Shown: one piece after another, positions 1 through 64,000 of the stretch | How the letters are laid out: every line of letters begins with the position of its first letter | Numbering within the stretch: the stretch's first letter is position 1 | Assembly: GCA_937941455.1 (NCBI GenBank) | Contig: CALDHM010000007.1 | Span: 124,001 to 188,000 of the forward strand | DNA: 64,000 bases | DNA from: an uncultured Pirellulaceae bacterium | GTDB taxonomy: Bacteria; Planctomycetota; Planctomycetia; Pirellulales; Pirellulaceae | Reading direction: 5' to 3' | Program-made: the position numbers and the translations under genes | The notes under the pieces: generated by a model | Seen by the model: the letters and a program-made list of their open reading frames with translations, nothing else | Database searches by the model: none | What the model was told of the DNA's origin: nothing

Positions 1-1701
1 TCCCTTGCTGGATTCCTCGAAAGCCGCATAAGCGCAATCGATCGTGTAGCTACGCAACGCCTCCTCGCGGGTCATCGCTTGCTCGGGGAAGAACTGGGTG
101 CCATCGGCTAAACGGCGGGTGATCGTAGCTTGTAGCGACAGAAACGGATTGATCTCCTCCACAGGCGCATCGGTCCCATTGGTCACCACGGCGCCGCCAT
201 CGAGCAAGCTCCGCCACATGTAGGCCCCCGTTTTCGCACGTAAATTCCCCAGTCTTTGAATCACGAAGACCGCATCGGACGTGCAGTGGATGCCCTGCAT
301 CGCCGCGATGACGCCGAGTTGTCCAAACCGCGGAATGTCGCTGGGGGAAAGATGCTGGGCGTGTTCGATCCGCCAGCGGCGGCTGACCGGGCCGGGCTGG
401 CTGGACAACGCGCGTTCGAAAATATCTAGTGTTACCCGGTTGGCTCGATCGCCGATGGCATGCACGCATAATTGGTAGTCGTACTTGAGCGCCAGACCTG
501 CGGCCCGTTCCACAGCCTCGATGGGAATTGTGTTCAGGCCCATCGACGTGGGGAGATCCTGATAGGGTTCGAGCAGCCAGGCCCCATGCGGACCCAGCGC
601 TCCGTCGATCGATAGCTTGATCGCGCGAACGGTAAAAAAGTCATTCCCCAAGCCGATGGACTTGAGCCCGGGCAGTTCCTTTTCCACCGCATCCAAGTCG
701 TCGCGGACCATCAGCCAGAGCCTGACAGGGAGTTCGCCTGCCAGGGCCTGCCGCCGCAGCCAACGCAATTGGCTCACTGGCGTGCCCGCATCCTGGAAGC
801 TAGTGATTCCATGTTGGAGACATTCGCGCCCAGCCAACTCGACGGCTTGTCGAAGACGCTGAACTCGTTGTTCGGGAGTCAGGCGTTGGTCGTCACGCGC
901 CTGAGCCTGGCCGATCAGGGCCTGCGCGGTCTCACGAAAAACGCCGATCGGTTTGCCGGATGCATCGTGAAGGATTTCGCCACCCTCCGGCGGCTGGGTC
1001 TGCTCCGTCACGCCAGCTAACCGCATCGCGTAGCCATTTGCCATGCTCATATGCCCGCTGGCATGCGTCAGCAGAACTGGATGATTGGGCGCGACCTCGT
1101 CCAAACGCTTCGCTGTCGGGTAGCCTTCAACATTCGGCTGCGGCGGCTCTTTCCATTTGGATTGGTGCCAACCGCGGCCGACGATCCATTGTCCCGGCGG
1201 GGTGATCGCCGCCGCTTGAGCCACACGTTCCACGATCTCCTCCCAAGTCTCAGCATCCGAGAGCCGCAGCATCATCAGCGACTCTCCCAAGCCCAAAAAA
1301 TGGCCATGCCCTTCGATTAAGCCCGGCAAGGCCATCTGGTGAGGCTCCAGTTGCAGCACTTCCGTCTCGGGACCGACGACACTCGCAATTTCTCGCAGCG
1401 ATCCGGTCGCAATGATTCTGCCGCGAGCCATCGCGACCGCTTCGACCTCGGGCCGACTTGGATCCATCGTGAGGATCGTGCCCCCTTGAACGATTCGATC
1501 GGCGACCAGAGTTTGCGCTGTGGCAACGCTTGGCCAGAGAGCCAATCCGCCAAACAAGATAACGAATAAGCGCCGTAGCAAACCGATTCGAAGAATGTTT
1601 TTTGACGGAAACCTCGATACAAACGGTTTGCGAGAACAAGAGCCGTGGCCTGACAGGTCGGCCGACGAATTGCGTCGTTGGCGAAGCACAGTGGTCCTCA
1701 T
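1..1701 (-). CDS. Amidohydrolase family 3 protein (YtcJ-like), exported, 3' end cut by window edge
   Basis: The frame is open from an ATG at 1701 to base 1, so the C-terminus is missing. An N-terminal stretch of about 60 residues ends in a hydrophobic segment and Ala-x-Ala (SVATAQT), so a signal peptide or membrane anchor is likely. It is followed by the typical start of amidohydrolase 3 enzymes: GGTILTMDPSRPEVEAVA, then LPGLIEGHGHFLGLG with the metal-binding HxH. Further on come HAIGDRA and a TDAPVE motif with the expected catalytic Asp. The family hydrolyses amide or related C-N bonds with a metal centre. The substrate cannot be read from the sequence. The start is uncertain because no clear ribosome site was seen. 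Confidence 0.85.
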   Translation of the reverse strand, partial: MRTTVLRQRRNSSADLSGHGSCSRKPFVSRFPSKNILRIGLLRRLFVILFGGLALWPSVATAQTLVADRIVQGGTILTMDPSRPEVEAVAMARGRIIATGSLREIASVVGPETEVLQLEPHQMALPGLIEGHGHFLGLGESLMMLRLSDAETWEEIVERVAQAAAITPPGQWIVGRGWHQSKWKEPPQPNVEGYPTAKRLDEVAPNHPVLLTHASGHMSMANGYAMRLAGVTEQTQPPEGGEILHDASGKPIGVFRETAQALIGQAQARDDQRLTPEQRVQRLRQAVELAGRECLQHGITSFQDAGTPVSQLRWLRRQALAGELPVRLWLMVRDDLDAVEKELPGLKSIGLGNDFFTVRAIKLSIDGALGPHGAWLLEPYQDLPTSMGLNTIPIEAVERAAGLALKYDYQLCVHAIGDRANRVTLDIFERALSSQPGPVSRRWRIEHAQHLSPSDIPRFGQLGVIAAMQGIHCTSDAVFVIQRLGNLRAKTGAYMWRSLLDGGAVVTNGTDAPVEEINPFLSLQATITRRLADGTQFFPEQAMTREEALRSYTIDCAYAAFEESSKG

Positions 1702-2068
1702 GAAGTTGCCTCAAATAATCTCAAAAAAAATCTTGCCGAGGCCAGCAAAAATCACGCGAATTTCCGGCGTCTGTGGCGAAACTCTACCGGTTAAGCCCGT
1801 CGCAACGATCAACTCGTTAAAAAGGCTGCGTGATGCTCGGCTCGCTAGGCGATAAATAGAAGCAGCGGACAACACCGTTGCTAGCTTGGAAAACGTTGTC
1901 CGGCTAGCTTGCGAGTATTTCGAAACAGTTCTCATTGTAGCGTTTGAAGCGTCTGGTTAAACTTCAACGAGGATTCTGAGGACAGAATTTTTTTGCCCAG
2001 CTTGGAATCGCGTGCGGGCATCGGCAACGCGTCAAGTCATGGGGCGACATCAGGGAGGAAGGTCGTTT
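1702..2068. other. Divergent intergenic region, no gene seen
   Basis: The region lies between the leftward amidohydrolase gene and the rightward DUF1571 gene and should carry both promoters. Short open frames exist, including one of 74 codons at 1711-1935 on the minus strand, but none has a ribosome site or a recognisable product. Confidence 0.5.
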
Positions 2069-3073
2069 ATGGTTCTATCTCGTTTTTGTGCAAGAATGGC
2101 CTGGGCGGGAATGCTGGGGGCATGTCTAGTTGCAGGGGCCAGTTTTGTTGCTGCACAAAACGTGCCAACCAAGCAAGTCACAGAACCCGTTTTCCGCCAG
2201 GCGAAGCTGCCCGATTCGGCGAATTCCAGCACGCGACACGAATCCACGACCAACCAGCAAGAGTCCCGTGTCGACGTCGCAGCGTTGCCCGCGGCGACCA
2301 CCAGCGAAGTCGTCAACGTCTTGCCGACAACCGGCCCCTCCTTCAACGCATCCCATCCGCTCGATCGCGCCTTGGAAATCGCCCACACAGGCTTGAAAAA
2401 CATTCAAGCCAACATCCGCGACTATACCGCAACGATGGTCAAACGTGAATTGGTCAACGGCCGCATCGGCGAACAAGAGTTTATGAAAATCAAAGTAAGA
2501 AATCGAAAGGGCGACCCCGGCCAGGAGTATGTCCCATTCAGCGTCTACATGAAATTTCTCAAGCCGAACGCTGGCCGCGAGGTGTTGTACGTCGAAAACC
2601 GTTACAACGGCAACCTGTTGGTTCACGAACCTGGCTTACTGACGGGCTCGAAAACTTTCGAGCTGCAACCCGACGGTGCGTTGGCCATGCGTGGCAATCG
2701 GCACCCGATCTACGACGCTGGCATCGAAAATCTCGTCAAAAAGTTGATCGAAAAGGCCGAACGCGATCGGCAACTCGGTTATTGCCAAGTGGAGTATCGC
2801 GAGGGTGCGAAAATCAACGGGCGAGAGTGCCTGCTGATCGAGGTGACACACGCCGAGCGGAAGCGCGAATACGAATTCCACAAGGCTCAAGTCTTTATCG
2901 ACGACGAACTGCAAATCCCCGTCCGCTACGCCAGCTACGATTGGCCCCCCGCGGCGCGACAAGAGCCTGTCTTGATCGAGGAGTATACGTACACCAAGGT
3001 CAAATTAAACGTGGGATTGACCGACCGCGATTTCGATCCCGCGAACCCCGAATACGATTTTCCCGGCCGCTAA
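2069..3073 (+). CDS. DUF1571 domain-containing exported protein
   Basis: The chosen ATG at 2069 follows a strong ribosome site GGGAGGAAGG (2053-2062). An in-frame ATG at 2012 lacks one and would place extra charged residues before the signal peptide. The 334-residue product begins with a clear signal peptide ending near SFVAAQN. After a Ser/Thr-rich linker the DUF1571 domain runs from about residue 110 to the end, with FSVYMKFLKPNAGREVLYVE as a hallmark segment. DUF1571 proteins are frequent in planctomycetes and are thought to act in the cell envelope; their biochemical function is unknown. The gene stands alone and is followed by a terminator-like hairpin. Confidence 0.85.
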   Translation: MVLSRFCARMAWAGMLGACLVAGASFVAAQNVPTKQVTEPVFRQAKLPDSANSSTRHESTTNQQESRVDVAALPAATTSEVVNVLPTTGPSFNASHPLDRALEIAHTGLKNIQANIRDYTATMVKRELVNGRIGEQEFMKIKVRNRKGDPGQEYVPFSVYMKFLKPNAGREVLYVENRYNGNLLVHEPGLLTGSKTFELQPDGALAMRGNRHPIYDAGIENLVKKLIEKAERDRQLGYCQVEYREGAKINGRECLLIEVTHAERKREYEFHKAQVFIDDELQIPVRYASYDWPPAARQEPVLIEEYTYTKVKLNVGLTDRDFDPANPEYDFPGR

Positions 3074-3103
3074 GCCGGTCAAATAATCGTGTGCTCGTAT
3101 CTA

Positions 3104-3148
3104 CCCCACGGACTAGAGGTTGAATTCTCGAATGGCCGTGGGGTTTTT
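3104..3148 (+). terminator. Probable rho-independent terminator after DUF1571 gene
   Basis: CCCCACGG (3104-3111) pairs perfectly with CCGTGGGG (3136-3143), and a run of five T follows. The loop of 24 bases is long, so efficiency is uncertain. The remaining sequence up to 3421 shows no gene. Confidence 0.55.
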
Positions 3149-3421
3149 CGTTTGGGGAAGCGAGTTGGTTAATGCAACTAGCGTAAAATGTCCACAGCCC
3201 CATTGACAACGCACTCGCCTGCTCGTGAATTGGAGAACGTCCAAGTTGGCGTGGCACGTCGGAATCCGACGCTGCGAACTGGCAAACCCGCCAGACAACG
3301 GGGAACGGATCGATTTGTCGTTAGGTAGCCTGTGTCCGAGAATCCTATCGTGTCCAGCATGAGCGCGATTAAGCGCTTCATTGCGTAGAAGTTTTGGATA
3401 CCTTTAGCTGAGAGGATGCCG

Positions 3422-4372
3422 ATGTCCCAACGTTTTGGTCCTTGCTCGACGTTGATTTATTCCCCGGGGACCAAAGTCGTTTCGCTCAAGCAGGTGTTGG
3501 GGGCTGGGGGAAAAACCGTTCATCCGGCTGGGGCCGTGGGCGTTGTGGTCTGCGCACCGTTAGATCGCGAACACGACTATCGTGTGCGGTTCATCGATGG
3601 ATTCGAGGCGTTATTGCATCACGACCAGCTCGCCCTGTTAGCGGCCTACAAATCGGCCAGCGCGGTTAATGAACCCACCGGAGTTTTTCCTGAACGATTG
3701 TCGAATCGCATCATTTACAGGTGCGTTGTCGGCTCGCGGGCCTTCGGATTGGCGACGGACGATTCGGATACCGATCGCCGCGGAATCTATTTGCCTTCGG
3801 CCGACGAGCACTGGTCCTTGTATGGCGTGCCACAACAGTTGGAATTCGAGGCGACGCAAGAGGCCTACTGGGAGTTGCAAAAATTCTTAGTGATGGCTCT
3901 CAAGGCCAATCCCAATGTGTTGGAATGTCTGTACTCGCCAATTGTCGAGTTGGCCACACCGTTAGCCCGAGAGTTGTTGGAAATCCGCGGCGCGTTTTTA
4001 TCAAAGATCGTGTACCAAACGTACAACGGCTATGTGCTTTCACAGTTCAAACGCATGCAAGTCGAATGGAAAAATCGGGGGCGAATCAAAGCAAAACACG
4101 TTATGCACTTGATCCGCTTGTTGCTTGCGGGAATCAAGGTCCTTTGCGAGGGAGTCGTACCGGTCGACGTTGGTGAACATCGTGACGCATTGTTGGCCAT
4201 CAAACGAAATGAAATGCCCTGGTCGGAGATTGAATCGTGGAGGCAATCGCTGCACGAGCAATTTCGTCTTGCCTACGAGAGTAGCGTCTTACCCGAACGC
4301 CCCGACTACGATCTCGCCAACCAGTTTTTAATTCGCGCCCGTCGTTTGGCCGTCGAGAATCACCTTCCATGA
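3422..4372 (+). CDS. Nucleotidyltransferase of the RlaP / COG3541 type, first of a tandem pair
   Basis: The ATG at 3422 sits six bases after GAGAGG; the ATG at 3416 directly abuts that site and is less likely. The 316-residue protein starts with a small beta-rich module of about 70 residues (SH3-like in pattern). The DNA polymerase beta-type nucleotidyltransferase core follows: GSRAFGLATDDSDTDRRG contains the G-S and D-x-D metal-binding motif. KFLVMALKANPNVLECLYSP is typical of the family Pfam calls RlaP, linked in other bacteria to RNA repair. The stop overlaps the start of the next gene by four bases (ATGA), so the two are translated together. The third catalytic carboxylate is not obvious, Glu/Gln residues standing where the partner has Asp. 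Confidence 0.8.
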   Translation: MSQRFGPCSTLIYSPGTKVVSLKQVLGAGGKTVHPAGAVGVVVCAPLDREHDYRVRFIDGFEALLHHDQLALLAAYKSASAVNEPTGVFPERLSNRIIYRCVVGSRAFGLATDDSDTDRRGIYLPSADEHWSLYGVPQQLEFEATQEAYWELQKFLVMALKANPNVLECLYSPIVELATPLARELLEIRGAFLSKIVYQTYNGYVLSQFKRMQVEWKNRGRIKAKHVMHLIRLLLAGIKVLCEGVVPVDVGEHRDALLAIKRNEMPWSEIESWRQSLHEQFRLAYESSVLPERPDYDLANQFLIRARRLAVENHLP

Positions 4373-5133
4373 ATCGCACACGGATCGACTACTCGATATT
4401 GCGGCAACAGATTGCCGTTCATCCGTATTCCCTGGTTTTCGCAACTGTGAGCGGTGCTCATTTGTATGGTTTTCCCTCGCCCGATTCGGATTTCGACTTG
4501 CGGGGTGCACATATCCTACCGCTGCCGCAGGTGATCGGGCTCGATAGTCGCGATGAAACGGTCGAAAAATCAGCAATCCACGAAGGGTTAGAAATCGATT
4601 TGGTCACCCACGACATCAAGAAATTCATCAGCCTGCTGCTGAAAAACAACGGCTATGTTCTCGAGCAACTCACGTCTCCCCTCGTTGTCCAAACCTCGAC
4701 TGCACACGAAGAACTTAAATCGCTCGTGCCGGGTTGCCTGACACGTTATCACGCCCACCACTATATCGGGTTTGCCGAAACTCAATGGAAACTTTTCAAG
4801 AAAGAGAAACCGCCGCGAGCCAAGCCGCTACTCTACGTCTACCGAGTATTGTTGACGGGCATTCATTTGATGCGCAGCGGGCAAATCAACGCCAATCTGA
4901 TCGAACTCAATAGCGAAGAACGATTGCCCTACATCGACGATCTCGTGACCAGAAAAATGACTAGCAGCGAACATGGTCTCCTTGATTCCCACGATTTGAC
5001 CTTCCATGAACGCGAGTATTTGAGATTGCTCGACAAGTTGCGTAAGGCAGCGAGTGAATCGCAATTGCCGGACGCTCCGACGGCCAAGCCGGCGCTCCAT
5101 GATCTGCTCGTCCGGATTCGTTTACAAACCTGA
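4369..5133 (+). CDS. Nucleotidyltransferase of the RlaP / COG3541 type, second of a tandem pair
   Basis: The 254-residue protein is a paralogue of the upstream product but lacks its N-terminal beta module. The active-site segment is VSGAHLYGFPSPDSDFDLRG, with the D-x-D pair, and EIDLVTHDIKKF probably supplies the third acidic residue. KNNGYVLEQLTSP matches the helical signature shared with the first gene. The family transfers nucleotides to an acceptor, which in studied relatives is probably RNA; the acceptor here is unknown. No ligase, kinase or methyltransferase of RNA repair lies beside the pair. The ATGA overlap and paralogy suggest a heteromeric or sequentially acting pair, which is inference. 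Confidence 0.8.
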   Translation: MNRTRIDYSILRQQIAVHPYSLVFATVSGAHLYGFPSPDSDFDLRGAHILPLPQVIGLDSRDETVEKSAIHEGLEIDLVTHDIKKFISLLLKNNGYVLEQLTSPLVVQTSTAHEELKSLVPGCLTRYHAHHYIGFAETQWKLFKKEKPPRAKPLLYVYRVLLTGIHLMRSGQINANLIELNSEERLPYIDDLVTRKMTSSEHGLLDSHDLTFHEREYLRLLDKLRKAASESQLPDAPTAKPALHDLLVRIRLQT

Positions 5134-5484
5134 ATCGATCAAACCTTGAATTTGAGCCGTTGGGCGAACAATTTGCTTGCGGCGCCCCAAGCGGTAGGGT
5201 GCTACTAAACTTGGGAAGCCACCTGGCTTCACATGCGAGTCATCGAGTTGTCCGAGCTTGACCTGCGCACACTCGATAATTTCCCCGACGCATGACCTGG
5301 TCTAGTCCGCCGTGATCGTCGGAGAGATCTGGTTCCAGAATGAAGTTTGCGAGATTGTTTCGAGACAAATGCCGATTGAATCTCAAGACACGCGCCGTAA
5401 CTTGTGGTGACGTTCGACGATGCTGCAGCCGGCAGTACAGGAAGAAAAATGCGGCCGTCCAGGCCAGCACCTGCGAATATCCGC
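5134..5484. other. Convergent intergenic region, no gene seen
   Basis: The space lies between the rightward nucleotidyltransferase pair and the leftward small membrane protein gene. Several open frames cross it but none has a start site, ribosome site or protein-like composition. Confidence 0.5.
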
Positions 5485-5514
5485 AAAAAACCTGGGGTCG
5501 AAAACCCCAGGTTT
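5485..5514 (-). terminator. Rho-independent terminator for the membrane protein gene
   Basis: AAACCTGGGG (5488-5497) and CCCCAGGTTT (5505-5514) form a perfect 10-bp stem with a seven-base loop. Read on the minus strand the stem runs into a T-rich tail (5485-5490). It lies about 85 bases after the stop of the leftward gene. Confidence 0.75.
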
Positions 5515-5598
5515 CGTGCGCTTGATTCGATGCACGATGGTTGAGCGAGGCCGTCAACCAACAAGCGGCCATCCATTGGCGAACTTTCTTATCGTTCC

Positions 5599-6204
5599 TT
5601 ACATCGGAATACGATCGCGGACTGGAGCCTGTTGGGCCTGGGTGGTGTTGGCCTTGGCAGCCCGTAATTCGAGTTGGTGGCCCCAACGGAACAACAGGAA
5701 ACCGACCACAAGGCCGACGGCAGCCGACGATAGAACCAGCGCGGGATTTGCCGTGAAATCCGAGTTCTGCGTGGCCGCCTGAGTCGTCAGAACCAGGCCG
5801 ACAAGGCTGATCAGCAATCCCAGCGCGTCGGACAAGATTTCTGCGAGGTTGAACTTTAGCCGGGCGAGCAAAGCCAATTTGGTCAGTACCAATTGCAAGG
5901 CGAAACTGACCACACCGGCAAACAGCAACGCGAAACTGGCCCAGTAGAACCAAGGCACGGACATGTATTCGGCCAGTTTGTAAATCGGATTGAGCAGGCC
6001 GGCCGAAATCTCTTTCGCCTGTTGGCTTTGGTTCAGCTTTCGGCTGACCTCTTTCCCCGTTTCCTTGAGGGTGTCAGTCAATGATTTTTCATCCTGCTGG
6101 GTAACCGCCGGTTGTTGCGATTCAGCCGGGGCCGTTTCATCTTGAGCTCGAAGCCCCCCCACGAAAAATGTGGCAAGGCCAATCATCAGTAATACAGATT
6201 TCAT
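5599..6204 (-). CDS. Small exported or membrane protein with three hydrophobic segments
   Basis: The ATG at 6204 follows AAGGAAGAAGC, a good ribosome site. The 201-residue product has an N-terminal signal sequence ending at GGLRAQ, then a polar Gln/Glu-rich stretch to about residue 70. Three predicted membrane helices follow: FYWASFALLFAGVVSFALQL, the ILSDALGLLISLVGLVL segment, and ALVLSSAAVGLVVGFLLF. The C-terminus is polar. I do not recognise the family. The overall shape resembles small inner-membrane proteins of unknown role common in planctomycetes. Confidence 0.65.
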   Translation of the reverse strand: MKSVLLMIGLATFFVGGLRAQDETAPAESQQPAVTQQDEKSLTDTLKETGKEVSRKLNQSQQAKEISAGLLNPIYKLAEYMSVPWFYWASFALLFAGVVSFALQLVLTKLALLARLKFNLAEILSDALGLLISLVGLVLTTQAATQNSDFTANPALVLSSAAVGLVVGFLLFRWGHQLELRAAKANTTQAQQAPVRDRIPM

Positions 6205-6419
6205 GCGCTTCTTCCTTTGTGCGAAAACACGATTTCAACTTTTAGACCGAGATTATATGCAAAACCATGGCAGCGACAATTGGCGGCGATCGACCGAGTA
6301 AGATTTCTTCATTCGCCGCGGGAACGCTGCTTGGACTTCGAGTTTGAATCCACGGCAAGTTCGTTGTGGAGATCAAAAGCTTGGCAAGTCGCTTCAAAAA
6401 AATTACGAATCAGCCAAAT

Positions 6420-6968
6420 TCAATCCGCTTCCTCTTGGGCGACCACGGCCAGCAAAGCGTCGATCTTCGGACGATCGTGGGGACCAAGACTGCGATAGAG
6501 ATACCGTATCTTGCCACTCGGATCGATCAGTACGTCACCACCAAGTTGCTGAACGTCGGCCCCGGGTATGCCCGGTAGAATTCCGCGAAAAATCAACACC
6601 AAGTACTTCCAAATGGCGCTCGGCTTGAGCAGTTCCCACCAAGTTGCCTGCGTCATTCCATAGCCCTGATAAAGTTTCCGCTCGGGATCAAGGAGCAATG
6701 GCCACGGCAGCTTCGAATCGGCGGCATACCTTTCGGCTAACCATTTCGCATCGAAGGTAATGATCAAGACCCGAATATTGAGTCGTTCCAAATCTTGTTT
6801 TCGGCGTTGCAACTGCAACACGTGCTCGCGGCAAGGCGGTCAGCCTAAATGCCGATGGAACACCAGCAATTGCCATCGCCCCAAGCCATCTTCCGCTCGA
6901 TGGGTCTCTCCATGAATATCGAGCAGTTCAAATTTCAGCATGGGCGAACCGGGTTTGAGAGCAGTCAT
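6420..6968 (-). CDS. Peroxiredoxin-like (AhpC/TSA_2) protein with in-frame UGA, candidate selenoprotein
   Basis: Translation from the ATG at 6968 gives 42 codons, a UGA at 6842-6840, then an open frame to 6420, 182 residues in all. On both sides of the UGA the protein continues as one thioredoxin-fold peroxiredoxin of the PRXL2/AhpC-TSA_2 type: WQLLVFHRHLG-U-PPCREHVLQL. Members of that family normally have Cys-x-x-Cys here (for example GCPFC), so UGA stands exactly where the redox-active Cys is expected and gives U-P-P-C. A hairpin of the bacterial SECIS type begins 18 bases after the UGA. The rest of the frame is intact, with LLIDPSGK-like and WPLLLDPERKLYQGYG segments. The probable role is thiol-dependent peroxide or disulfide chemistry. 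A simple nonsense mutation of a Cys codon is the alternative. Automatic annotation would probably start this gene at 6821 and lose the active site. Confidence 0.75.
6804..6821 (-). promoter_or_regulatory. Candidate bacterial SECIS hairpin
   Basis: On the minus strand GTGTTGC (6821-6815) pairs with GCAACGC (6810-6804) through seven pairs including one G-U. The loop is AGTT, with a G at its second position. The stem starts 18 bases and the loop 25 bases after the UGA codon at 6842-6840. This spacing and a small loop with an early G agree with the published consensus for bacterial selenocysteine insertion elements. SelA, SelB and tRNA-Sec genes are not in this window. Confidence 0.6.
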
Positions 6969-7381
6969 GGTTTCAGCACTTTGACGTCACTTCGATCAGG
7001 GATGGATACCCAATCTTACCCGTTAAACCGTAGTCAGAGGAACATGGCGTGGTGTGATTGGGCGCGCTGACCGTGCCAGACTCGCTCATTCCCCTCGCCA
7101 TTTCCCCATGGGGACCGTTGAATTCATGGGAGTTTGTTACAAACGGCCAGTGGCATAGGTTTTGCTAGAAAAAAAGTAGTTTTTGGGAGATCCACGACGC
7201 AAGCTCGCCGAAATGTGGACGTCCGACTCACAGGTCTGGCATAGGAACAAGAGTCTATGCTCGCAGTCCACGGGCTGAATCGTAACCTGCCGCATTAGCA
7301 AAAGTCGAGCGTTCGATCCTCGCTCAAGCTGCGGTTGACCTTCGTCTCCTGCGATGAAATTCAATTCTGGTGGAGGTCGCG
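6969..7381. other. Divergent intergenic region, no gene seen
   Basis: The region separates the leftward peroxiredoxin-like gene from the rightward BON gene. I see no convincing open frame. A T-arm-like motif near 7310-7330 does not belong to a tRNA. Confidence 0.5.
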
Positions 7382-7759
7382 ATGGTACATTGTGCAATCC
7401 CTATGCGTCGTGACGATGGATTCGTCTTGGTACCGCGAGTCAACGAAGATTCGTTGCGCAGGGAAGCTGAACACGCGCTCGCAAATCATCCACATTTTCG
7501 CGGTCGGGGCAAATGGATCCGCTGCGACTGCTGCGAGGGAGCGATTCGGCTTTCGGGCCGAGTCCCCAGCTACTATCTGAAGCAACTAGCGCAAGAAGTG
7601 GTCCGCAAAGTCCCGCGAGTTACCTTGGTCGAAAACCAAATCGTCGTAACTAGCCCTTATGGCAAAGTCGCCAGTGATGCAGACGACATACCTTCCGCAC
7701 ATGAATCGGCCGCTGCCGACTTCACTCGCTCCTCAACGGGTGTGACCAAGAAGCGGTAG
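7382..7759 (+). CDS. BON domain-containing small protein
   Basis: The ATG at 7382 follows GGTGGAGG by about five bases; a GTG at 7370 overlaps that site and is unlikely. The 125-residue product has a single BON domain at roughly residues 20-85: an alpha-beta pattern with IRLSGRVPSYYLKQLAQEVV and VENQIVV. BON domains are thought to bind membranes or lipids and occur in envelope stress proteins. No signal peptide is visible, so a cytoplasmic or peripheral location is likely. The C-terminal 30 residues are polar and low in complexity. Confidence 0.75.
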   Translation: MVHCAIPMRRDDGFVLVPRVNEDSLRREAEHALANHPHFRGRGKWIRCDCCEGAIRLSGRVPSYYLKQLAQEVVRKVPRVTLVENQIVVTSPYGKVASDADDIPSAHESAAADFTRSSTGVTKKR

Positions 7760-7800
7760 CTGATTTTGTGGCAAATCCTGCCTGCAAAGGATGAATTGTG

Positions 7801-8751
7801 TCAGGTCAAACCGAGGGTCAACGGTAAAACAACCCGTTCGAACAACGAGCGAAAGGTCGGACCTGGAGTGCCACCTCCGATGGCCCAGTCGTCAATCCCC
7901 ACCACGGGGAACAAGATGGCAGATGTTGTCGTTAGCAGCACTTCACTCGCCGACTTGATTCGCTCCAACGAGATGGGCTGGCGCTCGATCGTTCGGCCGC
8001 TACCATTCAATTGGCGTTCAATAAATTCGAGTGTGACGCCTGACAGCACATCCTCTGGCGGGGGAGCAAAAAACTGTTCTCCTTCGCGAATCAACAGACT
8101 GCATGTCGGTGTTTCGCAAACTTCCCCGGCGAGATTGCACAGCAGCGGCAAGACTCGCAGGGGTTTGTAACGAGGATCCTGTTCGGCCAGCCAGTAGTGG
8201 AGTCGATTGCGAGACTTGAACGATTTCGGCAAGCAAATGTGGGGAATCTCGCGGACGGGCGACGCGAACAATTGCACTCCGTCCCGATACGCCGGTACGA
8301 AAGTGGCAACGTCCAGCGGCACCGCATGGATCACCAGGCGGCACGTCTGCGGCGAAGCCTGCGAATGCGATGACGACCTTTGATAGGCCCGCGGGCCGTA
8401 TGCCGAACTATCGCCGCCGGTGACGGCCAAACTGATTGAGAACTCGCGTTCGTACTCCCCCGCCGGCAAACATTGCCGGTTGCGCCTCAGCAATTCAGCG
8501 ATGATCGATTCGATTTCGGCATCGGTGGTTACTAAGTTCAAACCGCAGCACGCAAGTCCAACTCGCAAACGACGCAAGTGCTCAGGGAGCAACCACACGG
8601 CGCCTCGCGCCGTGCGCAGCCGCTCGCTGATGGTGACGCCTTGTAAAAAGCCTAGATCCCAAATCGGAACCGCGGCCTCAGACAAAGGTACGAAGCGCCC
8701 GCCGACACAGGCCCAGGGTTCGCTAGTGGCCAATCTGTAGCTTGCACTCAT
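7801..8751 (-). CDS. Class IV (fold-type IV) PLP aminotransferase or lyase
   Basis: The 316-residue product has the fold-type IV layout: WDLGFLQGVTISERLRT near the start, a catalytic Lys in LPKSFKSRNRLHYW, and GEVCETPTCSLLIREGE with the Glu that contacts the PLP pyridine nitrogen. The C-terminal motif GVTLEFIERQL is also typical. The family includes branched-chain and D-amino-acid aminotransferases and aminodeoxychorismate lyase; the substrate cannot be assigned. An inserted Ser/Gln-rich loop lies near residues 120-135. The start overlaps the stop of the MFS gene by four bases, so it is the last gene of the clpS operon. Confidence 0.85.
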   Translation of the reverse strand: MSASYRLATSEPWACVGGRFVPLSEAAVPIWDLGFLQGVTISERLRTARGAVWLLPEHLRRLRVGLACCGLNLVTTDAEIESIIAELLRRNRQCLPAGEYEREFSISLAVTGGDSSAYGPRAYQRSSSHSQASPQTCRLVIHAVPLDVATFVPAYRDGVQLFASPVREIPHICLPKSFKSRNRLHYWLAEQDPRYKPLRVLPLLCNLAGEVCETPTCSLLIREGEQFFAPPPEDVLSGVTLEFIERQLNGSGRTIERQPISLERIKSASEVLLTTTSAILFPVVGIDDWAIGGGTPGPTFRSLFERVVLPLTLGLT

Positions 8752-10025
8752 GAAACGCCGACCCTTTCACGCGGGTTGTCGTTAGCCTCGGTGACCCTAA
8801 TCGCATCCGTGGTTTCGACGCCGTAAGATTTGTCTTCGAGGTCATCAGTCGCGGCGGGCGTTGGACTCGGAGCGTGTTCCGATTTTTCGATCGTGAGCAG
8901 GGCCAAGGCGAACAGCAAACCCAGGCTGGCGATACTCCCCATTGCACCGTAAGCTGCCGCACCAAAATGTTCATAGAGTGGACCGCAGAGCGTGAGCAGG
9001 CCAGTCATCAAGACGCCACCAGCCACTGCCGAGTACAAGCCTTGTGCGGTCGAACCAAGCCCATTGGAAAAGCGGCGATGAATGAAATAGATCGATCCGA
9101 TATGGGTCGCTCCGAAACTGGCGGCATGCAAACCCTGCAGCAGGCCAACCAAGGCCAAGGGCGGATTGAGTCCCATCGCGAACCAACGGACGGCAGCCAG
9201 ACCAGCGCCGATGGCCAAAAGCCATTCGGGGCCGACTCGCCCAATCGCCGCTCTCCCCCAATGAAATAGGGTGATTTCGGCAAAGATTCCCAACCCCCAG
9301 AGCACGCCGATGGTTGTTCCCGAATAGCCGAGGTTCGACCAGTGCACCGAGGCGAAACTGTTGAGCATGGCATGGCTGGCCTGAGTCAAACCAGCCGCAA
9401 TCAAGAACAACACAAAACTTCTGCTAATCAGCACCCGAGCAGCCGCCGCGACCGTGAAGGATGATCGGCTCGTGGCGTGGACATGTTCCGTTGAGCCCGC
9501 CATCAGCAACGACGCGCCGACGAGTAACGCGTTACTGGCGAACAGTGGCCAGATCAGCTGTGCAGGCTCGATCACGAGCAAGAGCAAGCCGGCGGCCAGG
9601 CTGCCGACCACGAACGCCAGTGATCCGACGATCCGAATATGACCATATTGGAATTGGCCCGACTCCGCTTGTTCGAAAGCCGCGGCGTCCAGCATCGGCA
9701 GGATCGGCGACAGAACCGCCCCCGAAAGGACCAGCAGTAGGGCGAGCCACCAAAATTTTACAGTGTAGGCCAACGCCAGCATCGCCAGCATCGAAATCGC
9801 CGACAAGCCGATCACCAATTCCCGCCGCGCTCCCGTGCGATCCGCAAGATAGGTGATGATCGGGGTCGACAGAACTCGCACCGCCGATTGAGCAGCCAGC
9901 ACAAGGGCGAGCCGCTCGTTGCTCAACCCGATCGCCTTGAGCCACACGGGAAGAAACGGCAAGTTCACTCCGAAAACCACAAACAGCGCCGCATAGACAC
10001 TTCCGATGCGCAGCACTGGGCTCAT
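8748..10025 (-). CDS. MFS transporter (MFS_1-like, HcaT/nucleoside-transporter type)
   Basis: The protein of about 425 residues has 12 predicted membrane helices and a central cytoplasmic loop. The first segment, YAALFVVFGVNLPFLPVWLK, and the loop TYLADRTGARRELVIG correspond to the family motif A region. Related proteins carry phenylpropionate, nucleosides or sugars; the substrate here is unknown. The ATG at 10025 overlaps the mtaB stop as ATGA, like the other junctions of this operon. An ATG three codons earlier (10034) is possible. The C-terminal 45 residues are polar. Confidence 0.85.
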   Translation of the reverse strand: MSPVLRIGSVYAALFVVFGVNLPFLPVWLKAIGLSNERLALVLAAQSAVRVLSTPIITYLADRTGARRELVIGLSAISMLAMLALAYTVKFWWLALLLVLSGAVLSPILPMLDAAAFEQAESGQFQYGHIRIVGSLAFVVGSLAAGLLLLVIEPAQLIWPLFASNALLVGASLLMAGSTEHVHATSRSSFTVAAAARVLISRSFVLFLIAAGLTQASHAMLNSFASVHWSNLGYSGTTIGVLWGLGIFAEITLFHWGRAAIGRVGPEWLLAIGAGLAAVRWFAMGLNPPLALVGLLQGLHAASFGATHIGSIYFIHRRFSNGLGSTAQGLYSAVAGGVLMTGLLTLCGPLYEHFGAAAYGAMGSIASLGLLFALALLTIEKSEHAPSPTPAATDDLEDKSYGVETTDAIRVTEANDNPRERVGVS

Positions 10026-11287
10026 ACTAAACATCCTGACTCGCGATCAACTCCGCTGGGAATGAACTGAACGAAAGAACCGATCGCGACATCACGTCCG
10101 GCGGGGACCGCGCAGGTCGCATAACGGCATGATGTTCCCAAACCGACGCCTTTGTCGATTTTTTCAACGAGGACTCGCAATGGTTTGCCCATCAGTTTGC
10201 CAAAATATTCGTCGCGCAATGCTACTTCGAGTTCGGCCAGCCGTCTCATCCGCTCAGCCTTGACCTCGGCATCGATCTGATCAGGGAATTCGGCCGCTGG
10301 CGTCCCTTTGCGGGCACTAAAAGGAAAGCTGTGGATTTTGGAGAAACCGATCTGTCGGCAGACATCGAGCGTCTCCGCGAAATCGTCTTCGCTTTCGCCG
10401 GGAAAGCCGACGATGACATCAGTCGTCATGGCCGGATCATCCAGCACTTCGGCGACCGCCTGGCAGCGATCCACGATCCGTTTGGCATTCCAGCGGCGGT
10501 CCATGCGCTGCAAGATGCGATCGCTGCCGCTTTGCAAGCAAACATGCAGATGAGGGGCTACTTTTTCGGGATAATCGCGGAGGACTTCGATCAGATCCTT
10601 GGTGACCTCCGTCGCCTCGATGCTCGAGAGGCGGACGCGAAAGTCTTCGGGAATTTCGCACAGTTGCCGTACGAGTGTCGCCAGGCGTGTCCACTCCGAT
10701 CGAGGCCGTTGCCGATTGAAGTCCACGCCGTAATGTCCAAGGTGGATGCCGGTCAAGACGATTTCACGGTGGCCGGTTTCGATCAGCCCGCGGACCTCGT
10801 TCACAATGTCGGCGGCAGGACGACTGTACATCGTCGGGCGAACCATCGGGATGATGCAATAGGTGCAACGCAGCAGACAGCCATCCTGGACTTTTACGTA
10901 AGCTCGTTGGCGCCCATGCAGTCCGCGAATTCCCGTCGGTAGGTCGATGACACCGAATCGCCCGAGCAAGTCGGGGATTTCTCGTTTGTCGGTGATGACT
11001 TCGGACACGCCGGGAAGCCGCGCGACCTCCTCAGGCGCCCGCGTGGCGTAACAACCCATGACGACGATGCGCGCCTGCGGGTTTTCGCGATGCAGGCGGC
11101 GAATCAACTGCCGTCCTTTGGCGTCTCCCTCATGTGTCACCGTGCAGGTATTCACCACGCAGAGATCGGCCGGTTCATCGGGAGCAGCATCGACGAAGCC
11201 CACCGACAGCAACCCCTCACGCACCAGTTGCGTCTCATACTGATTGACCTTGCATCCCAGCGTGACGGTCTTGATTTTGGAGGTCAC
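10022..11287 (-). CDS. mtaB: tRNA t6A37 methylthiotransferase MtaB
   Basis: The 421-residue protein has the three-part MiaB/MtaB layout. The N-terminal UPF0004 domain carries LGCKVNQYET, VVNTCTVT and VVMGCYA. The radical-SAM core has the cluster motif CLLRCTYC, and a C-terminal TRAM-like domain holds VLVEKIDKGVGLG. The LGCKVNQYE start and overall length point to MtaB rather than MiaB or RimO. The enzyme adds a methylthio group to t6A at tRNA position 37. It overlaps clpS upstream and the MFS gene downstream by four bases each. Confidence 0.93.
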   Translation of the reverse strand: MTSKIKTVTLGCKVNQYETQLVREGLLSVGFVDAAPDEPADLCVVNTCTVTHEGDAKGRQLIRRLHRENPQARIVVMGCYATRAPEEVARLPGVSEVITDKREIPDLLGRFGVIDLPTGIRGLHGRQRAYVKVQDGCLLRCTYCIIPMVRPTMYSRPAADIVNEVRGLIETGHREIVLTGIHLGHYGVDFNRQRPRSEWTRLATLVRQLCEIPEDFRVRLSSIEATEVTKDLIEVLRDYPEKVAPHLHVCLQSGSDRILQRMDRRWNAKRIVDRCQAVAEVLDDPAMTTDVIVGFPGESEDDFAETLDVCRQIGFSKIHSFPFSARKGTPAAEFPDQIDAEVKAERMRRLAELEVALRDEYFGKLMGKPLRVLVEKIDKGVGLGTSCRYATCAVPAGRDVAIGSFVQFIPSGVDRESGCLV

Positions 11288-11640
11288 TCGCTCGATTCCG
11301 GTTCAATGGAGGCCTTCATCGATCCCTGGCAGCGCGGGATCAGAGCATCGCGGCCGAAGGCATGGATCTGGTCCCTCTTCAGTTCGGCATGTTCTTTGGT
11401 GGTGGTGAAACAAATGGCTCGGCCATTGTTGTCGACTTCCTTGGCGATTTGAAAACCTTTCTGGAGGTCGTGGCCGAACAAAGCTTGCATCATCATGATG
11501 ACATACTCGTAGGAATGGTCGTCGTCATCCCACAAGATCACGTGATAACGCGGTTGCCGCTTCGGTTTTTGCTCACGAGCCACATTGCGTTTGTTTTCGA
11601 CGACAGGCTCTTCCACAGCTACGGAATTCTCGTCCATCAT
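11284..11640 (-). CDS. clpS: ATP-dependent Clp protease adaptor ClpS
   Basis: The 118-residue product has a disordered acidic and Lys-rich N-terminus to about residue 30, then the ClpS core: YHVILWDDDDHSYEYVIMMM, with the conserved D-D-x-H substrate-pocket region, and VDNNGRAICFTTTKEHAELK. ClpS delivers N-degron substrates to ClpA-type unfoldases. The last residues overlap the start of mtaB by four bases, and this gene is first in the operon. Confidence 0.93.
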   Translation of the reverse strand: MMDENSVAVEEPVVENKRNVAREQKPKRQPRYHVILWDDDDHSYEYVIMMMQALFGHDLQKGFQIAKEVDNNGRAICFTTTKEHAELKRDQIHAFGRDALIPRCQGSMKASIEPESSE

Positions 11641-11950
11641 CGATCAATACTCCGTCCGATTTTCGACACAAGCAGCAGACTGGGTCATAGCCGATCACGC
11701 CGCGACCCGCTATTCTATACATGATTTTAGTCGATTTCGTCGCAGAGAATAGCATTTTTTGCTGGCGGTGCAAGTGTCGCCGAAATTTTGGGGCAATCGC
11801 TACCATTGAACGCCCTTGATGGAAACTGAGTCGGCCTAGCGACCTAGCAAAACTGGGCATCAGCCGGTTGTCTTTTCGTGAGACACTTGGCAGCCGGAAT
11901 TCTCATCCCCGCGAAACGAACGTTTTTCCTTTTTTCACGAGCGCCGTTCC
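11641..11950. other. Divergent promoter region between clpS operon and dipeptidase gene
   Basis: The region holds no supported gene. It must contain the promoters of the leftward clpS operon and the rightward dipeptidase-serS pair. No clear sigma-70 motif pair was found by eye. Confidence 0.45.
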
Positions 11951-13348
11951 ATGACTTCACTTGACAAGTTCATCAACGACAATCGGAATCGCTACGAATC
12001 GGAACTGATGGATTGGCTGAAAATCCCCAGCATCAGCACCGACCCTGCCTACAAGGCGGACGTAAAACGCGGGGCAGAATGGCTCGCGGAGCGATTTCGG
12101 AGCCTTAAGTTCAAAACCGAGTTGATCGAAACCTGCGGTCATCCGTTGGTGTTCGCCGAGGCGCCATCCGTTCCGGGAGCGCCGACCGTACTGGTCTACG
12201 GGCACTATGACGTCCAGCCTCCCGATCCGCTCGATGAGTGGGTGACCCCTCCGTTCCAGCCCAGCATCCGCGAGGGAAAGGTTTTCGCTCGTGGCGCGAC
12301 GGACGACAAGGGGCAAATGATCACCCATCTATTCGGTGCCGAGGCCTGGATCAAAACAGTGGGCAAGCTGCCGGTCAATCTCAAATTCCTGATCGAGGGA
12401 GAGGAGGAATGCGGCAGCGAAGGGCTGTACGAGTTTCTAGCCGGCAAATACGATTCGCCCCTGCGAACTGCCCAGCAAATGATCCAAGCCGATATCGTCG
12501 TCGTCAGCGACAATGCCCAATATGGTCCCGGTCAACCAGCCGTCACCTACGGCTTGCGCGGGATCGCCTATTTCGAAATTCGCCTGACTGGACCCAAGCA
12601 AGACCTCCACAGCGGGCTTTACGGTGGCTCAATTTCCAATCCTGCCAACGCACTGGCGCGGATGCTGGCCGCTTTGGTTGACGAAAACGGCCGGATTCAG
12701 CTCGACGGTTTCTACGATGACATCATCGAACTATCGGACAACGAGCGGGAACAGTTCGCCGCACTCGGATTCGACGAACAGGCCTACTTTGCCGGTGTCG
12801 GTGTCACCGGCGGATTCGGCGAGGCGGGCTACTCCGCCTTGGAACGCCGCTGGGCTCGCCCCACTTGCGACATCAACGGCTTGTGGAGCGGCTACCAAGG
12901 GGCCGGGGCGAAAACGATCATCCCCGCACGGGCGGGAGCCAAGGTAAGTTTCCGCTTGGTGCCCAATCAACAACCGGAAAAGGTTCATGCGGCCCTAAAG
13001 GCCAAGCTCGAATCCCTCTGCCCTCCAGGCATTATCTTGGAACTCATCAGTATCCACGGCGCACCCGGCTCCATGGTTCCGTTGGATAGCCCCTACATGA
13101 CGGCCGCCGCCCGTGCGATCGAAAAAGGGTTCGGCAAGGCTCCTGTATTCATCCGCTCCGGCGGCTCAATCCCGGTTGTCAATGCGTTTGCCGAACGAGC
13201 AGGGATGGACACTCTGCTGTTGGGATGGGGTCAAGACGATGACAATCTGCACAGCCCGAATGAAAAATTCTTGCTGGCCGATTTTCATCGAGGGATCGCC
13301 ACCAGTGCCCACTTGTGGGAAGAAATCGGCAAGATTTCCACAACTTAG
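11951..13348 (+). CDS. M20 family dipeptidase (ArgE/DapE/CNDP-like)
   Basis: The 465-residue protein matches M20 peptidases of the carnosinase-like branch. VLVYGHYDVQP contains the first zinc ligand, ARGATDDKGQ the bridging Asp, IEGEEECGSEGL the catalytic Glu and adjacent Glu ligand, and IRSGGSIPVVNAF and NLHSPNEKF the C-terminal ligands. A dimerisation (lid) domain lies in the middle, near DLHSGLYGG. It cleaves short peptides in the cytoplasm; no signal peptide is present. serS follows after 30 bases and may be co-transcribed. Confidence 0.9.
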   Translation: MTSLDKFINDNRNRYESELMDWLKIPSISTDPAYKADVKRGAEWLAERFRSLKFKTELIETCGHPLVFAEAPSVPGAPTVLVYGHYDVQPPDPLDEWVTPPFQPSIREGKVFARGATDDKGQMITHLFGAEAWIKTVGKLPVNLKFLIEGEEECGSEGLYEFLAGKYDSPLRTAQQMIQADIVVVSDNAQYGPGQPAVTYGLRGIAYFEIRLTGPKQDLHSGLYGGSISNPANALARMLAALVDENGRIQLDGFYDDIIELSDNEREQFAALGFDEQAYFAGVGVTGGFGEAGYSALERRWARPTCDINGLWSGYQGAGAKTIIPARAGAKVSFRLVPNQQPEKVHAALKAKLESLCPPGIILELISIHGAPGSMVPLDSPYMTAAARAIEKGFGKAPVFIRSGGSIPVVNAFAERAGMDTLLLGWGQDDDNLHSPNEKFLLADFHRGIATSAHLWEEIGKISTT

Positions 13349-13378
13349 TCTTTTAGGAACCAGTTCGGAGGGAACGTT

Positions 13379-14671
13379 ATGCTCGACCGCAAGTTCATCA
13401 TCGAAAACGCCGATGCCGTCAAACGCAACTGCGCCAATCGGGGCGTCACCGCGGACGTCGATCGCCTTGTCGAACTCGAATTGCGCCGCCGCGATGTGTT
13501 GACTCAGGTCGAAAATTTGAACCGGCAAGCGAACGAGGTTTCGAAATCAATCGGTCAAGCAAAAGATCCGGCGGAACGCGAGTCGCAGAAGGAAGAAGGC
13601 CGCCGTTTGCGCGAGGCCAAGGACCGAGCGCAGGCCGAGCATGATGCCCTCGATGCTGAAATCCAGCAGATCCAGATGACCATCCCGAACATGGCTCATC
13701 CCGAAGCCCCGATTGGCCGCGACGATCAGGCGAATCTCGAAGTCGGCCGCGGGAAAACCCTGGTTCGGCAATTCAGCTTTACACCTCTCGACCACCTAAC
13801 TCTCGGTGAAAAACAAGGCTGGATCGACTTCGATGGTGGCGCACGCACGACGGGGGCCGGATTCTATTTCTTAAAGGGGGACCTTGTGCTCCTCGACTTG
13901 GTACTCCAGCAATGGGTCGTACGTGAACTGCTCCGCCGCGGCTACATGCCTACCATCACGCCCGACCTGGCACAAGATTCTATTCTGCGCGGGATCGGGT
14001 TCATGCCCCGCGGGCCGGAAACGCAAGTCTACAGTATCGACGGGTCGAATCTATCGCTGGTCGGCACTGCCGAAATCACTTTGGGCGGGTTGTATGCCAA
14101 CGAAATCCTCGACGCCGAACAGCTGCCCCTGCGGCTGTGTGGCATTAGCCACTGCTATCGCACTGAGGCGGGAGCGGCGGGACGAGCCTCTCGCGGTTTG
14201 TATCGCGTCCACCAATTCACCAAAGTCGAAATGTTCGCCTTCACGACTCCCGAACAAAGCGACGCACTACATCAGGAACTGAAGACTATCGAGTGCGACT
14301 TGTTCGACAGCTTGGAAATACCGTACCGGGTGGTTGACACTGCGACAGGGGACCTTGGTGGGCCTGCCTATCGCAAGTTCGACCTCGAAGCTTGGATGCC
14401 GGGCCGCGGCGAGGGGGGGGAATGGGGCGAAGTCACCAGCACGTCGAACTGCACCGATTACCAAGCCAGACGCCTGAACATTCGCTACAAAAAAGCCGGA
14501 GAAAAAGGGACGCATTTCGTCCACACGCTCAACGGGACAGCCATCGCCCTCAGCCGCGCTCTGATCGCCATCTTGGAAAACCATCAGAATGCCGATGGCA
14601 CGGTATCGATCCCCCGCGTCCTGGCTCCGTACATGGGCTGTGAGAAAATCGGCAAGTCCTTGATCTGTTGA
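13379..14671 (+). CDS. serS: Seryl-tRNA synthetase
   Basis: The 430-residue product has the usual N-terminal coiled-coil arm (about residues 30-105, rich in Glu, Lys and Gln) and the class II catalytic core. Motif 2 is visible as CYRTEAGAAGRASRGLYRVH, and motif 3 as NGTAIALSRALIAILENHQN with RVLAPYMG. The start has a good ribosome site, GGAGGGAA, about seven bases upstream. The enzyme charges tRNA-Ser and tRNA-Sec, so it would also serve the selenocysteine pathway if the gene at 6420-6968 is a selenoprotein. Length matches the family. Confidence 0.95.
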   Translation: MLDRKFIIENADAVKRNCANRGVTADVDRLVELELRRRDVLTQVENLNRQANEVSKSIGQAKDPAERESQKEEGRRLREAKDRAQAEHDALDAEIQQIQMTIPNMAHPEAPIGRDDQANLEVGRGKTLVRQFSFTPLDHLTLGEKQGWIDFDGGARTTGAGFYFLKGDLVLLDLVLQQWVVRELLRRGYMPTITPDLAQDSILRGIGFMPRGPETQVYSIDGSNLSLVGTAEITLGGLYANEILDAEQLPLRLCGISHCYRTEAGAAGRASRGLYRVHQFTKVEMFAFTTPEQSDALHQELKTIECDLFDSLEIPYRVVDTATGDLGGPAYRKFDLEAWMPGRGEGGEWGEVTSTSNCTDYQARRLNIRYKKAGEKGTHFVHTLNGTAIALSRALIAILENHQNADGTVSIPRVLAPYMGCEKIGKSLIC

Positions 14672-14734
14672 ATCTAGCCCATCGCTGCCTCACACCTTTT
14701 TCCGGCCGCGGTGCAGGGCGAGCCCAACACCCGC

Positions 14735-15546
14735 CTAAATCATGATCGCTAGCCCTGCCGACGGTTCGGGTACATTTTCGAATTGCCAGAATTGAGATAC
14801 GCCATTGAAGGCAAGCTCACGTTGTCCGCACCGCCTTAAAACCCGTTCTAGCCCGAGCCCACGCCGATTGAGAAGCCGATGACGGCCGATTTGGAGGAGA
14901 TGGTCGAACCGCTGAAGCCGTTTCGCCACGCCGTCAGATTCCGGCTGGAACCCCCGAAAACCGTCGCCATACCAGCGTCGAAACTCCAGAGGTTCGGCCC
15001 AACCCCGCCTTGATAGGCGAGCAGATTTTCGGCAATCCAAGCGTTGTTGACAACTCCGCCGCCATTGTAAACCCGTTCGAAAACCAAGCCACCTCGATCG
15101 TTAGCTGTCCCCCAATTCCCGTCGGCATCGACCAGTAAGCGAAACATCGGATGAAAATGTCTCGCCGCTGTACTTGTTGAATCGCGCCGCCATTGATAGT
15201 TTAGTTGTGTGATGTCTCCCAAACGACCCAAGGACTGTGTGGCCGCGAAATTGCCAAAGTTATTGACGGCTCCTGCCAAAAATTCGACATCGGCCTTGCT
15301 GACACTGGTCGGCGCGCGAAATTCGATCGAGCCATTTCCGAGTCCCATGTATTTGTTGGTAATTCCCACCGAACCGGAACCACGCACGTTGTTGAACTAC
15401 CAGTTGTGCCTCAGCGACAAGCCTAGGTTGAAAGTGGTTGTGTTAGTAAACATCGTTCCATCGCGGCGAACAACAATGTCGGCCGCTGCGACTTGGACAA
15501 AAACCAATTCAGCGAAAAAAAGGCCAGTGCAAGAATCTTCCTGCAT
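14735..15546 (-). pseudogene. Decayed PEP-CTERM secreted protein
   Basis: A frame starting at the ATG 15546 begins with a signal-peptide-like stretch (MQEDSCTGLFF...VQVAAAD) and reads 49 codons to an in-frame TAG at 15399-15397. It then continues in the same frame from FNNVRGSGSVGIT to 14848. A shift of frame near 14840 is needed to reach the end, FENVPEPSAGLAIMI, which holds the VPEP motif of a PEP-CTERM sorting signal but lacks the usual hydrophobic helix and Arg cluster. The body is Gly/Asn-rich beta-type sequence as in planctomycete PEP-CTERM proteins. One nonsense codon, one frameshift and a truncated anchor together indicate a pseudogene. Confidence 0.7.
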
Positions 15547-16133
15547 CGAGCGAAATGAGTCGCGCGCGGTTAGGTTACAACGAGGCCTTTTCGCATTCGA
15601 GACATCGGCATCTTGATTTCCTAATTTAGTTTGGCCGGATATTTTCGCTTGCACCACCAGCGAAAATCCGGCCTTGGTTCCGCTGATTTCAATCCCTTCC
15701 CAGGCTGCTCCTCACTCCACATTCGAGCCGACTGTGCGCAAGAATATCATGACACTGCGGAATGTCTCTGCAATAATCGCGAAGGAACCTCAAATCCTCT
15801 GCCGCAGCATCCGATCGCATCTGATTATCGAATCATGCCAAGCCGCCCTAATTCATTTTCATTAAAGTTTCGCCGCGGCCGCAGACTTCGCCGCACCAAT
15901 GACGATGCAAGCCGGTTTCACCGTGTCACTTGCTCCGGCGAGCGACTGCTCGCACCACCTTTAATAAGATTCGCGGCGATTCACAGGTAAATAATTACGA
16001 TCACGCTCGGTTGCCCGCCTTCAAAGAGACTGCGACTTGGTGACGGCAACTCGGTGGCTGCCGTCCGCAGCTGCATGCGATCGCCCAGGATCAAAAATCT
16101 AGGAACGCGTGAGACCGCAAAGTAAATCTGCCA
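15547..16133. other. Intergenic region, no gene seen
   Basis: The segment separates the decayed PEP-CTERM gene from the 3' end of the porin gene. Small open frames on the plus strand lack ribosome sites and recognisable motifs. It may include the former promoter of the pseudogene. Confidence 0.45.
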
Positions 16134-17807
16134 TTAGAACAACAAAATCAGATCGATCGCGGCGGTCAATTGAGCGCGCGACGTCAAATCATCAAAGGGC
16201 ACGATCCGATTGGCCCAATCCCAGCGGAGTTCGGGGCGTACGATCCAATTCGCTGTCGGCGTGTAGTTCGCGCCGAGGGTCCAGGCAAATAAATCGCCTG
16301 CCCCGAGCGAATTTCCGGTGATGGGGTCGAACAAACGCACTCCATCATGATCATGAAACCATTCCAAGCGCGTTCCGATTGACCAGCGATCATTGACCGA
16401 ATAAATCAGCGTGTGATTGATGCTGTACCACTGGGCACTGGATGGATTACCGAACCGATCCGTGCCGATCTCGTCCGCAAAATTGAAATCGAACCAACCG
16501 GCATAATTCCAGCGTTCCGTCAATTGACGCGTGACAATCAGCTCGTACGTCACCTGGCGATCCCGCAAGATATCGTCTTGATTGCCGAAATAAAGGACGT
16601 GGGTCACAGAAGCTGATTCGTCGTCATTGATCCAGCCGAGCGTCCCTAAACCGGCTAATGAATCATTGTTATCGCGCCAAACGTCCCAACCGTTGACCAA
16701 CCCTAGCTGCAAGGTCCAGTTGGTGCCCAGCGGCACTTGCAACATTCCGCCGGTATGGGTTGAAGGTTGCGCGAACATGAAGGCATTGGTGGCGGAGAAG
16801 AAATAGCGATCCATGGAAGGCACGCCCTCATAACCGATCGGAGACCAGAACTTGCCCAATCGCAGGGTGACGCCAGGCCCAAACCGATTCAGCTCCGGAA
16901 AATGCCAATCAAGATACAATTGCGGCATGGCCAGGGGATAATCGCCCCCCAAGTTCCACGTATCGTCAAAGCCGATCGATTGCACGAATCGCGCATCGCG
17001 ACCGAACATGAGATCCATCCGAAACCCTAGTCGGCGGTTGCCGTTTTCGGTGGACCAAGGGCGATCGACGCTCATACCTAGTTGACTAAATTGGTACTGA
17101 TTGGCGAGGTCGTTCATCCCCAACGTGCCGTTGGATCTGCTGGCCGGTCGGCTTGGATTCGCCGTGTAACCCTGCCCGATCCATCCCTGAATCTCGATCT
17201 CCCGGCGTTCCTTCAGCCCTGCGACTAGCCTTTTTGCCGTTGGCGAGTCCCCCTCGTCCTCATCCTGGTCTTCACCATCGTCGCTGCCAGGATCGTCCCC
17301 CGCGTCGTTTTCTGCCCCCGCATCCTCGTCGCCAATTCGATCAACTGTTTCCAATGGATCCTGAGCTGACTGGCGATTTGTCGAAAGTCCGGCATTTGGC
17401 GAGCGCGACAAGGCGTTTTTGGGAAATTTCGCGAGGTCGAAATTTGGTGTGCTGGAGACACTTTCCCCGTTGGCAAGCGAGCTCGGGGATTTTGGGAACG
17501 GCGTTTGTTGGATCTGTGTACTTCGGTTTCCGTCAGCCGCGTGACGATTCGATTGGACCGGCTCAGTCTTTTGCGGTTTAGTGGCGTCGCGGGCGGATTT
17601 ATTCGGCTTGACCTGAGGCAACATGTCGCGACGCGATGGATTCGCCGCTTCGGCTCGTTCATGATGAGTTTTATTCGCTCGTTGCGTGGCTTGCAGCGAA
17701 TTTGATTGAGCTACCAGGCAACTCGACTTGGTCCATATCAAAAAAAGCGCCGCGGTCGCAATCAGAGGGGCGAGGTAATGACGCATTCGACCGAGAATTC
17801 CGACCAT
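16134..17807 (-). CDS. Outer-membrane beta-barrel porin (BBP2/OmpL-like)
   Basis: The 557-residue protein has an N-terminal hydrophobic signal region, then about 150 residues of Ser/Asn/Gln-rich sequence ending in a very acidic tract (residues around 170-190). A barrel domain from about residue 200 shows alternating amphipathic strands such as RRLGFRMDLMFGRDARF and VTLRLGKFWSPIGYEGVPSM. It ends in AIDLILLF, with the terminal Phe expected of outer-membrane barrels. The domain resembles the BBP2 putative porin family that is common in planctomycetes. It probably forms a diffusion channel. A second ATG at 17783 could be the true start. Confidence 0.8.
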   Translation of the reverse strand: MVGILGRMRHYLAPLIATAALFLIWTKSSCLVAQSNSLQATQRANKTHHERAEAANPSRRDMLPQVKPNKSARDATKPQKTEPVQSNRHAADGNRSTQIQQTPFPKSPSSLANGESVSSTPNFDLAKFPKNALSRSPNAGLSTNRQSAQDPLETVDRIGDEDAGAENDAGDDPGSDDGEDQDEDEGDSPTAKRLVAGLKERREIEIQGWIGQGYTANPSRPASRSNGTLGMNDLANQYQFSQLGMSVDRPWSTENGNRRLGFRMDLMFGRDARFVQSIGFDDTWNLGGDYPLAMPQLYLDWHFPELNRFGPGVTLRLGKFWSPIGYEGVPSMDRYFFSATNAFMFAQPSTHTGGMLQVPLGTNWTLQLGLVNGWDVWRDNNDSLAGLGTLGWINDDESASVTHVLYFGNQDDILRDRQVTYELIVTRQLTERWNYAGWFDFNFADEIGTDRFGNPSSAQWYSINHTLIYSVNDRWSIGTRLEWFHDHDGVRLFDPITGNSLGAGDLFAWTLGANYTPTANWIVRPELRWDWANRIVPFDDLTSRAQLTAAIDLILLF

Positions 17808-18385
17808 ATCTGTACACCGGCAACGACCCCAAGTGAACGCATTCGTCGGAGCAGGAGCCTATCACCGAATTTCCGAAAAACAACAACTAACGCTGATTTT
17901 CGGCACGATCGGTAGCTGTCCTTACATGTGTTAACGCCGCTGCGAATTTTGCCGGTTGGGAGATTGGTGATGATGCTTTCGTTGCGGATGATAGCGCACT
18001 GTATGACGATTCTGCAATTGCTGGACACGATAATTTCGCGCTGGGTCCTCAGGCAATGTCAGCAAACATTGCAGGCACAGCAATAAATACCAAACGATTC
18101 GCATGGCTGGGTTCCTTGCGTTGCTGCCAACAAGTGCGGCTGGTCGCTCGCGGACTTGTATCTCAGCCGGACAGTGGCCGTATATCAGCCTCTTGTCATT
18201 CCAGGCTAATCAAACAGCTGCCATGTTCAAGTTCCAAAGTGCCGGAAAACCTAACCTAGAAGTTCCTCTTAAATCGATACAAACGATTGTTGCCGTCCGA
18301 AAATTCCGAGATTTCTTCGTAGTCATTGCAAAACGGTGGCCTATATTTGCAACATCATCAATTGATTTGCTTTCACTTGCTGAGT
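17808..18385. other. Divergent intergenic region, no gene seen
   Basis: The region lies between the leftward porin gene and the rightward response-regulator gene. Open frames of up to about 120 codons are present but have no ribosome site or family signature. The low-GC parts near 18280-18380 may hold the promoter of the signalling genes. Confidence 0.45.
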
Positions 18386-20596
18386 ATGTGCTTACCCGAT
18401 TCGCCAAATCCAAATTCTACGCCCCGCCCGAATTCGGCTCATGCCGCCAATCGAATCTTGGTGGTCGATGATGAATTCATCAATCGCGAATTGCTGACGC
18501 GACTGCTGAACCGCAACGGCTATGTTGCAAGGCAAGCATCCGGCGCGGAAGAAGCTCTCGACTTGATTGCGCGCGAATCGTTTGACCTAGTTTTGCTCGA
18601 TGTCGTCATGCCGTCCATGAGTGGGCTCGAGTGTCTGAAATTGATTCGCCAAAAATTTTCGGTCAGTGAACTGCCGGTGATCATGGTCACTGGAGAGCAA
18701 GACCGCGAGCGTGTCCTAGCGGCCTTTCGCGGCGGTGCGAACGACTATATCAACAAACCAATCGACCGAGAAATTCTGTTGATTAGAATTGCGACGCACA
18801 CAGCGTTACGAGCTAGCCTGCTCGCCCTCAAGTATAGCGAGGAACGTTATGCCCTGGCCGCCCGCGGCTCGAACGATGGACTTTGGGATTGGGACGTCGT
18901 AAGGAACGAGATTTATTTTTCAGCGCGATGGAAAGCGATGCTGGGTTACGCCGACCACGAGATCGGCCATTCTCCGAGCGAGTGGCTCAAGCGGATTCAT
19001 GCCGAAGATATCCCTAAGTTCGAGCAAGCGTTCCTGTCGCGAGCCGATGGCCTGAGATCGACCGAAAAGAATTCTCGCTGTGAACTCAGGATGATTCACC
19101 GCGATGGAACGTATCGCTGGATGATTTGCCGCGGCGTCCATGTTCATGACAGCGATGGCTGCGTCATCCGGATGGCTGGCTCTCTGACGGACATCACCGA
19201 AGGAAAAGTCGGAGATGCGCTGACGGGATTGCCTAACCGGTTGCTGTTTCTCGATCGATTGTCACGGGTGATCGAGCGTTTTCAACGTAATCCGCAATCC
19301 AAGTTTGCCGTGATCTTCATCGACTTGGACAACTTCAAAACAATCAATGACAGTTTGGGGCATGAGGCTGGCGATGAATTGTTGATCACGCTTTCCAATC
19401 GCCTGAAATCGTGTCTGCGCGGCTCGGATTCCGTGAGCCGAGCATCGGATGCAACCGTCGCCAGGCATGCAGGAGACGAGTTCACGATTTTGGTCGAAGA
19501 CATTTTTGATCTGGACGATGTCGATTTGATCGTGCAGAGAATGCTCGAGGAGATTAGCAAGCCCGTAGTTTTGAAAGGGCAGATAATCACCCCGTCGGCG
19601 AGTTTGGGCTGGACCACGAGTCGCGATGGGGAGCTCAGCGCAGATGATTTGCTAAATGAGGCCGACTTGGCGATGTACCAGGCCAAGGCGCAGGGTCGCA
19701 ACTCGGCGTGCCGATACTCGCCTAGTCTAAAGCAGCAAACCTCGAAACGGCTAGAATTGGAAAGTGAGCTGCGTAAGGGGCTAGCGCATCGAGAATTCGT
19801 ATTGTTTTATCAACCTATGGTCGAGCATCAAACTCGAGAGATTATCGGATTCGAGTCGCTGGTCCGTTGGAAACATCCGCACCGCGGCATCATCTTACCT
19901 GTCGATTTCATCGCCATAGCGCAGGAAATGGGACTGATCGTTCCTCTCGGTTGGCAGCTGTTCGAAATTGCCGCCAAACAAGCCAAACAGTGGACCGTCG
20001 ATTTTCCAGATCGAGAATTGACACTGAGCATCAACTTCTCGATCAAGCAACTCTATCAGACCGATTTCGCGCAGCAATTCAAACGCAATGTTTCCGAATC
20101 GGGAATCAACCCCAATCGGCTTTGTATCGAACTGACCGAAAGCATCCTGATGGAAAACCCAGACTTGGTCAGTGAACAGCTCCGAGAGTTGCGCCGATTA
20201 GGGGTAAAATTTTCCGTCGACGATTTCGGCACGGGCTACTCTTCATTGGCTTATCTCCATCGATTCCCGCTCGATATCGTGAAGATTGATCGCTCCTTCG
20301 TCGGCTCGATGCTGCACGACCAGGAAAGCCTGCAAATCGTCAAAACGATAATCGAGTTAGGCCGTCATTTGAAACTCCGCGTCATCGCGGAAGGCGTGGA
20401 GAATCAAGAGCAATTGAAGATGTTGCGAGATCTCGGTTGCTTGTATTCTCAGGGTTATTTTTGGTCTAAGCCCCTCGACGTCGCAGGTGCCAATAAGCTT
20501 CTATCGTCGAACCAACCGACGCCGAACGACCCGATCAGTCTTCAACATTCGCCGCCTGTAACGATCGCTGCCACATTGATCACCGATACACCTTAG
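18386..20596 (+). CDS. Response regulator with REC-PAS-GGDEF-EAL domains
   Basis: The first in-frame ATG is at 18386; the frame is open further upstream only from a TTG at 18326. The 736-residue protein has a receiver domain (ILVVDDEFINRELL; phosphoacceptor Asp72 in LVLLDVVMPS), a PAS/PAC region around 160-275, then GGDEF and EAL domains. The GGDEF signature reads AGDEF at 362-366. The EAL signature reads ESL at 490-492, with DDFGTGYSSL and KIDRSFV intact. It could make or degrade cyclic di-GMP; the ESL variant leaves phosphodiesterase activity plausible. The hybrid kinase gene follows after 32 bases and is the obvious partner. Confidence 0.88.
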   Translation: MCLPDSPNPNSTPRPNSAHAANRILVVDDEFINRELLTRLLNRNGYVARQASGAEEALDLIARESFDLVLLDVVMPSMSGLECLKLIRQKFSVSELPVIMVTGEQDRERVLAAFRGGANDYINKPIDREILLIRIATHTALRASLLALKYSEERYALAARGSNDGLWDWDVVRNEIYFSARWKAMLGYADHEIGHSPSEWLKRIHAEDIPKFEQAFLSRADGLRSTEKNSRCELRMIHRDGTYRWMICRGVHVHDSDGCVIRMAGSLTDITEGKVGDALTGLPNRLLFLDRLSRVIERFQRNPQSKFAVIFIDLDNFKTINDSLGHEAGDELLITLSNRLKSCLRGSDSVSRASDATVARHAGDEFTILVEDIFDLDDVDLIVQRMLEEISKPVVLKGQIITPSASLGWTTSRDGELSADDLLNEADLAMYQAKAQGRNSACRYSPSLKQQTSKRLELESELRKGLAHREFVLFYQPMVEHQTREIIGFESLVRWKHPHRGIILPVDFIAIAQEMGLIVPLGWQLFEIAAKQAKQWTVDFPDRELTLSINFSIKQLYQTDFAQQFKRNVSESGINPNRLCIELTESILMENPDLVSEQLRELRRLGVKFSVDDFGTGYSSLAYLHRFPLDIVKIDRSFVGSMLHDQESLQIVKTIIELGRHLKLRVIAEGVENQEQLKMLRDLGCLYSQGYFWSKPLDVAGANKLLSSNQPTPNDPISLQHSPPVTIAATLITDTP

Positions 20597-20628
20597 TCGA
20601 CTGGCATAACTGAGACGTCAAACTATCG

Positions 20629-23502
20629 ATGGATTCGAACTTTCTTTACTTCATTTTCTGGACGTACGCCGACCAGATCGTTTTCGCCTTGCTCTGTTGG
20701 GGAATATGGCTGTTTTTCGTGCGCGGGCAACGGGGTCGCCAGATTCAAAAGAATTACCGCCAGATCATCACGGTCGGCGTTGTGATTTTGACGGCGTTGT
20801 TTTCTGGTCTGAGTCTATGGCTTGGAGATTTCCAAAAACAACAAATGCGCGCGAGTATTTTCGGCTTTGCGCCGACGTACGCTTTGGAATTGCAACATCT
20901 CGAGCATGAGAATATTCGGGATGAGTCCCAAGCTGACAGCCCCGAATACCTGGGTCTTATCGAACGACTCAAACAGTGGTTGACGCGCAACCCAGCCATC
21001 CATGATATCTACACGATGCGCAAGACTGGGGATCGCGATGTTTGCCTCGTCGTGGATGCCGAAACCGATTACAACGGCAATGGCCGGATCGATGAAGAGC
21101 GGGAAACCCGCACGCCGATTGGCGAGCTTTACCCCGAATTGCGGGCGCCCATGGAAATGGCGTTTTCCGGGACCACTGTCTTCGATGACAATCCCATCCA
21201 AGATCGCTGGGGATTGTGGATCAGTGCCTACGCGCCCATCTTTGACCGCGAGGGCCGCGTCGACGCCATCGTTGGCGTGGATTTTTCGGCCGTCGAATGG
21301 GTCCGCACGATTTTGCTGGTGCGGGCAGGGGTCCTCTTGATGGCGCTAGCCGTCATTACGGTACTTGTCGGCTCCACGTCCTTCACCGGTGTGATTCGCA
21401 ATCAACTGGCGATGAAGCAACGGTTGACCGAACAACTCGAACAACAAGCGCTGGTGCTCCAGGATGCCAACCACCAATTGAGTATCGCCAAAGATGCCGC
21501 ACAACAGGCGAATCGCGCCAAGAGCGATTTCCTCGCCAACATGAGTCACGAGATACGCACGCCGATGAACGGGATTATGGGCCTGACCGAGTTGCTCCTC
21601 AATACCCCGCTCGACCATGAACAACATCGGAACCTCGCGTTGATCCAGTCATCGGCCGAGGCCCTGATGACTGTGCTTAATGACATTCTCGACTTCTCGA
21701 AAATCGAAGCCAACAAATTAACTCTGGACCCGCACCCCTTCGACCTCCGCGATTCGCTCGGGGATACGTTGAAGCTGTTCAGCATGCGGGCCCATGACAA
21801 GGGAATCGAGCTGGCACTGCGCGTCGGAAAGAACGTCCCTTCCACGCTTGTCGGTGACTCGGGTCGCATCCGACAAATCCTGGTCAATCTGGTCGGGAAC
21901 GCGATCAAGTTCACGCATGCCGGAGAAATCGTGGTCACGGTGGACTGCCAAGTGCTCGCTGAACAACGATGCCGGCTCGATTTCGAAGTACGGGATACCG
22001 GGATTGGGATCGACGAAAGTAATCTCGCGAAGATCTTCCAACCGTTCAGCCAAGCTGACAATTCAACAACCCGCAAATATGGCGGCACAGGCTTGGGTTT
22101 GACCATCTGTCAGCGGCTGGCCCAATTGATGGGTGGCAGTATCGCACTGACAAGCCAGCCCGGTGTGGGAACGACGGTAAAATTCACCGTGGAATGCGAG
22201 GTTCCGAGCGAACAAGACGAATGGATGCTAGCCGACGATCAACTCAAACTCGATCACTTGAAGGTGCTGGTTGTCGATGACAACGAAACGAATCGGCTGA
22301 TCTTGGGCGAAGTTCTATCAAACTGGCACCTATCGGCAACGGTCGTTGACTCTGGATTCCGCGTTGTCGAAATATTGGAAAAAGCCAAATCGGAAGGCAG
22401 TCCCTACGATATCATCCTGATGGACGTGCAAATGCCGGAAAAGGACGGTTTTCAAACAACGCGAGAAATCCGCGACAGTGCCTCCGTTGCCAGCACCAGC
22501 GTCATCATGCTCAGTTCGTGCGATGCCTCGGCCTACACCGAGCAAGTTCGCGACCTGCAATTGGCAGCCTACCTCACCAAGCCGATCAAGCAATCGGAAC
22601 TTTTGGAAAGCATGATGATGGCGATTCGCCGCGATGCCTCGACCGTCCAAAAACAGAGAAACAACGTTGCCGGAAATCACCGGTCACGATCGGGACAATC
22701 CTTGTGTCTACGACCCATGAAAATCCTGGTGGCCGAAGACAATTACGTGAATCAGCAACTCATGCTCCGCGTTTTAACAAAAGCGGGCCATGAAGTGATT
22801 CTCGCCAATAATGGACAGGTCGCCGTCGACCTTCTCGAAGAAATCCCCGTCGATTTGGTGCTGATGGATGTCCAAATGCCACAGATGGATGGATTCGAGG
22901 CCACCGCTGAAATTCGCCGCAGGCAGCGACAATCGCGATCCGGAACGCCCTTGCCGATCATCGCCTTGACCGCCAATGCGATGAAAGGGGACCGAGAAAA
23001 ATGCCTAGCAGCCGGCATGAACGATTACGCCTCCAAACCGATTCAATTCGAAAAGCTCTTTCAAGTGATCGCTAATGCCGTCCCACAGTTCGTTGAGGCC
23101 AACAGCACCATCAACCAGTCGGAGTCGAACAGGCCCGCGATGGTCGGTGAAGCGAATCAACCTGTGCTCGATCGTGAATCGCTTCGCGACCGGATCGAGG
23201 GGGACCTCGAGTTGCTGGACGTTTTGGTCACCGCGTTCGACGCAGAAATCGATTCTCAATGGGACCTTTTGGCCAAACTCTGTAGTGCTGGCGACTATGC
23301 TGCAGCCAAGAAATTGATGCATACTTGCAAAGGGACCTTTTCCAATCTCGGCGGATTGCATGCCGCCGCCCTGGCAGCTGAATTCGAACGCCAATTGGCA
23401 GCTGGACAAGATTTGACTCGGCAGCAACTTGACATGCTGAAAGATGCCGTCAATCAACTGCGCGGCGAACTGAAACGAGCACTCGAGACTCAGACTTTAT
23501 AA
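20629..23502 (+). CDS. Hybrid sensor histidine kinase with two receiver domains and Hpt
   Basis: The 957-residue protein has two N-terminal membrane helices (about 12-31 and 45-66), an extracytoplasmic sensor domain to about residue 220, and a third helix. A coiled segment leads to HisKA (His307 in [12 protein letters not shown]) and a HATPase_c domain. Two receiver domains follow, with phosphoacceptors Asp599 and Asp747, and a C-terminal Hpt domain has His898 ([13 protein letters not shown]). The sensor domain holds [11 protein letters not shown] (from residue 147), an EF-hand-like calcium loop. The phosphorelay architecture is complete in one chain. The neighbouring REC-GGDEF-EAL protein is the likely output. 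Confidence 0.92.
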
Positions 23503-23510
23503 CAGTCTAA

Positions 23511-23536
23511 CTGCATCGCCGTACCAGGCGGTGCAG
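23511..23536. terminator. Bidirectional terminator-like hairpin
   Basis: CTGCATCGCC (23511-23520) pairs with GGCGGTGCAG (23527-23536), ten pairs with one G-T, around a six-base loop. It sits between the convergent ends of the kinase gene and fpr. No T-run follows on either strand, so it may block exonucleases or act with Rho. Confidence 0.45.
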
Positions 23537-23546
23537 GTACTTGGGC

Positions 23547-24290
23547 TCACCAATACCGCTCGACGACGATCTGGCCAGGATCTTTCGTACGATGCCGCTT
23601 CAGACCGCGATGGATCAGGGTTTCCTCCACGGCGGCCAGCATATCCGGGTTGCCGCAGATCATGACTGTGCTGTCGTCGGGGCTGAATGCGATATGAGTC
23701 GCCTGCTCAACAGTTCCCAGTTCGATCAAATGATTTAACCTGCCATGTAACACCCCATCCTGCTGCTCGCGGGTGATTGCGGGGACGTAATAAAAGCGGC
23801 CCGGTCGCTGCGCGGACAGGTTTTCCAGTTCTGCTCGATAGGCCAAGTCGGCTGCGTAGCGAGTCCCATGGACGATGATAACCCGCTCGTAACGTTGCCA
23901 TGTCAACGGATCGCGCGACATGGCGATGAACGGGGCGAGCCCAGTCCCGGTACCAATCAGCCACAAATCACGGCTAACGGGAGAACGGTTGAGAGTAAAA
24001 CTTCCCGCCGCCCGCTCGGAGACCAACACATCGTCTCCCTCGCGGAGATTGGCCAGCGACGGCGTTAATTGGCCGCCGTCGACGCGCACGACAAAAAATT
24101 CGATCTGTTCCCCTGGCGGGCTGGCGACCGAATAAGGACGATTGACGATCTCGTCGTGAAATCTGAGCCCTAACTGAAGGAATTGCCCGCATGCGAACGG
24201 CTGGACACCGCGGGCATCGATACTGATCGTGAACAAGCCGGGAGCCCATTCGTGGCGAGTCAAAACCTTCGACGGATACCAGTTGGGCAT
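23547..24290 (-). CDS. fpr: Ferredoxin/flavodoxin--NADP+ reductase
   Basis: The ATG at 24290 (MPNWYPSKV) aligns with the usual start of the bacterial Fpr family; an upstream ATG at 24353 would add an atypical leader. The 247-residue protein shows the FAD motif RPYSVASPPG, the NADP-binding segment GTGTGLAPFIAM, VHGTRYAADLAY, and MICGNPDML. It ends in ERYW, the aromatic C-terminus typical of this subclass. It moves electrons between NADPH and ferredoxin or flavodoxin, which radical-SAM enzymes such as MtaB need. It stands alone. Confidence 0.9.
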   Translation of the reverse strand: MPNWYPSKVLTRHEWAPGLFTISIDARGVQPFACGQFLQLGLRFHDEIVNRPYSVASPPGEQIEFFVVRVDGGQLTPSLANLREGDDVLVSERAAGSFTLNRSPVSRDLWLIGTGTGLAPFIAMSRDPLTWQRYERVIIVHGTRYAADLAYRAELENLSAQRPGRFYYVPAITREQQDGVLHGRLNHLIELGTVEQATHIAFSPDDSTVMICGNPDMLAAVEETLIHRGLKRHRTKDPGQIVVERYW

Positions 24291-24702
24291 GGTCGACCCC
24301 CAGCGGTGAGCGAAGTTGGTCGTTTCTCGAGGCCAAGCGGGGGTTGCGAGCAACTACTCGCCGACTGCTCCCGTGCTAGACCATACAGACACGACATCAA
24401 TGTTGTTCTATCTTCCGCGAAGTCTCGGCACTTTTCAATCAGCTAATCGCCGAATTTCCTGGTCATCGGTGAGCTCGAAAATTCGCGAATGGAATGCGGC
24501 GACCGAAAAACGGCAAGCTTGTCCCGGTTGGGCAAGACTTCGAAATCGTCTATAGTTGTCGCTTTGAAGGAGCTATCGAGACGCTTGGGCAATCACGCAT
24601 GATCTCGGTGGTGAATTTCGCAGAAAGTTCTACTGCGACGATGGCCGATCTTCGGCCACCGCTTCCATCGTGGCCTGTTCCCATTCAGTATCATTCCCAG
24701 CC
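24291..24702. other. Divergent intergenic region, no gene seen
   Basis: The region lies between leftward fpr and rightward valS. No gene is supported. A T-box or leader structure for valS was looked for and not recognised. Confidence 0.45.
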
Positions 24703-27700
24703 ATGTCTGCCATTACGGAAATCCCCAATCGATTCGATTTTGAGTCGGCGCAACCGCGACTGTATGAATGTTGGCGGAGCTTGGGTTGCTTTCACGCCGA
24801 GCCCGACCCTCAGCGGAAACCGTTCTGCATCGTCATTCCTCCGCCGAACGTTACCGGAGCGTTGCATTTGGGCCATGCGCTCAACAATACGCTGCAGGAC
24901 GCGCTGATTCGCTTCAAGCGGATGCAAGGCTACAACACCCTCTGGATGCCCGGGTCGGACCATGCGGGTATCGCGACCCAGGCCGTCGTGGAACGGCGGC
25001 TGAAGGAAACCGAAAATAAAACCCGACACGATTTGGGACGCGACGAGCTGGTTCGCCGCATTTGGGCCTGGAAGGACGAGTACGAGCAGCGAATTCTCGG
25101 CCAACTTCAACGTCTAGGGGCCAGTTGCGATTGGGAGCGCACCCGTTTTACGCTCGATCCGATCTGCGCCCGCGCGGTGCGGCACACCTTTTTCGATTTG
25201 TTCCGCAAGGGATTGATCTATCGCGGCAAACGGCTTGTCAATTGGGACACCTTCTTGCAAACGGCGGTCAGCGACGACGAGGTGCAAAACGAAACGGTCC
25301 GCGGTCATTTCTGGCATCTCAAATATCCTGTCATCGATCCGCGACCAGGGGAGCCCGATCATGTGATCGTGGCGACCACGCGGCCGGAAACGATGCTTGG
25401 CGATACGGCCGTAGCGGTACACCCCGACCCTGCTGCTCAACTGGAAAAGATCGATCGCGAATTGCGGGAGCGGCTGGCCAAGGCGCCGGCCAGCGAACGG
25501 AGCGACCTCGAGCGGCAATTGCAGGTGATTGCCGAGCGTCGGCAAACCCATCTGCCGGGGCTTCAACTCCTGGCACAAATGGCGCAGAACGGCCGCCAGC
25601 TTCGCCTGCCATTGCTGGGCCGAGTGATTCCTCTGATCACCGATACATGGCCCAAGCCAGAACTTGGCTCGGGTTGTGTCAAAATCACTCCAGCCCACGA
25701 TCCCAACGATTACGAGGTCGGCAAGCGCTGGGGTTTGGAAATGATCAACATTCTCAATCCCGATGGCACACTCAATGCGAATGCTGGATCTTATGCCGGA
25801 CTATCGTTGAAACAGGCACGGCAGCGCGTGGTGGCGGACCTCGAGTCAGCAGGCTTGTTGGAACGGGTCGAGGAACGCGACATCGAGTTGCCGATTTCCG
25901 ACCGCAGCAAGACTCCGATCGAGCCGTATTTGGCCGACCAATGGTTCGTCAAAATGGACACGTTGGCCCAATCGGCCATCGACGCGGTGCGGGATGGCCG
26001 GATTTCAATCGAACCCAAGCGATTCGAACGCACCTACTTGGATTGGCTGAGCGAGAAACGGGACTGGCCCGTCTCACGGCAACTGTGGTGGGGCCATCAA
26101 ATTCCGGTTTGGTCCCAACCGGCACTGACCGATGTGGAGGCCGAGGAGTTGCTTGCTAGCGTGCGTGCCTTGCCCGGCTTTGCAAAAGATCGCATCTGCG
26201 CCGAACTTGAATTGTCCGAGGAGACGAATCCGGAGCGGCGCCAGTCGTTGAACTTACCGTACGCTATCATTCATGTGGCGATCCGCGACGAACAAGATCC
26301 GTTCGCCGAGCAATTGGAGCAACTGGGTTTCGTTCGCCAAGAAGATGTGCTCGACACTTGGTTCAGTTCGGCACTTTGGCCCCACAGCACCTTGGGGTGG
26401 CCCGACCCAACCCCCGAGCTGAAATACTTCTATCCCACGAATGTCCTCATCACGAGCCGGGACATAATATCGCTTTGGGTGGCCCGCATGGTATTGATGG
26501 GCCTAAACAATGTTGGACAGATTCCGTTCGATCGCGTGTTCATCCATCCCAAAATTTTGGATCAGTTCGGCGAGACGATGTCCAAGTCAAAAGGAAATGG
26601 CATCGATCCGCTGGACGTCATCGACCGTTTTGGAGCCGATGCCCTGCGGTTCGCCATGGTCCACTTGACGACCGATACGCAAGACGTCCGCATGCCGGTG
26701 TTGTTCGAGTGCCCCCATTGCCAGCATCAAATCGAACAAACCAAAAAAAATCGGATCCTGCCGCGCATCGAATGCCCGGCCTGCAAACAGGCCTTCTCGA
26801 CGCAATGGGCCACCTCACCGGCGGACGCGGCCCTTCCCCGGGGCGCGGTCATCTCTGAAAGGTTTGAGGTCGCTCGCAACTTTTCCAACAAATTGTGGAA
26901 TGCGGCGCGATTCGCGATGATGAGGTTAGACAACTTCGAGCCGGGTCCGATCGACCTCGATAGGCTGACGATCGAAGACCGCTGGATACTCAGCCGCCTG
27001 ACGACGGTCATGGATGAAGTAACCGCGGCGTTCGAGCGTTTCGACTACGCCAACATTGCTCGGATTTTGTATGACTTCAGCTGGCAAGATTTCTGCAGCT
27101 TCTACGTCGAGATTCTCAAGGAGCGCTTGAGCAACGACGCAAGCCGAATTCAGGCACAGCGGATGTTCGCCTTTGTCCTCGATCAGATTCTCCGACTCTT
27201 GCATCCGGTGATGCCGTTTGTCACCGAGGAGATTTGGCAGTTGCTCAAGGGGATCGCGCCGCAACGCGGCTTGGCCGAGGCGACGTTGGCCGAGGATTGG
27301 CTGATTGTCGCGCGGTGGCCACAACTGGATCGCCGTTGGCGGCAGCCGCAAATCGAAGCCCAGTTCGCGCTGTTTCAATCGGCGCTCGGAGCCTTGCGAG
27401 AAATTCGCGCCAAGCAAAAAATCGATCACCGCCGCGACATTAAATTTCATGCACGTTGTGCCGAAGAGGTTGCCACAGTGGTCCGCGCGATGGGGGCGTA
27501 TTTTGCTTCGATGAGCAATGCTCACTTGATCGCCGCCGGACCGCACATCGCACCGCCCAAGCCGTCGGCAACCATGGCGATTCCCGACATGGAAATTTTC
27601 GTGAACTTGGCCGGCCTCATCGACACCGCGGCCGAGCGAGCGCGACTGGATAAGGAAATCACGCGGCTGCAGGCCCAAATTGCCGGAACCGAAGGGAAGT

Positions 27701-27831
27701 TGGCCAATCCGGCCTTCGTCAGCAAGGCCCCCGCTGATGTGATCCAAAGGTTTCGCGATCAACTCGCGCAGAACGCCGAGCAACTCGGCGCACTCAAATC
27801 GGCTCTGCATGAATTGACTGAGTCGAATTAG
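24703..27831 (+). CDS. valS: Valyl-tRNA synthetase
   Basis: The ATG at 24703 begins MSAITEIPNRFDF, the expected N-terminus; a GTG at 24670 is also open. The 1042-residue class I enzyme has the HIGH motif as HLGH (55-58) and the KMSKS motif as TMSKS (625-629), with the editing domain between them. It ends in the ValRS coiled-coil arm (ERARLDKEITRLQAQ). Two insertions stand out: a helical segment of about 60 residues in the editing domain near 250-300, and a zinc-ribbon-like piece with CPHC (670-673) and CPAC (691-694) after the KMSKS region. The insertions explain the length, above the usual 880-950. The enzyme charges tRNA-Val. Confidence 0.95.
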   Translation: MSAITEIPNRFDFESAQPRLYECWRSLGCFHAEPDPQRKPFCIVIPPPNVTGALHLGHALNNTLQDALIRFKRMQGYNTLWMPGSDHAGIATQAVVERRLKETENKTRHDLGRDELVRRIWAWKDEYEQRILGQLQRLGASCDWERTRFTLDPICARAVRHTFFDLFRKGLIYRGKRLVNWDTFLQTAVSDDEVQNETVRGHFWHLKYPVIDPRPGEPDHVIVATTRPETMLGDTAVAVHPDPAAQLEKIDRELRERLAKAPASERSDLERQLQVIAERRQTHLPGLQLLAQMAQNGRQLRLPLLGRVIPLITDTWPKPELGSGCVKITPAHDPNDYEVGKRWGLEMINILNPDGTLNANAGSYAGLSLKQARQRVVADLESAGLLERVEERDIELPISDRSKTPIEPYLADQWFVKMDTLAQSAIDAVRDGRISIEPKRFERTYLDWLSEKRDWPVSRQLWWGHQIPVWSQPALTDVEAEELLASVRALPGFAKDRICAELELSEETNPERRQSLNLPYAIIHVAIRDEQDPFAEQLEQLGFVRQEDVLDTWFSSALWPHSTLGWPDPTPELKYFYPTNVLITSRDIISLWVARMVLMGLNNVGQIPFDRVFIHPKILDQFGETMSKSKGNGIDPLDVIDRFGADALRFAMVHLTTDTQDVRMPVLFECPHCQHQIEQTKKNRILPRIECPACKQAFSTQWATSPADAALPRGAVISERFEVARNFSNKLWNAARFAMMRLDNFEPGPIDLDRLTIEDRWILSRLTTVMDEVTAAFERFDYANIARILYDFSWQDFCSFYVEILKERLSNDASRIQAQRMFAFVLDQILRLLHPVMPFVTEEIWQLLKGIAPQRGLAEATLAEDWLIVARWPQLDRRWRQPQIEAQFALFQSALGALREIRAKQKIDHRRDIKFHARCAEEVATVVRAMGAYFASMSNAHLIAAGPHIAPPKPSATMAIPDMEIFVNLAGLIDTAAERARLDKEITRLQAQIAGTEGKLANPAFVSKAPADVIQRFRDQLAQNAEQLGALKSALHELTESN

Positions 27832-27886
27832 ACTCGAGGTTTGCAGCCTCCCAACAATCTGAAATGCCGCGGGTACCGGCGACGAC

Positions 27887-28939
27887 TTACACAGACTGGG
27901 CGACGGTGAACGCTGCCTTGAGGCATCCCGATTCGCGCTGGGAGAAGACTCGATAAGCGTCTTCGCAATCATCCATCGCGAAACGGTGCGTGATGAATCG
28001 ATCGATCGCGAATTCACTGGCGGCAACGCGATCGGTCAATCGCTCCATGTAATGCCGTGCAGGGCAACGGCCAGTCTTGTAGGTCAGATTCTTGTCGTAG
28101 GCTTCGACAGGCGAGAAAGCGAATTGCTCGGTGCAATGGCATCCGACGACCGAAAGCACCCCGCCCGGTCGCACCAATTGGTACGCTAATCGTTGTGCCG
28201 CAGGCAGCCCCACCAACTCCAGTACAGCGTCAACGCCGCGCCCGGCAGTCAAGTCCTTGACCATGTCCCCAGCGGTTTCCGGAGTAGCCGTCACCGCGCC
28301 GAGTTCCTCAGCCATGGCGCGACGACTTGCGATTTGATCGATCGCCACGATCTGACTGGCCCCCATCGACCGCGCCGCGACGATCGCGAGCAACCCGACC
28401 GTTCCGCAGCCGACGACCGCATAGACCCCTTGGCGCTGCACTCCGGCCATTTCCGCACAGAAAAATCCGGTGCTGAAATTATCCCCCAGCAGCAAGGCGG
28501 ACTCATTGGACAATCTCGGCGGGATCACCTTCAAGGTCCCGTCGGCAAACGGCACGCGCACCAATTCGGCTTGACCGCCGTGCAGCCCCCGTCCAGTGCT
28601 GCGCCAGCCAAACAGTTGGCCCACCTGACAGCGGCTGGGCAAGCCGATCCCGCAATAGAAGCATTGTCCACACGACGTGGAGAATGGAGCAAACACGCGC
28701 TGCCCGATGCAGATGTGGCGAACTTTGGTGCCGACCGCGACGACTTCGCCGACAAACTCATGCCCCATTACCGTTCCCGGATCGAGGCCGACCTCACGTC
28801 CAAAAAACGGATGCAAATCGGAGCCGCACAAGCCCGCCAAGTGGACCCGGACAATCGCATCCTGCGCATCCTCGATTTGCGGATCGGCCAGCTCTCGGCA
28901 GGTAACCCGCCCCACCCCCTCGAAACAGACTGCTTTCAT
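27887..28939 (-). CDS. Zinc-dependent alcohol dehydrogenase (MDR family)
   Basis: The 350-residue protein follows the medium-chain dehydrogenase layout. Catalytic zinc ligands appear as LCGSDLH and GHEFVGEV. A structural-zinc loop holds CGQCFYCGIGLPSRC, and the Rossmann motif is VVGCGTVGLLAI. The N-terminus MKAVCFEGVGRV is typical of formaldehyde or glutathione-independent dehydrogenase-like members and of threonine/sorbitol dehydrogenases. The substrate is not predictable. It is divergent from the epimerase gene. Confidence 0.87.
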   Translation of the reverse strand: MKAVCFEGVGRVTCRELADPQIEDAQDAIVRVHLAGLCGSDLHPFFGREVGLDPGTVMGHEFVGEVVAVGTKVRHICIGQRVFAPFSTSCGQCFYCGIGLPSRCQVGQLFGWRSTGRGLHGGQAELVRVPFADGTLKVIPPRLSNESALLLGDNFSTGFFCAEMAGVQRQGVYAVVGCGTVGLLAIVAARSMGASQIVAIDQIASRRAMAEELGAVTATPETAGDMVKDLTAGRGVDAVLELVGLPAAQRLAYQLVRPGGVLSVVGCHCTEQFAFSPVEAYDKNLTYKTGRCPARHYMERLTDRVAASEFAIDRFITHRFAMDDCEDAYRVFSQRESGCLKAAFTVAQSV

Positions 28940-28970
28940 GTGCCTATCCGCAAACTCAGATGATTTGGTT

Positions 28971-28976
28971 TATAAT
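28971..28976 (+). promoter_or_regulatory. Possible -10 element upstream of the epimerase gene
   Basis: A perfect TATAAT lies 58 bases before the ATG of the epimerase gene in the short divergent spacer 28940-29033. No good -35 hexamer was found at the right distance, so the call is weak. Confidence 0.3.
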
Positions 28977-29033
28977 TCGCTGCACACTGGCGACTCTCGA
29001 TTGCCGCCCTGAGTTTCCTCTGGTTCATTTTGC

Positions 29034-30026
29034 ATGACAACAGCTTTAGTAACAGGTGCCAACGGATTTCTGGGCTCCTGCCTTGTTCGCCATTTGGTTG
29101 CGCGAGGCTATACCGTTCGGGCCCTGGTGCGCAATAGCAGCTCATCCCTGACCAATTTGGGAGTGGAGGTCGTCCACGGCGATTTGCGGATGATCGAAAA
29201 TGCCGAACGGGCCGTCAAGGGGATGGACGTGGTGTTTCACGTCGCGGCCGTGTCGGGGATTTGGGGGCCATGGAAACATTATCATTCGAACAACACCCTG
29301 GCCACCATCAATGTCGTGGACGCTTGCCAAAATGAACGTGTGCGGCGCTTGGTCTACACCAGCAGCCCCAGCGTTACCTTCGACGGTCAACATCAAATCA
29401 ATGTGGACGAATCGGCCCCTTACTCGAAAAAATGGCTTGCCCATTATCCGCACAGCAAGGCGCTTGCCGAAAAATATGTGCTCGAGGCGAACGACGGCTC
29501 GACGCTGATGACCTGCGCATTGCGGCCCCACTTGATTTGGGGTCCGGGGGACCATCATCTGATTCCGCGATTGCTCGCGCGAGCGCGCGAGAAAAAATTG
29601 ATGCGCGTGGGAGACGGCTACAACCAAATCGACAACATTTACGTCGACAATGCGGCTGTGGCTCATATCCAAGCTGCGGAGGCGATGCGGGAGGGATCAC
29701 CCGTTTGCGGTCGGGCTTACTTCATTTCCCAAGGGGATCCCGTCAACTGCTGGAATTGGATCAATGACATTTTGAAGATGGCCGGATTGGAACGGGTCAA
29801 GCGAAGCATTTCCTATCACTGGGCATATCGGCTGGGCTATGCGCTCGAACTGTATCACGAAATGTTTGACATTCAACGCGAACCGAGGATGACTCGCTTT
29901 TTGGCCGCTCAACTGGCAAAGTCCCATTATTTTAACATTGAACGAGCCCGCCGCGATTTCGGTTTTTTTTGCGACATCTCTCTCGACGAGGGAATGTCAC
30001 GCTTGGAAGCCAGCTTGAAATCATAA
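29034..30026 (+). CDS. NAD-dependent epimerase/3-beta-HSD family protein (OleD-like)
   Basis: The 330-residue short-chain dehydrogenase has the NAD-binding motif VTGANGFLGSCLV, an LVYTSSPSV segment with the catalytic Ser region, and YPHSKALAEKY with the Y-x3-K pair. The substrate-side features GPGDHHLIPRLL and YNQIDNIYVDNAA resemble the 3-beta-hydroxysteroid dehydrogenase/OleD branch. OleD reduces 2-alkyl-3-ketoacids in olefin synthesis, but no oleA, oleB or oleC lies nearby, so a sugar, steroid or terpenoid substrate is equally possible. The protease gene follows after about 100 bases. Confidence 0.85.
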   Translation: MTTALVTGANGFLGSCLVRHLVARGYTVRALVRNSSSSLTNLGVEVVHGDLRMIENAERAVKGMDVVFHVAAVSGIWGPWKHYHSNNTLATINVVDACQNERVRRLVYTSSPSVTFDGQHQINVDESAPYSKKWLAHYPHSKALAEKYVLEANDGSTLMTCALRPHLIWGPGDHHLIPRLLARAREKKLMRVGDGYNQIDNIYVDNAAVAHIQAAEAMREGSPVCGRAYFISQGDPVNCWNWINDILKMAGLERVKRSISYHWAYRLGYALELYHEMFDIQREPRMTRFLAAQLAKSHYFNIERARRDFGFFCDISLDEGMSRLEASLKS

Positions 30027-30127
30027 CCGCCGCCTGCAGTTATCGCCGCACCGTCCGGCAGACGTTGATTTTCTACCAGTTGATTGCGAAAATGGGTTTC
30101 ATGATCGATGTTGACGGAGTAAGTTCG

Positions 30128-31303
30128 ATGAAACAAATTTTTCTGCTGTGCATTATTTCAGCATTTTTAGGAGCGATCGGGGCTCTCGTTGCTTGGAGCT
30201 ATTATCATGCTCCGCCCGGTGTGACCGCTGAGGAGTGGAACCTGGGAGTGAGATTCAGCGAGCCGGGTTCAGGGACAATCCAACCCCAAGCTCACGCCAC
30301 ACTCCCGGGGGCTGGCGCAGAACCCTTGTCGGCCGAGGAAATGATCAATGTCAATGTCTACGATGCGACAAATCGCAGTGTGGTCAACATCAATTGCCTC
30401 GGCGTTCGAGCAGATAACTATTTCAATATCCCGGTTCCGCTGGAAGGTTCCGGATCGGGTTGGGTGCTCGACCTCGAGGGGCGAATCGTCACCAACAACC
30501 ACGTGATTGCTGACGCCGAGAAAATTGAAGTGACCTTGTTCGACGGCTCGGCCTATCCCGCTCGAGTCGTCGGCACAGACCCCACCACGGACATCGCTGT
30601 CATTCAAATCGAAGCGCCGAAAGAAAGCCTCTTCCCCCTAGTTTTCGGCGACTCGAGCCTTTTGCGGGTCGGTCAAAAAGTTTTAGCGATCGGCAATCCG
30701 TTCGGTTTGGAGCGGACACTGACCGTTGGCATTGTGTCGAGCCTCAACCGTTCGCTCGATTCTCAACGCGCGGGCCGCGTGATGACCAACATCATCCAAC
30801 TTGACGCCGCGCTGAATCAAGGGAACTCCGGCGGCCCCCTCATGAACAGCAGTGGAAAACTGATCGGCATGAATACGGCAATCGCGTCGAAAACCGGGGA
30901 AAACACCGGGGTCGGTTTTGCCATTCCGGTCAACACGATCGTGCGTGTGCTGCCGGAACTGATCAAATTCGGCAAGGTCATCCGCGCCTACTTAGGAATT
31001 CAAACCTATTTGCCGACCAATCGCGGCCTGGCGATCGGGTTTGTGACACCCAACAGCCCGGCAGAAAAGGCGGGTTTGAAGGGACTGATTGTCGAAGAAG
31101 TGCGGCGACTCGGCAATTTCGAGCAGATTCGCAGATTCAGGCAAACGCCCGATGTGATCGTCGAGATCGACTCGCAAAAAGTCAAAACGACGGAGGATAT
31201 CATGCGGGTGCTCGATTCCAAACGGCCGGGAGATCAGATCCTGCTTTCGATCTTGCGAAACAACCGCATGGTTTCGGTACCAGTGACCTTGGGGATCGAA
31301 TAG
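30128..31303 (+). CDS. HtrA/DegP-type serine protease with one PDZ domain
   Basis: The ATG at 30128 follows GGAG by eight bases and starts a membrane anchor or signal (MKQIFLLCIISAFLGAIGAL); the frame is open further upstream but without a ribosome site. The 391-residue protein has the trypsin-like triad His125 (TNNHVI), Asp155 (TTDIAVIQI) and Ser234 (QGNSGGPL). A single PDZ domain runs from about residue 280, with the carboxylate loop YLGIQTYL. It is probably tethered to the inner membrane facing the periplasm, as in DegS, and would act in envelope quality control or regulated proteolysis. Confidence 0.9.
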   Translation: MKQIFLLCIISAFLGAIGALVAWSYYHAPPGVTAEEWNLGVRFSEPGSGTIQPQAHATLPGAGAEPLSAEEMINVNVYDATNRSVVNINCLGVRADNYFNIPVPLEGSGSGWVLDLEGRIVTNNHVIADAEKIEVTLFDGSAYPARVVGTDPTTDIAVIQIEAPKESLFPLVFGDSSLLRVGQKVLAIGNPFGLERTLTVGIVSSLNRSLDSQRAGRVMTNIIQLDAALNQGNSGGPLMNSSGKLIGMNTAIASKTGENTGVGFAIPVNTIVRVLPELIKFGKVIRAYLGIQTYLPTNRGLAIGFVTPNSPAEKAGLKGLIVEEVRRLGNFEQIRRFRQTPDVIVEIDSQKVKTTEDIMRVLDSKRPGDQILLSILRNNRMVSVPVTLGIE

Positions 31304-31421
31304 TTGGCAGCGTTCGACGCCCAGCGAGTCCAGCTTTAGAGTTTGTTCCGCCCCGTCCCGTTCACAGCCCTTTCGGCGGAAGGGGAATCGAGACCATCTT
31401 TAGGCGAGCGGCAGATAGGCA

Positions 31422-31500
31422 GCTACCTTCGCCGGAAAGTAGGCCAAGCAAGACTACCGTTTGGCGACGGTAGCTACGGAACGCTTTGAATTGCCGCTCG
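31422..31500 (+). repeat. Interspersed repeat family B, copy 1
   Basis: The copy contains two hairpins in tandem: CTACCTTC-GCCG-GAAAGTAG and CTACCGTT-TGGC-GACGGTAG. Bases 31444-31500 match 41114-41170 at 51 of 57 positions. It lies between the convergent protease and permease genes. The flanks of 31304-31566 hold no gene. Confidence 0.7.
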
Positions 31501-31566
31501 AGTTACAGGTTCTTGTTTCCAGGTCGACGGCAGGGGCGTGGCCGCCAGGATCCCTCCAGCACCGGG

Positions 31567-32937
31567 CTATATTTTGCGGGCCGAGCGGAGGGTTCCATAC
31601 AGCAAGCCGCCACTGACGATGGTGGCGAGGAAGCCTAGCAACGAGGGGGAATACCACCACGTTTCCGAGGCTTGGAAATCGCGGCTCACCAGCAACGCGG
31701 CGAACGTCAAGGTCGCCACAACATAGATCGCGGGAAGAATCCGTGCGAGTAAGCGGTGAATACCGCCAGCTCGCACTTCGCCGGCAGGGGCAGACTCGTG
31801 TTTGTTGCCCGGCAGAAAAACGCACATCACAGTAAAGGCGGCGCAGACGGATAGCGTGAAAGCCAAAACCTCAAGCAGTTGTCGCAGTGTGGTGAACAAG
31901 ACCACCAGCGACGCCAAGACCGCTTGAAAGGCAATGGCTCGTGCGGGGACCCGCTCCCCCCCCTGCTCGCCGATGCGGAACCAAGCCGGAAACACTCCAT
32001 CCTCAGCCATCTTCGCGTACACGCGGGGGCCTGCAATCACCATCGACGATACGGAACTGAGGAGCGCCAAACAAATCGCCGTGCGTACCAGCAAGTCGGC
32101 ACTGGGCCCACCCACTGCATGAGCAGCAAGCGCGGCGATTTCCTTCTGCCCCGTAATCGCAGCCGGTTCCGGAGCGTAAACGAAAACGAAATTCAATGCG
32201 AGGTAAATTACCATGACCGCAACAGTCGAAATCAGCATCGCACGCGGCACGTTCCTGCGGGGATCGCTGACCTCCTCGCTGATATACACTGCGGCGTTGA
32301 ATCCGCTGTAACTTAACGAGATGTAGACCAACGAGGTGGCAAGGGCCAGCCAAGAGAACCGCGAGGAGCCTTCGGCCCCCCAGCCAGGCCAGCGGCCTTG
32401 CCCGAACGCGAACATGGCGTAGCCGACAAAGCCGCCGAGCAAAGCGAGCTTGAGCCCCACGACGATATTTTGCGTGACGACTCCCTTGCGCAAAACCGCG
32501 GCATGCAGGCCCGCGAACACGACGATGGCCGCGATGGCGAGCATGCCGCTACGGTACCAGGTCGGCAAAAACGATTCCGGCAGGGCATAAGCTTCGAACG
32601 TTACGGCCGCGAAAGCTATCGCACCGGTGAACCCCTGCAGCAGCGACACCCAACCGGCGAGAAATCCGATTCCCGGATGTATCCGGCGACTCAAAAATAA
32701 ATACTCTCCACCGGATTCACTGATGGATCGAGCCAACAAGCCATAACTGTACGCGCCGCACAGAGCGATCAATCCGGCGATCAGCCAAGCCAAGAGGACA
32801 TACTCGCGGCTGAGGTCGACCAGGGAAAATCCGCTGGTAGTAAAAACACCCGCGCCGATCATATTGGCGACGATTAAACCGCAAGCCGACGTCAAACCAA
32901 ACGGAGTCCGGCGTTGGCCGGCATCAACCTGATCCAT
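31567..32937 (-). CDS. APC family amino acid permease
   Basis: The 456-residue protein has about 12 hydrophobic helices. GLIVANMIGAGVFTTSG is the helix-1 substrate-binding signature of the APC superfamily, and SYSGFNAAVYISEEVSDPRR is the conserved loop after helix 6. GPRVYAKMAEDGVFPAWF is also diagnostic. It should import an amino acid or related organic cation with protons or sodium; the specificity is unknown. A GGAG lies ten bases before the ATG. The gene stands alone. Confidence 0.88.
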   Translation of the reverse strand: MDQVDAGQRRTPFGLTSACGLIVANMIGAGVFTTSGFSLVDLSREYVLLAWLIAGLIALCGAYSYGLLARSISESGGEYLFLSRRIHPGIGFLAGWVSLLQGFTGAIAFAAVTFEAYALPESFLPTWYRSGMLAIAAIVVFAGLHAAVLRKGVVTQNIVVGLKLALLGGFVGYAMFAFGQGRWPGWGAEGSSRFSWLALATSLVYISLSYSGFNAAVYISEEVSDPRRNVPRAMLISTVAVMVIYLALNFVFVYAPEPAAITGQKEIAALAAHAVGGPSADLLVRTAICLALLSSVSSMVIAGPRVYAKMAEDGVFPAWFRIGEQGGERVPARAIAFQAVLASLVVLFTTLRQLLEVLAFTLSVCAAFTVMCVFLPGNKHESAPAGEVRAGGIHRLLARILPAIYVVATLTFAALLVSRDFQASETWWYSPSLLGFLATIVSGGLLYGTLRSARKI

Positions 32938-33053
32938 GAAACGACTACTCCACGGCTATGGTCATGTGAGCGAAAAATTCTTCGATGCAAATTTGAGTAT
33001 CCAGCAGTCAGTGTGAAGACTTTTTCTCGCCAGGTTTAGTGCGAAAGTCATAC

Positions 33054-33129
33054 GCGGGAACGCGTTAACGTCCGGTTTTTGCGGGAACCGCGGGTTGGTG
33101 CCCTGCGACTGAAGGGCTATGCCACAAAG
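33054..33129 (+). repeat. Interspersed repeat family A, copy 1
   Basis: The copy begins GCGGGAACGCGTTAACGTCC, continues with a second hairpin arm CCGCGGGTTGGTGCCCTGCG, and ends with the shared TGCCA-type tail. It ends at the stop codon side of the leftward methyltransferase gene. Four further copies occur in this window. Confidence 0.75.
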
Positions 33130-33130
33130 C

Positions 33131-33925
33131 TTAATTGTTCGTCGAACTCGGGCGTTTTCGCAAATGCAGCATGTAATTATCTTCCATCCGATTGATTTTT
33201 AGTTCTTCCACGACCTCGAATCCGAACGATTCCAATTCGCGAATCACCTCGGCCTTGCCGGCCCGCACGTGGTCCAAAATCCATTCTCGGGAAACTCCCG
33301 GGTCACGCTCGAAGTCGATAAGATACATTCGACCGCCAACTCGCAGAGCGCTGTGAATCGAAGCCATCGTATCCGCTGGATACTCGAAATGGTGGTAGGT
33401 GTCGCAGATGAACACGACATCGACCGAATCTGGAGGTAAGGCGACCGAATCTTCGCGACAAATCACGCCGGTCACATTGCGAAGCCCATGCAAGTCGGCT
33501 TGGCGATTGATATGCTCGATGAATCGCGGGGCGATATCCACCGCGAACACCCAACCCTCATTGCCGACCGCCTTGCAGAACTGTCGAGTGAACAGTCCCG
33601 TTCCGGCCCCGACGTCGGCAATACGTTCGCCAACCTGGATTCGGCACCGTTCCAGAATCTCTTGCCTCAGATCGTAGATCTCTCGGCTTTCGATTTCGAA
33701 TCGCTGGATGAATTCCTCTACCTTGAGCTCTGGATTCGTGAAGCTGTCGTTAATGCCGGGCTTGACGCTCTGCCGGCGCGGCGGCGCGGCGGCATCCTGC
33801 CCGGTCACCATTTTTTCTCGCGGGTCGAGGGGATGCGCTTGTTGACCTACGGCTGGGCGGAACGGGGCCAACGAAGTTGCCAGGAGGAATATGAGCGATA
33901 GTAACGATAATGTTAAACGTTGCAT
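33131..33925 (-). CDS. Class I SAM-dependent methyltransferase with signal peptide
   Basis: The ATG at 33925 starts a clean signal peptide (MQRLTLSLLSLIFLLATSL...AVGQQ). The open frame extends to 34105 but that part is not protein-like. The methyltransferase core has motif I IADVGAGTGLFTRQF, the acidic residue after strand 2 in VFAVDIAPRF, and DVVFICDTYHHFEYP. The C-terminus ends in FGFEVVEELKINRMEDNYML. The acceptor is unknown. Export of a SAM enzyme is odd because SAM is made in the cytoplasm; similar exported methyltransferases are, from memory, recurrent in planctomycetes. Confidence 0.8.
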   Translation of the reverse strand: MQRLTLSLLSLIFLLATSLAPFRPAVGQQAHPLDPREKMVTGQDAAAPPRRQSVKPGINDSFTNPELKVEEFIQRFEIESREIYDLRQEILERCRIQVGERIADVGAGTGLFTRQFCKAVGNEGWVFAVDIAPRFIEHINRQADLHGLRNVTGVICREDSVALPPDSVDVVFICDTYHHFEYPADTMASIHSALRVGGRMYLIDFERDPGVSREWILDHVRAGKAEVIRELESFGFEVVEELKINRMEDNYMLHLRKRPSSTNN

Positions 33926-34124
33926 TTTTTGATTCAACCTCGATGAAAACAGGCCAAGGCAGTTATCGCATCGCGACAAATCACCGAACAACGCCGTCAA
34001 AACAAGTGGCCACTTGCGCAACATCGGCAGCCGTAGAACCCACCCAAGCCCCCCCACTTCTAGACCTTTATACCTCAAGGGGAAAAAGGCCAAGTTTCGC
34101 GACAAGCTCCGCGCCGCCGGCAGC

Positions 34125-34859
34125 TCATTTGCGGCGAGCCGTTGACAAGGTAACCTGCAGCGATCCGGCTGTCAACTTGAACGATTCGATGAACGAATAC
34201 GTGTCTTCGCCGATCGGAAGTTGCGGCGACAAGTGGAGGAGGAGCGCGCGGCCTTTTTGATCATCCAGCCAATTGGCTGAAATTCGCTGATTATGTAGCG
34301 CAGCAACGATCGGTTTTTCAACCAGCGACAGCGGGATCGCCAGCGATCCGATTTTCAATTGATCGATGCGAATCGCGAAGCTGTTCGGATCGGGCCCCTG
34401 ATCGATGCGGCCGTCGATCCACAACACCGACCTGATGCCGAACTTGTTGAGCGTCACCCCCACTTGGCAGCGCCCGTCCTCGAAAGCGAGCCGCGGATCC
34501 CGCACTCCGGAGGGGAGGGCCGAGGCGAATTTTTTCGGCAAGTCATTAGCCAACCAACGATTGAGGGACGATTCAGTAAACGTCGCCTGCCACGTACCCG
34601 GTTTACGAACTTGATTGCGGAAATCGAGCAGTTTGGTTTCGAAATCGTCCGTTGGACTGGGATCGAGCAGTTGTTGGTCCGTGACGCGAACTTGGTAGAA
34701 CAGGGGCGGGCTGGTAATCTTCCACAACAGGATGAGCAAAATAATTGCTGTCACTCCGCTGACGGCTCCCAAGACTCGCACCAGCCAGTCCCGCCAGGTC
34801 ATTTTTTTTCGGCCGGCAGCGGGTGACTTCGTCTTCGTAGGAAGCGGACGAGTGGTCAT
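34125..34859 (-). CDS. Membrane-anchored protein of unknown function
   Basis: The 244-residue protein has a basic N-terminus, one membrane helix (VSGVTAIILLILLWKI), and an extracytoplasmic beta-rich domain. TFTESSLNRWLANDLPKKF recalls membrane-anchored lipid-handling domains such as the YpmS/DUF2140 type, but the match is only in pattern. The first codon overlaps the stop of the AtuA-like gene by four bases, so the two form an operon. Confidence 0.65.
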   Translation of the reverse strand: MTTRPLPTKTKSPAAGRKKMTWRDWLVRVLGAVSGVTAIILLILLWKITSPPLFYQVRVTDQQLLDPSPTDDFETKLLDFRNQVRKPGTWQATFTESSLNRWLANDLPKKFASALPSGVRDPRLAFEDGRCQVGVTLNKFGIRSVLWIDGRIDQGPDPNSFAIRIDQLKIGSLAIPLSLVEKPIVAALHNQRISANWLDDQKGRALLLHLSPQLPIGEDTYSFIESFKLTAGSLQVTLSTARRK

Positions 34860-35212
34860 CGGGGTTGATTGCGCGGAGGGGGGATTTCTAGGGAGTCCGG
34901 AACATCGAGTTCCAAATACAACATCCCGAGCCCATGCGTTTTTCCTTGGGCGTCGGTCTTAAAGCTCTCGCTTCCCCCACCACCCAAAGAATCATGGAGG
35001 ATGAAATTCAAGGCCAGCAGATTGTCGGCCTCATATCGATCGACCCGACCGAAACAAATCTCTCGAAAATGTTCCTTGACACGTTCCGTCGTCAACGCGG
35101 TCTTCAAAAATTCGTAGATCGGTTTGGAATAGGCGACCACACCAACATTGCTGCCGTCCCCTTTGTCTCCCGATCGAGAATAAGCCAGACGTGATAGCGG
35201 AAGTCGCGGCAT
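34856..35212 (-). CDS. Stand-alone AtuA-like ferredoxin-fold domain protein
   Basis: The ATG at 35212 follows GAGGA at seven bases and is preferred to one at 35242. The 118-residue product carries AYSRSGDKGDGSNVGVVAY, the signature of the C-terminal domain of AtuA, a protein of acyclic terpene catabolism, followed by FILHDSLGGGGSESFKTD. Here the domain exists alone, without the large N-terminal AtuA part. Function is unknown; small-molecule or CoA-ester binding is possible. It is translationally coupled to the membrane protein gene downstream. Confidence 0.75.
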   Translation of the reverse strand: MPRLPLSRLAYSRSGDKGDGSNVGVVAYSKPIYEFLKTALTTERVKEHFREICFGRVDRYEADNLLALNFILHDSLGGGGSESFKTDAQGKTHGLGMLYLELDVPDSLEIPPPRNQPR

Positions 35213-35421
35213 GGAGTGATCCTCAAGCTTTATGTTCAACAACCGATGAAAACAGCGACGTCATTATGCGGCGGCAACAGGGCGATACCAAGGGGGCAGG
35301 ACAAATCGCAAGAGCAGATACCTGACGGGAGCTTGAAAATGCCGAGCTTCGGAACACGTCCCCAAAAGGTGCATGCTCGCACCATGCACCGCTACCAATT
35401 CCGAGCAGCAACCCCTGGGTG

Positions 35422-36021
35422 CTACGTCGCATCCAGTTCCGTCGTCCAGTAAACATCGCTGATGAACTTCTGCCAACTGTCGATCCGCGTCGCGTGGCGC
35501 CAGTAACCTGGGTTCCACGTCGGTTGGATCGGGGTCTTCCTCAGTTTCATGTGGGCTTGCTCCGGCGTGCGGTCGGCCTTGCGATGATTGCAGGCCACGC
35601 AGGCCAGTACGCAATTCGTCCAACTGGACTGGCCGCCTTGCGAACGGGGAATCACGTGGTCGATCGTCAGTTCGTCCGGCTCCGGCCGTTTCCCGCAGTA
35701 CTGGCAGGCATGCCTGTCTCGCTTGAACAAATTGCGGCGGTTGAAGGCGACGTTCGCGGACGGCAGACGGTCGAATCGATTGAGGGCGATGACCTCCGGA
35801 ACTCGAAACCGCTGGGACACTGCTTGGATGAAGAGTTCACCAGGCTGCGGCTCCAACTTGGACCAATCGCTCCAATCATACAATTGAAAATCGTTTGGTT
35901 CGACAATTTGAGCGTGCCGGTTCCATACCAAGGTGATAGCTCGCGACACCGTCGCAATGTTGACCGGTTGCCAATTTCGATTGAGTACCAATGTCGGGCG
36001 GCGTAACGTCGCTGAGATCAA
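35422..36021 (-). CDS. HNH endonuclease family protein
   Basis: The start is probably the TTG at 36021, which follows GAGGAG by eight bases. The 199-residue protein begins LVLNRNWQPVNIATVSRAI, common in stand-alone bacterial HNH proteins. The nuclease domain has CQYCGKRPEPDELTIDHVIP, with zinc Cys pair and catalytic His, then the Asn region SSWTNCVLAC and the second pair CVACNHRKAD. These proteins are widespread in cyanobacteria and planctomycetes. Their role, DNA repair or defence, is not established. No methylase or phage genes are adjacent. Confidence 0.88.
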   Translation of the reverse strand: MISATLRRPTLVLNRNWQPVNIATVSRAITLVWNRHAQIVEPNDFQLYDWSDWSKLEPQPGELFIQAVSQRFRVPEVIALNRFDRLPSANVAFNRRNLFKRDRHACQYCGKRPEPDELTIDHVIPRSQGGQSSWTNCVLACVACNHRKADRTPEQAHMKLRKTPIQPTWNPGYWRHATRIDSWQKFISDVYWTTELDAT

Positions 36022-36311
36022 AGGTCGGCTCCTCTAAATACCTACGATGCCAAGGCTTGCGTCCATTGACGGCAGACGCCCAGTCGGACCAGAGCACCTA
36101 CTGCGATGGTTCCTTTATTATGGCCTTGCACCATCAAACAGACAACTCAAGCTTTCCCACGGTTCAGGTTGAACGGTTGACTGATCAACTCCCGAAGCTC
36201 CGTTTTGTTCAGGCGGGCGGTCAACTTGGCCAGGTTCTTCGGCTATATTAAGAAAACGCGAAGTTCGTCCTCGTTTGCCTTAACCCCACGGTCACTCGGA
36301 AAGCTGGCGTT

Positions 36312-36848
36312 GTGAACCAGAGCACCAAATTTTTGTTGTATCTTGTCTTCGTACTGCTCGTTGCTGGCGGGGTTTTCTATTTGCTGGGGGCGAAAGCCGA
36401 AGAGTTCGTCGTCTCGGTCACGATCGCCAGTCCGCCTGAGACCATCTATTCGCTATTGACCGAGCCCGAGGCGCGGATGCAGTGGAGCGATGGCCTGGTC
36501 GCCTGTCGGCGTTCGGGTGGTGACCAAGGACCTGTGAGTGAGGGCTCGATTTACGCGTCCGAGTTGGTGATAAACGGTGCCCGGCGAGCCGTGGAAGAAA
36601 TCGTCCGCTTGGTCGAACCTAATCAGTTTTTAACCCTGCACCGCGAGGTCGACGGAATCGGCGAAACGCGAATTTTCCAGTTGGAAAAGAGTCGGGATCG
36701 AACGCAATTGACCTATCGCGTTTTGCAGCAGCGAAATTTCTGGGCGAGCTTTTTGTATCTCTACAACCATCGGAATTTGAATGGACCGATGCTGCAAGAG
36801 ATCGAAAGACTCAAGAAAATCGCGGAGCAACAAGCCTCATCACGTTAA
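36312..36848 (+). CDS. Membrane-anchored SRPBCC (START-like) family protein
   Basis: The frame starts with GTG at 36312. One N-terminal helix (FLLYLVFVLLVAGGVFYLL) is followed by a polyketide-cyclase/SRPBCC-type domain: VTIASPPETIYSLLTEPEARMQW at the start and a long C-terminal helix ending at IERLKKIAE. Such domains bind hydrophobic ligands in a deep cavity. The last nine bases overlap the 3' end of the convergent GNAT gene. Confidence 0.72.
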   Translation: MNQSTKFLLYLVFVLLVAGGVFYLLGAKAEEFVVSVTIASPPETIYSLLTEPEARMQWSDGLVACRRSGGDQGPVSEGSIYASELVINGARRAVEEIVRLVEPNQFLTLHREVDGIGETRIFQLEKSRDRTQLTYRVLQQRNFWASFLYLYNHRNLNGPMLQEIERLKKIAEQQASSR

Positions 36849-37379
36849 CTCAAACCCTGTTGGCGAATTTCCGGCCGCCTCGGCCAACCGTTCCAACCGC
36901 GCCCCCGTGACGCGATGCAGTACCCATTCCGGCAGCGGGCTAGCCCCCAAGTTGCGATAGAAGTCGAGCGCCGGCCGATTCCAATCGAGCACCGCCCATT
37001 CCAATCTTCCGCAGTTTCGTTCGACGGCGATGCGTGCCAGTTTCAGCAGCAGGGCTTTCCCATAGCCGCGCCCCCGATAGGCGGGGCGGACGAACAAATC
37101 CTCCAGGTAAATTCCCGGCCGTCCGAGAAAGGTCGAAAAAATCGTGAAAAACAGCGCGAAGCCGACAGGCGTCGCCCCCTCCTCGCCGATCAAAACCTCT
37201 GCGGCCGGTCGCGGACCAAACAGATGCAATTCGAGATCCTCGATCGAAGCCGTGACTTGGTCCGCCAGGTGTTCGTAATCGGCCAGTTCTTGGATCAATT
37301 CAAGAATCAATCCGCAGTCCTGCCGCTGAGCAGGACGAATCGCGAACGAAGGCAGTTCAGAGGGAAAGGCGTCGGACAT
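36840..37379 (-). CDS. GNAT family N-acetyltransferase (diamine acetyltransferase-like)
   Basis: The 179-residue protein has the GNAT motif A YLEDLFVRPAYRGRGYGKAL, with the acetyl-CoA loop RGRGYG, and motif B LEWAVLDWNRPALDFYRNLG. The order and the YLEDLFV segment resemble spermidine/spermine acetyltransferases and thialysine acetyltransferase. It starts two bases after the FabZ-like stop, so it is co-transcribed with that gene. It acetylates an amine; the substrate is uncertain. Confidence 0.88.
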   Translation of the reverse strand: MSDAFPSELPSFAIRPAQRQDCGLILELIQELADYEHLADQVTASIEDLELHLFGPRPAAEVLIGEEGATPVGFALFFTIFSTFLGRPGIYLEDLFVRPAYRGRGYGKALLLKLARIAVERNCGRLEWAVLDWNRPALDFYRNLGASPLPEWVLHRVTGARLERLAEAAGNSPTGFELT

Positions 37380-37381
37380 CG

Positions 37382-37951
37382 TCAGGTGGTCTTCGTAGCA
37401 GCGACGGGATCCGTGACCATCGGAGTTCTCTGAAGGGGCGTCGCCGCAGTGTCCGTTCTCCCCTCGCCACGCAATTCTGCAGAACGAATATTCATGAGCT
37501 GAAAAGCGTTACGCATGATCACGGTGTCCTGAACTTCGATGTCGGCGGTGAATTCAAACAGCGGGCCAACATTTTCGATCAGCCGAGCGGTGGTCACCAA
37601 CCGATCCCCCGGCCGAGCGAACTTGAGGTATTTTGCATGGATGACCTTGGCCAGGACCCCCAAAGCGTATTCGTTGAAAAATGGATCGGCCGTGTTGTAA
37701 ACTTCCATCGGGTTGTACCGTGCCGCGATGAGAATTCCCGCCGTCTGCGTCGTTAATTCTTGCATCATAGCCCCTGGGAAAATCGCCGCTCCGGGGAAGT
37801 GCCCTCGGATAAAAAACGCATCGCGGTCCACGTGGGCTTCCGTGACAACGATCCGGTCTTCTATCGAAATGATCTTCTCCACCAACAGATAGGGTGGCCG
37901 ATGATGCAAGTATTCGGCTGGCGTTCCAAAATCATGTCGATAGTTGGGCAT
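37382..37951 (-). CDS. FabZ-like 3-hydroxyacyl-ACP dehydratase (hotdog fold)
   Basis: The ATG at 37951 (MPNYRHDFGTP) follows a GAGG site; an upstream ATG at 38017 is less likely. The 189-residue protein has the hotdog start PPYLLVEKIISIED and the catalytic region RGHFPGAAIFPGAMMQELTT, which carries the FabZ His and the Glu-bearing helix. The C-terminal 25 residues are an unstructured Thr-rich tail. It may serve fatty acid synthesis or a lipid side pathway. It forms an operon with the GNAT gene. Confidence 0.82.
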   Translation of the reverse strand: MPNYRHDFGTPAEYLHHRPPYLLVEKIISIEDRIVVTEAHVDRDAFFIRGHFPGAAIFPGAMMQELTTQTAGILIAARYNPMEVYNTADPFFNEYALGVLAKVIHAKYLKFARPGDRLVTTARLIENVGPLFEFTADIEVQDTVIMRNAFQLMNIRSAELRGEGRTDTAATPLQRTPMVTDPVAATKTT

Positions 37952-38109
37952 GCTCGTTTTCCTCAAACAAATAGCACATTCGATGGTTTTCGCACGATCG
38001 CAGGTTTCGATCGACATCCGCTCGATCGTCGTGCAGCCTGTTTACCGAAAAATTTCCCATGAACACAACAGCGGGGGAATGTATCGGGGGAATGTCGAGC
38101 GGGGTTCGT

Positions 38110-38661
38110 TCACACCTTAATTCCCAGATCGCGAATGGTCAGCAGGGAATGCAATTGCACGCCCACGGCCGCCATGTTCTCCCCGCCCCCTGCCAAGCGA
38201 TCGACGATACAAATGCAATGCTGAACCGTCAAACCGGCCTCGCGGCAGCGCTCGATAGCCAGCAGCGAACTGCTCCCCGTGGTGATCACGTCCTCCACAA
38301 TGATGGCTGTGTTGCCGCGGTTGATCGGCCCCTCGACCAGTTTGCCCGTCCCATGAGACTTCGCCTCCTTGCGGACCAGCAAACCGCGAAGCTTGAGCCC
38401 TTGCTGAAACCCGACCGTGATGACCGCTCCAGTGATCGGATCGGCACCAATCGCCATCCCCCCTACCAAGTCGGGGACGCCGATCTGCCGGATAAGTTCG
38501 AGCATCCCCAGCGCGATTTGATTGGCTCCCTCGCCATCGAGAGTCAAGTTTCGGCAATCTAAGTAGTAGTTCGCTTTCTTTCCCGATGCCAATGTGAAAT
38601 CCCCGAACTTCAAGGCCAGTTCGTGGATCAATGTCTTCAGTCGCTGTGAATCGTAGCGCAT
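38110..38661 (-). CDS. pyrE: Orotate phosphoribosyltransferase
   Basis: The 183-residue protein matches PyrE. The N-terminal FTLASGKKANYYLDCRNL is diagnostic, the PRPP-binding motif is IIVEDVITTGSS, and the flexible loop is LVRKEAKSHGTGKLVEG. It makes orotidine 5'-monophosphate from orotate and PRPP in pyrimidine synthesis. The FabZ-like gene lies about 160 bases downstream on the same strand. No other pyr gene is in the window. Confidence 0.93.
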   Translation of the reverse strand: MRYDSQRLKTLIHELALKFGDFTLASGKKANYYLDCRNLTLDGEGANQIALGMLELIRQIGVPDLVGGMAIGADPITGAVITVGFQQGLKLRGLLVRKEAKSHGTGKLVEGPINRGNTAIIVEDVITTGSSSLLAIERCREAGLTVQHCICIVDRLAGGGENMAAVGVQLHSLLTIRDLGIKV

Positions 38662-38696
38662 GCTTGGTTCAGAATCATAATCAGTGTCGAAGGGGT

Positions 38697-38727
38697 TTGC
38701 TGCGGGGAACCGTGAGCGTGTTATACT
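38697..38727 (+). promoter_or_regulatory. Possible promoter of the sulfatase-fold gene
   Basis: TTGCTG (38697-38702) and TATACT (38722-38727) could be -35 and -10 boxes, but the spacer is 19 bases, slightly long. They lie in the pyrE/sulfatase-fold divergent spacer. Confidence 0.25.
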
Positions 38728-38856
38728 CGAATGCCGCTCGCGAACAAGGGTAGCTGCCGTCGCGCACCGCGTTCGCCGCGACCTCTGCTGCCGGACCTGA
38801 AGCGACGTCAGGCTCGTTTAGAGCGGGCGAAACACCAAAACAAGCCTTTATTATTT

Positions 38857-40026
38857 ATGTCAGGGAACTTGAGAACGATCCCCGCTGAGCCGCAAGCCTT
38901 GATCAGCTTGTCGATCGACGGGATGGCGGCACGCTATCTGGGACCTTACGGTAACACGGCGGTCGCTACGCCCGGCATCAATCGTTTGGCAAGCCAAGCG
39001 ATCCTGTTTGAGAACTCGTGGGCTCGGTCATGCAATGGAACGATACCAGCTGCATGGGGATGGGACGCCCTGGACGAACTGATGCGTCGATCCGATAAAC
39101 GCTCCGGTCGACCAGCGCGCTGGTTATTGATCACCGATGACCGTGAAGTCGCTGCCTGGGGTCAAGGGAAGTTCGACGAGGTGATTTCGCTGCACGATCC
39201 GCTCCCCAACCAATTGGCGGTCGACGTGGCGGAAACTTGCCTTGCAAGGTTTTTCGGCGAAGCATTGAGTTATGTCGACGCGATTGCACCAGGTGACTTT
39301 CTTCTCTTGCATTCCCGGGGCTTGCGATTTCCCTGGGATGCTCCCTTCGATTATCGCCTTGCCACCTGCGGTGAGGGGGACCCAGAACCGCCGCGCGAGC
39401 TCGAATTTCCGCTTGGCCATTATGCAGAGGTCGATCCCGACCAACGACTCGGCTGGCAACAAGCCTACTTGGGGCAGCTCTCGGCGCTTGACGAATGCCT
39501 CGATCTGTTCGCAGATTGTTTGCAGGCGAGTTCGCTGCCGATTTTGTGGGCATTATCTTCGCCATTGAGTTTTCCCTTGGGCGAGCACGGTTTTTTGGGG
39601 GTACATCCCGATTGCGTTTACGACGATGCCCTGCATGTTCCGTTATTGGTCGGCGATCCTCGTTGCCCAGAATCGGCGCGGGTGCCAACGTTGGTGCACG
39701 CCGATCGTTGGATCGAGATCATGAGCGAGGCGCTGGCAGGAAAGCAACCGCCGCACTATCCGATATTGCCCGACCGGGAACGTGAATGGTTGATTTCGAG
39801 CAGTGTGTCGGCCCTGCTGCCCCGTGCTAAGAGAACTCATGGTTGGAAGGTGATCGAGCGAGCCGATGGTATCCAGGAACTGTACGTCAAGCCGGACGAT
39901 CGCTGGGAGAAAAACGATGTCGCCGTTCGTTGCCGGACGATCCTCCCCCTTTTTGAGACACTATCGCTGAATCAACGAACCGCGGACGATCAACTACCGA
40001 ACGAACTGCATCGACCGGTGCAGTAG
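38857..40026 (+). CDS. Sulfatase/alkaline-phosphatase-fold protein lacking the sulfatase nucleophile
   Basis: The start is taken as the ATG at 38857 (MSGNLRT); the frame is open from 38731 but the extra part is basic and not family-like. The 389-residue protein has the N-terminal sulfatase pattern ALISLSIDGMAARYLGPYGN, PGINRLASQAILFENSWA and, toward the end, SFPLGEHGFLGVHPDCVYDD followed by LHVPLLV. In true sulfatases the segment after the FENSWA-like part holds C/S-x-P-x-R; here it reads SCNGTIPAAW. The chain is also shorter than usual. It may be a catalytically inactive or otherwise modified family member. Confidence 0.72.
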   Translation: MSGNLRTIPAEPQALISLSIDGMAARYLGPYGNTAVATPGINRLASQAILFENSWARSCNGTIPAAWGWDALDELMRRSDKRSGRPARWLLITDDREVAAWGQGKFDEVISLHDPLPNQLAVDVAETCLARFFGEALSYVDAIAPGDFLLLHSRGLRFPWDAPFDYRLATCGEGDPEPPRELEFPLGHYAEVDPDQRLGWQQAYLGQLSALDECLDLFADCLQASSLPILWALSSPLSFPLGEHGFLGVHPDCVYDDALHVPLLVGDPRCPESARVPTLVHADRWIEIMSEALAGKQPPHYPILPDREREWLISSSVSALLPRAKRTHGWKVIERADGIQELYVKPDDRWEKNDVAVRCRTILPLFETLSLNQRTADDQLPNELHRPVQ

Positions 40027-40082
40027 TCGCCCACCTTGGCATGGTCATCGACAGATGCGGTTAAATTTTTGGTCGAGCCTCG

Positions 40083-40736
40083 TTATCGAACTGTGCCTGA
40101 GCCAGTGGGAGGATCGGGATATTCGGCCGTCCGGATCGGAATACTGTGCTTGACCTTTTCGGCTTGTCGCACTTCATCGCGCACCGTGCCGTGACGAATG
40201 GGCCCGACTCCGAGAATACTCCACGTGTTATCGTCCGAGCGTGCGATGGCCTTGCCGCTGTTGAACAGCATACGGCCATCGGCAGTGTTGTAGGCGTACA
40301 GAATGATCTTCGCCGTCCCGTATTGGATCTTCCGCTGGTACAACCGCACATCGGGAATCGAGATCGGCATCGGACCGTGCAAAGCAAAACCGGGGATACC
40401 CATAAAGGAATCGATATTGTCCGTGCCGATGCCTCCGGAACACACCTCGATCACGATTTCGGAATCAGCACGATCTCCGGTCAGCAGGGCACCGCTGGCC
40501 AAGAGTCGCTGACGAAGAGCTCCGACCACGTACCCCTTGTCGACACTATCAAGATATTGAGTTTCTAGGAAAACTTTTCTGCCGGTGACCTCGGGAATAG
40601 TCAACTTGTCCAGACTTTGGTCGACCGCATTCGAAATCAACAGTTGTTCGATGGCCGTCCGCGACGTGTCGGTGACACGAGAGGTTGTGCAACCAGCGAA
40701 AATGATAAGCCCAAAAACAACACCCAAACGGAACAT
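40083..40736 (-). CDS. Lipoprotein resembling the DUF6655 family
   Basis: The ATG at 40736 gives a classic lipoprotein signal (MFRLGVVFGLIIFAGC, Cys at 16); the frame reaches 40787 but that extension would spoil it. The mature part starts TTSRVTDTSRTAIEQLLISN, which I recall from planctomycete DUF6655 proteins; the number is from memory. It contains a long alpha/beta domain with ALRQRLLASGALLTGDRADS and YNTADGRMLFNSGKA. It is probably an outer or inner membrane lipoprotein. Function unknown. Confidence 0.75.
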   Translation of the reverse strand: MFRLGVVFGLIIFAGCTTSRVTDTSRTAIEQLLISNAVDQSLDKLTIPEVTGRKVFLETQYLDSVDKGYVVGALRQRLLASGALLTGDRADSEIVIEVCSGGIGTDNIDSFMGIPGFALHGPMPISIPDVRLYQRKIQYGTAKIILYAYNTADGRMLFNSGKAIARSDDNTWSILGVGPIRHGTVRDEVRQAEKVKHSIPIRTAEYPDPPTGSGTVR

Positions 40737-40944
40737 GTGTGCCTGAAAAAACAATCTCTCCGATCCAACCGGCGGGTTGATTACCAAGTTCCGCTACGGC
40801 TCTCAAGTCCAAACCGGGACAAACGCCCTGCCGCGAATCCCCCTGCTTCGCTCGCCTCGCGGGTTGATGCCTGCCGCCATCAAATGACTGCTAGCTCTGG
40901 AACAGAAGCGGTCACGTGCTGCCATTTTTGAAAATGCGTCGGTC

Positions 40945-41024
40945 TAGGCTTTGAGCCAAGACTCATCAGCCGCAGGGCGCTAGCCCGCGGCTCTCCCGAA
41001 AACCGGACGCTAACGCGTTCCGGC
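40945..41024 (-). repeat. Interspersed repeat family A, copy 2 (inverted orientation)
   Basis: Read on the minus strand it begins GCCGGAACGCGTTAGCGTCC, followed by the second hairpin GCGGGCTAGCGCCCTGCGGC and the TTGGC-type tail. It is the cleanest copy and could serve as the consensus. It sits in the gene-free stretch 40737-41321 together with repeats of families B and C. Confidence 0.75.
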
Positions 41025-41089
41025 TAATCGTTTGGAGACTAAGCCTAGTTTCTTTTCCGGCGAATCGTAAGACAAGCGGCGGATACGTT

Positions 41090-41170
41090 GCCACCATCGC
41101 CAGATGGTAGTAACCAAGCGAGACTACCGTCTGGCGACGGTAGCTACGGTTTGCTTTCAATTGCCGCTCG
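41090..41170 (+). repeat. Interspersed repeat family B, copy 2
   Basis: Two tandem hairpins are seen: ACCATC-GCCA-GATGGT and the perfect CTACCGTC-TGGC-GACGGTAG. The first stem differs from copy 1 by changes on both arms, which keep the pairing. It directly precedes a family C element. Confidence 0.7.
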
Positions 41171-41180
41171 CGTAAGCGTT

Positions 41181-41250
41181 AGAGCCTATCCCGAAGCTAT
41201 CAAAGGCCGTAACCCGAAGCATAAGCGAGAGGATGTTTCGGGCTAGGCTC
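41181..41250 (+). repeat. Interspersed repeat family C, copy 1
   Basis: The element starts AGAGCCTATCCCGAAGC, contains CCGTAACCCGAAGC and ends in GTTTCGGGCTAGGCTCG, the approximate reverse complement of its start (14 of 17). It can therefore fold into one large stem. Related pieces occur at 43919, 51854 and 54977. Confidence 0.65.
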
Positions 41251-41321
41251 GTGAGTTTTTTCCCACGGTTCTTGTGAAAATCGGCGGCAATCGCGTGTCG
41301 GCTATTTGTTTTGGGCTGAAC

Positions 41322-42353
41322 CTAAAACTTCGAAAGGTTTTGAATTTGCTCGATGTAGACCTTTTGAAACAAGATAATCACGGCCGCACCGATCACGACG
41401 GCGGTAAAAAGAAACGTCGCGACGAACCCGATCGTGGTGATCGTCTTCAGATTATGCTCTGCTTGCTCCTGAAGATCTTTCGAGACGCGATCCATCGTCT
41501 CCGCCAATTCGCCGGCCAGTTCCCCATTGCTCACATACATCAGAAAGTCTTTGGGGAAAATTTTGGTGGCGGCCAGCGAATCGTGGATCGATTTTCGCTC
41601 GTCAAGACTTTGGCGAACCGTCTCGACCTGGTTGGTAAAATAAAAATTCTGAGTCGCGTCCAACGCGAGCTCGGTGGAATCTTGCGGACGCATTCCGGCG
41701 TTTTCCGCGACCGACAGCGTCCAAGCAAAACGAGACAGGGCCAGACATTCGATCGTCTTGCCCAAAAGCGGAATCCTCCGTGCGATCCGCATGGGCCATT
41801 CCCCGAACCATCCCCAAATCGAACCCACGATCAGCACGCCCACTAGGGACAGCAACCCCAGCATGATCACCCAATAGAGAACGAAGTTCCCGAATACACT
41901 CAATTTCAAACCGAACCAATCGATCGCCGGGAACCCTGCCGACTCCAGGACGTATCCGAGAATCAAGATCATCAATCCGACGACTCCGATCGCCATGAAC
42001 AGCTCGAACAACGGCCAGGCCATGCGGGCCAAAAGATTGCGTTGGAATTGCACCAAATTGGTGTAATGCTGGGACAGCCGAGAAAATGATTCCTCGAGCC
42101 GTCCTCCTCGTTCGCCGGCAGTGATGACGGCCCGCACTAGCGGCGGGAAGGCATCTCCCAACGCGGCAATACTTTCTGACAGGCTATCACCTCGCCCCAC
42201 GCGGTCAGCTAGGGATTGCATCGTAACGCGAAAGTCCGCCGACCCTTGCTCCGTCTCGCGGCGCAAGGCCGTATGCAAATCAATGCCTGCGGCGTAACTT
42301 TTTTCGAGCCGATAAAAAAGTTTAGCCAGCACTTTTTTGCTGATTCTCGGCAT
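41322..42353 (-). CDS. Type II secretion system F / PilC-like membrane protein
   Basis: The 343-residue protein has two GspF repeats. The first holds KSYAAGIDLHTALRRE and AVITAGERGGRLEESF, the second SVAENAGMRPQDSTELA and YVSNGELAGELAETM. Membrane helices lie around 110-135, 155-185 and 305-330. GspF/PilC proteins form the inner-membrane platform of type II secretion and type IV pili. No other secretion gene is nearby, so it is an orphan here. The start lacks an obvious ribosome site. Confidence 0.87.
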   Translation of the reverse strand: MPRISKKVLAKLFYRLEKSYAAGIDLHTALRRETEQGSADFRVTMQSLADRVGRGDSLSESIAALGDAFPPLVRAVITAGERGGRLEESFSRLSQHYTNLVQFQRNLLARMAWPLFELFMAIGVVGLMILILGYVLESAGFPAIDWFGLKLSVFGNFVLYWVIMLGLLSLVGVLIVGSIWGWFGEWPMRIARRIPLLGKTIECLALSRFAWTLSVAENAGMRPQDSTELALDATQNFYFTNQVETVRQSLDERKSIHDSLAATKIFPKDFLMYVSNGELAGELAETMDRVSKDLQEQAEHNLKTITTIGFVATFLFTAVVIGAAVIILFQKVYIEQIQNLSKF

Positions 42354-42406
42354 AACTTGCAGAATAAGTGTTTTTTAAAGCCGCTGTTTTTGCGACTAAG
42401 GTAAAA

Positions 42407-42430
42407 TTTTAGCAAAAATTGTTGCTAAAA
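42407..42430. promoter_or_regulatory. AT-rich perfect inverted repeat in a divergent promoter region
   Basis: TTTTAGCAA (42407-42415) and TTGCTAAAA (42422-42430) form a perfect nine-base inverted repeat with a six-base spacer. It lies 54 bases from the GspF-like start and 65 from the subtilase start, in an unusually AT-rich stretch. The symmetry fits a repressor operator; a hairpin is also possible. Confidence 0.4.
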
Positions 42431-42494
42431 CACCGAACTTGCCTTAACCTGACAAGAAAATTTCGATTTTTTTCTCGCACCTGAGGGTTGTGAC

Positions 42495-43913
42495 ATGCGA
42501 CTTGTCAATTGGCTGGAAAGAACAGCGGTAGGATTCTTATTTGGTTTCATTTTGGTCGATCCTGCGGCAGCCGACTGGCGCGACGATATCGGATGGACCC
42601 GGTTGGTCACAGAATATAGCGGCCCGCCGGTCACCGGGGCTGGTGTTCAAGTTTCCGTTGTTGAAGGATCCGATAATGCGGGCAATTACATGCCTATGAA
42701 TCCGGGTCCGCTCCCACCGGAGTTTACTGGCAAAACGATCGTTAATGGTACCGGGACCCATACTGGCGAATCACCTCACTCTCGGCAAGTCTCGCGGGCC
42801 ATGTTCGGTAATCTGACCAGCATCGCTACGGGTACCAGTCATGTCACTGTGTATTCAGCCGGTGATTGGATCGACAATCGCATCGGTTTTGCATCTGGAG
42901 GTGATCCGGTCCCTCACAATTTTCGGGTTCAAAATCACTCTTGGGTATACCAGCCATCGGTCGCGGTCGCTGAGAACATCCTCAAGCGTGTTGACTACGT
43001 CGCGCAACGAGACCAAGTCACCATTGTGGCCGGTACGGCCAACAGTGGTACTTTGTTGCGAGTTCTTGTCCACGGTTACAACCTGCTGATTGTCGGTCGC
43101 CCCGACGGAGGACATAGTAAGGGGCTGACCAGTTTCTACGGGACCGGTCGTGTCCGCCCGGATATTGTCGCTCCCTCGCCGTATCCTGGACCACCCTTTT
43201 ACACGAGTCATACCACCCCGATCGTTTCCTCGATTGCGACGCTGTTGCACCAAGCTGCGGCCGGAACCGATGCCGCCCGTAGCGACACCATGCGGGCCAT
43301 CATCATGGCCGGAGCCACCAAGGACCCTTTTCCGACATGGAACCGCACCACCACCCGGCCCCTGGACACGATCTATGGCGTCGGTCAGGCGAACATCTAC
43401 AACAGTTACAAAATTGTTGAAGCGGGTGAGACCAATGGCTCCCTGATCGAACCGACCTCATCAATAGGAAATTATGGTTGGGATTTCGTTTCCAGCCTCT
43501 CCCCCTCCGATGCGATGCACTACGATATTGTTATCCCCCCAGGCAAAGAGTGGCGCGATGTTTCCCTCGTATTGGCTTGGAACATCAACGTTGAAGACTC
43601 TGATCCGTCCCCCGCAGTCTTCAATCCGGTGACCACTCTCGCGAATTTCGATATGCGATTCTACGATTCCTCAGGCACATTTTTGGGGACGTTGCTCGAT
43701 CAGAGCGTGGCGACCGCCGGTAACGTCGAACACATCTTCTTCAACTCGTTGGGGCCAGGTCGGTACACCATACGAATCACCACCAACATGAATTACAGCT
43801 TCGCACTGGCCTGGAGCTCGACGGCGATTCCTGAGCCGCTGGCCGGGGCGACTTTGGTCTTGGCGTCCACCCTGTTGGGGGTCAGCTATCGATCGCGTCG
43901 CCGACCATTTTGA
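42495..43913 (+). CDS. Subtilase-like exported protein with PEP-CTERM anchor
   Basis: The 472-residue protein has a signal peptide (to about residue 27) and an S8-like core. GVQVSVVEGSD stands where subtilisins have V-x-V-I-D-T-G, ESPHSRQVSRAMFG fits the His motif, and YTSHTTPIVSSIATLLHQ fits the Ser motif. A domain of beta strands follows from about 330. The C-terminus is IPEPLAGATLVLAS... then a hydrophobic helix and RSRRRPF, a PEP-CTERM sorting signal for exosortase/archaeosortase-type processing. The catalytic Asp position seems to hold Glu. It is likely a surface or extracellular protein, active or not. Confidence 0.78.
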   Translation: MRLVNWLERTAVGFLFGFILVDPAAADWRDDIGWTRLVTEYSGPPVTGAGVQVSVVEGSDNAGNYMPMNPGPLPPEFTGKTIVNGTGTHTGESPHSRQVSRAMFGNLTSIATGTSHVTVYSAGDWIDNRIGFASGGDPVPHNFRVQNHSWVYQPSVAVAENILKRVDYVAQRDQVTIVAGTANSGTLLRVLVHGYNLLIVGRPDGGHSKGLTSFYGTGRVRPDIVAPSPYPGPPFYTSHTTPIVSSIATLLHQAAAGTDAARSDTMRAIIMAGATKDPFPTWNRTTTRPLDTIYGVGQANIYNSYKIVEAGETNGSLIEPTSSIGNYGWDFVSSLSPSDAMHYDIVIPPGKEWRDVSLVLAWNINVEDSDPSPAVFNPVTTLANFDMRFYDSSGTFLGTLLDQSVATAGNVEHIFFNSLGPGRYTIRITTNMNYSFALAWSSTAIPEPLAGATLVLASTLLGVSYRSRRRPF

Positions 43914-43918
43914 TATTT

Positions 43919-43975
43919 TGAGTCTATCCCCGAACTTTCAGACGCCGTAACCCGAAGCTCGCGAGGGAGCGTAAC
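43919..43975 (+). repeat. Interspersed repeat family C, copy 2
   Basis: The element contains GAGTCTATCCCCGAACTTTC and CGCCGTAACCCGAAGCTCGC, matching copy 1 over most of its first 45 bases. It lies just after the PEP-CTERM subtilase gene. The rest of the spacer to 44213 has no gene. Confidence 0.55.
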
Positions 43976-44213
43976 GATATAAGCGGTTGGCTTACGTGGC
44001 AGCCGAACCTTAGGCTGATAACAATCGAGCTTGGACGCGCGACGTTAGCACTGCCAAACGTGCAATCGCGACGAGCCGAAATTGTTTCGTATTGACCCGC
44101 AACCTAAAATTGGAACGCAGCCAAAGGTTTTCAAAGGCGATTCATGACGAGCGGGACCACGGGGTGGACACGTACGATTATCGCTGGCCACAGCAAAAAC
44201 GTAGGGAATCGAA

Positions 44214-45494
44214 ATGAGAGTAAAGAGGAATTGTCTGGCGATCGCCCTCAGCGCGTGTTTGCTCCCCCAAGAATTCAGCAATGCTCAAGACACAGGACAG
44301 CTAACGCTGAAAAGCTCAGCGGGCCGTATCGCCGGGACCTTGGCCGACAAAGACGCCAAACACCCCGAAACGGGCAAACCCCTTCTGGCCGTGCGTACGC
44401 CGGCAGGAGGATTGATCGAGATCGAGCGGACCGAGGCGACCTGGCAACCGGCGGACGATTTGATCACTCAATATGCGGCGCTCCTGGCACAGTCCGGAGA
44501 TGGTGTCGAAGATCATTGGAAAATGGTCGAATGGTGCTTGAGCCAAAAAGGCGGGCGCACGAAACTTGGCCAACAAATTGACGACCACTTGCTGCAAATC
44601 ATCCGCTTGTCGCCACAACACCCCGAAGCCACCAAAGAACTCAGCCGTCGCAAATGGATTAGGGTGGGTGGCCGCTGGATTCCCGAAGCCCAATACTACT
44701 CGAATCTCGGATTCGTGTACGAAAAGAGCCGCTGGATTAGCAAGGTACTCTCGCAAGTGAACCAATATCTGGCCGGTGAGGAAGCCAAACTCGGAGCGCT
44801 CAAATCGGAACTGGCCAAATGGAAAAACCAACTTCCGCGTTACAGTTTCGATGAGGCCGTTCGCACGTTAACCTTGTTTGCCAACGAGTCCCTGATCCCG
44901 ATTCTCGACAAGGAAGCCCAAGACACGAAAACCGTTGAATCGACACTGCGGCGGATCTATGTCGAAGTGATTGGCATGCTCCCCTCGCCGACCGCCCAGG
45001 ATTCCCTCATCCGTTTTGTGCTCAATGATCCCGATGGCGAAATTCGCGAGCGGGCCAAGGAACTGCTTTTGTCACCACCCTTCAATTCGGGTTCCGTCAC
45101 GAGATTCAGCACCTCATCGAAGCTGATCGGTGCCGGGGTGTTAGTGCCGCGCGATGGCATCCCGAATGAACGCCTGCAGTATTACGCGGCTTTCCTCGGC
45201 GAGTTGGGAACACTCAATTCAGTATTGCCCCTCATCAATGCCATCAAAACCGTCCACCGCATCGACACCGGGGCAGATCCCAATCGGATGTCGATCAGCC
45301 AAAGCACCGGCCAAGGGGGGTTGCAAATCGGTGGCGGACCGAAATACATCGAAAAGGAATTCACCAACCAAAACGTGCTGGCCGCCCTCCGCCGCATCAC
45401 CAAAAGCAATCCTGGTGACTCTCCCGAGCTCTGGCGGCAGTGGTACCTGAATCAGTTCACCTTGAGCCGCTTCACGGTGACGGCCGACGAATAA
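44214..45494 (+). CDS. Exported HEAT-like helical protein of unknown function
   Basis: The 426-residue protein has a signal peptide ending near FSNAQD. A short beta-rich start (LKSSAGRIAGTLADKD) precedes helical sequence. A basic/aromatic segment, RRKWIRVGGRWIPEAQYY, recurs in planctomycete secreted proteins of this kind. From about residue 220 onward the pattern of helices, with PTAQDSLIRFVLNDPDGEIR, suggests HEAT-like repeats. Function unknown. The convergent TPR gene lies downstream. Confidence 0.7.
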   Translation: MRVKRNCLAIALSACLLPQEFSNAQDTGQLTLKSSAGRIAGTLADKDAKHPETGKPLLAVRTPAGGLIEIERTEATWQPADDLITQYAALLAQSGDGVEDHWKMVEWCLSQKGGRTKLGQQIDDHLLQIIRLSPQHPEATKELSRRKWIRVGGRWIPEAQYYSNLGFVYEKSRWISKVLSQVNQYLAGEEAKLGALKSELAKWKNQLPRYSFDEAVRTLTLFANESLIPILDKEAQDTKTVESTLRRIYVEVIGMLPSPTAQDSLIRFVLNDPDGEIRERAKELLLSPPFNSGSVTRFSTSSKLIGAGVLVPRDGIPNERLQYYAAFLGELGTLNSVLPLINAIKTVHRIDTGADPNRMSISQSTGQGGLQIGGGPKYIEKEFTNQNVLAALRRITKSNPGDSPELWRQWYLNQFTLSRFTVTADE

Positions 45495-45637
45495 CGGCCA
45501 CCCCGAACCAGCAGTTCGTCCCCCCAAAGACTTGAGCTCCGCGCTAAACAGTGTTTTCGACGATCCACCCACACGGCCGCGTCACGCGACGATGCGGCCA
45601 TGCTTTAAAACGGCTCGGTCTTTTCCCTAATCCATTG

Positions 45638-45716
45638 GCCGGAACGTGCAAGCGCCGGTTTTCGGAAGAACTGCGGGTTAGTGCCCTGCGGCTGACGGGA
45701 CTTGGCACTAAGTCCG
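45638..45716 (+). repeat. Interspersed repeat family A, copy 3
   Basis: The copy starts GCCGGAACGTGCAAGCGCCG; the first stem has drifted on both arms compared with the consensus but still pairs (CCGG...CCGG with GC changes). The second hairpin CTGCGGGTTAGTGCCCTGCG is clear. It ends seven bases from the stop of the leftward TPR gene. Confidence 0.72.
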
Positions 45717-45723
45717 CCCGCGA

Positions 45724-47478
45724 TCATTCATCGTCGACTTTATCCCCGGGGAGCGGTGCCGGATAGCCAGCGTCTTTTTTCCCCGGCGTCTGCAACTCGC
45801 GCCATTTGCGCCGTTGCACGTAAGCTTCCCTCTCGCGGCGCAGGTTGTTCATCAATTCCTCATCGCTGTCTTCTTGGATTTCCAGCGCCTTGTCGATCCA
45901 TTTGAGGGCGTTGTCGAAATCATCGATTTCCGCGTAGCTCGATGCCAGCGTGCTGAGGATGTGGGGCATCTTGTACTCCGTCAATTCACAAGCGCGAATC
46001 GACAATTCCACTGCTCGTTTCCCATCCCGCAGCTCATCGACTGGGGAAGTGGACAAAACCCACGCCAAATTATTGAGAACCCCATCATCGGGATCATCAG
46101 CGGGCATCAATTCCAGAGCCCGTTCATAATCGACAATCGCCTCCTTGTGTTCGCCCAACGACAGCCGCGCGTCGCCGCGGCCACGGTAGATTCGCCAGAC
46201 ATCCGGGTTCGTTTCGAGCAGTTCATCGTAGATTTTGATCGCCGTTTGCGGATCGTCTTTGGCGTTGTGAATCGCTGCCATTTGCATGCGATAATCGATG
46301 ACTTCGGGGTTCGCTCGGGAGAGCTTCTTCAAGTCCTCCAAAGCGGCATCGAAATCCTTTTTCGAGGTCAGAATCAAGGAGCGAATCCACAGACCTCGGG
46401 CATTGCCGGGATTAATTTGCAACAAGCGGTTGATGTCCCGCAGCGCTCCCTCAGGATCCTTTTTGTCGGCCAGAATGATCGAGCGTACAAACAGGGCGTC
46501 CGGATTGTCCTTGTTCAATTGGAGAGATTTCTCGGCATCGGCCAGCGCTGCCTCGTTGTTTTTCAATTCCAGGTGCAACCGCGCCCGGGTTGAGTAAAGA
46601 ATCGTCGACTCGGAATTTCGTTCGATCAGTTGGCTGAGACGCGCCAGGGCTTCTTCGTTGCGACCGGTAGCATTCAAGATGGCGACCAAACGCAAACCGA
46701 CATCGATTCGTTCGGGAGCGATGCGGTTGAAGGCTTCGAGATCCTCCAGGGCCTTGTCGATTTCGTCTCGTTGCAAGAACAATTCACTGCGCAGGGCCAA
46801 CGCATTGGTGTTGTTCGGGTCGATCTTGATCGCCTGGCTCAAGTCGTTCATCTGTCGTTCTTCGTCGTCACTGAGGGACGCGCGTATCATTAAGGCTTGG
46901 GACAATTGCGCCGGGTCTTCGGCAGCTAACTCGATCGATTTGGCAATGGCCTGCTCGGCCCGATCGCGATTCCCTCCCTCCAACGCATTCAATTGAGCGA
47001 TCAAGATGTGCGCGGCGAGAAGTTCAGGCTTGGCCTCGACTGCTTTCTCCAGTCGCGATAAGGCCTCGGTGCGATAAATGCGCCAGCGGCGATCGCGAGG
47101 CTCTGCCATAATTTTTGGTAGGAATTGCTCGGCATGTTGCACGAGGGTCGAGGCCATCAACTCGACGGCCTGTTCCCGATTGGATTCGTCGAGCCCTTTC
47201 TCGATGGCTGATTTGCAGAGGGCCACGATTTTGTCGAAATCGCGTGGCTCGGTGGCGTTGATTTTCAACTCGAAGGCAGCGTCCAGGTCGGCTTGGCCAT
47301 CATTCTTGGACTCGACCGCTTGTTTGGCTTCATCTTGGCTTTTTTCTTCTTGAACAGGCAGAGCCCAAGCCGCCGACCCCACGCCGCTGATGGTCACCAG
47401 CAGCCCTATTCTCAGCGCTGCCGACCATAACTTCATAGACCCGTATCCAAAATGCGCGGACGATCCGATCGCGTTCAT
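45724..47478 (-). CDS. Exported tetratricopeptide repeat protein
   Basis: The ATG at 47478 is preferred, with GGAG upstream at about 12 bases; a TTG at 47496 and an ATG at 47436 are alternatives. A signal peptide lies around MKLWSAALRIGLLVTISGVG. The rest, to about residue 560, is a run of TPR units, for example NTNALALRSELFLQRDEIDK and PDALFVRSIILADKKDPEGA, spaced every 34 residues. The C-terminus is Lys/Pro-rich. It probably acts as a protein-protein scaffold in the periplasm. Partners unknown. Confidence 0.85.
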   Translation of the reverse strand: MNAIGSSAHFGYGSMKLWSAALRIGLLVTISGVGSAAWALPVQEEKSQDEAKQAVESKNDGQADLDAAFELKINATEPRDFDKIVALCKSAIEKGLDESNREQAVELMASTLVQHAEQFLPKIMAEPRDRRWRIYRTEALSRLEKAVEAKPELLAAHILIAQLNALEGGNRDRAEQAIAKSIELAAEDPAQLSQALMIRASLSDDEERQMNDLSQAIKIDPNNTNALALRSELFLQRDEIDKALEDLEAFNRIAPERIDVGLRLVAILNATGRNEEALARLSQLIERNSESTILYSTRARLHLELKNNEAALADAEKSLQLNKDNPDALFVRSIILADKKDPEGALRDINRLLQINPGNARGLWIRSLILTSKKDFDAALEDLKKLSRANPEVIDYRMQMAAIHNAKDDPQTAIKIYDELLETNPDVWRIYRGRGDARLSLGEHKEAIVDYERALELMPADDPDDGVLNNLAWVLSTSPVDELRDGKRAVELSIRACELTEYKMPHILSTLASSYAEIDDFDNALKWIDKALEIQEDSDEELMNNLRREREAYVQRRKWRELQTPGKKDAGYPAPLPGDKVDDE

Positions 47479-48187
47479 TTGTTTCTGTTTCTCCAAAAAA
47501 CTGAGTCATTGCAGAGCGGCCGAGAATTCGCTTTGGCCCCAACAATGACCGGCCATCGAATGATGTCTCCCTCGGCGGCTCCTCAGGAACGTATTCTAAA
47601 AACTCGTTGTCGCTAACCAGTCAGGTCCCGGCAAGGATTCTCCGCTCCGCTTGGGCCGAACGGCTGCTTGCGGAGACTCGCAGGGTAGGTCGAAATCACC
47701 CTCGTGGAATACAAAGGACCAACCGTGGTTGCTCCACCACGAGGCCGTCCGATCGCCACCCGCACGGTGAACGTAGGTCGGGCCCATGGCCCTCGAGCGA
47801 AGGGGTGTTCGGCGTTATCCTCGGTATGCCAACAGTCATCACATTCTATTGGATTTTACAGTTGGCAGCAAATCACGGCTTGTAGGGTTTTTGTCGACGG
47901 ATTCTTTGGCCGGGCTTCTCGATTTGCCGACGATTCTGATCGCAATGACAACCAAGCAACCAATTCTGGGTGAAGCCGGAGTCCGGGCTTCCGTTTAACT
48001 CGAAAATGCCCGAAAAATAGAGATATTTGCGGGGCGAAAAATGCTGGAAAGTCGGTTTTCCCCGACTATGATAGACTTAGTATCAAAGTTTTTACCTTGC
48101 CCCCCGTGGCGAGTGGCCGAATAATCATCGAAGAGTCGACCGGTTGCTAGGCAAGGCAAACCGCGTCCGAGGCTAAGGAGTTTTTGG
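47479..48187. other. Divergent intergenic region of about 700 bases, no gene seen
   Basis: The region separates the TPR gene from the Gly-Met-rich gene. Small frames of up to 92 codons exist without ribosome sites. A weak hairpin AGTCGG-TTTTCC-CCGACT (48050-48067) is followed by TATGAT, which may be the -10 box of the Gly-Met-rich gene. Confidence 0.45.
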
Positions 48188-49159
<972 letters not shown>

Positions 49160-49188
49160 CGGGTTCGTACCGCTGATAGCGATCAACC

Positions 49189-49216
49189 AACCGGCCAATC
49201 CCAGGCCGGTTTTTTT
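49189..49216 (+). terminator. Rho-independent terminator after the Gly-Met-rich gene
   Basis: AACCGGCC (49189-49196) pairs perfectly with GGCCGGTT (49204-49211) around a seven-base loop, and a run of seven T ends the element. It begins 30 bases after the stop codon. The space 49217-49561 up to nadC holds no supported gene. Confidence 0.85.
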
Positions 49217-49561
49217 ATGGAACGCTTCCTTAATCGTGCTGGCCGCGAACAGGATTCATGGGCCGCTTGCCAAGAAACCACGAACGCAGCCATTGCGAAC
49301 CACCAATTCGTTGTGCAAGATGCATCGGCCGACGCGTTGAAAGCCTATCTTGCAAAATGGCTCCTACCTGCCACGTGACGGCGAACGAGAAGAAACTGGG
49401 GGGAATCCTGCCTGCCAGGTTCGGCGGTCAACGTTGCCTTGAAATTGGCAAATTTGGGTTTGTGCCCCTCGCCTCGGTTGTTTTCATCGCAAGCCGTTAT
49501 CAGCGCGAACCGGTGCATCCGAAATTAAGAGGTGGACCAATCTTTAGACTTCAGGTGTATT

Positions 49562-50485
49562 ATGGAATTGAGCGATGAAGCTTTGGCCGATTTGGATCAG
49601 TTGATTCGTCATGCGTTACGCGAGGATTTAGGCGAAATAGGGGATTGTACCAGCCAATCTTTGTTTCCCACCGTCGTGCAGGGAAGTGCCACTTTACTGC
49701 CCCGCGTCGCTGGAGTCGTCTGCGGCTTGGCCGTTGTTCCCCGAGTTTTGGCAATCGCCGCAACGGGTTTGACCTGGGTTCCCCTAGCTCGCGATGGCCA
49801 AGCGGTCCAGCCCAAAACGCCCTTGGGGCGCTTCGTCGGCGACGCGCGAGAAATCCTCATAGTGGAACGAACCTGCCTGAATTTTCTCGGCCGACTGAGT
49901 GGAATCGCTTCCCTTACTGCCGCCTATCAACATCAGCTGTCGGGCACTTCGGCCGAGCTCCTGGATACACGCAAGACGACCCCCGGTTGGCGACGACTCG
50001 AAAAATACGCCGTCCACTGTGGGGGGGGCACGACGCATCGCATGGGGCTCTACGACGCCATCCTCATCAAGGACAACCATCTTGCTATGCTGAAGCAATG
50101 TAGCGAAACCGGTACCAATGTCATTATCGAGGCGATCCGTCGAGCGCGGCATTGGATCGCCAACAACGCCCAGCGATTATCCCGCGGCCCAAGGACCGTT
50201 TTGCAAATTGAGGTCGACTCGCTTGATCAATTCGAGCAAGCTCTAGCCGCTGACCCAGATATCATCCTGCTTGACAACATGACCCCGGAAATGATCGGCA
50301 AGGCGGTAGCGATTCGCAACGCCCGCGCACCGCACGTCAAACTCGAGGCCTCCGGCGGCATCAATTTGCAAACGATCCGCGACGTCGCCCTCACCGGAGT
50401 CGACCGCATCAGCGTCGGCGCTCTCACCCACTCCGCCACCAACTTCGACATCGGCCTGGATTGGGATTTGTCATCTCCATCTTAA
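49562..50485 (+). CDS. nadC: Nicotinate-nucleotide pyrophosphorylase (carboxylating)
   Basis: The ATG at 49562 (MELSDEALADLDQLI) follows AGGTG; one ten codons earlier is less likely. The 307-residue protein has all the hallmarks: REDLGEIGDCTSQSLF, ERTCLNFLGRLSGIAS, LDTRKTTPGWRRLEKYAV with the substrate-binding Arg and Lys, GGGTTHRMGLYDAILIKDNH, and the C-terminal LEASGGINLQTI and GVDRISVGALTHS. It converts quinolinate and PRPP to nicotinate mononucleotide in NAD synthesis. A scrap of its 3' end is repeated at 51768-51801. Confidence 0.93.
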   Translation: MELSDEALADLDQLIRHALREDLGEIGDCTSQSLFPTVVQGSATLLPRVAGVVCGLAVVPRVLAIAATGLTWVPLARDGQAVQPKTPLGRFVGDAREILIVERTCLNFLGRLSGIASLTAAYQHQLSGTSAELLDTRKTTPGWRRLEKYAVHCGGGTTHRMGLYDAILIKDNHLAMLKQCSETGTNVIIEAIRRARHWIANNAQRLSRGPRTVLQIEVDSLDQFEQALAADPDIILLDNMTPEMIGKAVAIRNARAPHVKLEASGGINLQTIRDVALTGVDRISVGALTHSATNFDIGLDWDLSSPS

Positions 50486-50638
50486 ACGCGAATCGAAAGC
50501 AAGGTCTTCGAGCCAGCATGCAATACTGTCGGATACAACAGACTCGGCGTCATTCGCAATAAAACCAAGCGCTGATGCCAAATGTGGCACTTGGATGCTA
50601 GGCCGGGAACGACCACGTTATGTCTACCAAGAATCCAT

Positions 50639-51440
50639 TTAGCCGCGAAGTTGTGATGCGGAAACTCGAATGACTCCGTCTTCCATCTCGTAGATAGTGT
50701 CGAAGACATCGAGCGTGCAATGGTCGTGGCGACGACAATGACACCGGCGCCGTGTTGCCTGGCGTCTACGCGGGCTGTTTCTTTAAGATGGTCCATATGC
50801 CATTCATCGACCCAGGCGGAAATCTAAAGCTCGTCGATCGATATCAGTTGCGGAATCGGCGATCCGGGAACGACGATCGCGCTGGGATTACGCTCGCGTT
50901 TGATAATCAGTCCATCGAAGGGAGCGCGCAATCTGGAATCCGCGAGGCGGGCTTCATGAAATTTCAGGGTTTCCCGATTGATCGCCACCTGTTGCTAGGC
51001 TTCCAGCAAATTGGCTTCGGCTCTCAAAAGTCCGAATCTAGCTAAATCGAACGCTTCCTGGCTTTAGTCGAACTCCGCCTGACTCATCGAATTGGTAGCC
51101 ATCAACTTCTGCGTTCGGCTGTTGTCCGCCTCCGCTGGATGAATACTCGCCGAAGCCATACGCACCTGTTGCGCAGTTCTTCATCGTCCAGGCGGACCAG
51201 CAATTGCCCAGGTTCGACAATCGAGCCTCGGTCGACGAGCACTTCGGCGATTCGGTCTTGAATCTTCGGGCTGATGGTGGTGCGAACACATGACACGAGC
51301 GTCTCAGTTCCCATCCCGCTGCGAATGACTGGCCCAGTACTGACGATATGACTTTCAACCAAAATAGGTTGACTGCGGATATACCAGGCAAGCGCAATCA
51401 CAATCGCGATGGCCAGCGGCAAATCGAGGATCCGTAACAA
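50639..51440 (-). pseudogene. Fused remnants of an HlyD-type adaptor and an ABC transporter ATPase
   Basis: From the ATG at 51440 a membrane helix and a lipoyl-like segment (VLVDRGSIVEPGQLLVRLDD) identify an HlyD/MFP adaptor. A one-base loss near 51170 shifts the frame, and the continuation carries three in-frame stops (51066-51064, 50997-50995, 50826-50824) through the typical RAPFDGLIIKRERNPSAIVV and PQLISIDEL. Near 50810 it changes abruptly to the end of an ABC ATPase: MDHLKETAR, GAGVIVVAT and, after another shift, LDVFDTIYEMEDGVIRV, ending at 50639. At least one deletion joined the two genes. The locus once encoded an efflux or export system. Confidence 0.75.
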
Positions 51441-51767
51441 TCGGGATAATTTCTGGACTATAGAGGATTAACTCATAATGAATATCCACTCAGCTCTAAT
51501 TGACGCACTCGGAAGATTAAAACGGCACATTATCCCTTTAAATGCGTGAGTTTAGAAGGCTAAATCTGGGGCTCAATACTAGGCTTTGTTCCCAACTTTC
51601 AGCCGTAGCGCTTTCGGTCCAGCTTCCGCGATTACCGGCAACCATTACCCCGCCTTAGCCGGCTTTTGAAACTAAGTCTAGTTCGCTTTGAATTTTGGAT
51701 CGCTTAGATTCTAGAAGAGACACTCTGAAGCTGGCTACGAGCGTGAGCAAGTGGCGCTCAGAAGTCA

Positions 51768-51801
51768 AACTTTGACATCGGCCTGGATTGGAATTTGTCA
51801 T
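51768..51801 (+). repeat. Duplicated fragment of the nadC 3' end
   Basis: These 34 bases match nadC 50441-50474 at 32 positions, covering the codons for NFDIGLDWDLS. The sequence beside it has lost detectable similarity. It suggests a past duplication or a mobile insertion next to nadC. Confidence 0.7.
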
Positions 51802-51853
51802 GACGAAAGTGCCAAGCAAACGGTCGAGCTAAGTCGCGATTCCACAACTAGGT

Positions 51854-51900
51854 CTTGCTTACGCGTCGGGTTGCCGCCGATGATGACGGTGGGATAGGCT
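51854..51900 (-). repeat. Interspersed repeat family C, copy in inverse orientation
   Basis: Read on the minus strand it starts AGCCTATCCC and continues to GGCAACCCGACGCGTAAGCAAG, matching the family C core CCGTAACCCGAAGC...AAGCGAG with several changes. Confidence 0.5.
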
Positions 51901-52124
51901 CTCGCTCCTTTCCCGGCAAATGGCTAATCCACATGGTGCTCGCCATTATCTGAAATCGTCGGGACAATCCTCGATCGACCAAATCAGACAATCCTAGCTT
52001 CTAAGTATTGCGAATCGCTAAGGAATAGGCCCAGGTTGCCTCCCGATCTCAAGAAACCAAACAACTGCAGACTAGCGCCCTAAAGCCAAGCGGTACATGT
52101 TCAAGTTTCCGATTTTTCGAAGTA

Positions 52125-54482
52125 CTATTCGATCAGGTAGGCTTGGCCGCGGAGGATGATGAGGAGAGCCTCGTCACCTTGTTCGGCGATCAAGCGGTTT
52201 TCTTCCGGCGTGTTGTTGGCGACGAGCTGGAAGTAATCCTCGGAGTAACGCGCGACGTTTTTGATCTGGGAGGTGTCTTTTTCCAGATCCAGATGCGTGG
52301 CGTTGTCGGCAATCAAATAATTTCCGCGTTTGTAAACGGTCACGTTGCCGATTTGCCGGACGCCTTGCCAGGACGATCCCGAGTCAGCCGGGGACCGCTC
52401 GCGGCCGAGCGATCCTGCGGGCAATTGGCGTGCGAGTTGTTTGAGACCGCCGGTATCGAAGCCCGGTGCGGCGGCCAATCCACCTTCAGCGCGAGAGATA
52501 CCGCCCGACCCTGCTCCACCCAGCCCCTTGAGCTGATTTTTGAAGCTGCGCTGCTCGAAGCCTTCCTGTCCGCTGGCTTGGTCGAGCTGCCGAAGGAGCC
52601 CTTCGGTGGCGATGGCGTTGGCGCGGCGATCCGCCAATTGATTGCTGGCGGCGTTTTCATCCGCCAGATACGACGTATACGGGGTCACGATGCCATGACG
52701 AATCGACTGGTCGGTCAGTTCCTTGATCAACTCATCGTTTTTGCCATGCAAGTCGATCAGATCCAGGATTTCTCCGATGCGGCGAGTGGCCCAGATCTGC
52801 CGCACGAACGGGTACGGCTTGTCGGCTCCCCGCGCGGCAAATTCCACAGGAAACTCATAGCCCTGCTCGCGATCCCCCAACTTGCCACGCAGCAGGACCG
52901 TTGCCGCACCCGCTTGGCGGTACCTGCCGACGATGACCAACTGAACGCCGGCGAATAAGTCAGTCACCGGAGTAGGGTAGATGCGATTGACAGGCTCACC
53001 GGCGGTTGCCTCGCCTGCGGCGAACTTGAAGCTCAGTTCGACATTCGACAGCACTGGTGACGCGATTTTGCGGTACAAATTGGACACGGCAACTTCCAAG
53101 TCCTCGTTGGGCCGGACGTATTCCGCCTGGCCGAAATTCTCGCGACTCAAGCGATCCAGCAAGCGGCTGTTGACGTCGTAGCCGACGCCGAAGCTGATCA
53201 GACGGGCCCGATGCCGATTCGCCTCGCGGCAGTGCTGCGCGATTTTCAATTCGTTGACTTCCCCCACGGTAGGCATGCCATCGGTCAAGAAAATCACGAA
53301 CGTCGGATGCTCGGGCGTGGTGATCATTCCCATCGCTTGTTGCAGCGCCTGGTCGATATTGGTCCCGCCCCCCGCATTGATGCTGTTGATGAAGTGCAAG
53401 GCGCGATCGCGGGAATCCTCGTGAAATCGTTCGAGTTCTGGCGCAAAGGTTTCGACCTTGCTCTCGTACCGGATGATATTGAAAAGGTCGTCGGTCCGCA
53501 GGTTTTGCAGCACGTACTTGGCAGCCTGCCGTGCTTGTTCCACCTTCTCACCGCTCATGCTGCCGCTTTGGTCGACGACGAAGATCACCGATTTGCGAAT
53601 CGGTTGCTCATGGACCGGGACGATATTTGGTGTCGCGAACATGACAAAATAACCTTGATCGTCTTCCGCTGGCCAGTAGCTCAAGACACTGGCGCCGACG
53701 TTGCCCGCGGCGGTGTCGTACACCAAACGAAAATCAGTTGTGGGGATTACGTTGGCCGCCGTCAGACGAACCACGGCATTTTTCAACCCTTCGCGGTTGA
53801 CCTCGATATTGTGGGTGGGGCTGTAGATGCTCTTCAGTTCTTCATCGGCGGCGATGCTCACGCGCAAGCTGACTTTTTCCAGCGGTTGCGACGTGTATTT
53901 GGCGGTCGACAGCGGGAACAAGTAATCGACCATGCGTTGATCGGAGCGGAGAAGTTGCGAGTAGCGGAGGGTCACGGTGCGCGTTTGGCCCGGCGGGATG
54001 GGGAAAACGCTGGAGCGGAATATGCCGTGGCCGATCCATTCGAGCAGGGCAGGATCTTGGTTGCGGCGGACGTGTCCCAAGTAAATCTGCTTCGCTTGAT
54101 CAGCCGGCAGCAATTTAGCCTCGATCTCTTTGCCGTCGACCAAGAACGTCATCTTGTCGACCGCTCCATCGTAAGGGAGCGGGAAAACGAAGGTCGCCTC
54201 GATCGGCACATTCCCCGTGTTCTCAAACACTTGGGTGACCGTCGTGCTGGCCAGGAACGCCTTGAGATTAGCGTCTACCGATAATTCGCGGACACGATAG
54301 GCGCGGCGTTCTGGATGGCGCGGGCGCGGAACCCGAAAATCGATTTCGCGATCCGGGATGATGAACCCCTGCCCGAACACGAAGTCCCCAGGCATCATCA
54401 ACAGGCAACCAAGCGCCAACATAATTCCTGAAAACAGTGACCAACGATGGCGAACAACGGACCTATGTAAATTACCTGACAT
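52125..54482 (-). CDS. Exported VIT and von Willebrand factor A domain protein
   Basis: The ATG follows GGAG at seven bases. The 785-residue protein has a signal peptide ending near FVFGQG and a VIT domain at about 55-185 (ASTTVTQVFENTGNVPIEAT, YLGHVRRNQDPALLEW). A vWA domain from about 298 to 470 has an intact metal site, DQSGSMS from Asp304, and FLTDGMPTVGE. A Gln/Gly-rich C-terminal region follows. The layout is that of inter-alpha-trypsin-inhibitor heavy-chain-like proteins, frequent in planctomycetes and proteobacteria. It probably mediates metal-dependent adhesion or complex assembly at the envelope. Confidence 0.9.
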   Translation of the reverse strand: MSGNLHRSVVRHRWSLFSGIMLALGCLLMMPGDFVFGQGFIIPDREIDFRVPRPRHPERRAYRVRELSVDANLKAFLASTTVTQVFENTGNVPIEATFVFPLPYDGAVDKMTFLVDGKEIEAKLLPADQAKQIYLGHVRRNQDPALLEWIGHGIFRSSVFPIPPGQTRTVTLRYSQLLRSDQRMVDYLFPLSTAKYTSQPLEKVSLRVSIAADEELKSIYSPTHNIEVNREGLKNAVVRLTAANVIPTTDFRLVYDTAAGNVGASVLSYWPAEDDQGYFVMFATPNIVPVHEQPIRKSVIFVVDQSGSMSGEKVEQARQAAKYVLQNLRTDDLFNIIRYESKVETFAPELERFHEDSRDRALHFINSINAGGGTNIDQALQQAMGMITTPEHPTFVIFLTDGMPTVGEVNELKIAQHCREANRHRARLISFGVGYDVNSRLLDRLSRENFGQAEYVRPNEDLEVAVSNLYRKIASPVLSNVELSFKFAAGEATAGEPVNRIYPTPVTDLFAGVQLVIVGRYRQAGAATVLLRGKLGDREQGYEFPVEFAARGADKPYPFVRQIWATRRIGEILDLIDLHGKNDELIKELTDQSIRHGIVTPYTSYLADENAASNQLADRRANAIATEGLLRQLDQASGQEGFEQRSFKNQLKGLGGAGSGGISRAEGGLAAAPGFDTGGLKQLARQLPAGSLGRERSPADSGSSWQGVRQIGNVTVYKRGNYLIADNATHLDLEKDTSQIKNVARYSEDYFQLVANNTPEENRLIAEQGDEALLIILRGQAYLIE

Positions 54483-54788
54483 GTTCAGGGCTCCGTGAAC
54501 AAGATTGGAATCTATCGAAGTTGATTTTTACTCTGAGCCGTCCGCCGAAGCCACCTCAATCGACCTAGTCAATCCGCGCCCGCAACCATGAGCCAGCAAA
54601 ATTCGGCTGATGTGCCTCTTGATTTTTGGACCGTTTCATCGGGTGGGGATGGACGGCAGCCTCGTGCTCTTTGGACGGTGCCGACTTGGGGCGCGTTCGC
54701 CAAGTCTCCAGCTTTGCCGCCAAAAATTGGCTTAAATTTTTCTTGCCCGTTTTCGCTGAGAATAAACTAGATTTGCCCTAAACGATTC
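54483..54788. other. Intergenic region, no gene seen
   Basis: The region upstream of the VIT/vWA gene should hold its promoter. An open frame at 54588-54770 lacks a ribosome site and known motifs. The repeats of families A and C follow, and 54867-55153 otherwise holds nothing supported. Confidence 0.45.
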
Positions 54789-54866
54789 GCCGGAATACGT
54801 TAGCGTCCGGTTTTCGGGAAAACTGCGGGCTAGCAACCTGCGGCTACCGGGTTTTGGCATTGAACC
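54789..54866 (+). repeat. Interspersed repeat family A, copy 4
   Basis: The copy reads GCCGGAATACGTTAGCGTCC, then TTTTCGGGAAAACTGCGGGC and CTGCGGCTA with the TTTTGGCAT tail. The first 28 bases match copy 2 almost fully. It is the only copy not beside a gene end. Confidence 0.75.
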
Positions 54867-54976
54867 CGGTAATGCAACCAACATCATGCGCCGATGTAAT
54901 GGCCTTCGCTTGCTGGGTGCCTAGCCCCGGCAATTACCACCGGCGCGATAGAACTTAACTCGGCGACCAAGGCTGA

Positions 54977-55022
54977 GAACCTATCCCTAAACTAGCCTTC
55001 GCTTACGCTTCGGGTTACGGGT
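54977..55022. repeat. Interspersed repeat family C, rearranged copy
   Basis: GAGAACCTATCCCTAAACTA (plus orientation) is followed by CTTCGCTTACGCTTCGGGTT, which matches the family core in inverse orientation. The two halves therefore face opposite ways compared with copy 1. Confidence 0.45.
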
Positions 55023-55153
55023 GCTGTCAATTTGAAGGTAAGTTCTTAATATCAGGTGCCCGACAATCATGCCCGGAACAAAAAAGGAAGCTGGACGGCT
55101 ATGCTCCAGGACAACCGCGCCGCGCGATACGAATTGGATGAAACCCAGGCTAC

Positions 55154-57043
55154 CTAACGCAGCGAATTGGAGCCGCGATTGAAGTCTTTCACCAGGTCCA
55201 TCAAAAATGCTTGCTTGTCCGATTCTTTGCCAGCCATCAGCAGGGTACCAGTACCCGCCCCGAGCAATTCATCGAGAGCAGACTTGCACTTGTCGGCTGG
55301 CAAGATTCCCATGCGGAACAAGCCGAGTGTTTCGGTGGCCGCCCTCAACGAATCGGCTTTGTTTTCCAGCAACGAATCGACGTATTCGCTCGCTTTTAAG
55401 GCGTCCCAATCCTTGAGAGGTTGGACGCGAAGTTTCACATCGACAAACTCGCGGAACACTTTATCGAGTTCCAACTCGACAGGATCGTTCGACTCGCGGG
55501 TTTTTTCCCGTTCCTTGGCAACAAGATTGTTTCTCAATCCCTTGGCGTTGATCACCCATTTCTTCGAGTCGTCCTTGAGGTCGTACACTCGCAAGACGGT
55601 GGTGGAATAGTGTGAGTTCTTTTCTTTCTGGATTTTTACTTCCATCACGATCAAGGCGTCGAGCTCCATTTTTTTGGCACGCTCGATAAGGCTTTCGGTC
55701 TTACCTTCTCCCACGCTAACTACTCCGGGCATGATCAAGCCGGTGACGCTGCCGGGGTCTTTAGCTTGGGCCGAAACCGACCAGCGCTGGACCAGTGGCA
55801 AGCTCGCCTTCGTCCCCGCGGCTCCCCCTCGAGCGTTGCCCAAGGCCTCGCTGACACCATCGGGCGATGCCCCTGGCGGTTGATTTTGTTGCTGATTGAC
55901 ATTGGATCCGTCACCAGCTGACGCCATGGGGCGGGTCCGATGGGCGAAAAACGATTGGACCTGGTTGTTCTCTTGCTGAGCGCGATTGGCAACGCCTCCT
56001 TGCCCCTCGCCAGGAACCCGCTCGGGCATCGTCGCAAGTACTTTGCCGAAGTATTCATTCTGTCGTCGTTCGTTCAACCTTTTGTACAGGCGAACGCCGT
56101 AATCGCCGGTGTAATAAATCAGCATGCCGATCGGCACGTCCACATTGATGTTGCCGTATTTGGATTTGGACGCCGAGGCACCCGATGTCGCTCCGCTGCG
56201 TGGGTCAACGCCCATCATGTCGGCAGGTTCCCGGGTTGCGGTCGACGATTCGACTTCGTCGCCGATCAGTGGTGGAAATCCGGAATAATCCTTCGGGACC
56301 GTGTACTGCACGCCGATACCCCAGGTCATGAACCAGCGGGGCTGCTCCCAGTACGGAATATAATGAAGGGGGTACTCGTCGAACGCCGAAGGGTTCAGCA
56401 GAGCGTAAGCGTAGAGCGCTTGATGCCCGTTGCCGGGCTCGCCCGTAAGGAACATCTTATTGGCCAAGTCCCACAGTCCTTGTTGGGCACTGACCACCGG
56501 GGCAGGTTCGGCCTCGGCAGCCTTGCCGCGCATACCACTACCTGTCGCTGCAGTCGTCGTGGAACTCGACTCCGCACCCGCTCCCCCCCCCATGGTTGGG
56601 AATAGAGCGCCGAAGCCCGCCACCATCGGCAGACTGCCCTCGCCTCCTCCAGCTCCGGACATCATCGGAAACAATCCGTTGGCCATCCCGGCAACAGAAC
56701 CGCCGCTGGCGGAATTTGCAGAGCCTGGTCGAGTGGTTGCTGGTTGAGCAGGTCGCGATGACTGGACGGCTGCCGCGCCGTCGCCGACGGATGCCACAGG
56801 TAACCGGCGCATTTGGCCGTTGATCATGCGATACTCGGGCTCGGGAGCCTCTGGAGCTGCGGGGGCCTTCGCCATCGACCGGGCGCCTTCGCCATCTTCG
56901 CCCTCGCCACCTCCGCCCGCGCTCGCCGGTCGGGAGCCTTGGCTATTTTGTACCACAGGTGGAGGAGAGGGGCTGCAGCCGATCACCACGATAATGCAAA
57001 GTGCGATTAGCCCAGTTAACCGTCGAAGATAAGATGTTAACAT
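55154..57043 (-). CDS. Large lipoprotein of unknown function
   Basis: The ATG at 57043 gives a lipoprotein signal (LIALCIIVVIGC, Cys at 23) and follows AAAGG at eight bases; the frame reaches 57121. The 629-residue protein has a long Gly/Ala/Ser-rich region to about residue 180, a domain with EQPRWFMTWGIGVQYTVPKD, a second low-complexity linker, and a C-terminal domain with MELDALIVMEVKIQKEKNSH and LRVYDLKDDSKKWVINAKGL. I do not recognise it. It may belong to the large planctomycete-specific envelope proteins. Confidence 0.72.
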   Translation of the reverse strand: MLTSYLRRLTGLIALCIIVVIGCSPSPPPVVQNSQGSRPASAGGGGEGEDGEGARSMAKAPAAPEAPEPEYRMINGQMRRLPVASVGDGAAAVQSSRPAQPATTRPGSANSASGGSVAGMANGLFPMMSGAGGGEGSLPMVAGFGALFPTMGGGAGAESSSTTTAATGSGMRGKAAEAEPAPVVSAQQGLWDLANKMFLTGEPGNGHQALYAYALLNPSAFDEYPLHYIPYWEQPRWFMTWGIGVQYTVPKDYSGFPPLIGDEVESSTATREPADMMGVDPRSGATSGASASKSKYGNINVDVPIGMLIYYTGDYGVRLYKRLNERRQNEYFGKVLATMPERVPGEGQGGVANRAQQENNQVQSFFAHRTRPMASAGDGSNVNQQQNQPPGASPDGVSEALGNARGGAAGTKASLPLVQRWSVSAQAKDPGSVTGLIMPGVVSVGEGKTESLIERAKKMELDALIVMEVKIQKEKNSHYSTTVLRVYDLKDDSKKWVINAKGLRNNLVAKEREKTRESNDPVELELDKVFREFVDVKLRVQPLKDWDALKASEYVDSLLENKADSLRAATETLGLFRMGILPADKCKSALDELLGAGTGTLLMAGKESDKQAFLMDLVKDFNRGSNSLR

Positions 57044-57472
57044 CGCCTGTACCTTTTCAATTGAATGCTGAACCGCCAGCCCAAACAACCTTAGGCTCGC
57101 CGATCGTGCACCGAAATCCAATATCGTGTTCGCGCAATCACCAATTGCCCTCGCTCACGCGTCGAGTCAACTGATTCTTACCTTCGAACCAGTTGGTATT
57201 CGACCGCATGCCTCGTGGTCACCCGCTCCTCCGGCACCTAGCCCCTCATTCTAAAGCCGATGCAGGCCCATTTCCAGCGTTTTGGTGGATCAAATCACAG
57301 ATTTTTGGAGCCCCTGGACTGATGGTTGCCAACATCACACCCTGGCACTGCCCGAAGCCACTCAGATTTCGTGAACATCCGTCGAGATTCAGTAAGTTTC
57401 TCACCAGAACTCGCTCCACGTCCCCTTTTCTCGCTCTGCGGCGGCTGCCTTGGCTTCGTCCCCGGTCGATCA
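57044..57472. other. Intergenic region, no gene seen
   Basis: The sequence upstream of the lipoprotein gene has one 102-codon frame on the plus strand (57193-57501) that runs into repeat copy A5 and has no ribosome site. It is judged non-coding. Confidence 0.45.
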
Positions 57473-57547
57473 GCCGGAACGCACTAGCGTCCGGTTTTTA
57501 GAGGGCCGCTGACCAGCGCCCTGCGGCCAACAATTTTCGGCACAATG
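57473..57547 (+). repeat. Interspersed repeat family A, copy 5
   Basis: The copy starts GCCGGAACGCACTAGCGTCC, continues TTTTTAGAGGGCCGCTGACC and AGCGCCCTGCGGCC, and ends with TTTTCGGCA. It ends directly at the stop codon of the leftward GMC gene, as copies 1 and 3 do for their genes. Confidence 0.72.
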
Positions 57548-57548
57548 C

Positions 57549-59582
57549 CTACGTGATTTCCTTAATTTTTTGAGCTAGAAAATGACTGAAGGTCGTGATC
57601 GTCAGCATTGGATTGACTCCGGTAGCCGTCGGCAAGGCACTGGCGTCGGTGACAAACACATTCCGCGTGCCGAACACTCGGCCCACATTATCGACAACCC
57701 CGCGGGCGGCACTGTTGGCCATGCGGCACGTCGAAAATTGGTGGGCACTGAACAGCTTCAGCCGCTCGGGACGCAAACGACGATCAGTCGTTCGACGCCA
57801 ATCGGTCCGCTCGAGTTCCCAGCGTTTTTCGCTGGGGCCGACCCCCTGCCAATCCCAGGTCGGCAAATAAGCCGCCTGGGCCCCCGCTGCGAACTGAACA
57901 GCAATCGCCGCTTCGATGCCATCGTGCAGGTTCCAAAAATCTGGATGGGAGAGCCTGTACTTGACAATTGGCAGACCGTTTTTGCCTAAACAGACTTGCC
58001 CGCCGCCTCGATCGCGGCACAAGACCAAGGTGATGGTGAACCGCCGCAATTCCTGCATCATCCGCTTGTGCTGCCGCGGCTCGGACCATGGCAAGACCAT
58101 CGCGGCCAGTCCCGGATGCAAAGGAGCAGTCTCTAGCGTGACGCCGAATCCTCGTTCGTCCCGCCGCGCGAATTCATCGCAAGCGATCGTCTGCGCCGGT
58201 CCTAGCCAAGCCTTGATCTCATCGCCGTGCCAGGCAGGCACCAGCGCCGACGGATGAACGTGCAGATTCTTGCCAAGATGAGGCAACGACAGACCGCTGC
58301 ACAGGAGAATAGCTGGTGTGTGAATCGCCCCCGCGCACAGCACGACATCGCGGAAGTCGATTTCGATCTCGGCCTCAGGATCGGCCTCGGTGCGGGCCCG
58401 CGCTGCAGCCTTGACCGCCCGGTCTCCGTCAAACTCCAGCCGTTCAATTCGGCACTCCGGCAAAAGGAAAACGCCCAGGCGTTGAGCATCCAGCAGATAG
58501 GTCTCGCGCGTGTCCTGTCGCGCCCCCGAGGGACAACCGAAATCGCAGCGATCACAGCCGATGCAGTCCACGCCATTGCGTTCGAGCTGGTGCCAGTGCC
58601 AGCCCAAGCGTTCGGCACCGATCCGCAGCAAGTCATTCTGGCGATTCACGTGAGACGATGCCAAAGCGACCTGCAGGCGCCGCCGCACGGTATAAAGGCT
58701 GTGAGCGAAATCGTGCGACAAACCATCGACGAAGCCGTACTCATTGGCCCACTGCTGCAGCAAGTGGCGTGGTGGGTCGAGGCACGTACCCCAATTGACG
58801 ACCGGGCCGCCGCCAAAGGTCGCCGCCATGGTCAGAAGGACTTGACTGTCGCCGCAATTGAGTTCGCCGAAGGACCGGTAGAAATTGCTGCTGGCCTCCT
58901 CCGACTGTCCCAGTTCCGAGCGAGGTGCGATCGGTGCGCAATCCACCAGCATGACCGACTTGCCGGTCTCCGCTAATTCGGCCGCCATCACCGCGCCGGC
59001 TGCGCCACTGCCGACTACCAGATAATCACAGGCCAGGCGGCGTTGTCCCAATTCGATTCGCGAGGGCCTCACTTCATCGGGCTTGGTCACCGCATCGGTG
59101 GCAAACCCGTAGCCGAGCGCCTGGTGCAAGCGGCGGAGGCGATCGCGGCTATCGATCCGCTTCCCCCCCCCTCCGGCATAGCAAGTATAGAGGGTCAATC
59201 GCTGCAGGGAGCGGATCATGGCCGCTACGCTGCGGTCCCGCGACCCGAGCAACCGCTGCACGACCTGCAATTTCGCTTCCGAAGGTAAATCGGCGAAGGG
59301 CCGCACGACTCCGCCGTACCACCAGCCCCGCCGCCAGTCGCCCAACGCGTCGAGGAGCCGGCCAAACTTGCGGCGATCCTGCGGCTCGAGACGCATTGCC
59401 AATCCAACGATCCGCTGCACGATCGGCCATGCCTCGGCGTGATTGCCAAACACCTCGGCTGAATCGCCAGGCCCTGGGCTGAGCTGCGGATTGAACGTGT
59501 CGCACAGTGCACGGAGCGTCCGTGTTTGTCGTTCGGTCAGCTCCGCATTCGCGGTTTCAGGCATCAAATCTCGGACAGCCAT
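57549..59582 (-). CDS. GMC oxidoreductase (long-chain alcohol oxidase-like)
   Basis: The ATG at 59582 has GGGAG just upstream; a TTG at 59660 is open but weak. The 677-residue FAD enzyme has an N-terminal helical part of about 180 residues, the FAD motif YLVVGSGAAGAVMAAELAE, and TFGGGPVVNWG. A cysteine cluster reads CIGCDRCDFGCPSGARQ. The C-terminal GMC signature contains HQFSTCRM and GTRNVFVTDASALPTATGVN. The cysteine cluster and extra N-terminus are features of fatty/long-chain alcohol oxidases. It oxidises an alcohol; the substrate is unknown. No signal peptide is present. Confidence 0.85.
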   Translation of the reverse strand: MAVRDLMPETANAELTERQTRTLRALCDTFNPQLSPGPGDSAEVFGNHAEAWPIVQRIVGLAMRLEPQDRRKFGRLLDALGDWRRGWWYGGVVRPFADLPSEAKLQVVQRLLGSRDRSVAAMIRSLQRLTLYTCYAGGGGKRIDSRDRLRRLHQALGYGFATDAVTKPDEVRPSRIELGQRRLACDYLVVGSGAAGAVMAAELAETGKSVMLVDCAPIAPRSELGQSEEASSNFYRSFGELNCGDSQVLLTMAATFGGGPVVNWGTCLDPPRHLLQQWANEYGFVDGLSHDFAHSLYTVRRRLQVALASSHVNRQNDLLRIGAERLGWHWHQLERNGVDCIGCDRCDFGCPSGARQDTRETYLLDAQRLGVFLLPECRIERLEFDGDRAVKAAARARTEADPEAEIEIDFRDVVLCAGAIHTPAILLCSGLSLPHLGKNLHVHPSALVPAWHGDEIKAWLGPAQTIACDEFARRDERGFGVTLETAPLHPGLAAMVLPWSEPRQHKRMMQELRRFTITLVLCRDRGGGQVCLGKNGLPIVKYRLSHPDFWNLHDGIEAAIAVQFAAGAQAAYLPTWDWQGVGPSEKRWELERTDWRRTTDRRLRPERLKLFSAHQFSTCRMANSAARGVVDNVGRVFGTRNVFVTDASALPTATGVNPMLTITTFSHFLAQKIKEIT

Positions 59583-59850
59583 CGCGCTCCCATCCTCATC
59601 GCAGATTTTTCTCAGTTCGACACCGCAGGCGGAGCTTGCTGCATCGTCGGTTGTTGACAATCAGTTCCCGGCAAAATTTTCCGCGGTTTGGCGCAGTAGC
59701 CGTCTGGCTGCGCGAGCGGGAAACCGTATCATGCAAATCGACGACTACTTGGTCCAATAGCTGGCGTTACGGCGACCCGCAAATTTCGGTTCGACCGACA
59801 GTTGTTCGCGTACCCTGCTCGACCTTGTCTCAGTCCTGATGGAGGCACCC

Positions 59851-60282
59851 GTGCCCGAACCGTGGCATCTATTTCTGTATCGACTCGAACAAGCCGAACC
59901 CGTGGCGACGCAACTCGTGACGGTGCACGATCGCACGGTATCCGCGTTGCAACTCAAGCCCTCAGGCCAGCAATTGCCGTTCGAGATCACCTTCGACGAA
60001 GCCCGCCGGCGGCTCGAGGAGTTGGCCGGTGGTTACTGCGAAGGGGATGGCGCGTTCGGGTGGCACCCCCCCCACCACGAGGCGACGCATCTTTGTGGCA
60101 CAATCCACTGCGTCGACGAACGCGTGATCTGCGTTGAGATGCACGCAGAAATGAGCCGAGCGGCTTGGAACGAGTTGTCCCAAGCGCTGCGGATCGACGA
60201 CGATATGGCCGTGCAGTTTCCTGAATCTGGCATTTTTGTCACCGTCGCGACGTTAGCCGACATGCTGGCGACGAGCCACTAG
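59851..60282 (+). CDS. Small conserved-looking protein of unknown function
   Basis: A GTG at 59851 follows GGAGG at five bases; the alternative ATG at 59839 overlaps that site. The 143-residue product is acidic, cytoplasmic in character, and has YCEGDGAFGWHPPHHEAT with several His and Cys residues that could bind metal. It ends VTVATLADMLATSH. I do not recognise the family, and its neighbours are unrelated. Confidence 0.55.
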   Translation: MPEPWHLFLYRLEQAEPVATQLVTVHDRTVSALQLKPSGQQLPFEITFDEARRRLEELAGGYCEGDGAFGWHPPHHEATHLCGTIHCVDERVICVEMHAEMSRAAWNELSQALRIDDDMAVQFPESGIFVTVATLADMLATSH

Positions 60283-60444
60283 GCATCCCGCCGACGGCGG
60301 TGAACAACGCCATCGCATACTCAAGCCGTGTATGGTTGCTGGCCCGAGGTGCAAGTCCTTCACTCGGCGTTCCCCCAAAAAGGTTCGCCTTGCTGATGCC
60401 GTGTCGGCACTTTTCTGAGCAGGGATCGGGCGGCTGGTGCCTCG

Positions 60445-61023
60445 TTAGAAGCAGCAGAAGCGAGCGCGGAGCCGATCGAGACACCGCTCGCGCGCCGGCG
60501 GACAGCAGTTCGTTGCCGGAGCCGAATAACAAGCGGGCGCACTCACTGCCGGGGTCGGGCAAACTGGCTGCGGGCAAACAGTGACGACGCGGCAAACGGT
60601 GACCGGCACGCGGCAGCAGACTCGCACCGTGCAGCGATAGGGAACGCATTTCGTGACGCAGCGTCCGCATTGATCGCGGCAGACAACCTTCCGGTAGCGA
60701 ACCACGGTGCGATTGACCCAAACATTGCGGTAGCAGGTCTCGCGAATGACGCGCGTGACGGGAGTCGGCGCACAGTTCACGACCGGAGCACAAACAGGCG
60801 CGGGGGCACAAACAGGTGCCGGCATACAAATCGGCATCGGCACGCAGGCCGGAGCGGCAATGCAAATCGGAGCGGGCTGGCAAGCTGAACCGGTGTGGCA
60901 CAATCGAGTGCCAAAACAACTCGTGTGGCAGGGGTTAGGGAAGCAACCGAACAGGCCGGCCTCAGTAATTGACGCACAGCCTAAAGCGGCAACAAACATG
61001 ACGGGAATCAGCAAACGGCTCAT
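60445..61023 (-). CDS. Cysteine-rich exported protein
   Basis: The ATG at 61023 follows TTAGGAG at seven bases, far better than the upstream in-frame ATG at 61137. The 192-residue product has a signal peptide (MSRLLIPVMFVAALGC... to EAG). The mature part is dominated by Cys, Pro, Ala and Val, with units such as CAPAPVCAP and CMPAP, then a basic part with VCRDQCGRCVTKCVPYRC. It may be a disulfide-crosslinked envelope protein, as described for planctomycete cell walls; this is inference. Simple unit repetition suggests fast evolution. Confidence 0.75.
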   Translation of the reverse strand: MSRLLIPVMFVAALGCASITEAGLFGCFPNPCHTSCFGTRLCHTGSACQPAPICIAAPACVPMPICMPAPVCAPAPVCAPVVNCAPTPVTRVIRETCYRNVWVNRTVVRYRKVVCRDQCGRCVTKCVPYRCTVRVCCRVPVTVCRVVTVCPQPVCPTPAVSAPACYSAPATNCCPPARERCLDRLRARFCCF

Positions 61024-61201
61024 TCTTGGTCTCCTAAATCTCGATGAACGTTGATGCGTGATTGGCGTGACGTGAACTCTTACCTTGGGAACACCGCCCT
61101 CAGCCAACACCGACATTCTAAAAAAATGCGTCAGCAAGCGAAACAGGGCAATCTGGTTGATTGTTGGGTCGATCGGGCAGCTTGAGTACCGCTAACAGCG
61201 A

Positions 61202-61936
61202 TTACGAGCGCGTTTTCCCTCGGCGTGGGGGTTTTTCGGTTGATTTTGAAGCAATTCCTGGCGTAGCGGGTATCGCAACTTCGCCGCCGAGCCTCGCGCT
61301 ACACCACAAGCTCGGATCTTCGGCGAAAGGCAGATCGGCGCCGACCCCTAGCGTCTGCCAGCCAAATTCGCGGTCGAGTGTGGCAACGAATAGGCCTAAT
61401 GTCGAGTGCTCGGCAGGATCCCAGCCATTGAGGCAAACGGCCGGAATGAACACCGACAGCGAGTAGCCATCGCTGAAAAGTTGGCGTTCAACCTGCAGTT
61501 TGCCTCGATTGATGGCTGGACTATCTTCCTTGGCCCGATTGATTTTAAGCATGGAGGCCAGCGGTGGGCTGCCCGGCGAACTCCCCGTTGGCAACACCAA
61601 AAACCAATGACAATAACGGGTCGCGCGATGGACGTTTTGAGTCGCCCGCGTGTCGATCCACAGTTGCAACGAATCGCTTTCGAGCAAGGATTGTGGCCGA
61701 CACCAAAGTGCCATTTTTTTTTGGCGGACCTCGCTGTTGAAATACAGACCGGCCGCCGACCAACCGCATCGCCACGACGCAAAGGCGGCTTGCCCCTCGA
61801 ATCGGCCGAAGGCCGCCAAGCGATGGGACTCGCCCAGCGCCGACGGTTTGATCGGCGCTCCCGGCACCTCCGGGATCGTCAAGCGATAACGGAACAACAA
61901 ATTGCGTGGGATTTGGACAGTTTGACCATTGCTCAT
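61202..61936 (-). CDS. DOMON/CBM9-like domain protein of unknown function
   Basis: The 244-residue protein has no signal peptide. A beta-sandwich-like pattern is seen with WRCGWSAAGLYFNSEVRQKK, SDSLQLWIDTRATQNVHRAT and YSLSVFIPAVCLNGWDP, recalling carbohydrate-binding family 9/DOMON-like domains. It follows uvrA after 25 bases on the same strand and may be co-transcribed with it. Its role beside a DNA repair gene is unclear. The C-terminus is Lys/Arg-rich. Confidence 0.6.
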   Translation of the reverse strand: MSNGQTVQIPRNLLFRYRLTIPEVPGAPIKPSALGESHRLAAFGRFEGQAAFASWRCGWSAAGLYFNSEVRQKKMALWCRPQSLLESDSLQLWIDTRATQNVHRATRYCHWFLVLPTGSSPGSPPLASMLKINRAKEDSPAINRGKLQVERQLFSDGYSLSVFIPAVCLNGWDPAEHSTLGLFVATLDREFGWQTLGVGADLPFAEDPSLWCSARLGGEVAIPATPGIASKSTEKPPRRGKTRS

Positions 61937-61961
61937 CTTTCGGCTCCTCCCGGCGACTCCT

Positions 61962-64000
61962 TCACGACCGCGATATCTTCTGCCGCTCGACGGTCGCCCA
62001 AACCTGCCGCAACAGCTTTACGAACTTGGGGGATTGGACTTCGGCAACTTTGGTGACCGAAATCCGCAGCAACCGGCCGAGTCGAGGATTCTCCAACCAT
62101 TCGCTGGACTCGCTCGGCGTGGTCCAGTTCGGACCACAGGGTTGATCGTCGGGAACCGGAAAATCGATCCGCAGCGCTGCCGGGTCCTTGGTTTGAATGC
62201 GGACCCAAAGCTGACGATCGACTTGCGAAGGTTCTTTACCATTTTTGACGTAGCAGTGCACCTCCTGTTGGCTCGACCAATCGAAGTGCACCGCATCTCC
62301 AGCGACTTGTTTGACGGCGGCCTCGAGGGCCTCGAGCGTGCGCAAGGGCCAGGACGGTTTTTGATCACCGAGAAAACCCAGCGGGAGCAAATGCCAAGTG
62401 CGTCCCAGAAGATTGGACAGTTTTTTTTGTTGGCTGGGTTCCCAATTGGGCGAAGTGGCTCGATCCGCCGATCGGGACCCGACCGCACCTGCGATAGCCT
62501 CATCGATGAACTTCCAGAATTCTTCGTGGTCGATTTCCTCGTAAGCGTGCAAGCGGAGTTCGACTTCTTGATATTTACCCTGCATCGACACCTTGATCCG
62601 CGGTTGATTGCCGTAGATCGGCAGGTCGACCAGTTCGTTGTTCGTTTTGAGCTTCAGCCGCTGTTGCAAGTTATCGAGCGTGAAGATTCGCCGTGGCAGT
62701 CGGAATTTGATTTTCAACATCCACTGGTCCCCCGTGAGAGCGTGGAAGAACCATTGCTGAGAATCATTCCGGCGGAAAATTTCAACAATGCTGCGATCAT
62801 TCCATTGGGTGGGTTCACAGCCACCAGACGCCTCGATGCGATCGACCACCTCGGCAAGAATTCGTCCATCCCATTTGGTTGTTTTGCCGTTGTGGGCCAC
62901 ATGGGGTTGTGTGTGCCATCTCGGCCCGTCGGCTTCCCACGGCAGTTGGGCTTCCTGGCCGATGTCCCACTCCTCCTCAAATTCCTGAGCCACCGCGTGC
63001 GGATCATACGGTTTCCGCTCGACATACGGCCCGGCCGCCAAAACGGGCGCCAAAGCCTCACCCGTCCAGCAACGGGCGAGCTTTGCCTTGGCCGCCCGAG
63101 CCGCGTAATCCACGATTTTTTCCGGGGTTCCCGCGACGACGACTTCGCCTCCAGCATGGCCGGCCTCGGGCCCCAACTCGATAACCCAATCCGCCGCTTT
63201 GATGATGTCCAGATTATGCTCGATCAGCACGACGGTGTTTCCTAAATCAACCAACCGCTGCAGCACCTCCAGGAGTTTGGCCAGATCATCGAAGTGCAGG
63301 CCGGTGGTCGGCTCGTCGAGTATGTAGAGGGTTCGCCCGGTGTCGGGGCGCGCCAATTCGGCAGCCAGTTTGACCCGCTGCGCCTCGCCGCCCGACAGCG
63401 TCGGAGCGCTCTGACCGAGCTTCACATAATCCAATCCGACGTCGCACAACGTTTGGATGACACGGCGGATCCGCGGGATGTTTGCGAACACCTTGACGGC
63501 CTCGTTGCAAGGAAGTTCCAGGACGTCGTTGATGTTGTGTCCCTGAAACTTGATCGACAGTGTCTCTTCGTCGTAGCGTCGCCCTTGGCAGGTCTGGCAT
63601 TCGACCCAGACGTCGGGCAAGAAATGCATTTCGATGCGGATCTGTCCATTTCCCTGACACGCCTCGCAGCGGCCGCCGGCGACGTTGAAGCTAAACCGCC
63701 GTGGCGAGAACCCCCGCACCTTGGCATCGGGCAGTTCCGCATACAGCTGCCGGATCAAATCGAACGCTCCCGTGTAGGTCGCCGGGTTGCTGCTCGGTGA
63801 ATTGCCCAAGGGATGTTGGTCGACCTGGATCACCTTGTTGATGTGCTCGATCCCCGTGATTTTCCGGTGAGCCCCCGGCGTGGTTCCAGCCATGTGCAGT
63901 CGCCGCGCAAGGGAGTTGTACAACACTTCGTTGACCAACGAGCTTTTCCCGCAGCCACTTGGGCCGGTCACGACGGTCAAGGTCTGCAGAGGAATTTCAA
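61962..64000 (-). CDS. uvrA: UvrA excinuclease subunit, C-terminal part with long extension, 5' end cut by window edge
   Basis: The frame is open to base 64000 and enters with [20 protein letters not shown], the Walker A of the second ATPase. [20 protein letters not shown] with CQTCQGRR is the zinc module. [15 protein letters not shown] is the signature motif and [13 protein letters not shown] the Walker B. After the usual UvrA end ([10 protein letters not shown]) the chain continues for about 340 residues: a linker with ARCWTGEAL, then domains with [14 protein letters not shown] and [20 protein letters not shown]. UvrA finds bulky DNA lesions for nucleotide excision repair. The extension is not in the standard family. 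Confidence 0.88.

What the first reader, a model, noticed from the sequence alone, without database searches (positions are those of the whole stretch)
6420..6968. Candidate selenoprotein: peroxiredoxin-like enzyme with UGA in place of the active-site Cys
One frame runs through a UGA at codon 43, placed exactly where AhpC/TSA_2-type proteins have the first Cys of C-x-x-C (here U-P-P-C). Both sides are well conserved and otherwise undamaged. A seven-pair hairpin with loop AGTT begins 18 bases after the UGA, in the position and form of a bacterial SECIS. Standard gene callers would truncate the gene and lose the active site. If real, the organism decodes selenocysteine.
Basis: partly seen in the sequence, partly recalled or inferred. 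Interest (0 to 1): 0.85.

Follow-up and report, generated by a model that had tools for sequence, protein, structure and literature searches.

The report
Selenocysteine redox enzyme in a planctomycete
The gene contains a stop codon that the bacterium almost certainly reads as selenocysteine, giving a peroxiredoxin-like enzyme of a known family; it is a clean, well-supported member that gene finders would cut in half, not a new kind of system.

Summary
The finding is right. The minus-strand frame 6968-6420 is interrupted only by UGA at codon 43 (6842-6840), in U-P-P-C. A perfect 7-pair hairpin with loop AGUU starts 18 nt later; of 1,941 TGA triplets in the window no other has such a hairpin at that spacing. 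The genome has SelA, SelB, SelD (with its own in-frame UGA) and tRNA-Sec with anticodon UCA. In 124 distinct homologues this codon is TGA (81) or Cys (43), nothing else. In the 62 closest TGA genes the hairpin is kept with compensatory changes; 0 of 43 Cys genes has a SECIS-like hairpin of 6 or more pairs. tRNA-Sec is found in 40 of 41 genomes with a UGA form and 4 of 37 with Cys forms only. Purifying selection continues after the UGA. The protein passes the curated cut-off of NCBIfam NF040769, SelL-related redox protein; it has a peroxiredoxin fold but not the Prx TxxC motif. It is a genuine selenoprotein of a known kind, probably a Sec/Cys disulfide or peroxide reductase. Sec insertion was not observed directly; the substrate is unknown.

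The parts
6420..6968 (-). Selenoprotein gene, 182 codons including Sec, SelL-related Prx-like redox protein; ATG at 6968-6966, terminal stop TGA at 6422-6420
   Evidence: NF040769 169.8 bits (cut-off 120); PF00578 64.6 bits and PF13911 57.6 bits
6840..6842 (-). UGA codon 43, read as selenocysteine; first residue of U-P-P-C
   Evidence: same column is TGA in 81 and TGC/TGT in 43 of 124 distinct homologues
6831..6833 (-). Codon 46, Cys, second residue of UxxC (presumed resolving residue)
   Evidence: Cys in 41 of 41 members of alignment A3, where UGA is written as Cys; one of them, L166, has UGA here
6804..6821 (-). SECIS hairpin, 7 bp stem (6821-6815 with 6810-6804), loop AGTT (6814-6811)

Best explanation
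The gene encodes a selenoprotein. SelB, carrying Sec-tRNA-Sec (UCA), binds the AGUU hairpin just downstream of UGA codon 43 and inserts selenocysteine there instead of terminating. The product is a 182-residue, single-domain protein of peroxiredoxin fold with a Sec-x-x-Cys redox pair just before and at the start of the helix 44-55. Inferred chemistry: the Sec43 selenolate attacks a peroxide or a disulfide, Cys46 resolves it as a selenenylsulfide, and thioredoxin or a similar donor regenerates the enzyme. Shown by computation: the frame, the UGA column, the covarying hairpin, the full decoding machinery, purifying selection after the UGA, and a confident predicted fold. Inferred: Sec insertion itself (no mass spectrometry), the substrate, and the electron donor.
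For: Machinery in the same genome: SelA 475.7 bits over 1-366 of 367, SelB 334.8 bits over 2-577 of 581, tRNA-Sec 70.7 bits with anticodon tca, SelD 364 bits with one in-frame TGA. Column: TGA 81, TGC 24, TGT 19 of 124 distinct homologues. Hairpin: in the 62 TGA genes scoring 160 bits or more, 62 of 62 have 5-7 of 7 pairs (41 have all 7) and 61 of 62 have loop AGTT; stem pairs 1 and 4 each occur as six pair types. On 10 sequences 94.3% of cells are paired and 0 of 500 shuffles reach the covariation score. RNA-level constraint: the Leu at +30 is TTG in 61 of 61, against 23% TTG elsewhere in these genes; synonymous recoding gives 4.3 pairs on average against 6.6 observed. Cys genes: 0 of 43 have 5 or more pairs at +18, and 0 of 43 have any SECIS-like hairpin of 6 or more pairs (1 has 5). 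The one Cys gene among those scoring 120 bits or more (L164, Acidobacteria) has 3 pairs and loop ATCT. Genomes: tRNA-Sec of 60 bits or more in 40 of 41 with a UGA form and 4 of 37 with Cys forms only. Selection: in six pairs of relatives pN/pS is 0.27-0.30 after the UGA and 0.09-0.31 before it (from the values). Fold: pLDDT 91.3; the best-ranked solved structures are peroxiredoxins and human PGFS.
Against: No protein-level evidence. The window genome is a draft of 77 contigs, 96% complete. One genome, G685, has a UGA form but neither tRNA-Sec nor SelA at threshold (91% complete); four more have tRNA-Sec but no SelA of 400 bits or more (G006, G449, G702, G732). These may be assembly gaps, which is not shown; the tRNA searches used stricter filters that lose weak matches. 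Related genomes are not independent, so the Fisher value of 1.9e-16 overstates the case. Stem pair 1 is unpaired in 13 of 62, and a strict search that stops at the first unpaired position finds a stem of 6 or more in 53 of the 62, not all. The fold does not say whether the substrate is a peroxide or a disulfide. No conserved gene neighbourhood was found.
Confidence: 0.97

Rival explanations
1. Pseudogene or sequencing error: a nonsense mutation (or base-call error) turned the active-site Cys codon into TGA.
For: Only that a single substitution separates TGA from TGC/TGT and that the genome is a draft assembly of 77 contigs.
Against: The same codon is TGA in 81 of 124 distinct homologues from many genera, with no other stop in the aligned stretch apart from one second UGA at the partner position in L166. 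Purifying selection continues downstream. The hairpin covaries and the decoding machinery is present.
Confidence: 0.01
2. Global reassignment of UGA as a sense codon (for example Trp), as in genetic code 4.
For: The frame is open if TGA is read as a residue.
Against: The next stop of the frame, close to where the homologues' frames also end, is itself TGA. The homologous residue is Cys, never Trp. The genome encodes tRNA-Sec and SelA/B/D.
Confidence: 0.005
3. The UGA serves as a selenium-dependent regulatory stop: under low selenium a 42-residue product is made and the full enzyme appears only when selenium is plentiful, so that truncation is itself the function.
For: In any Sec gene termination competes with insertion (established knowledge, recalled; no call).
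Against: Nothing specific: the first 42 codons are under purifying selection like the rest, and the hairpin fits the ordinary bSECIS model.
Confidence: 0.03

Closest known systems
NCBIfam NF040769 SelL-related redox protein
   Same: 169.8 bits against a curated cut-off of 120; all 41 members of alignment A3 match the model at E <= 0.001.
   Different: Nothing tested separates it; the model's own documentation was not available here.
Prx-like thiol:disulfide oxidoreductase, PF00578, UxxC/UxxU (listed in PMC13188914 Table 1 and PMC9312934; passages seen)
   Same: PF00578 match, UxxC motif, Sec in the first position; one relative, L166, is UxxU.
   Different: Whether the listed representative (WP_010940744.1) falls in the same subfamily was not tested.
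ULPU-containing selenoprotein (Peng et al. 2016, PMC5029168; one table row seen)
   Same: L166 in this subfamily has exactly U-L-P-U, and U-L-P-C is common in it.
   Different: No sequence was seen in the passages; that the families are the same is a guess. The window gene is U-P-P-C.
Human prostamide/PGF synthase (9usa) and peroxiredoxins such as Bcp (3drn, 3hjp)
   Same: Same predicted fold: 9usa Z 20.1, 2.2 A over 158 residues; 3hjp Z 20.9, 2.4 A over 156. The 9usa title names a C44/C47 pair, the same spacing as U43/C46.
   Different: 18-22% identity for these three; canonical Prx proteins have T three residues before the catalytic Cys (recalled), this subfamily has His in 40 of 41. Whether C44 of 9usa superposes on residue 43 was not checked residue by residue.
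Selenoprotein L (SelL) of aquatic eukaryotes
   Same: A Prx-like protein (PMC2398784, passage seen).
   Different: SelL is defined by UxxU (recalled); the window gene is UxxC. No SelL sequence was compared.

Membership tests
Bacterial selenoprotein | In-frame UGA at a redox position that is Cys in homologues | tested here: met
   TGA 81, Cys 43, other 0 of 124 distinct homologues
Bacterial selenoprotein | bSECIS hairpin: 4-16 bp stem, 3-9 nt loop, G in the first two loop positions, 16-37 nt from UGA, MFE at most -7.5 | tested here: met
   7 bp, AGUU, 25 nt, -8.4 kcal/mol; constraints from PMC13188914 Fig. 2 legend; covariation. bSECISearch itself was not run
Bacterial selenoprotein | SelA, SelB, SelD and tRNA-Sec in the same genome | tested here: met
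Bacterial selenoprotein | Selenium present in the protein at that residue | not testable with these tools
   needs 75Se labelling or mass spectrometry
NF040769 SelL-related redox protein | Score above the curated cut-off of 120 bits | tested here: met
   169.8 bits
Canonical peroxiredoxin | Thr (or Ser) three residues before the peroxidatic Cys (PxxxTxxC; recalled) | tested here: not met
   His at that position in 40 of 41 members of A3, the window protein included, Tyr in 1
Canonical peroxiredoxin | Peroxiredoxin fold | tested here: met
   AlphaFold2 model, pLDDT 91.3; 3hjp Z 20.9. ResA-type thioredoxin-fold chains are also in Foldseek's top 50
Selenoprotein L proper | UxxU diselenide motif (recalled) | tested here: not met
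   window gene is U-P-P-C; only L166 among the genes examined has a second in-frame UGA in the aligned stretch

The most novel reading that the evidence does not exclude
The gene belongs to a nearly Sec-obligate subfamily: 66 of 67 distinct genes scoring 120 bits or more have UGA. It is found in Planctomycetota and, by record titles, in Acidobacteria, Myxococcota, Rokuibacteriota, Hydrogenedentota, Akkermansiaceae, Dehalococcoidia, Bacillota, Solirubrobacteraceae and Acidimicrobiales, mostly MAGs. Its SECIS loop at +18 is AGUU in 63 of the 66, while 11 of 15 Sec genes of the sister branches (under 120 bits) have a different hairpin as their best one (loop GGUC[G/A] or GU[U/C], 20-21 nt from the UGA). 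One protein family would thus carry two SECIS designs, and the chemistry of the main subfamily would scarcely tolerate Cys.
Probability: 0.45. Interest if true: 0.45.

Novelty: new member of a known kind. Interest (0 to 1): 0.36.

Why it matters
It is a clean example of a gene that ordinary ORF calling cuts in half and strips of its active site. It also gives a well-populated family in Planctomycetota where Sec and Cys forms, and two SECIS designs, can be compared side by side with the presence of the decoding machinery, which is useful for training selenoprotein finders and for asking when Sec can be replaced by Cys. The mechanism itself is textbook.

Tried and rejected
Pseudogene, sequencing error and global UGA reassignment were considered and rejected (see rivals). 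Gene neighbourhood: clustering ORFs within 4 kb of 56 related loci plus the window gave no gene shared widely; the largest clusters cover 8 of 57 loci, and of the 14 clusters printed only the last (2 loci) holds the window. A first scan of genome contigs with the single protein found no relative; the scan with alignment A2 found 59 loci. Literature: listings for selenoprotein with SelL, UxxU, NF040769, planctomycete, Pirellula, deep-Sep and ULPU (one search listed 20 of 344 papers, 15 of 29) showed no paper on this subfamily in Planctomycetota in the held library; that is a limited search, not proof that none exists. The closest are family tables in reviews and PMC4807772, which reports Sec machinery and selenoproteins in Planctomycetes from Porphyra (passages seen; its supplementary table of selenoproteins was not looked at, as no supplement look-ups were allowed). 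Passages were sought in PMC12013277 and none matched. Haft and Tolstoy 2025 is not held. In the structure comparisons the 50 VIA rows shown name mostly peroxiredoxins and related peroxidases, with PGFS second, while Foldseek's top 50 also hold ResA and other thioredoxin-fold disulfide oxidoreductases, so the fold does not decide between peroxide and disulfide chemistry. Rfam gave no match at gathering score on L028, the locus with the gene.

Rows dropped before counts: hits below the family cut-off that were fetched as L046-L052 were not carried into (in one search L049 and L052 have a residue other than a stop at this column and a TGA elsewhere, L046 and L047 gave no tblastn hit, L048, L050 and L051 have Cys), and further weak hits were not fetched. 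Loci known to repeat a gene already held (L059, L068, L084-L088, L095) were left out. Remaining rows with identical 63 nt were merged (142 to 124). Three of 59 loci do not cover the UGA column. In the genome table the Cys-only group of the first set holds the 8 genomes with a match over the family cut-off and no UGA form, and genomes with both forms count as UGA genomes. Of the second set of 59, G638, G717 and G763 were taken's 'none' in the stop column without fetching the gene.

Full report
What is there. The minus-strand frame 6968-6420 has 182 codons with one internal TGA at codon 43 and a terminal TGA. Read as Sec, it gives ...HRHLGUPPCREH.... The part downstream of the UGA is the only piece that a standard ORF listing returns (133 aa, GTG start). 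Pfam finds AhpC-TSA and AhpC-TSA_2; NCBIfam names it SelL-related redox protein, 169.8 bits against a cut-off of 120. The window lies in a draft genome of 4.04 Mb, 77 contigs, 96% complete. The nearest named relative (L124, 67% identical) is titled Pirellulaceae, so the host is very probably a planctomycete.

Decoding machinery. SelA (475.7 bits), SelB (334.8 bits, 2-577 of 581, no stop; sequence), tRNA-Sec (70.7 bits; anticodon tca by ARAGORN) and SelD (364 bits with one in-frame TGA) are all present.

The UGA column. Homologues were gathered from 60 relatives with NF040769 (19 of 60 over the cut-off), from 392 genomes of the phylum (25 with a match at 1e-20) and 396 of the order (52 with a match) with a profile of ten UGA forms (A2), and from a public genome collection (59 loci). 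142 rows cover the column, 124 distinct over 63 nt. The codon is TGA in 81, TGC in 24, TGT in 19, and nothing else. Among the 67 that score 120 bits or more, 66 are TGA. The profile was built from UGA forms, which favours their close relatives; at the column itself it favours Cys if anything, since the TGA rows of A2 are written as Cys while the TGA of searched genes was masked.

The hairpin. In the 62 TGA genes of the closest group (160 bits or more), 5-7 of 7 pairs form at +18 in all, all 7 in 41, and 61 of 62 have loop AGTT. Pair 1 and pair 4 each occur as six different pair types; pair 1 is unpaired in 13 of 62 and pair 3 in 5. On the first ten sequences 94.3% of cells pair, 15 cells have changes on both sides (shuffled mean 5.2), and no shuffle of 500 reaches the covariation score, while the number of pairs with a change on both sides (4) is reached by 146 of 500 shuffles; sliding the partner destroys the pattern. 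The conservation is not a by-product of the protein: Leu at +30 is TTG in 61 of 61 (the 62nd gene has Val) although TTG is 23% of Leu codons elsewhere in these genes, and synonymous recoding keeps 4.3 pairs instead of 6.6. The codon at +24 ends in G in 61 of 62, whichever of six amino acids it encodes. In the 43 Cys genes no hairpin of 5 or more pairs is found at +18, and a free search over the bSECIS spacing range finds a stem of 6 or more in 0 of 43 and of 5 in 1. The one Cys gene among those over 120 bits, L164 from an Acidobacteria MAG, lacks it (3 pairs, loop ATCT). The 19 more distant UGA genes (under 160 bits) have a SECIS-like stem of 6 or more pairs in 17 cases; 12 of 19 have as their best one a GGUC[G/A] or GU[U/C] loop 20-21 nt after the UGA, and 4 have AGUU at 25 nt. 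Against this: the same strict search, which stops at the first unpaired position, finds a stem of 6 or more in only 53 of the 62 main-group genes.

Genomes. tRNA-Sec of 60 bits or more is found in 40 of 41 genomes with a UGA form and 4 of 37 with Cys forms only; SelA of 400 bits or more in 36 of 41 and 5 of 37 (tabulated). The exception for tRNA-Sec is G685; its congeners G006, G641, G738 and G749 do have tRNA-Sec. Related genomes are not independent, so the significance is overstated.

Selection and evolution. For six pairs of relatives pN is well below pS both before and after the UGA (window gene against L030: 0.133/0.632 before, 0.227/0.755 after; ratios over the six pairs 0.09-0.31 before and 0.27-0.30 after). 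So constraint after the UGA is real, in most pairs slightly weaker than before it. A quick tree of the 124 proteins needs at least 5 Sec/Cys changes, against 35.6 for shuffled labels; only 35 of 121 inner branches are well supported.

Fold and likely work. The AlphaFold2 model (41 sequences, pLDDT 91.3, pTM 0.89) puts residue 43 just before the helix 44-55. The best-ranked solved structures by VIA are Bcp-type and other peroxiredoxins and human prostamide/PGF synthase, whose title names a C44/C47 pair; Foldseek's top 50 also include ResA-type disulfide oxidoreductases. The subfamily has His, not Thr, at -3 from the Sec (40 of 41), so it fails the canonical Prx motif (recalled); the UxxC pair is invariant in A3 with UGA written as Cys, and 28 of 41 aligned stretches have no other Cys. 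The most likely mechanism is Sec43 attack on a peroxide or disulfide with resolution by Cys46. Substrate and donor are inference; no conserved neighbours were found.

What is known. bSECIS rules and family tables were seen as passages in PMC13188914, PMC9312934, PMC2398784, PMC1794560 and PMC5029168. They list Prx-like selenoproteins, with UxxC or UxxU where a motif is given, and a ULPU-containing selenoprotein; Sec use in Planctomycetes is in print (PMC4807772, passages). Filing: new member of a known kind.

Noticed in passing
L166:4001-4486 (Planctomycetaceae MAG NP87): A member of the subfamily has a second UGA at the partner position, giving U-L-P-U, the diselenide-type motif recalled for SelL and named in the 'ULPU-containing selenoprotein'.
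   Followed up: partly
L164 (Acidobacteria MAG SJ70): The only Cys form among the 67 genes over 120 bits; it has no hairpin, and it lies 35 nt from an ORF that looks like an FAD/NAD disulfide oxidoreductase (by eye), of a cluster seen in 3 of 57 loci: a possible electron donor.
   Followed up: partly
L019 (G000:C73:15254-16189): SelD of the same genome has an in-frame UGA, so it is probably itself a selenoprotein, with a different downstream hairpin.
   Followed up: partly
L039, L053, L109-L117: Sister Sec branches carry a different SECIS-like hairpin (loop GGUC[G/A] or GU[U/C] 20-21 nt after the UGA) from the AGUU type at 25 nt.
   Followed up: partly
G685 (L114): A genome with a UGA form and a SECIS-like hairpin but no tRNA-Sec or SelA found at threshold; four congeners have tRNA-Sec.
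   Followed up: no
window 3416-5133, + strand: Two adjacent, slightly overlapping ORFs (318 and 254 aa) look like paired nucleotidyltransferase-type proteins (recalled motif, not searched).
   Followed up: no
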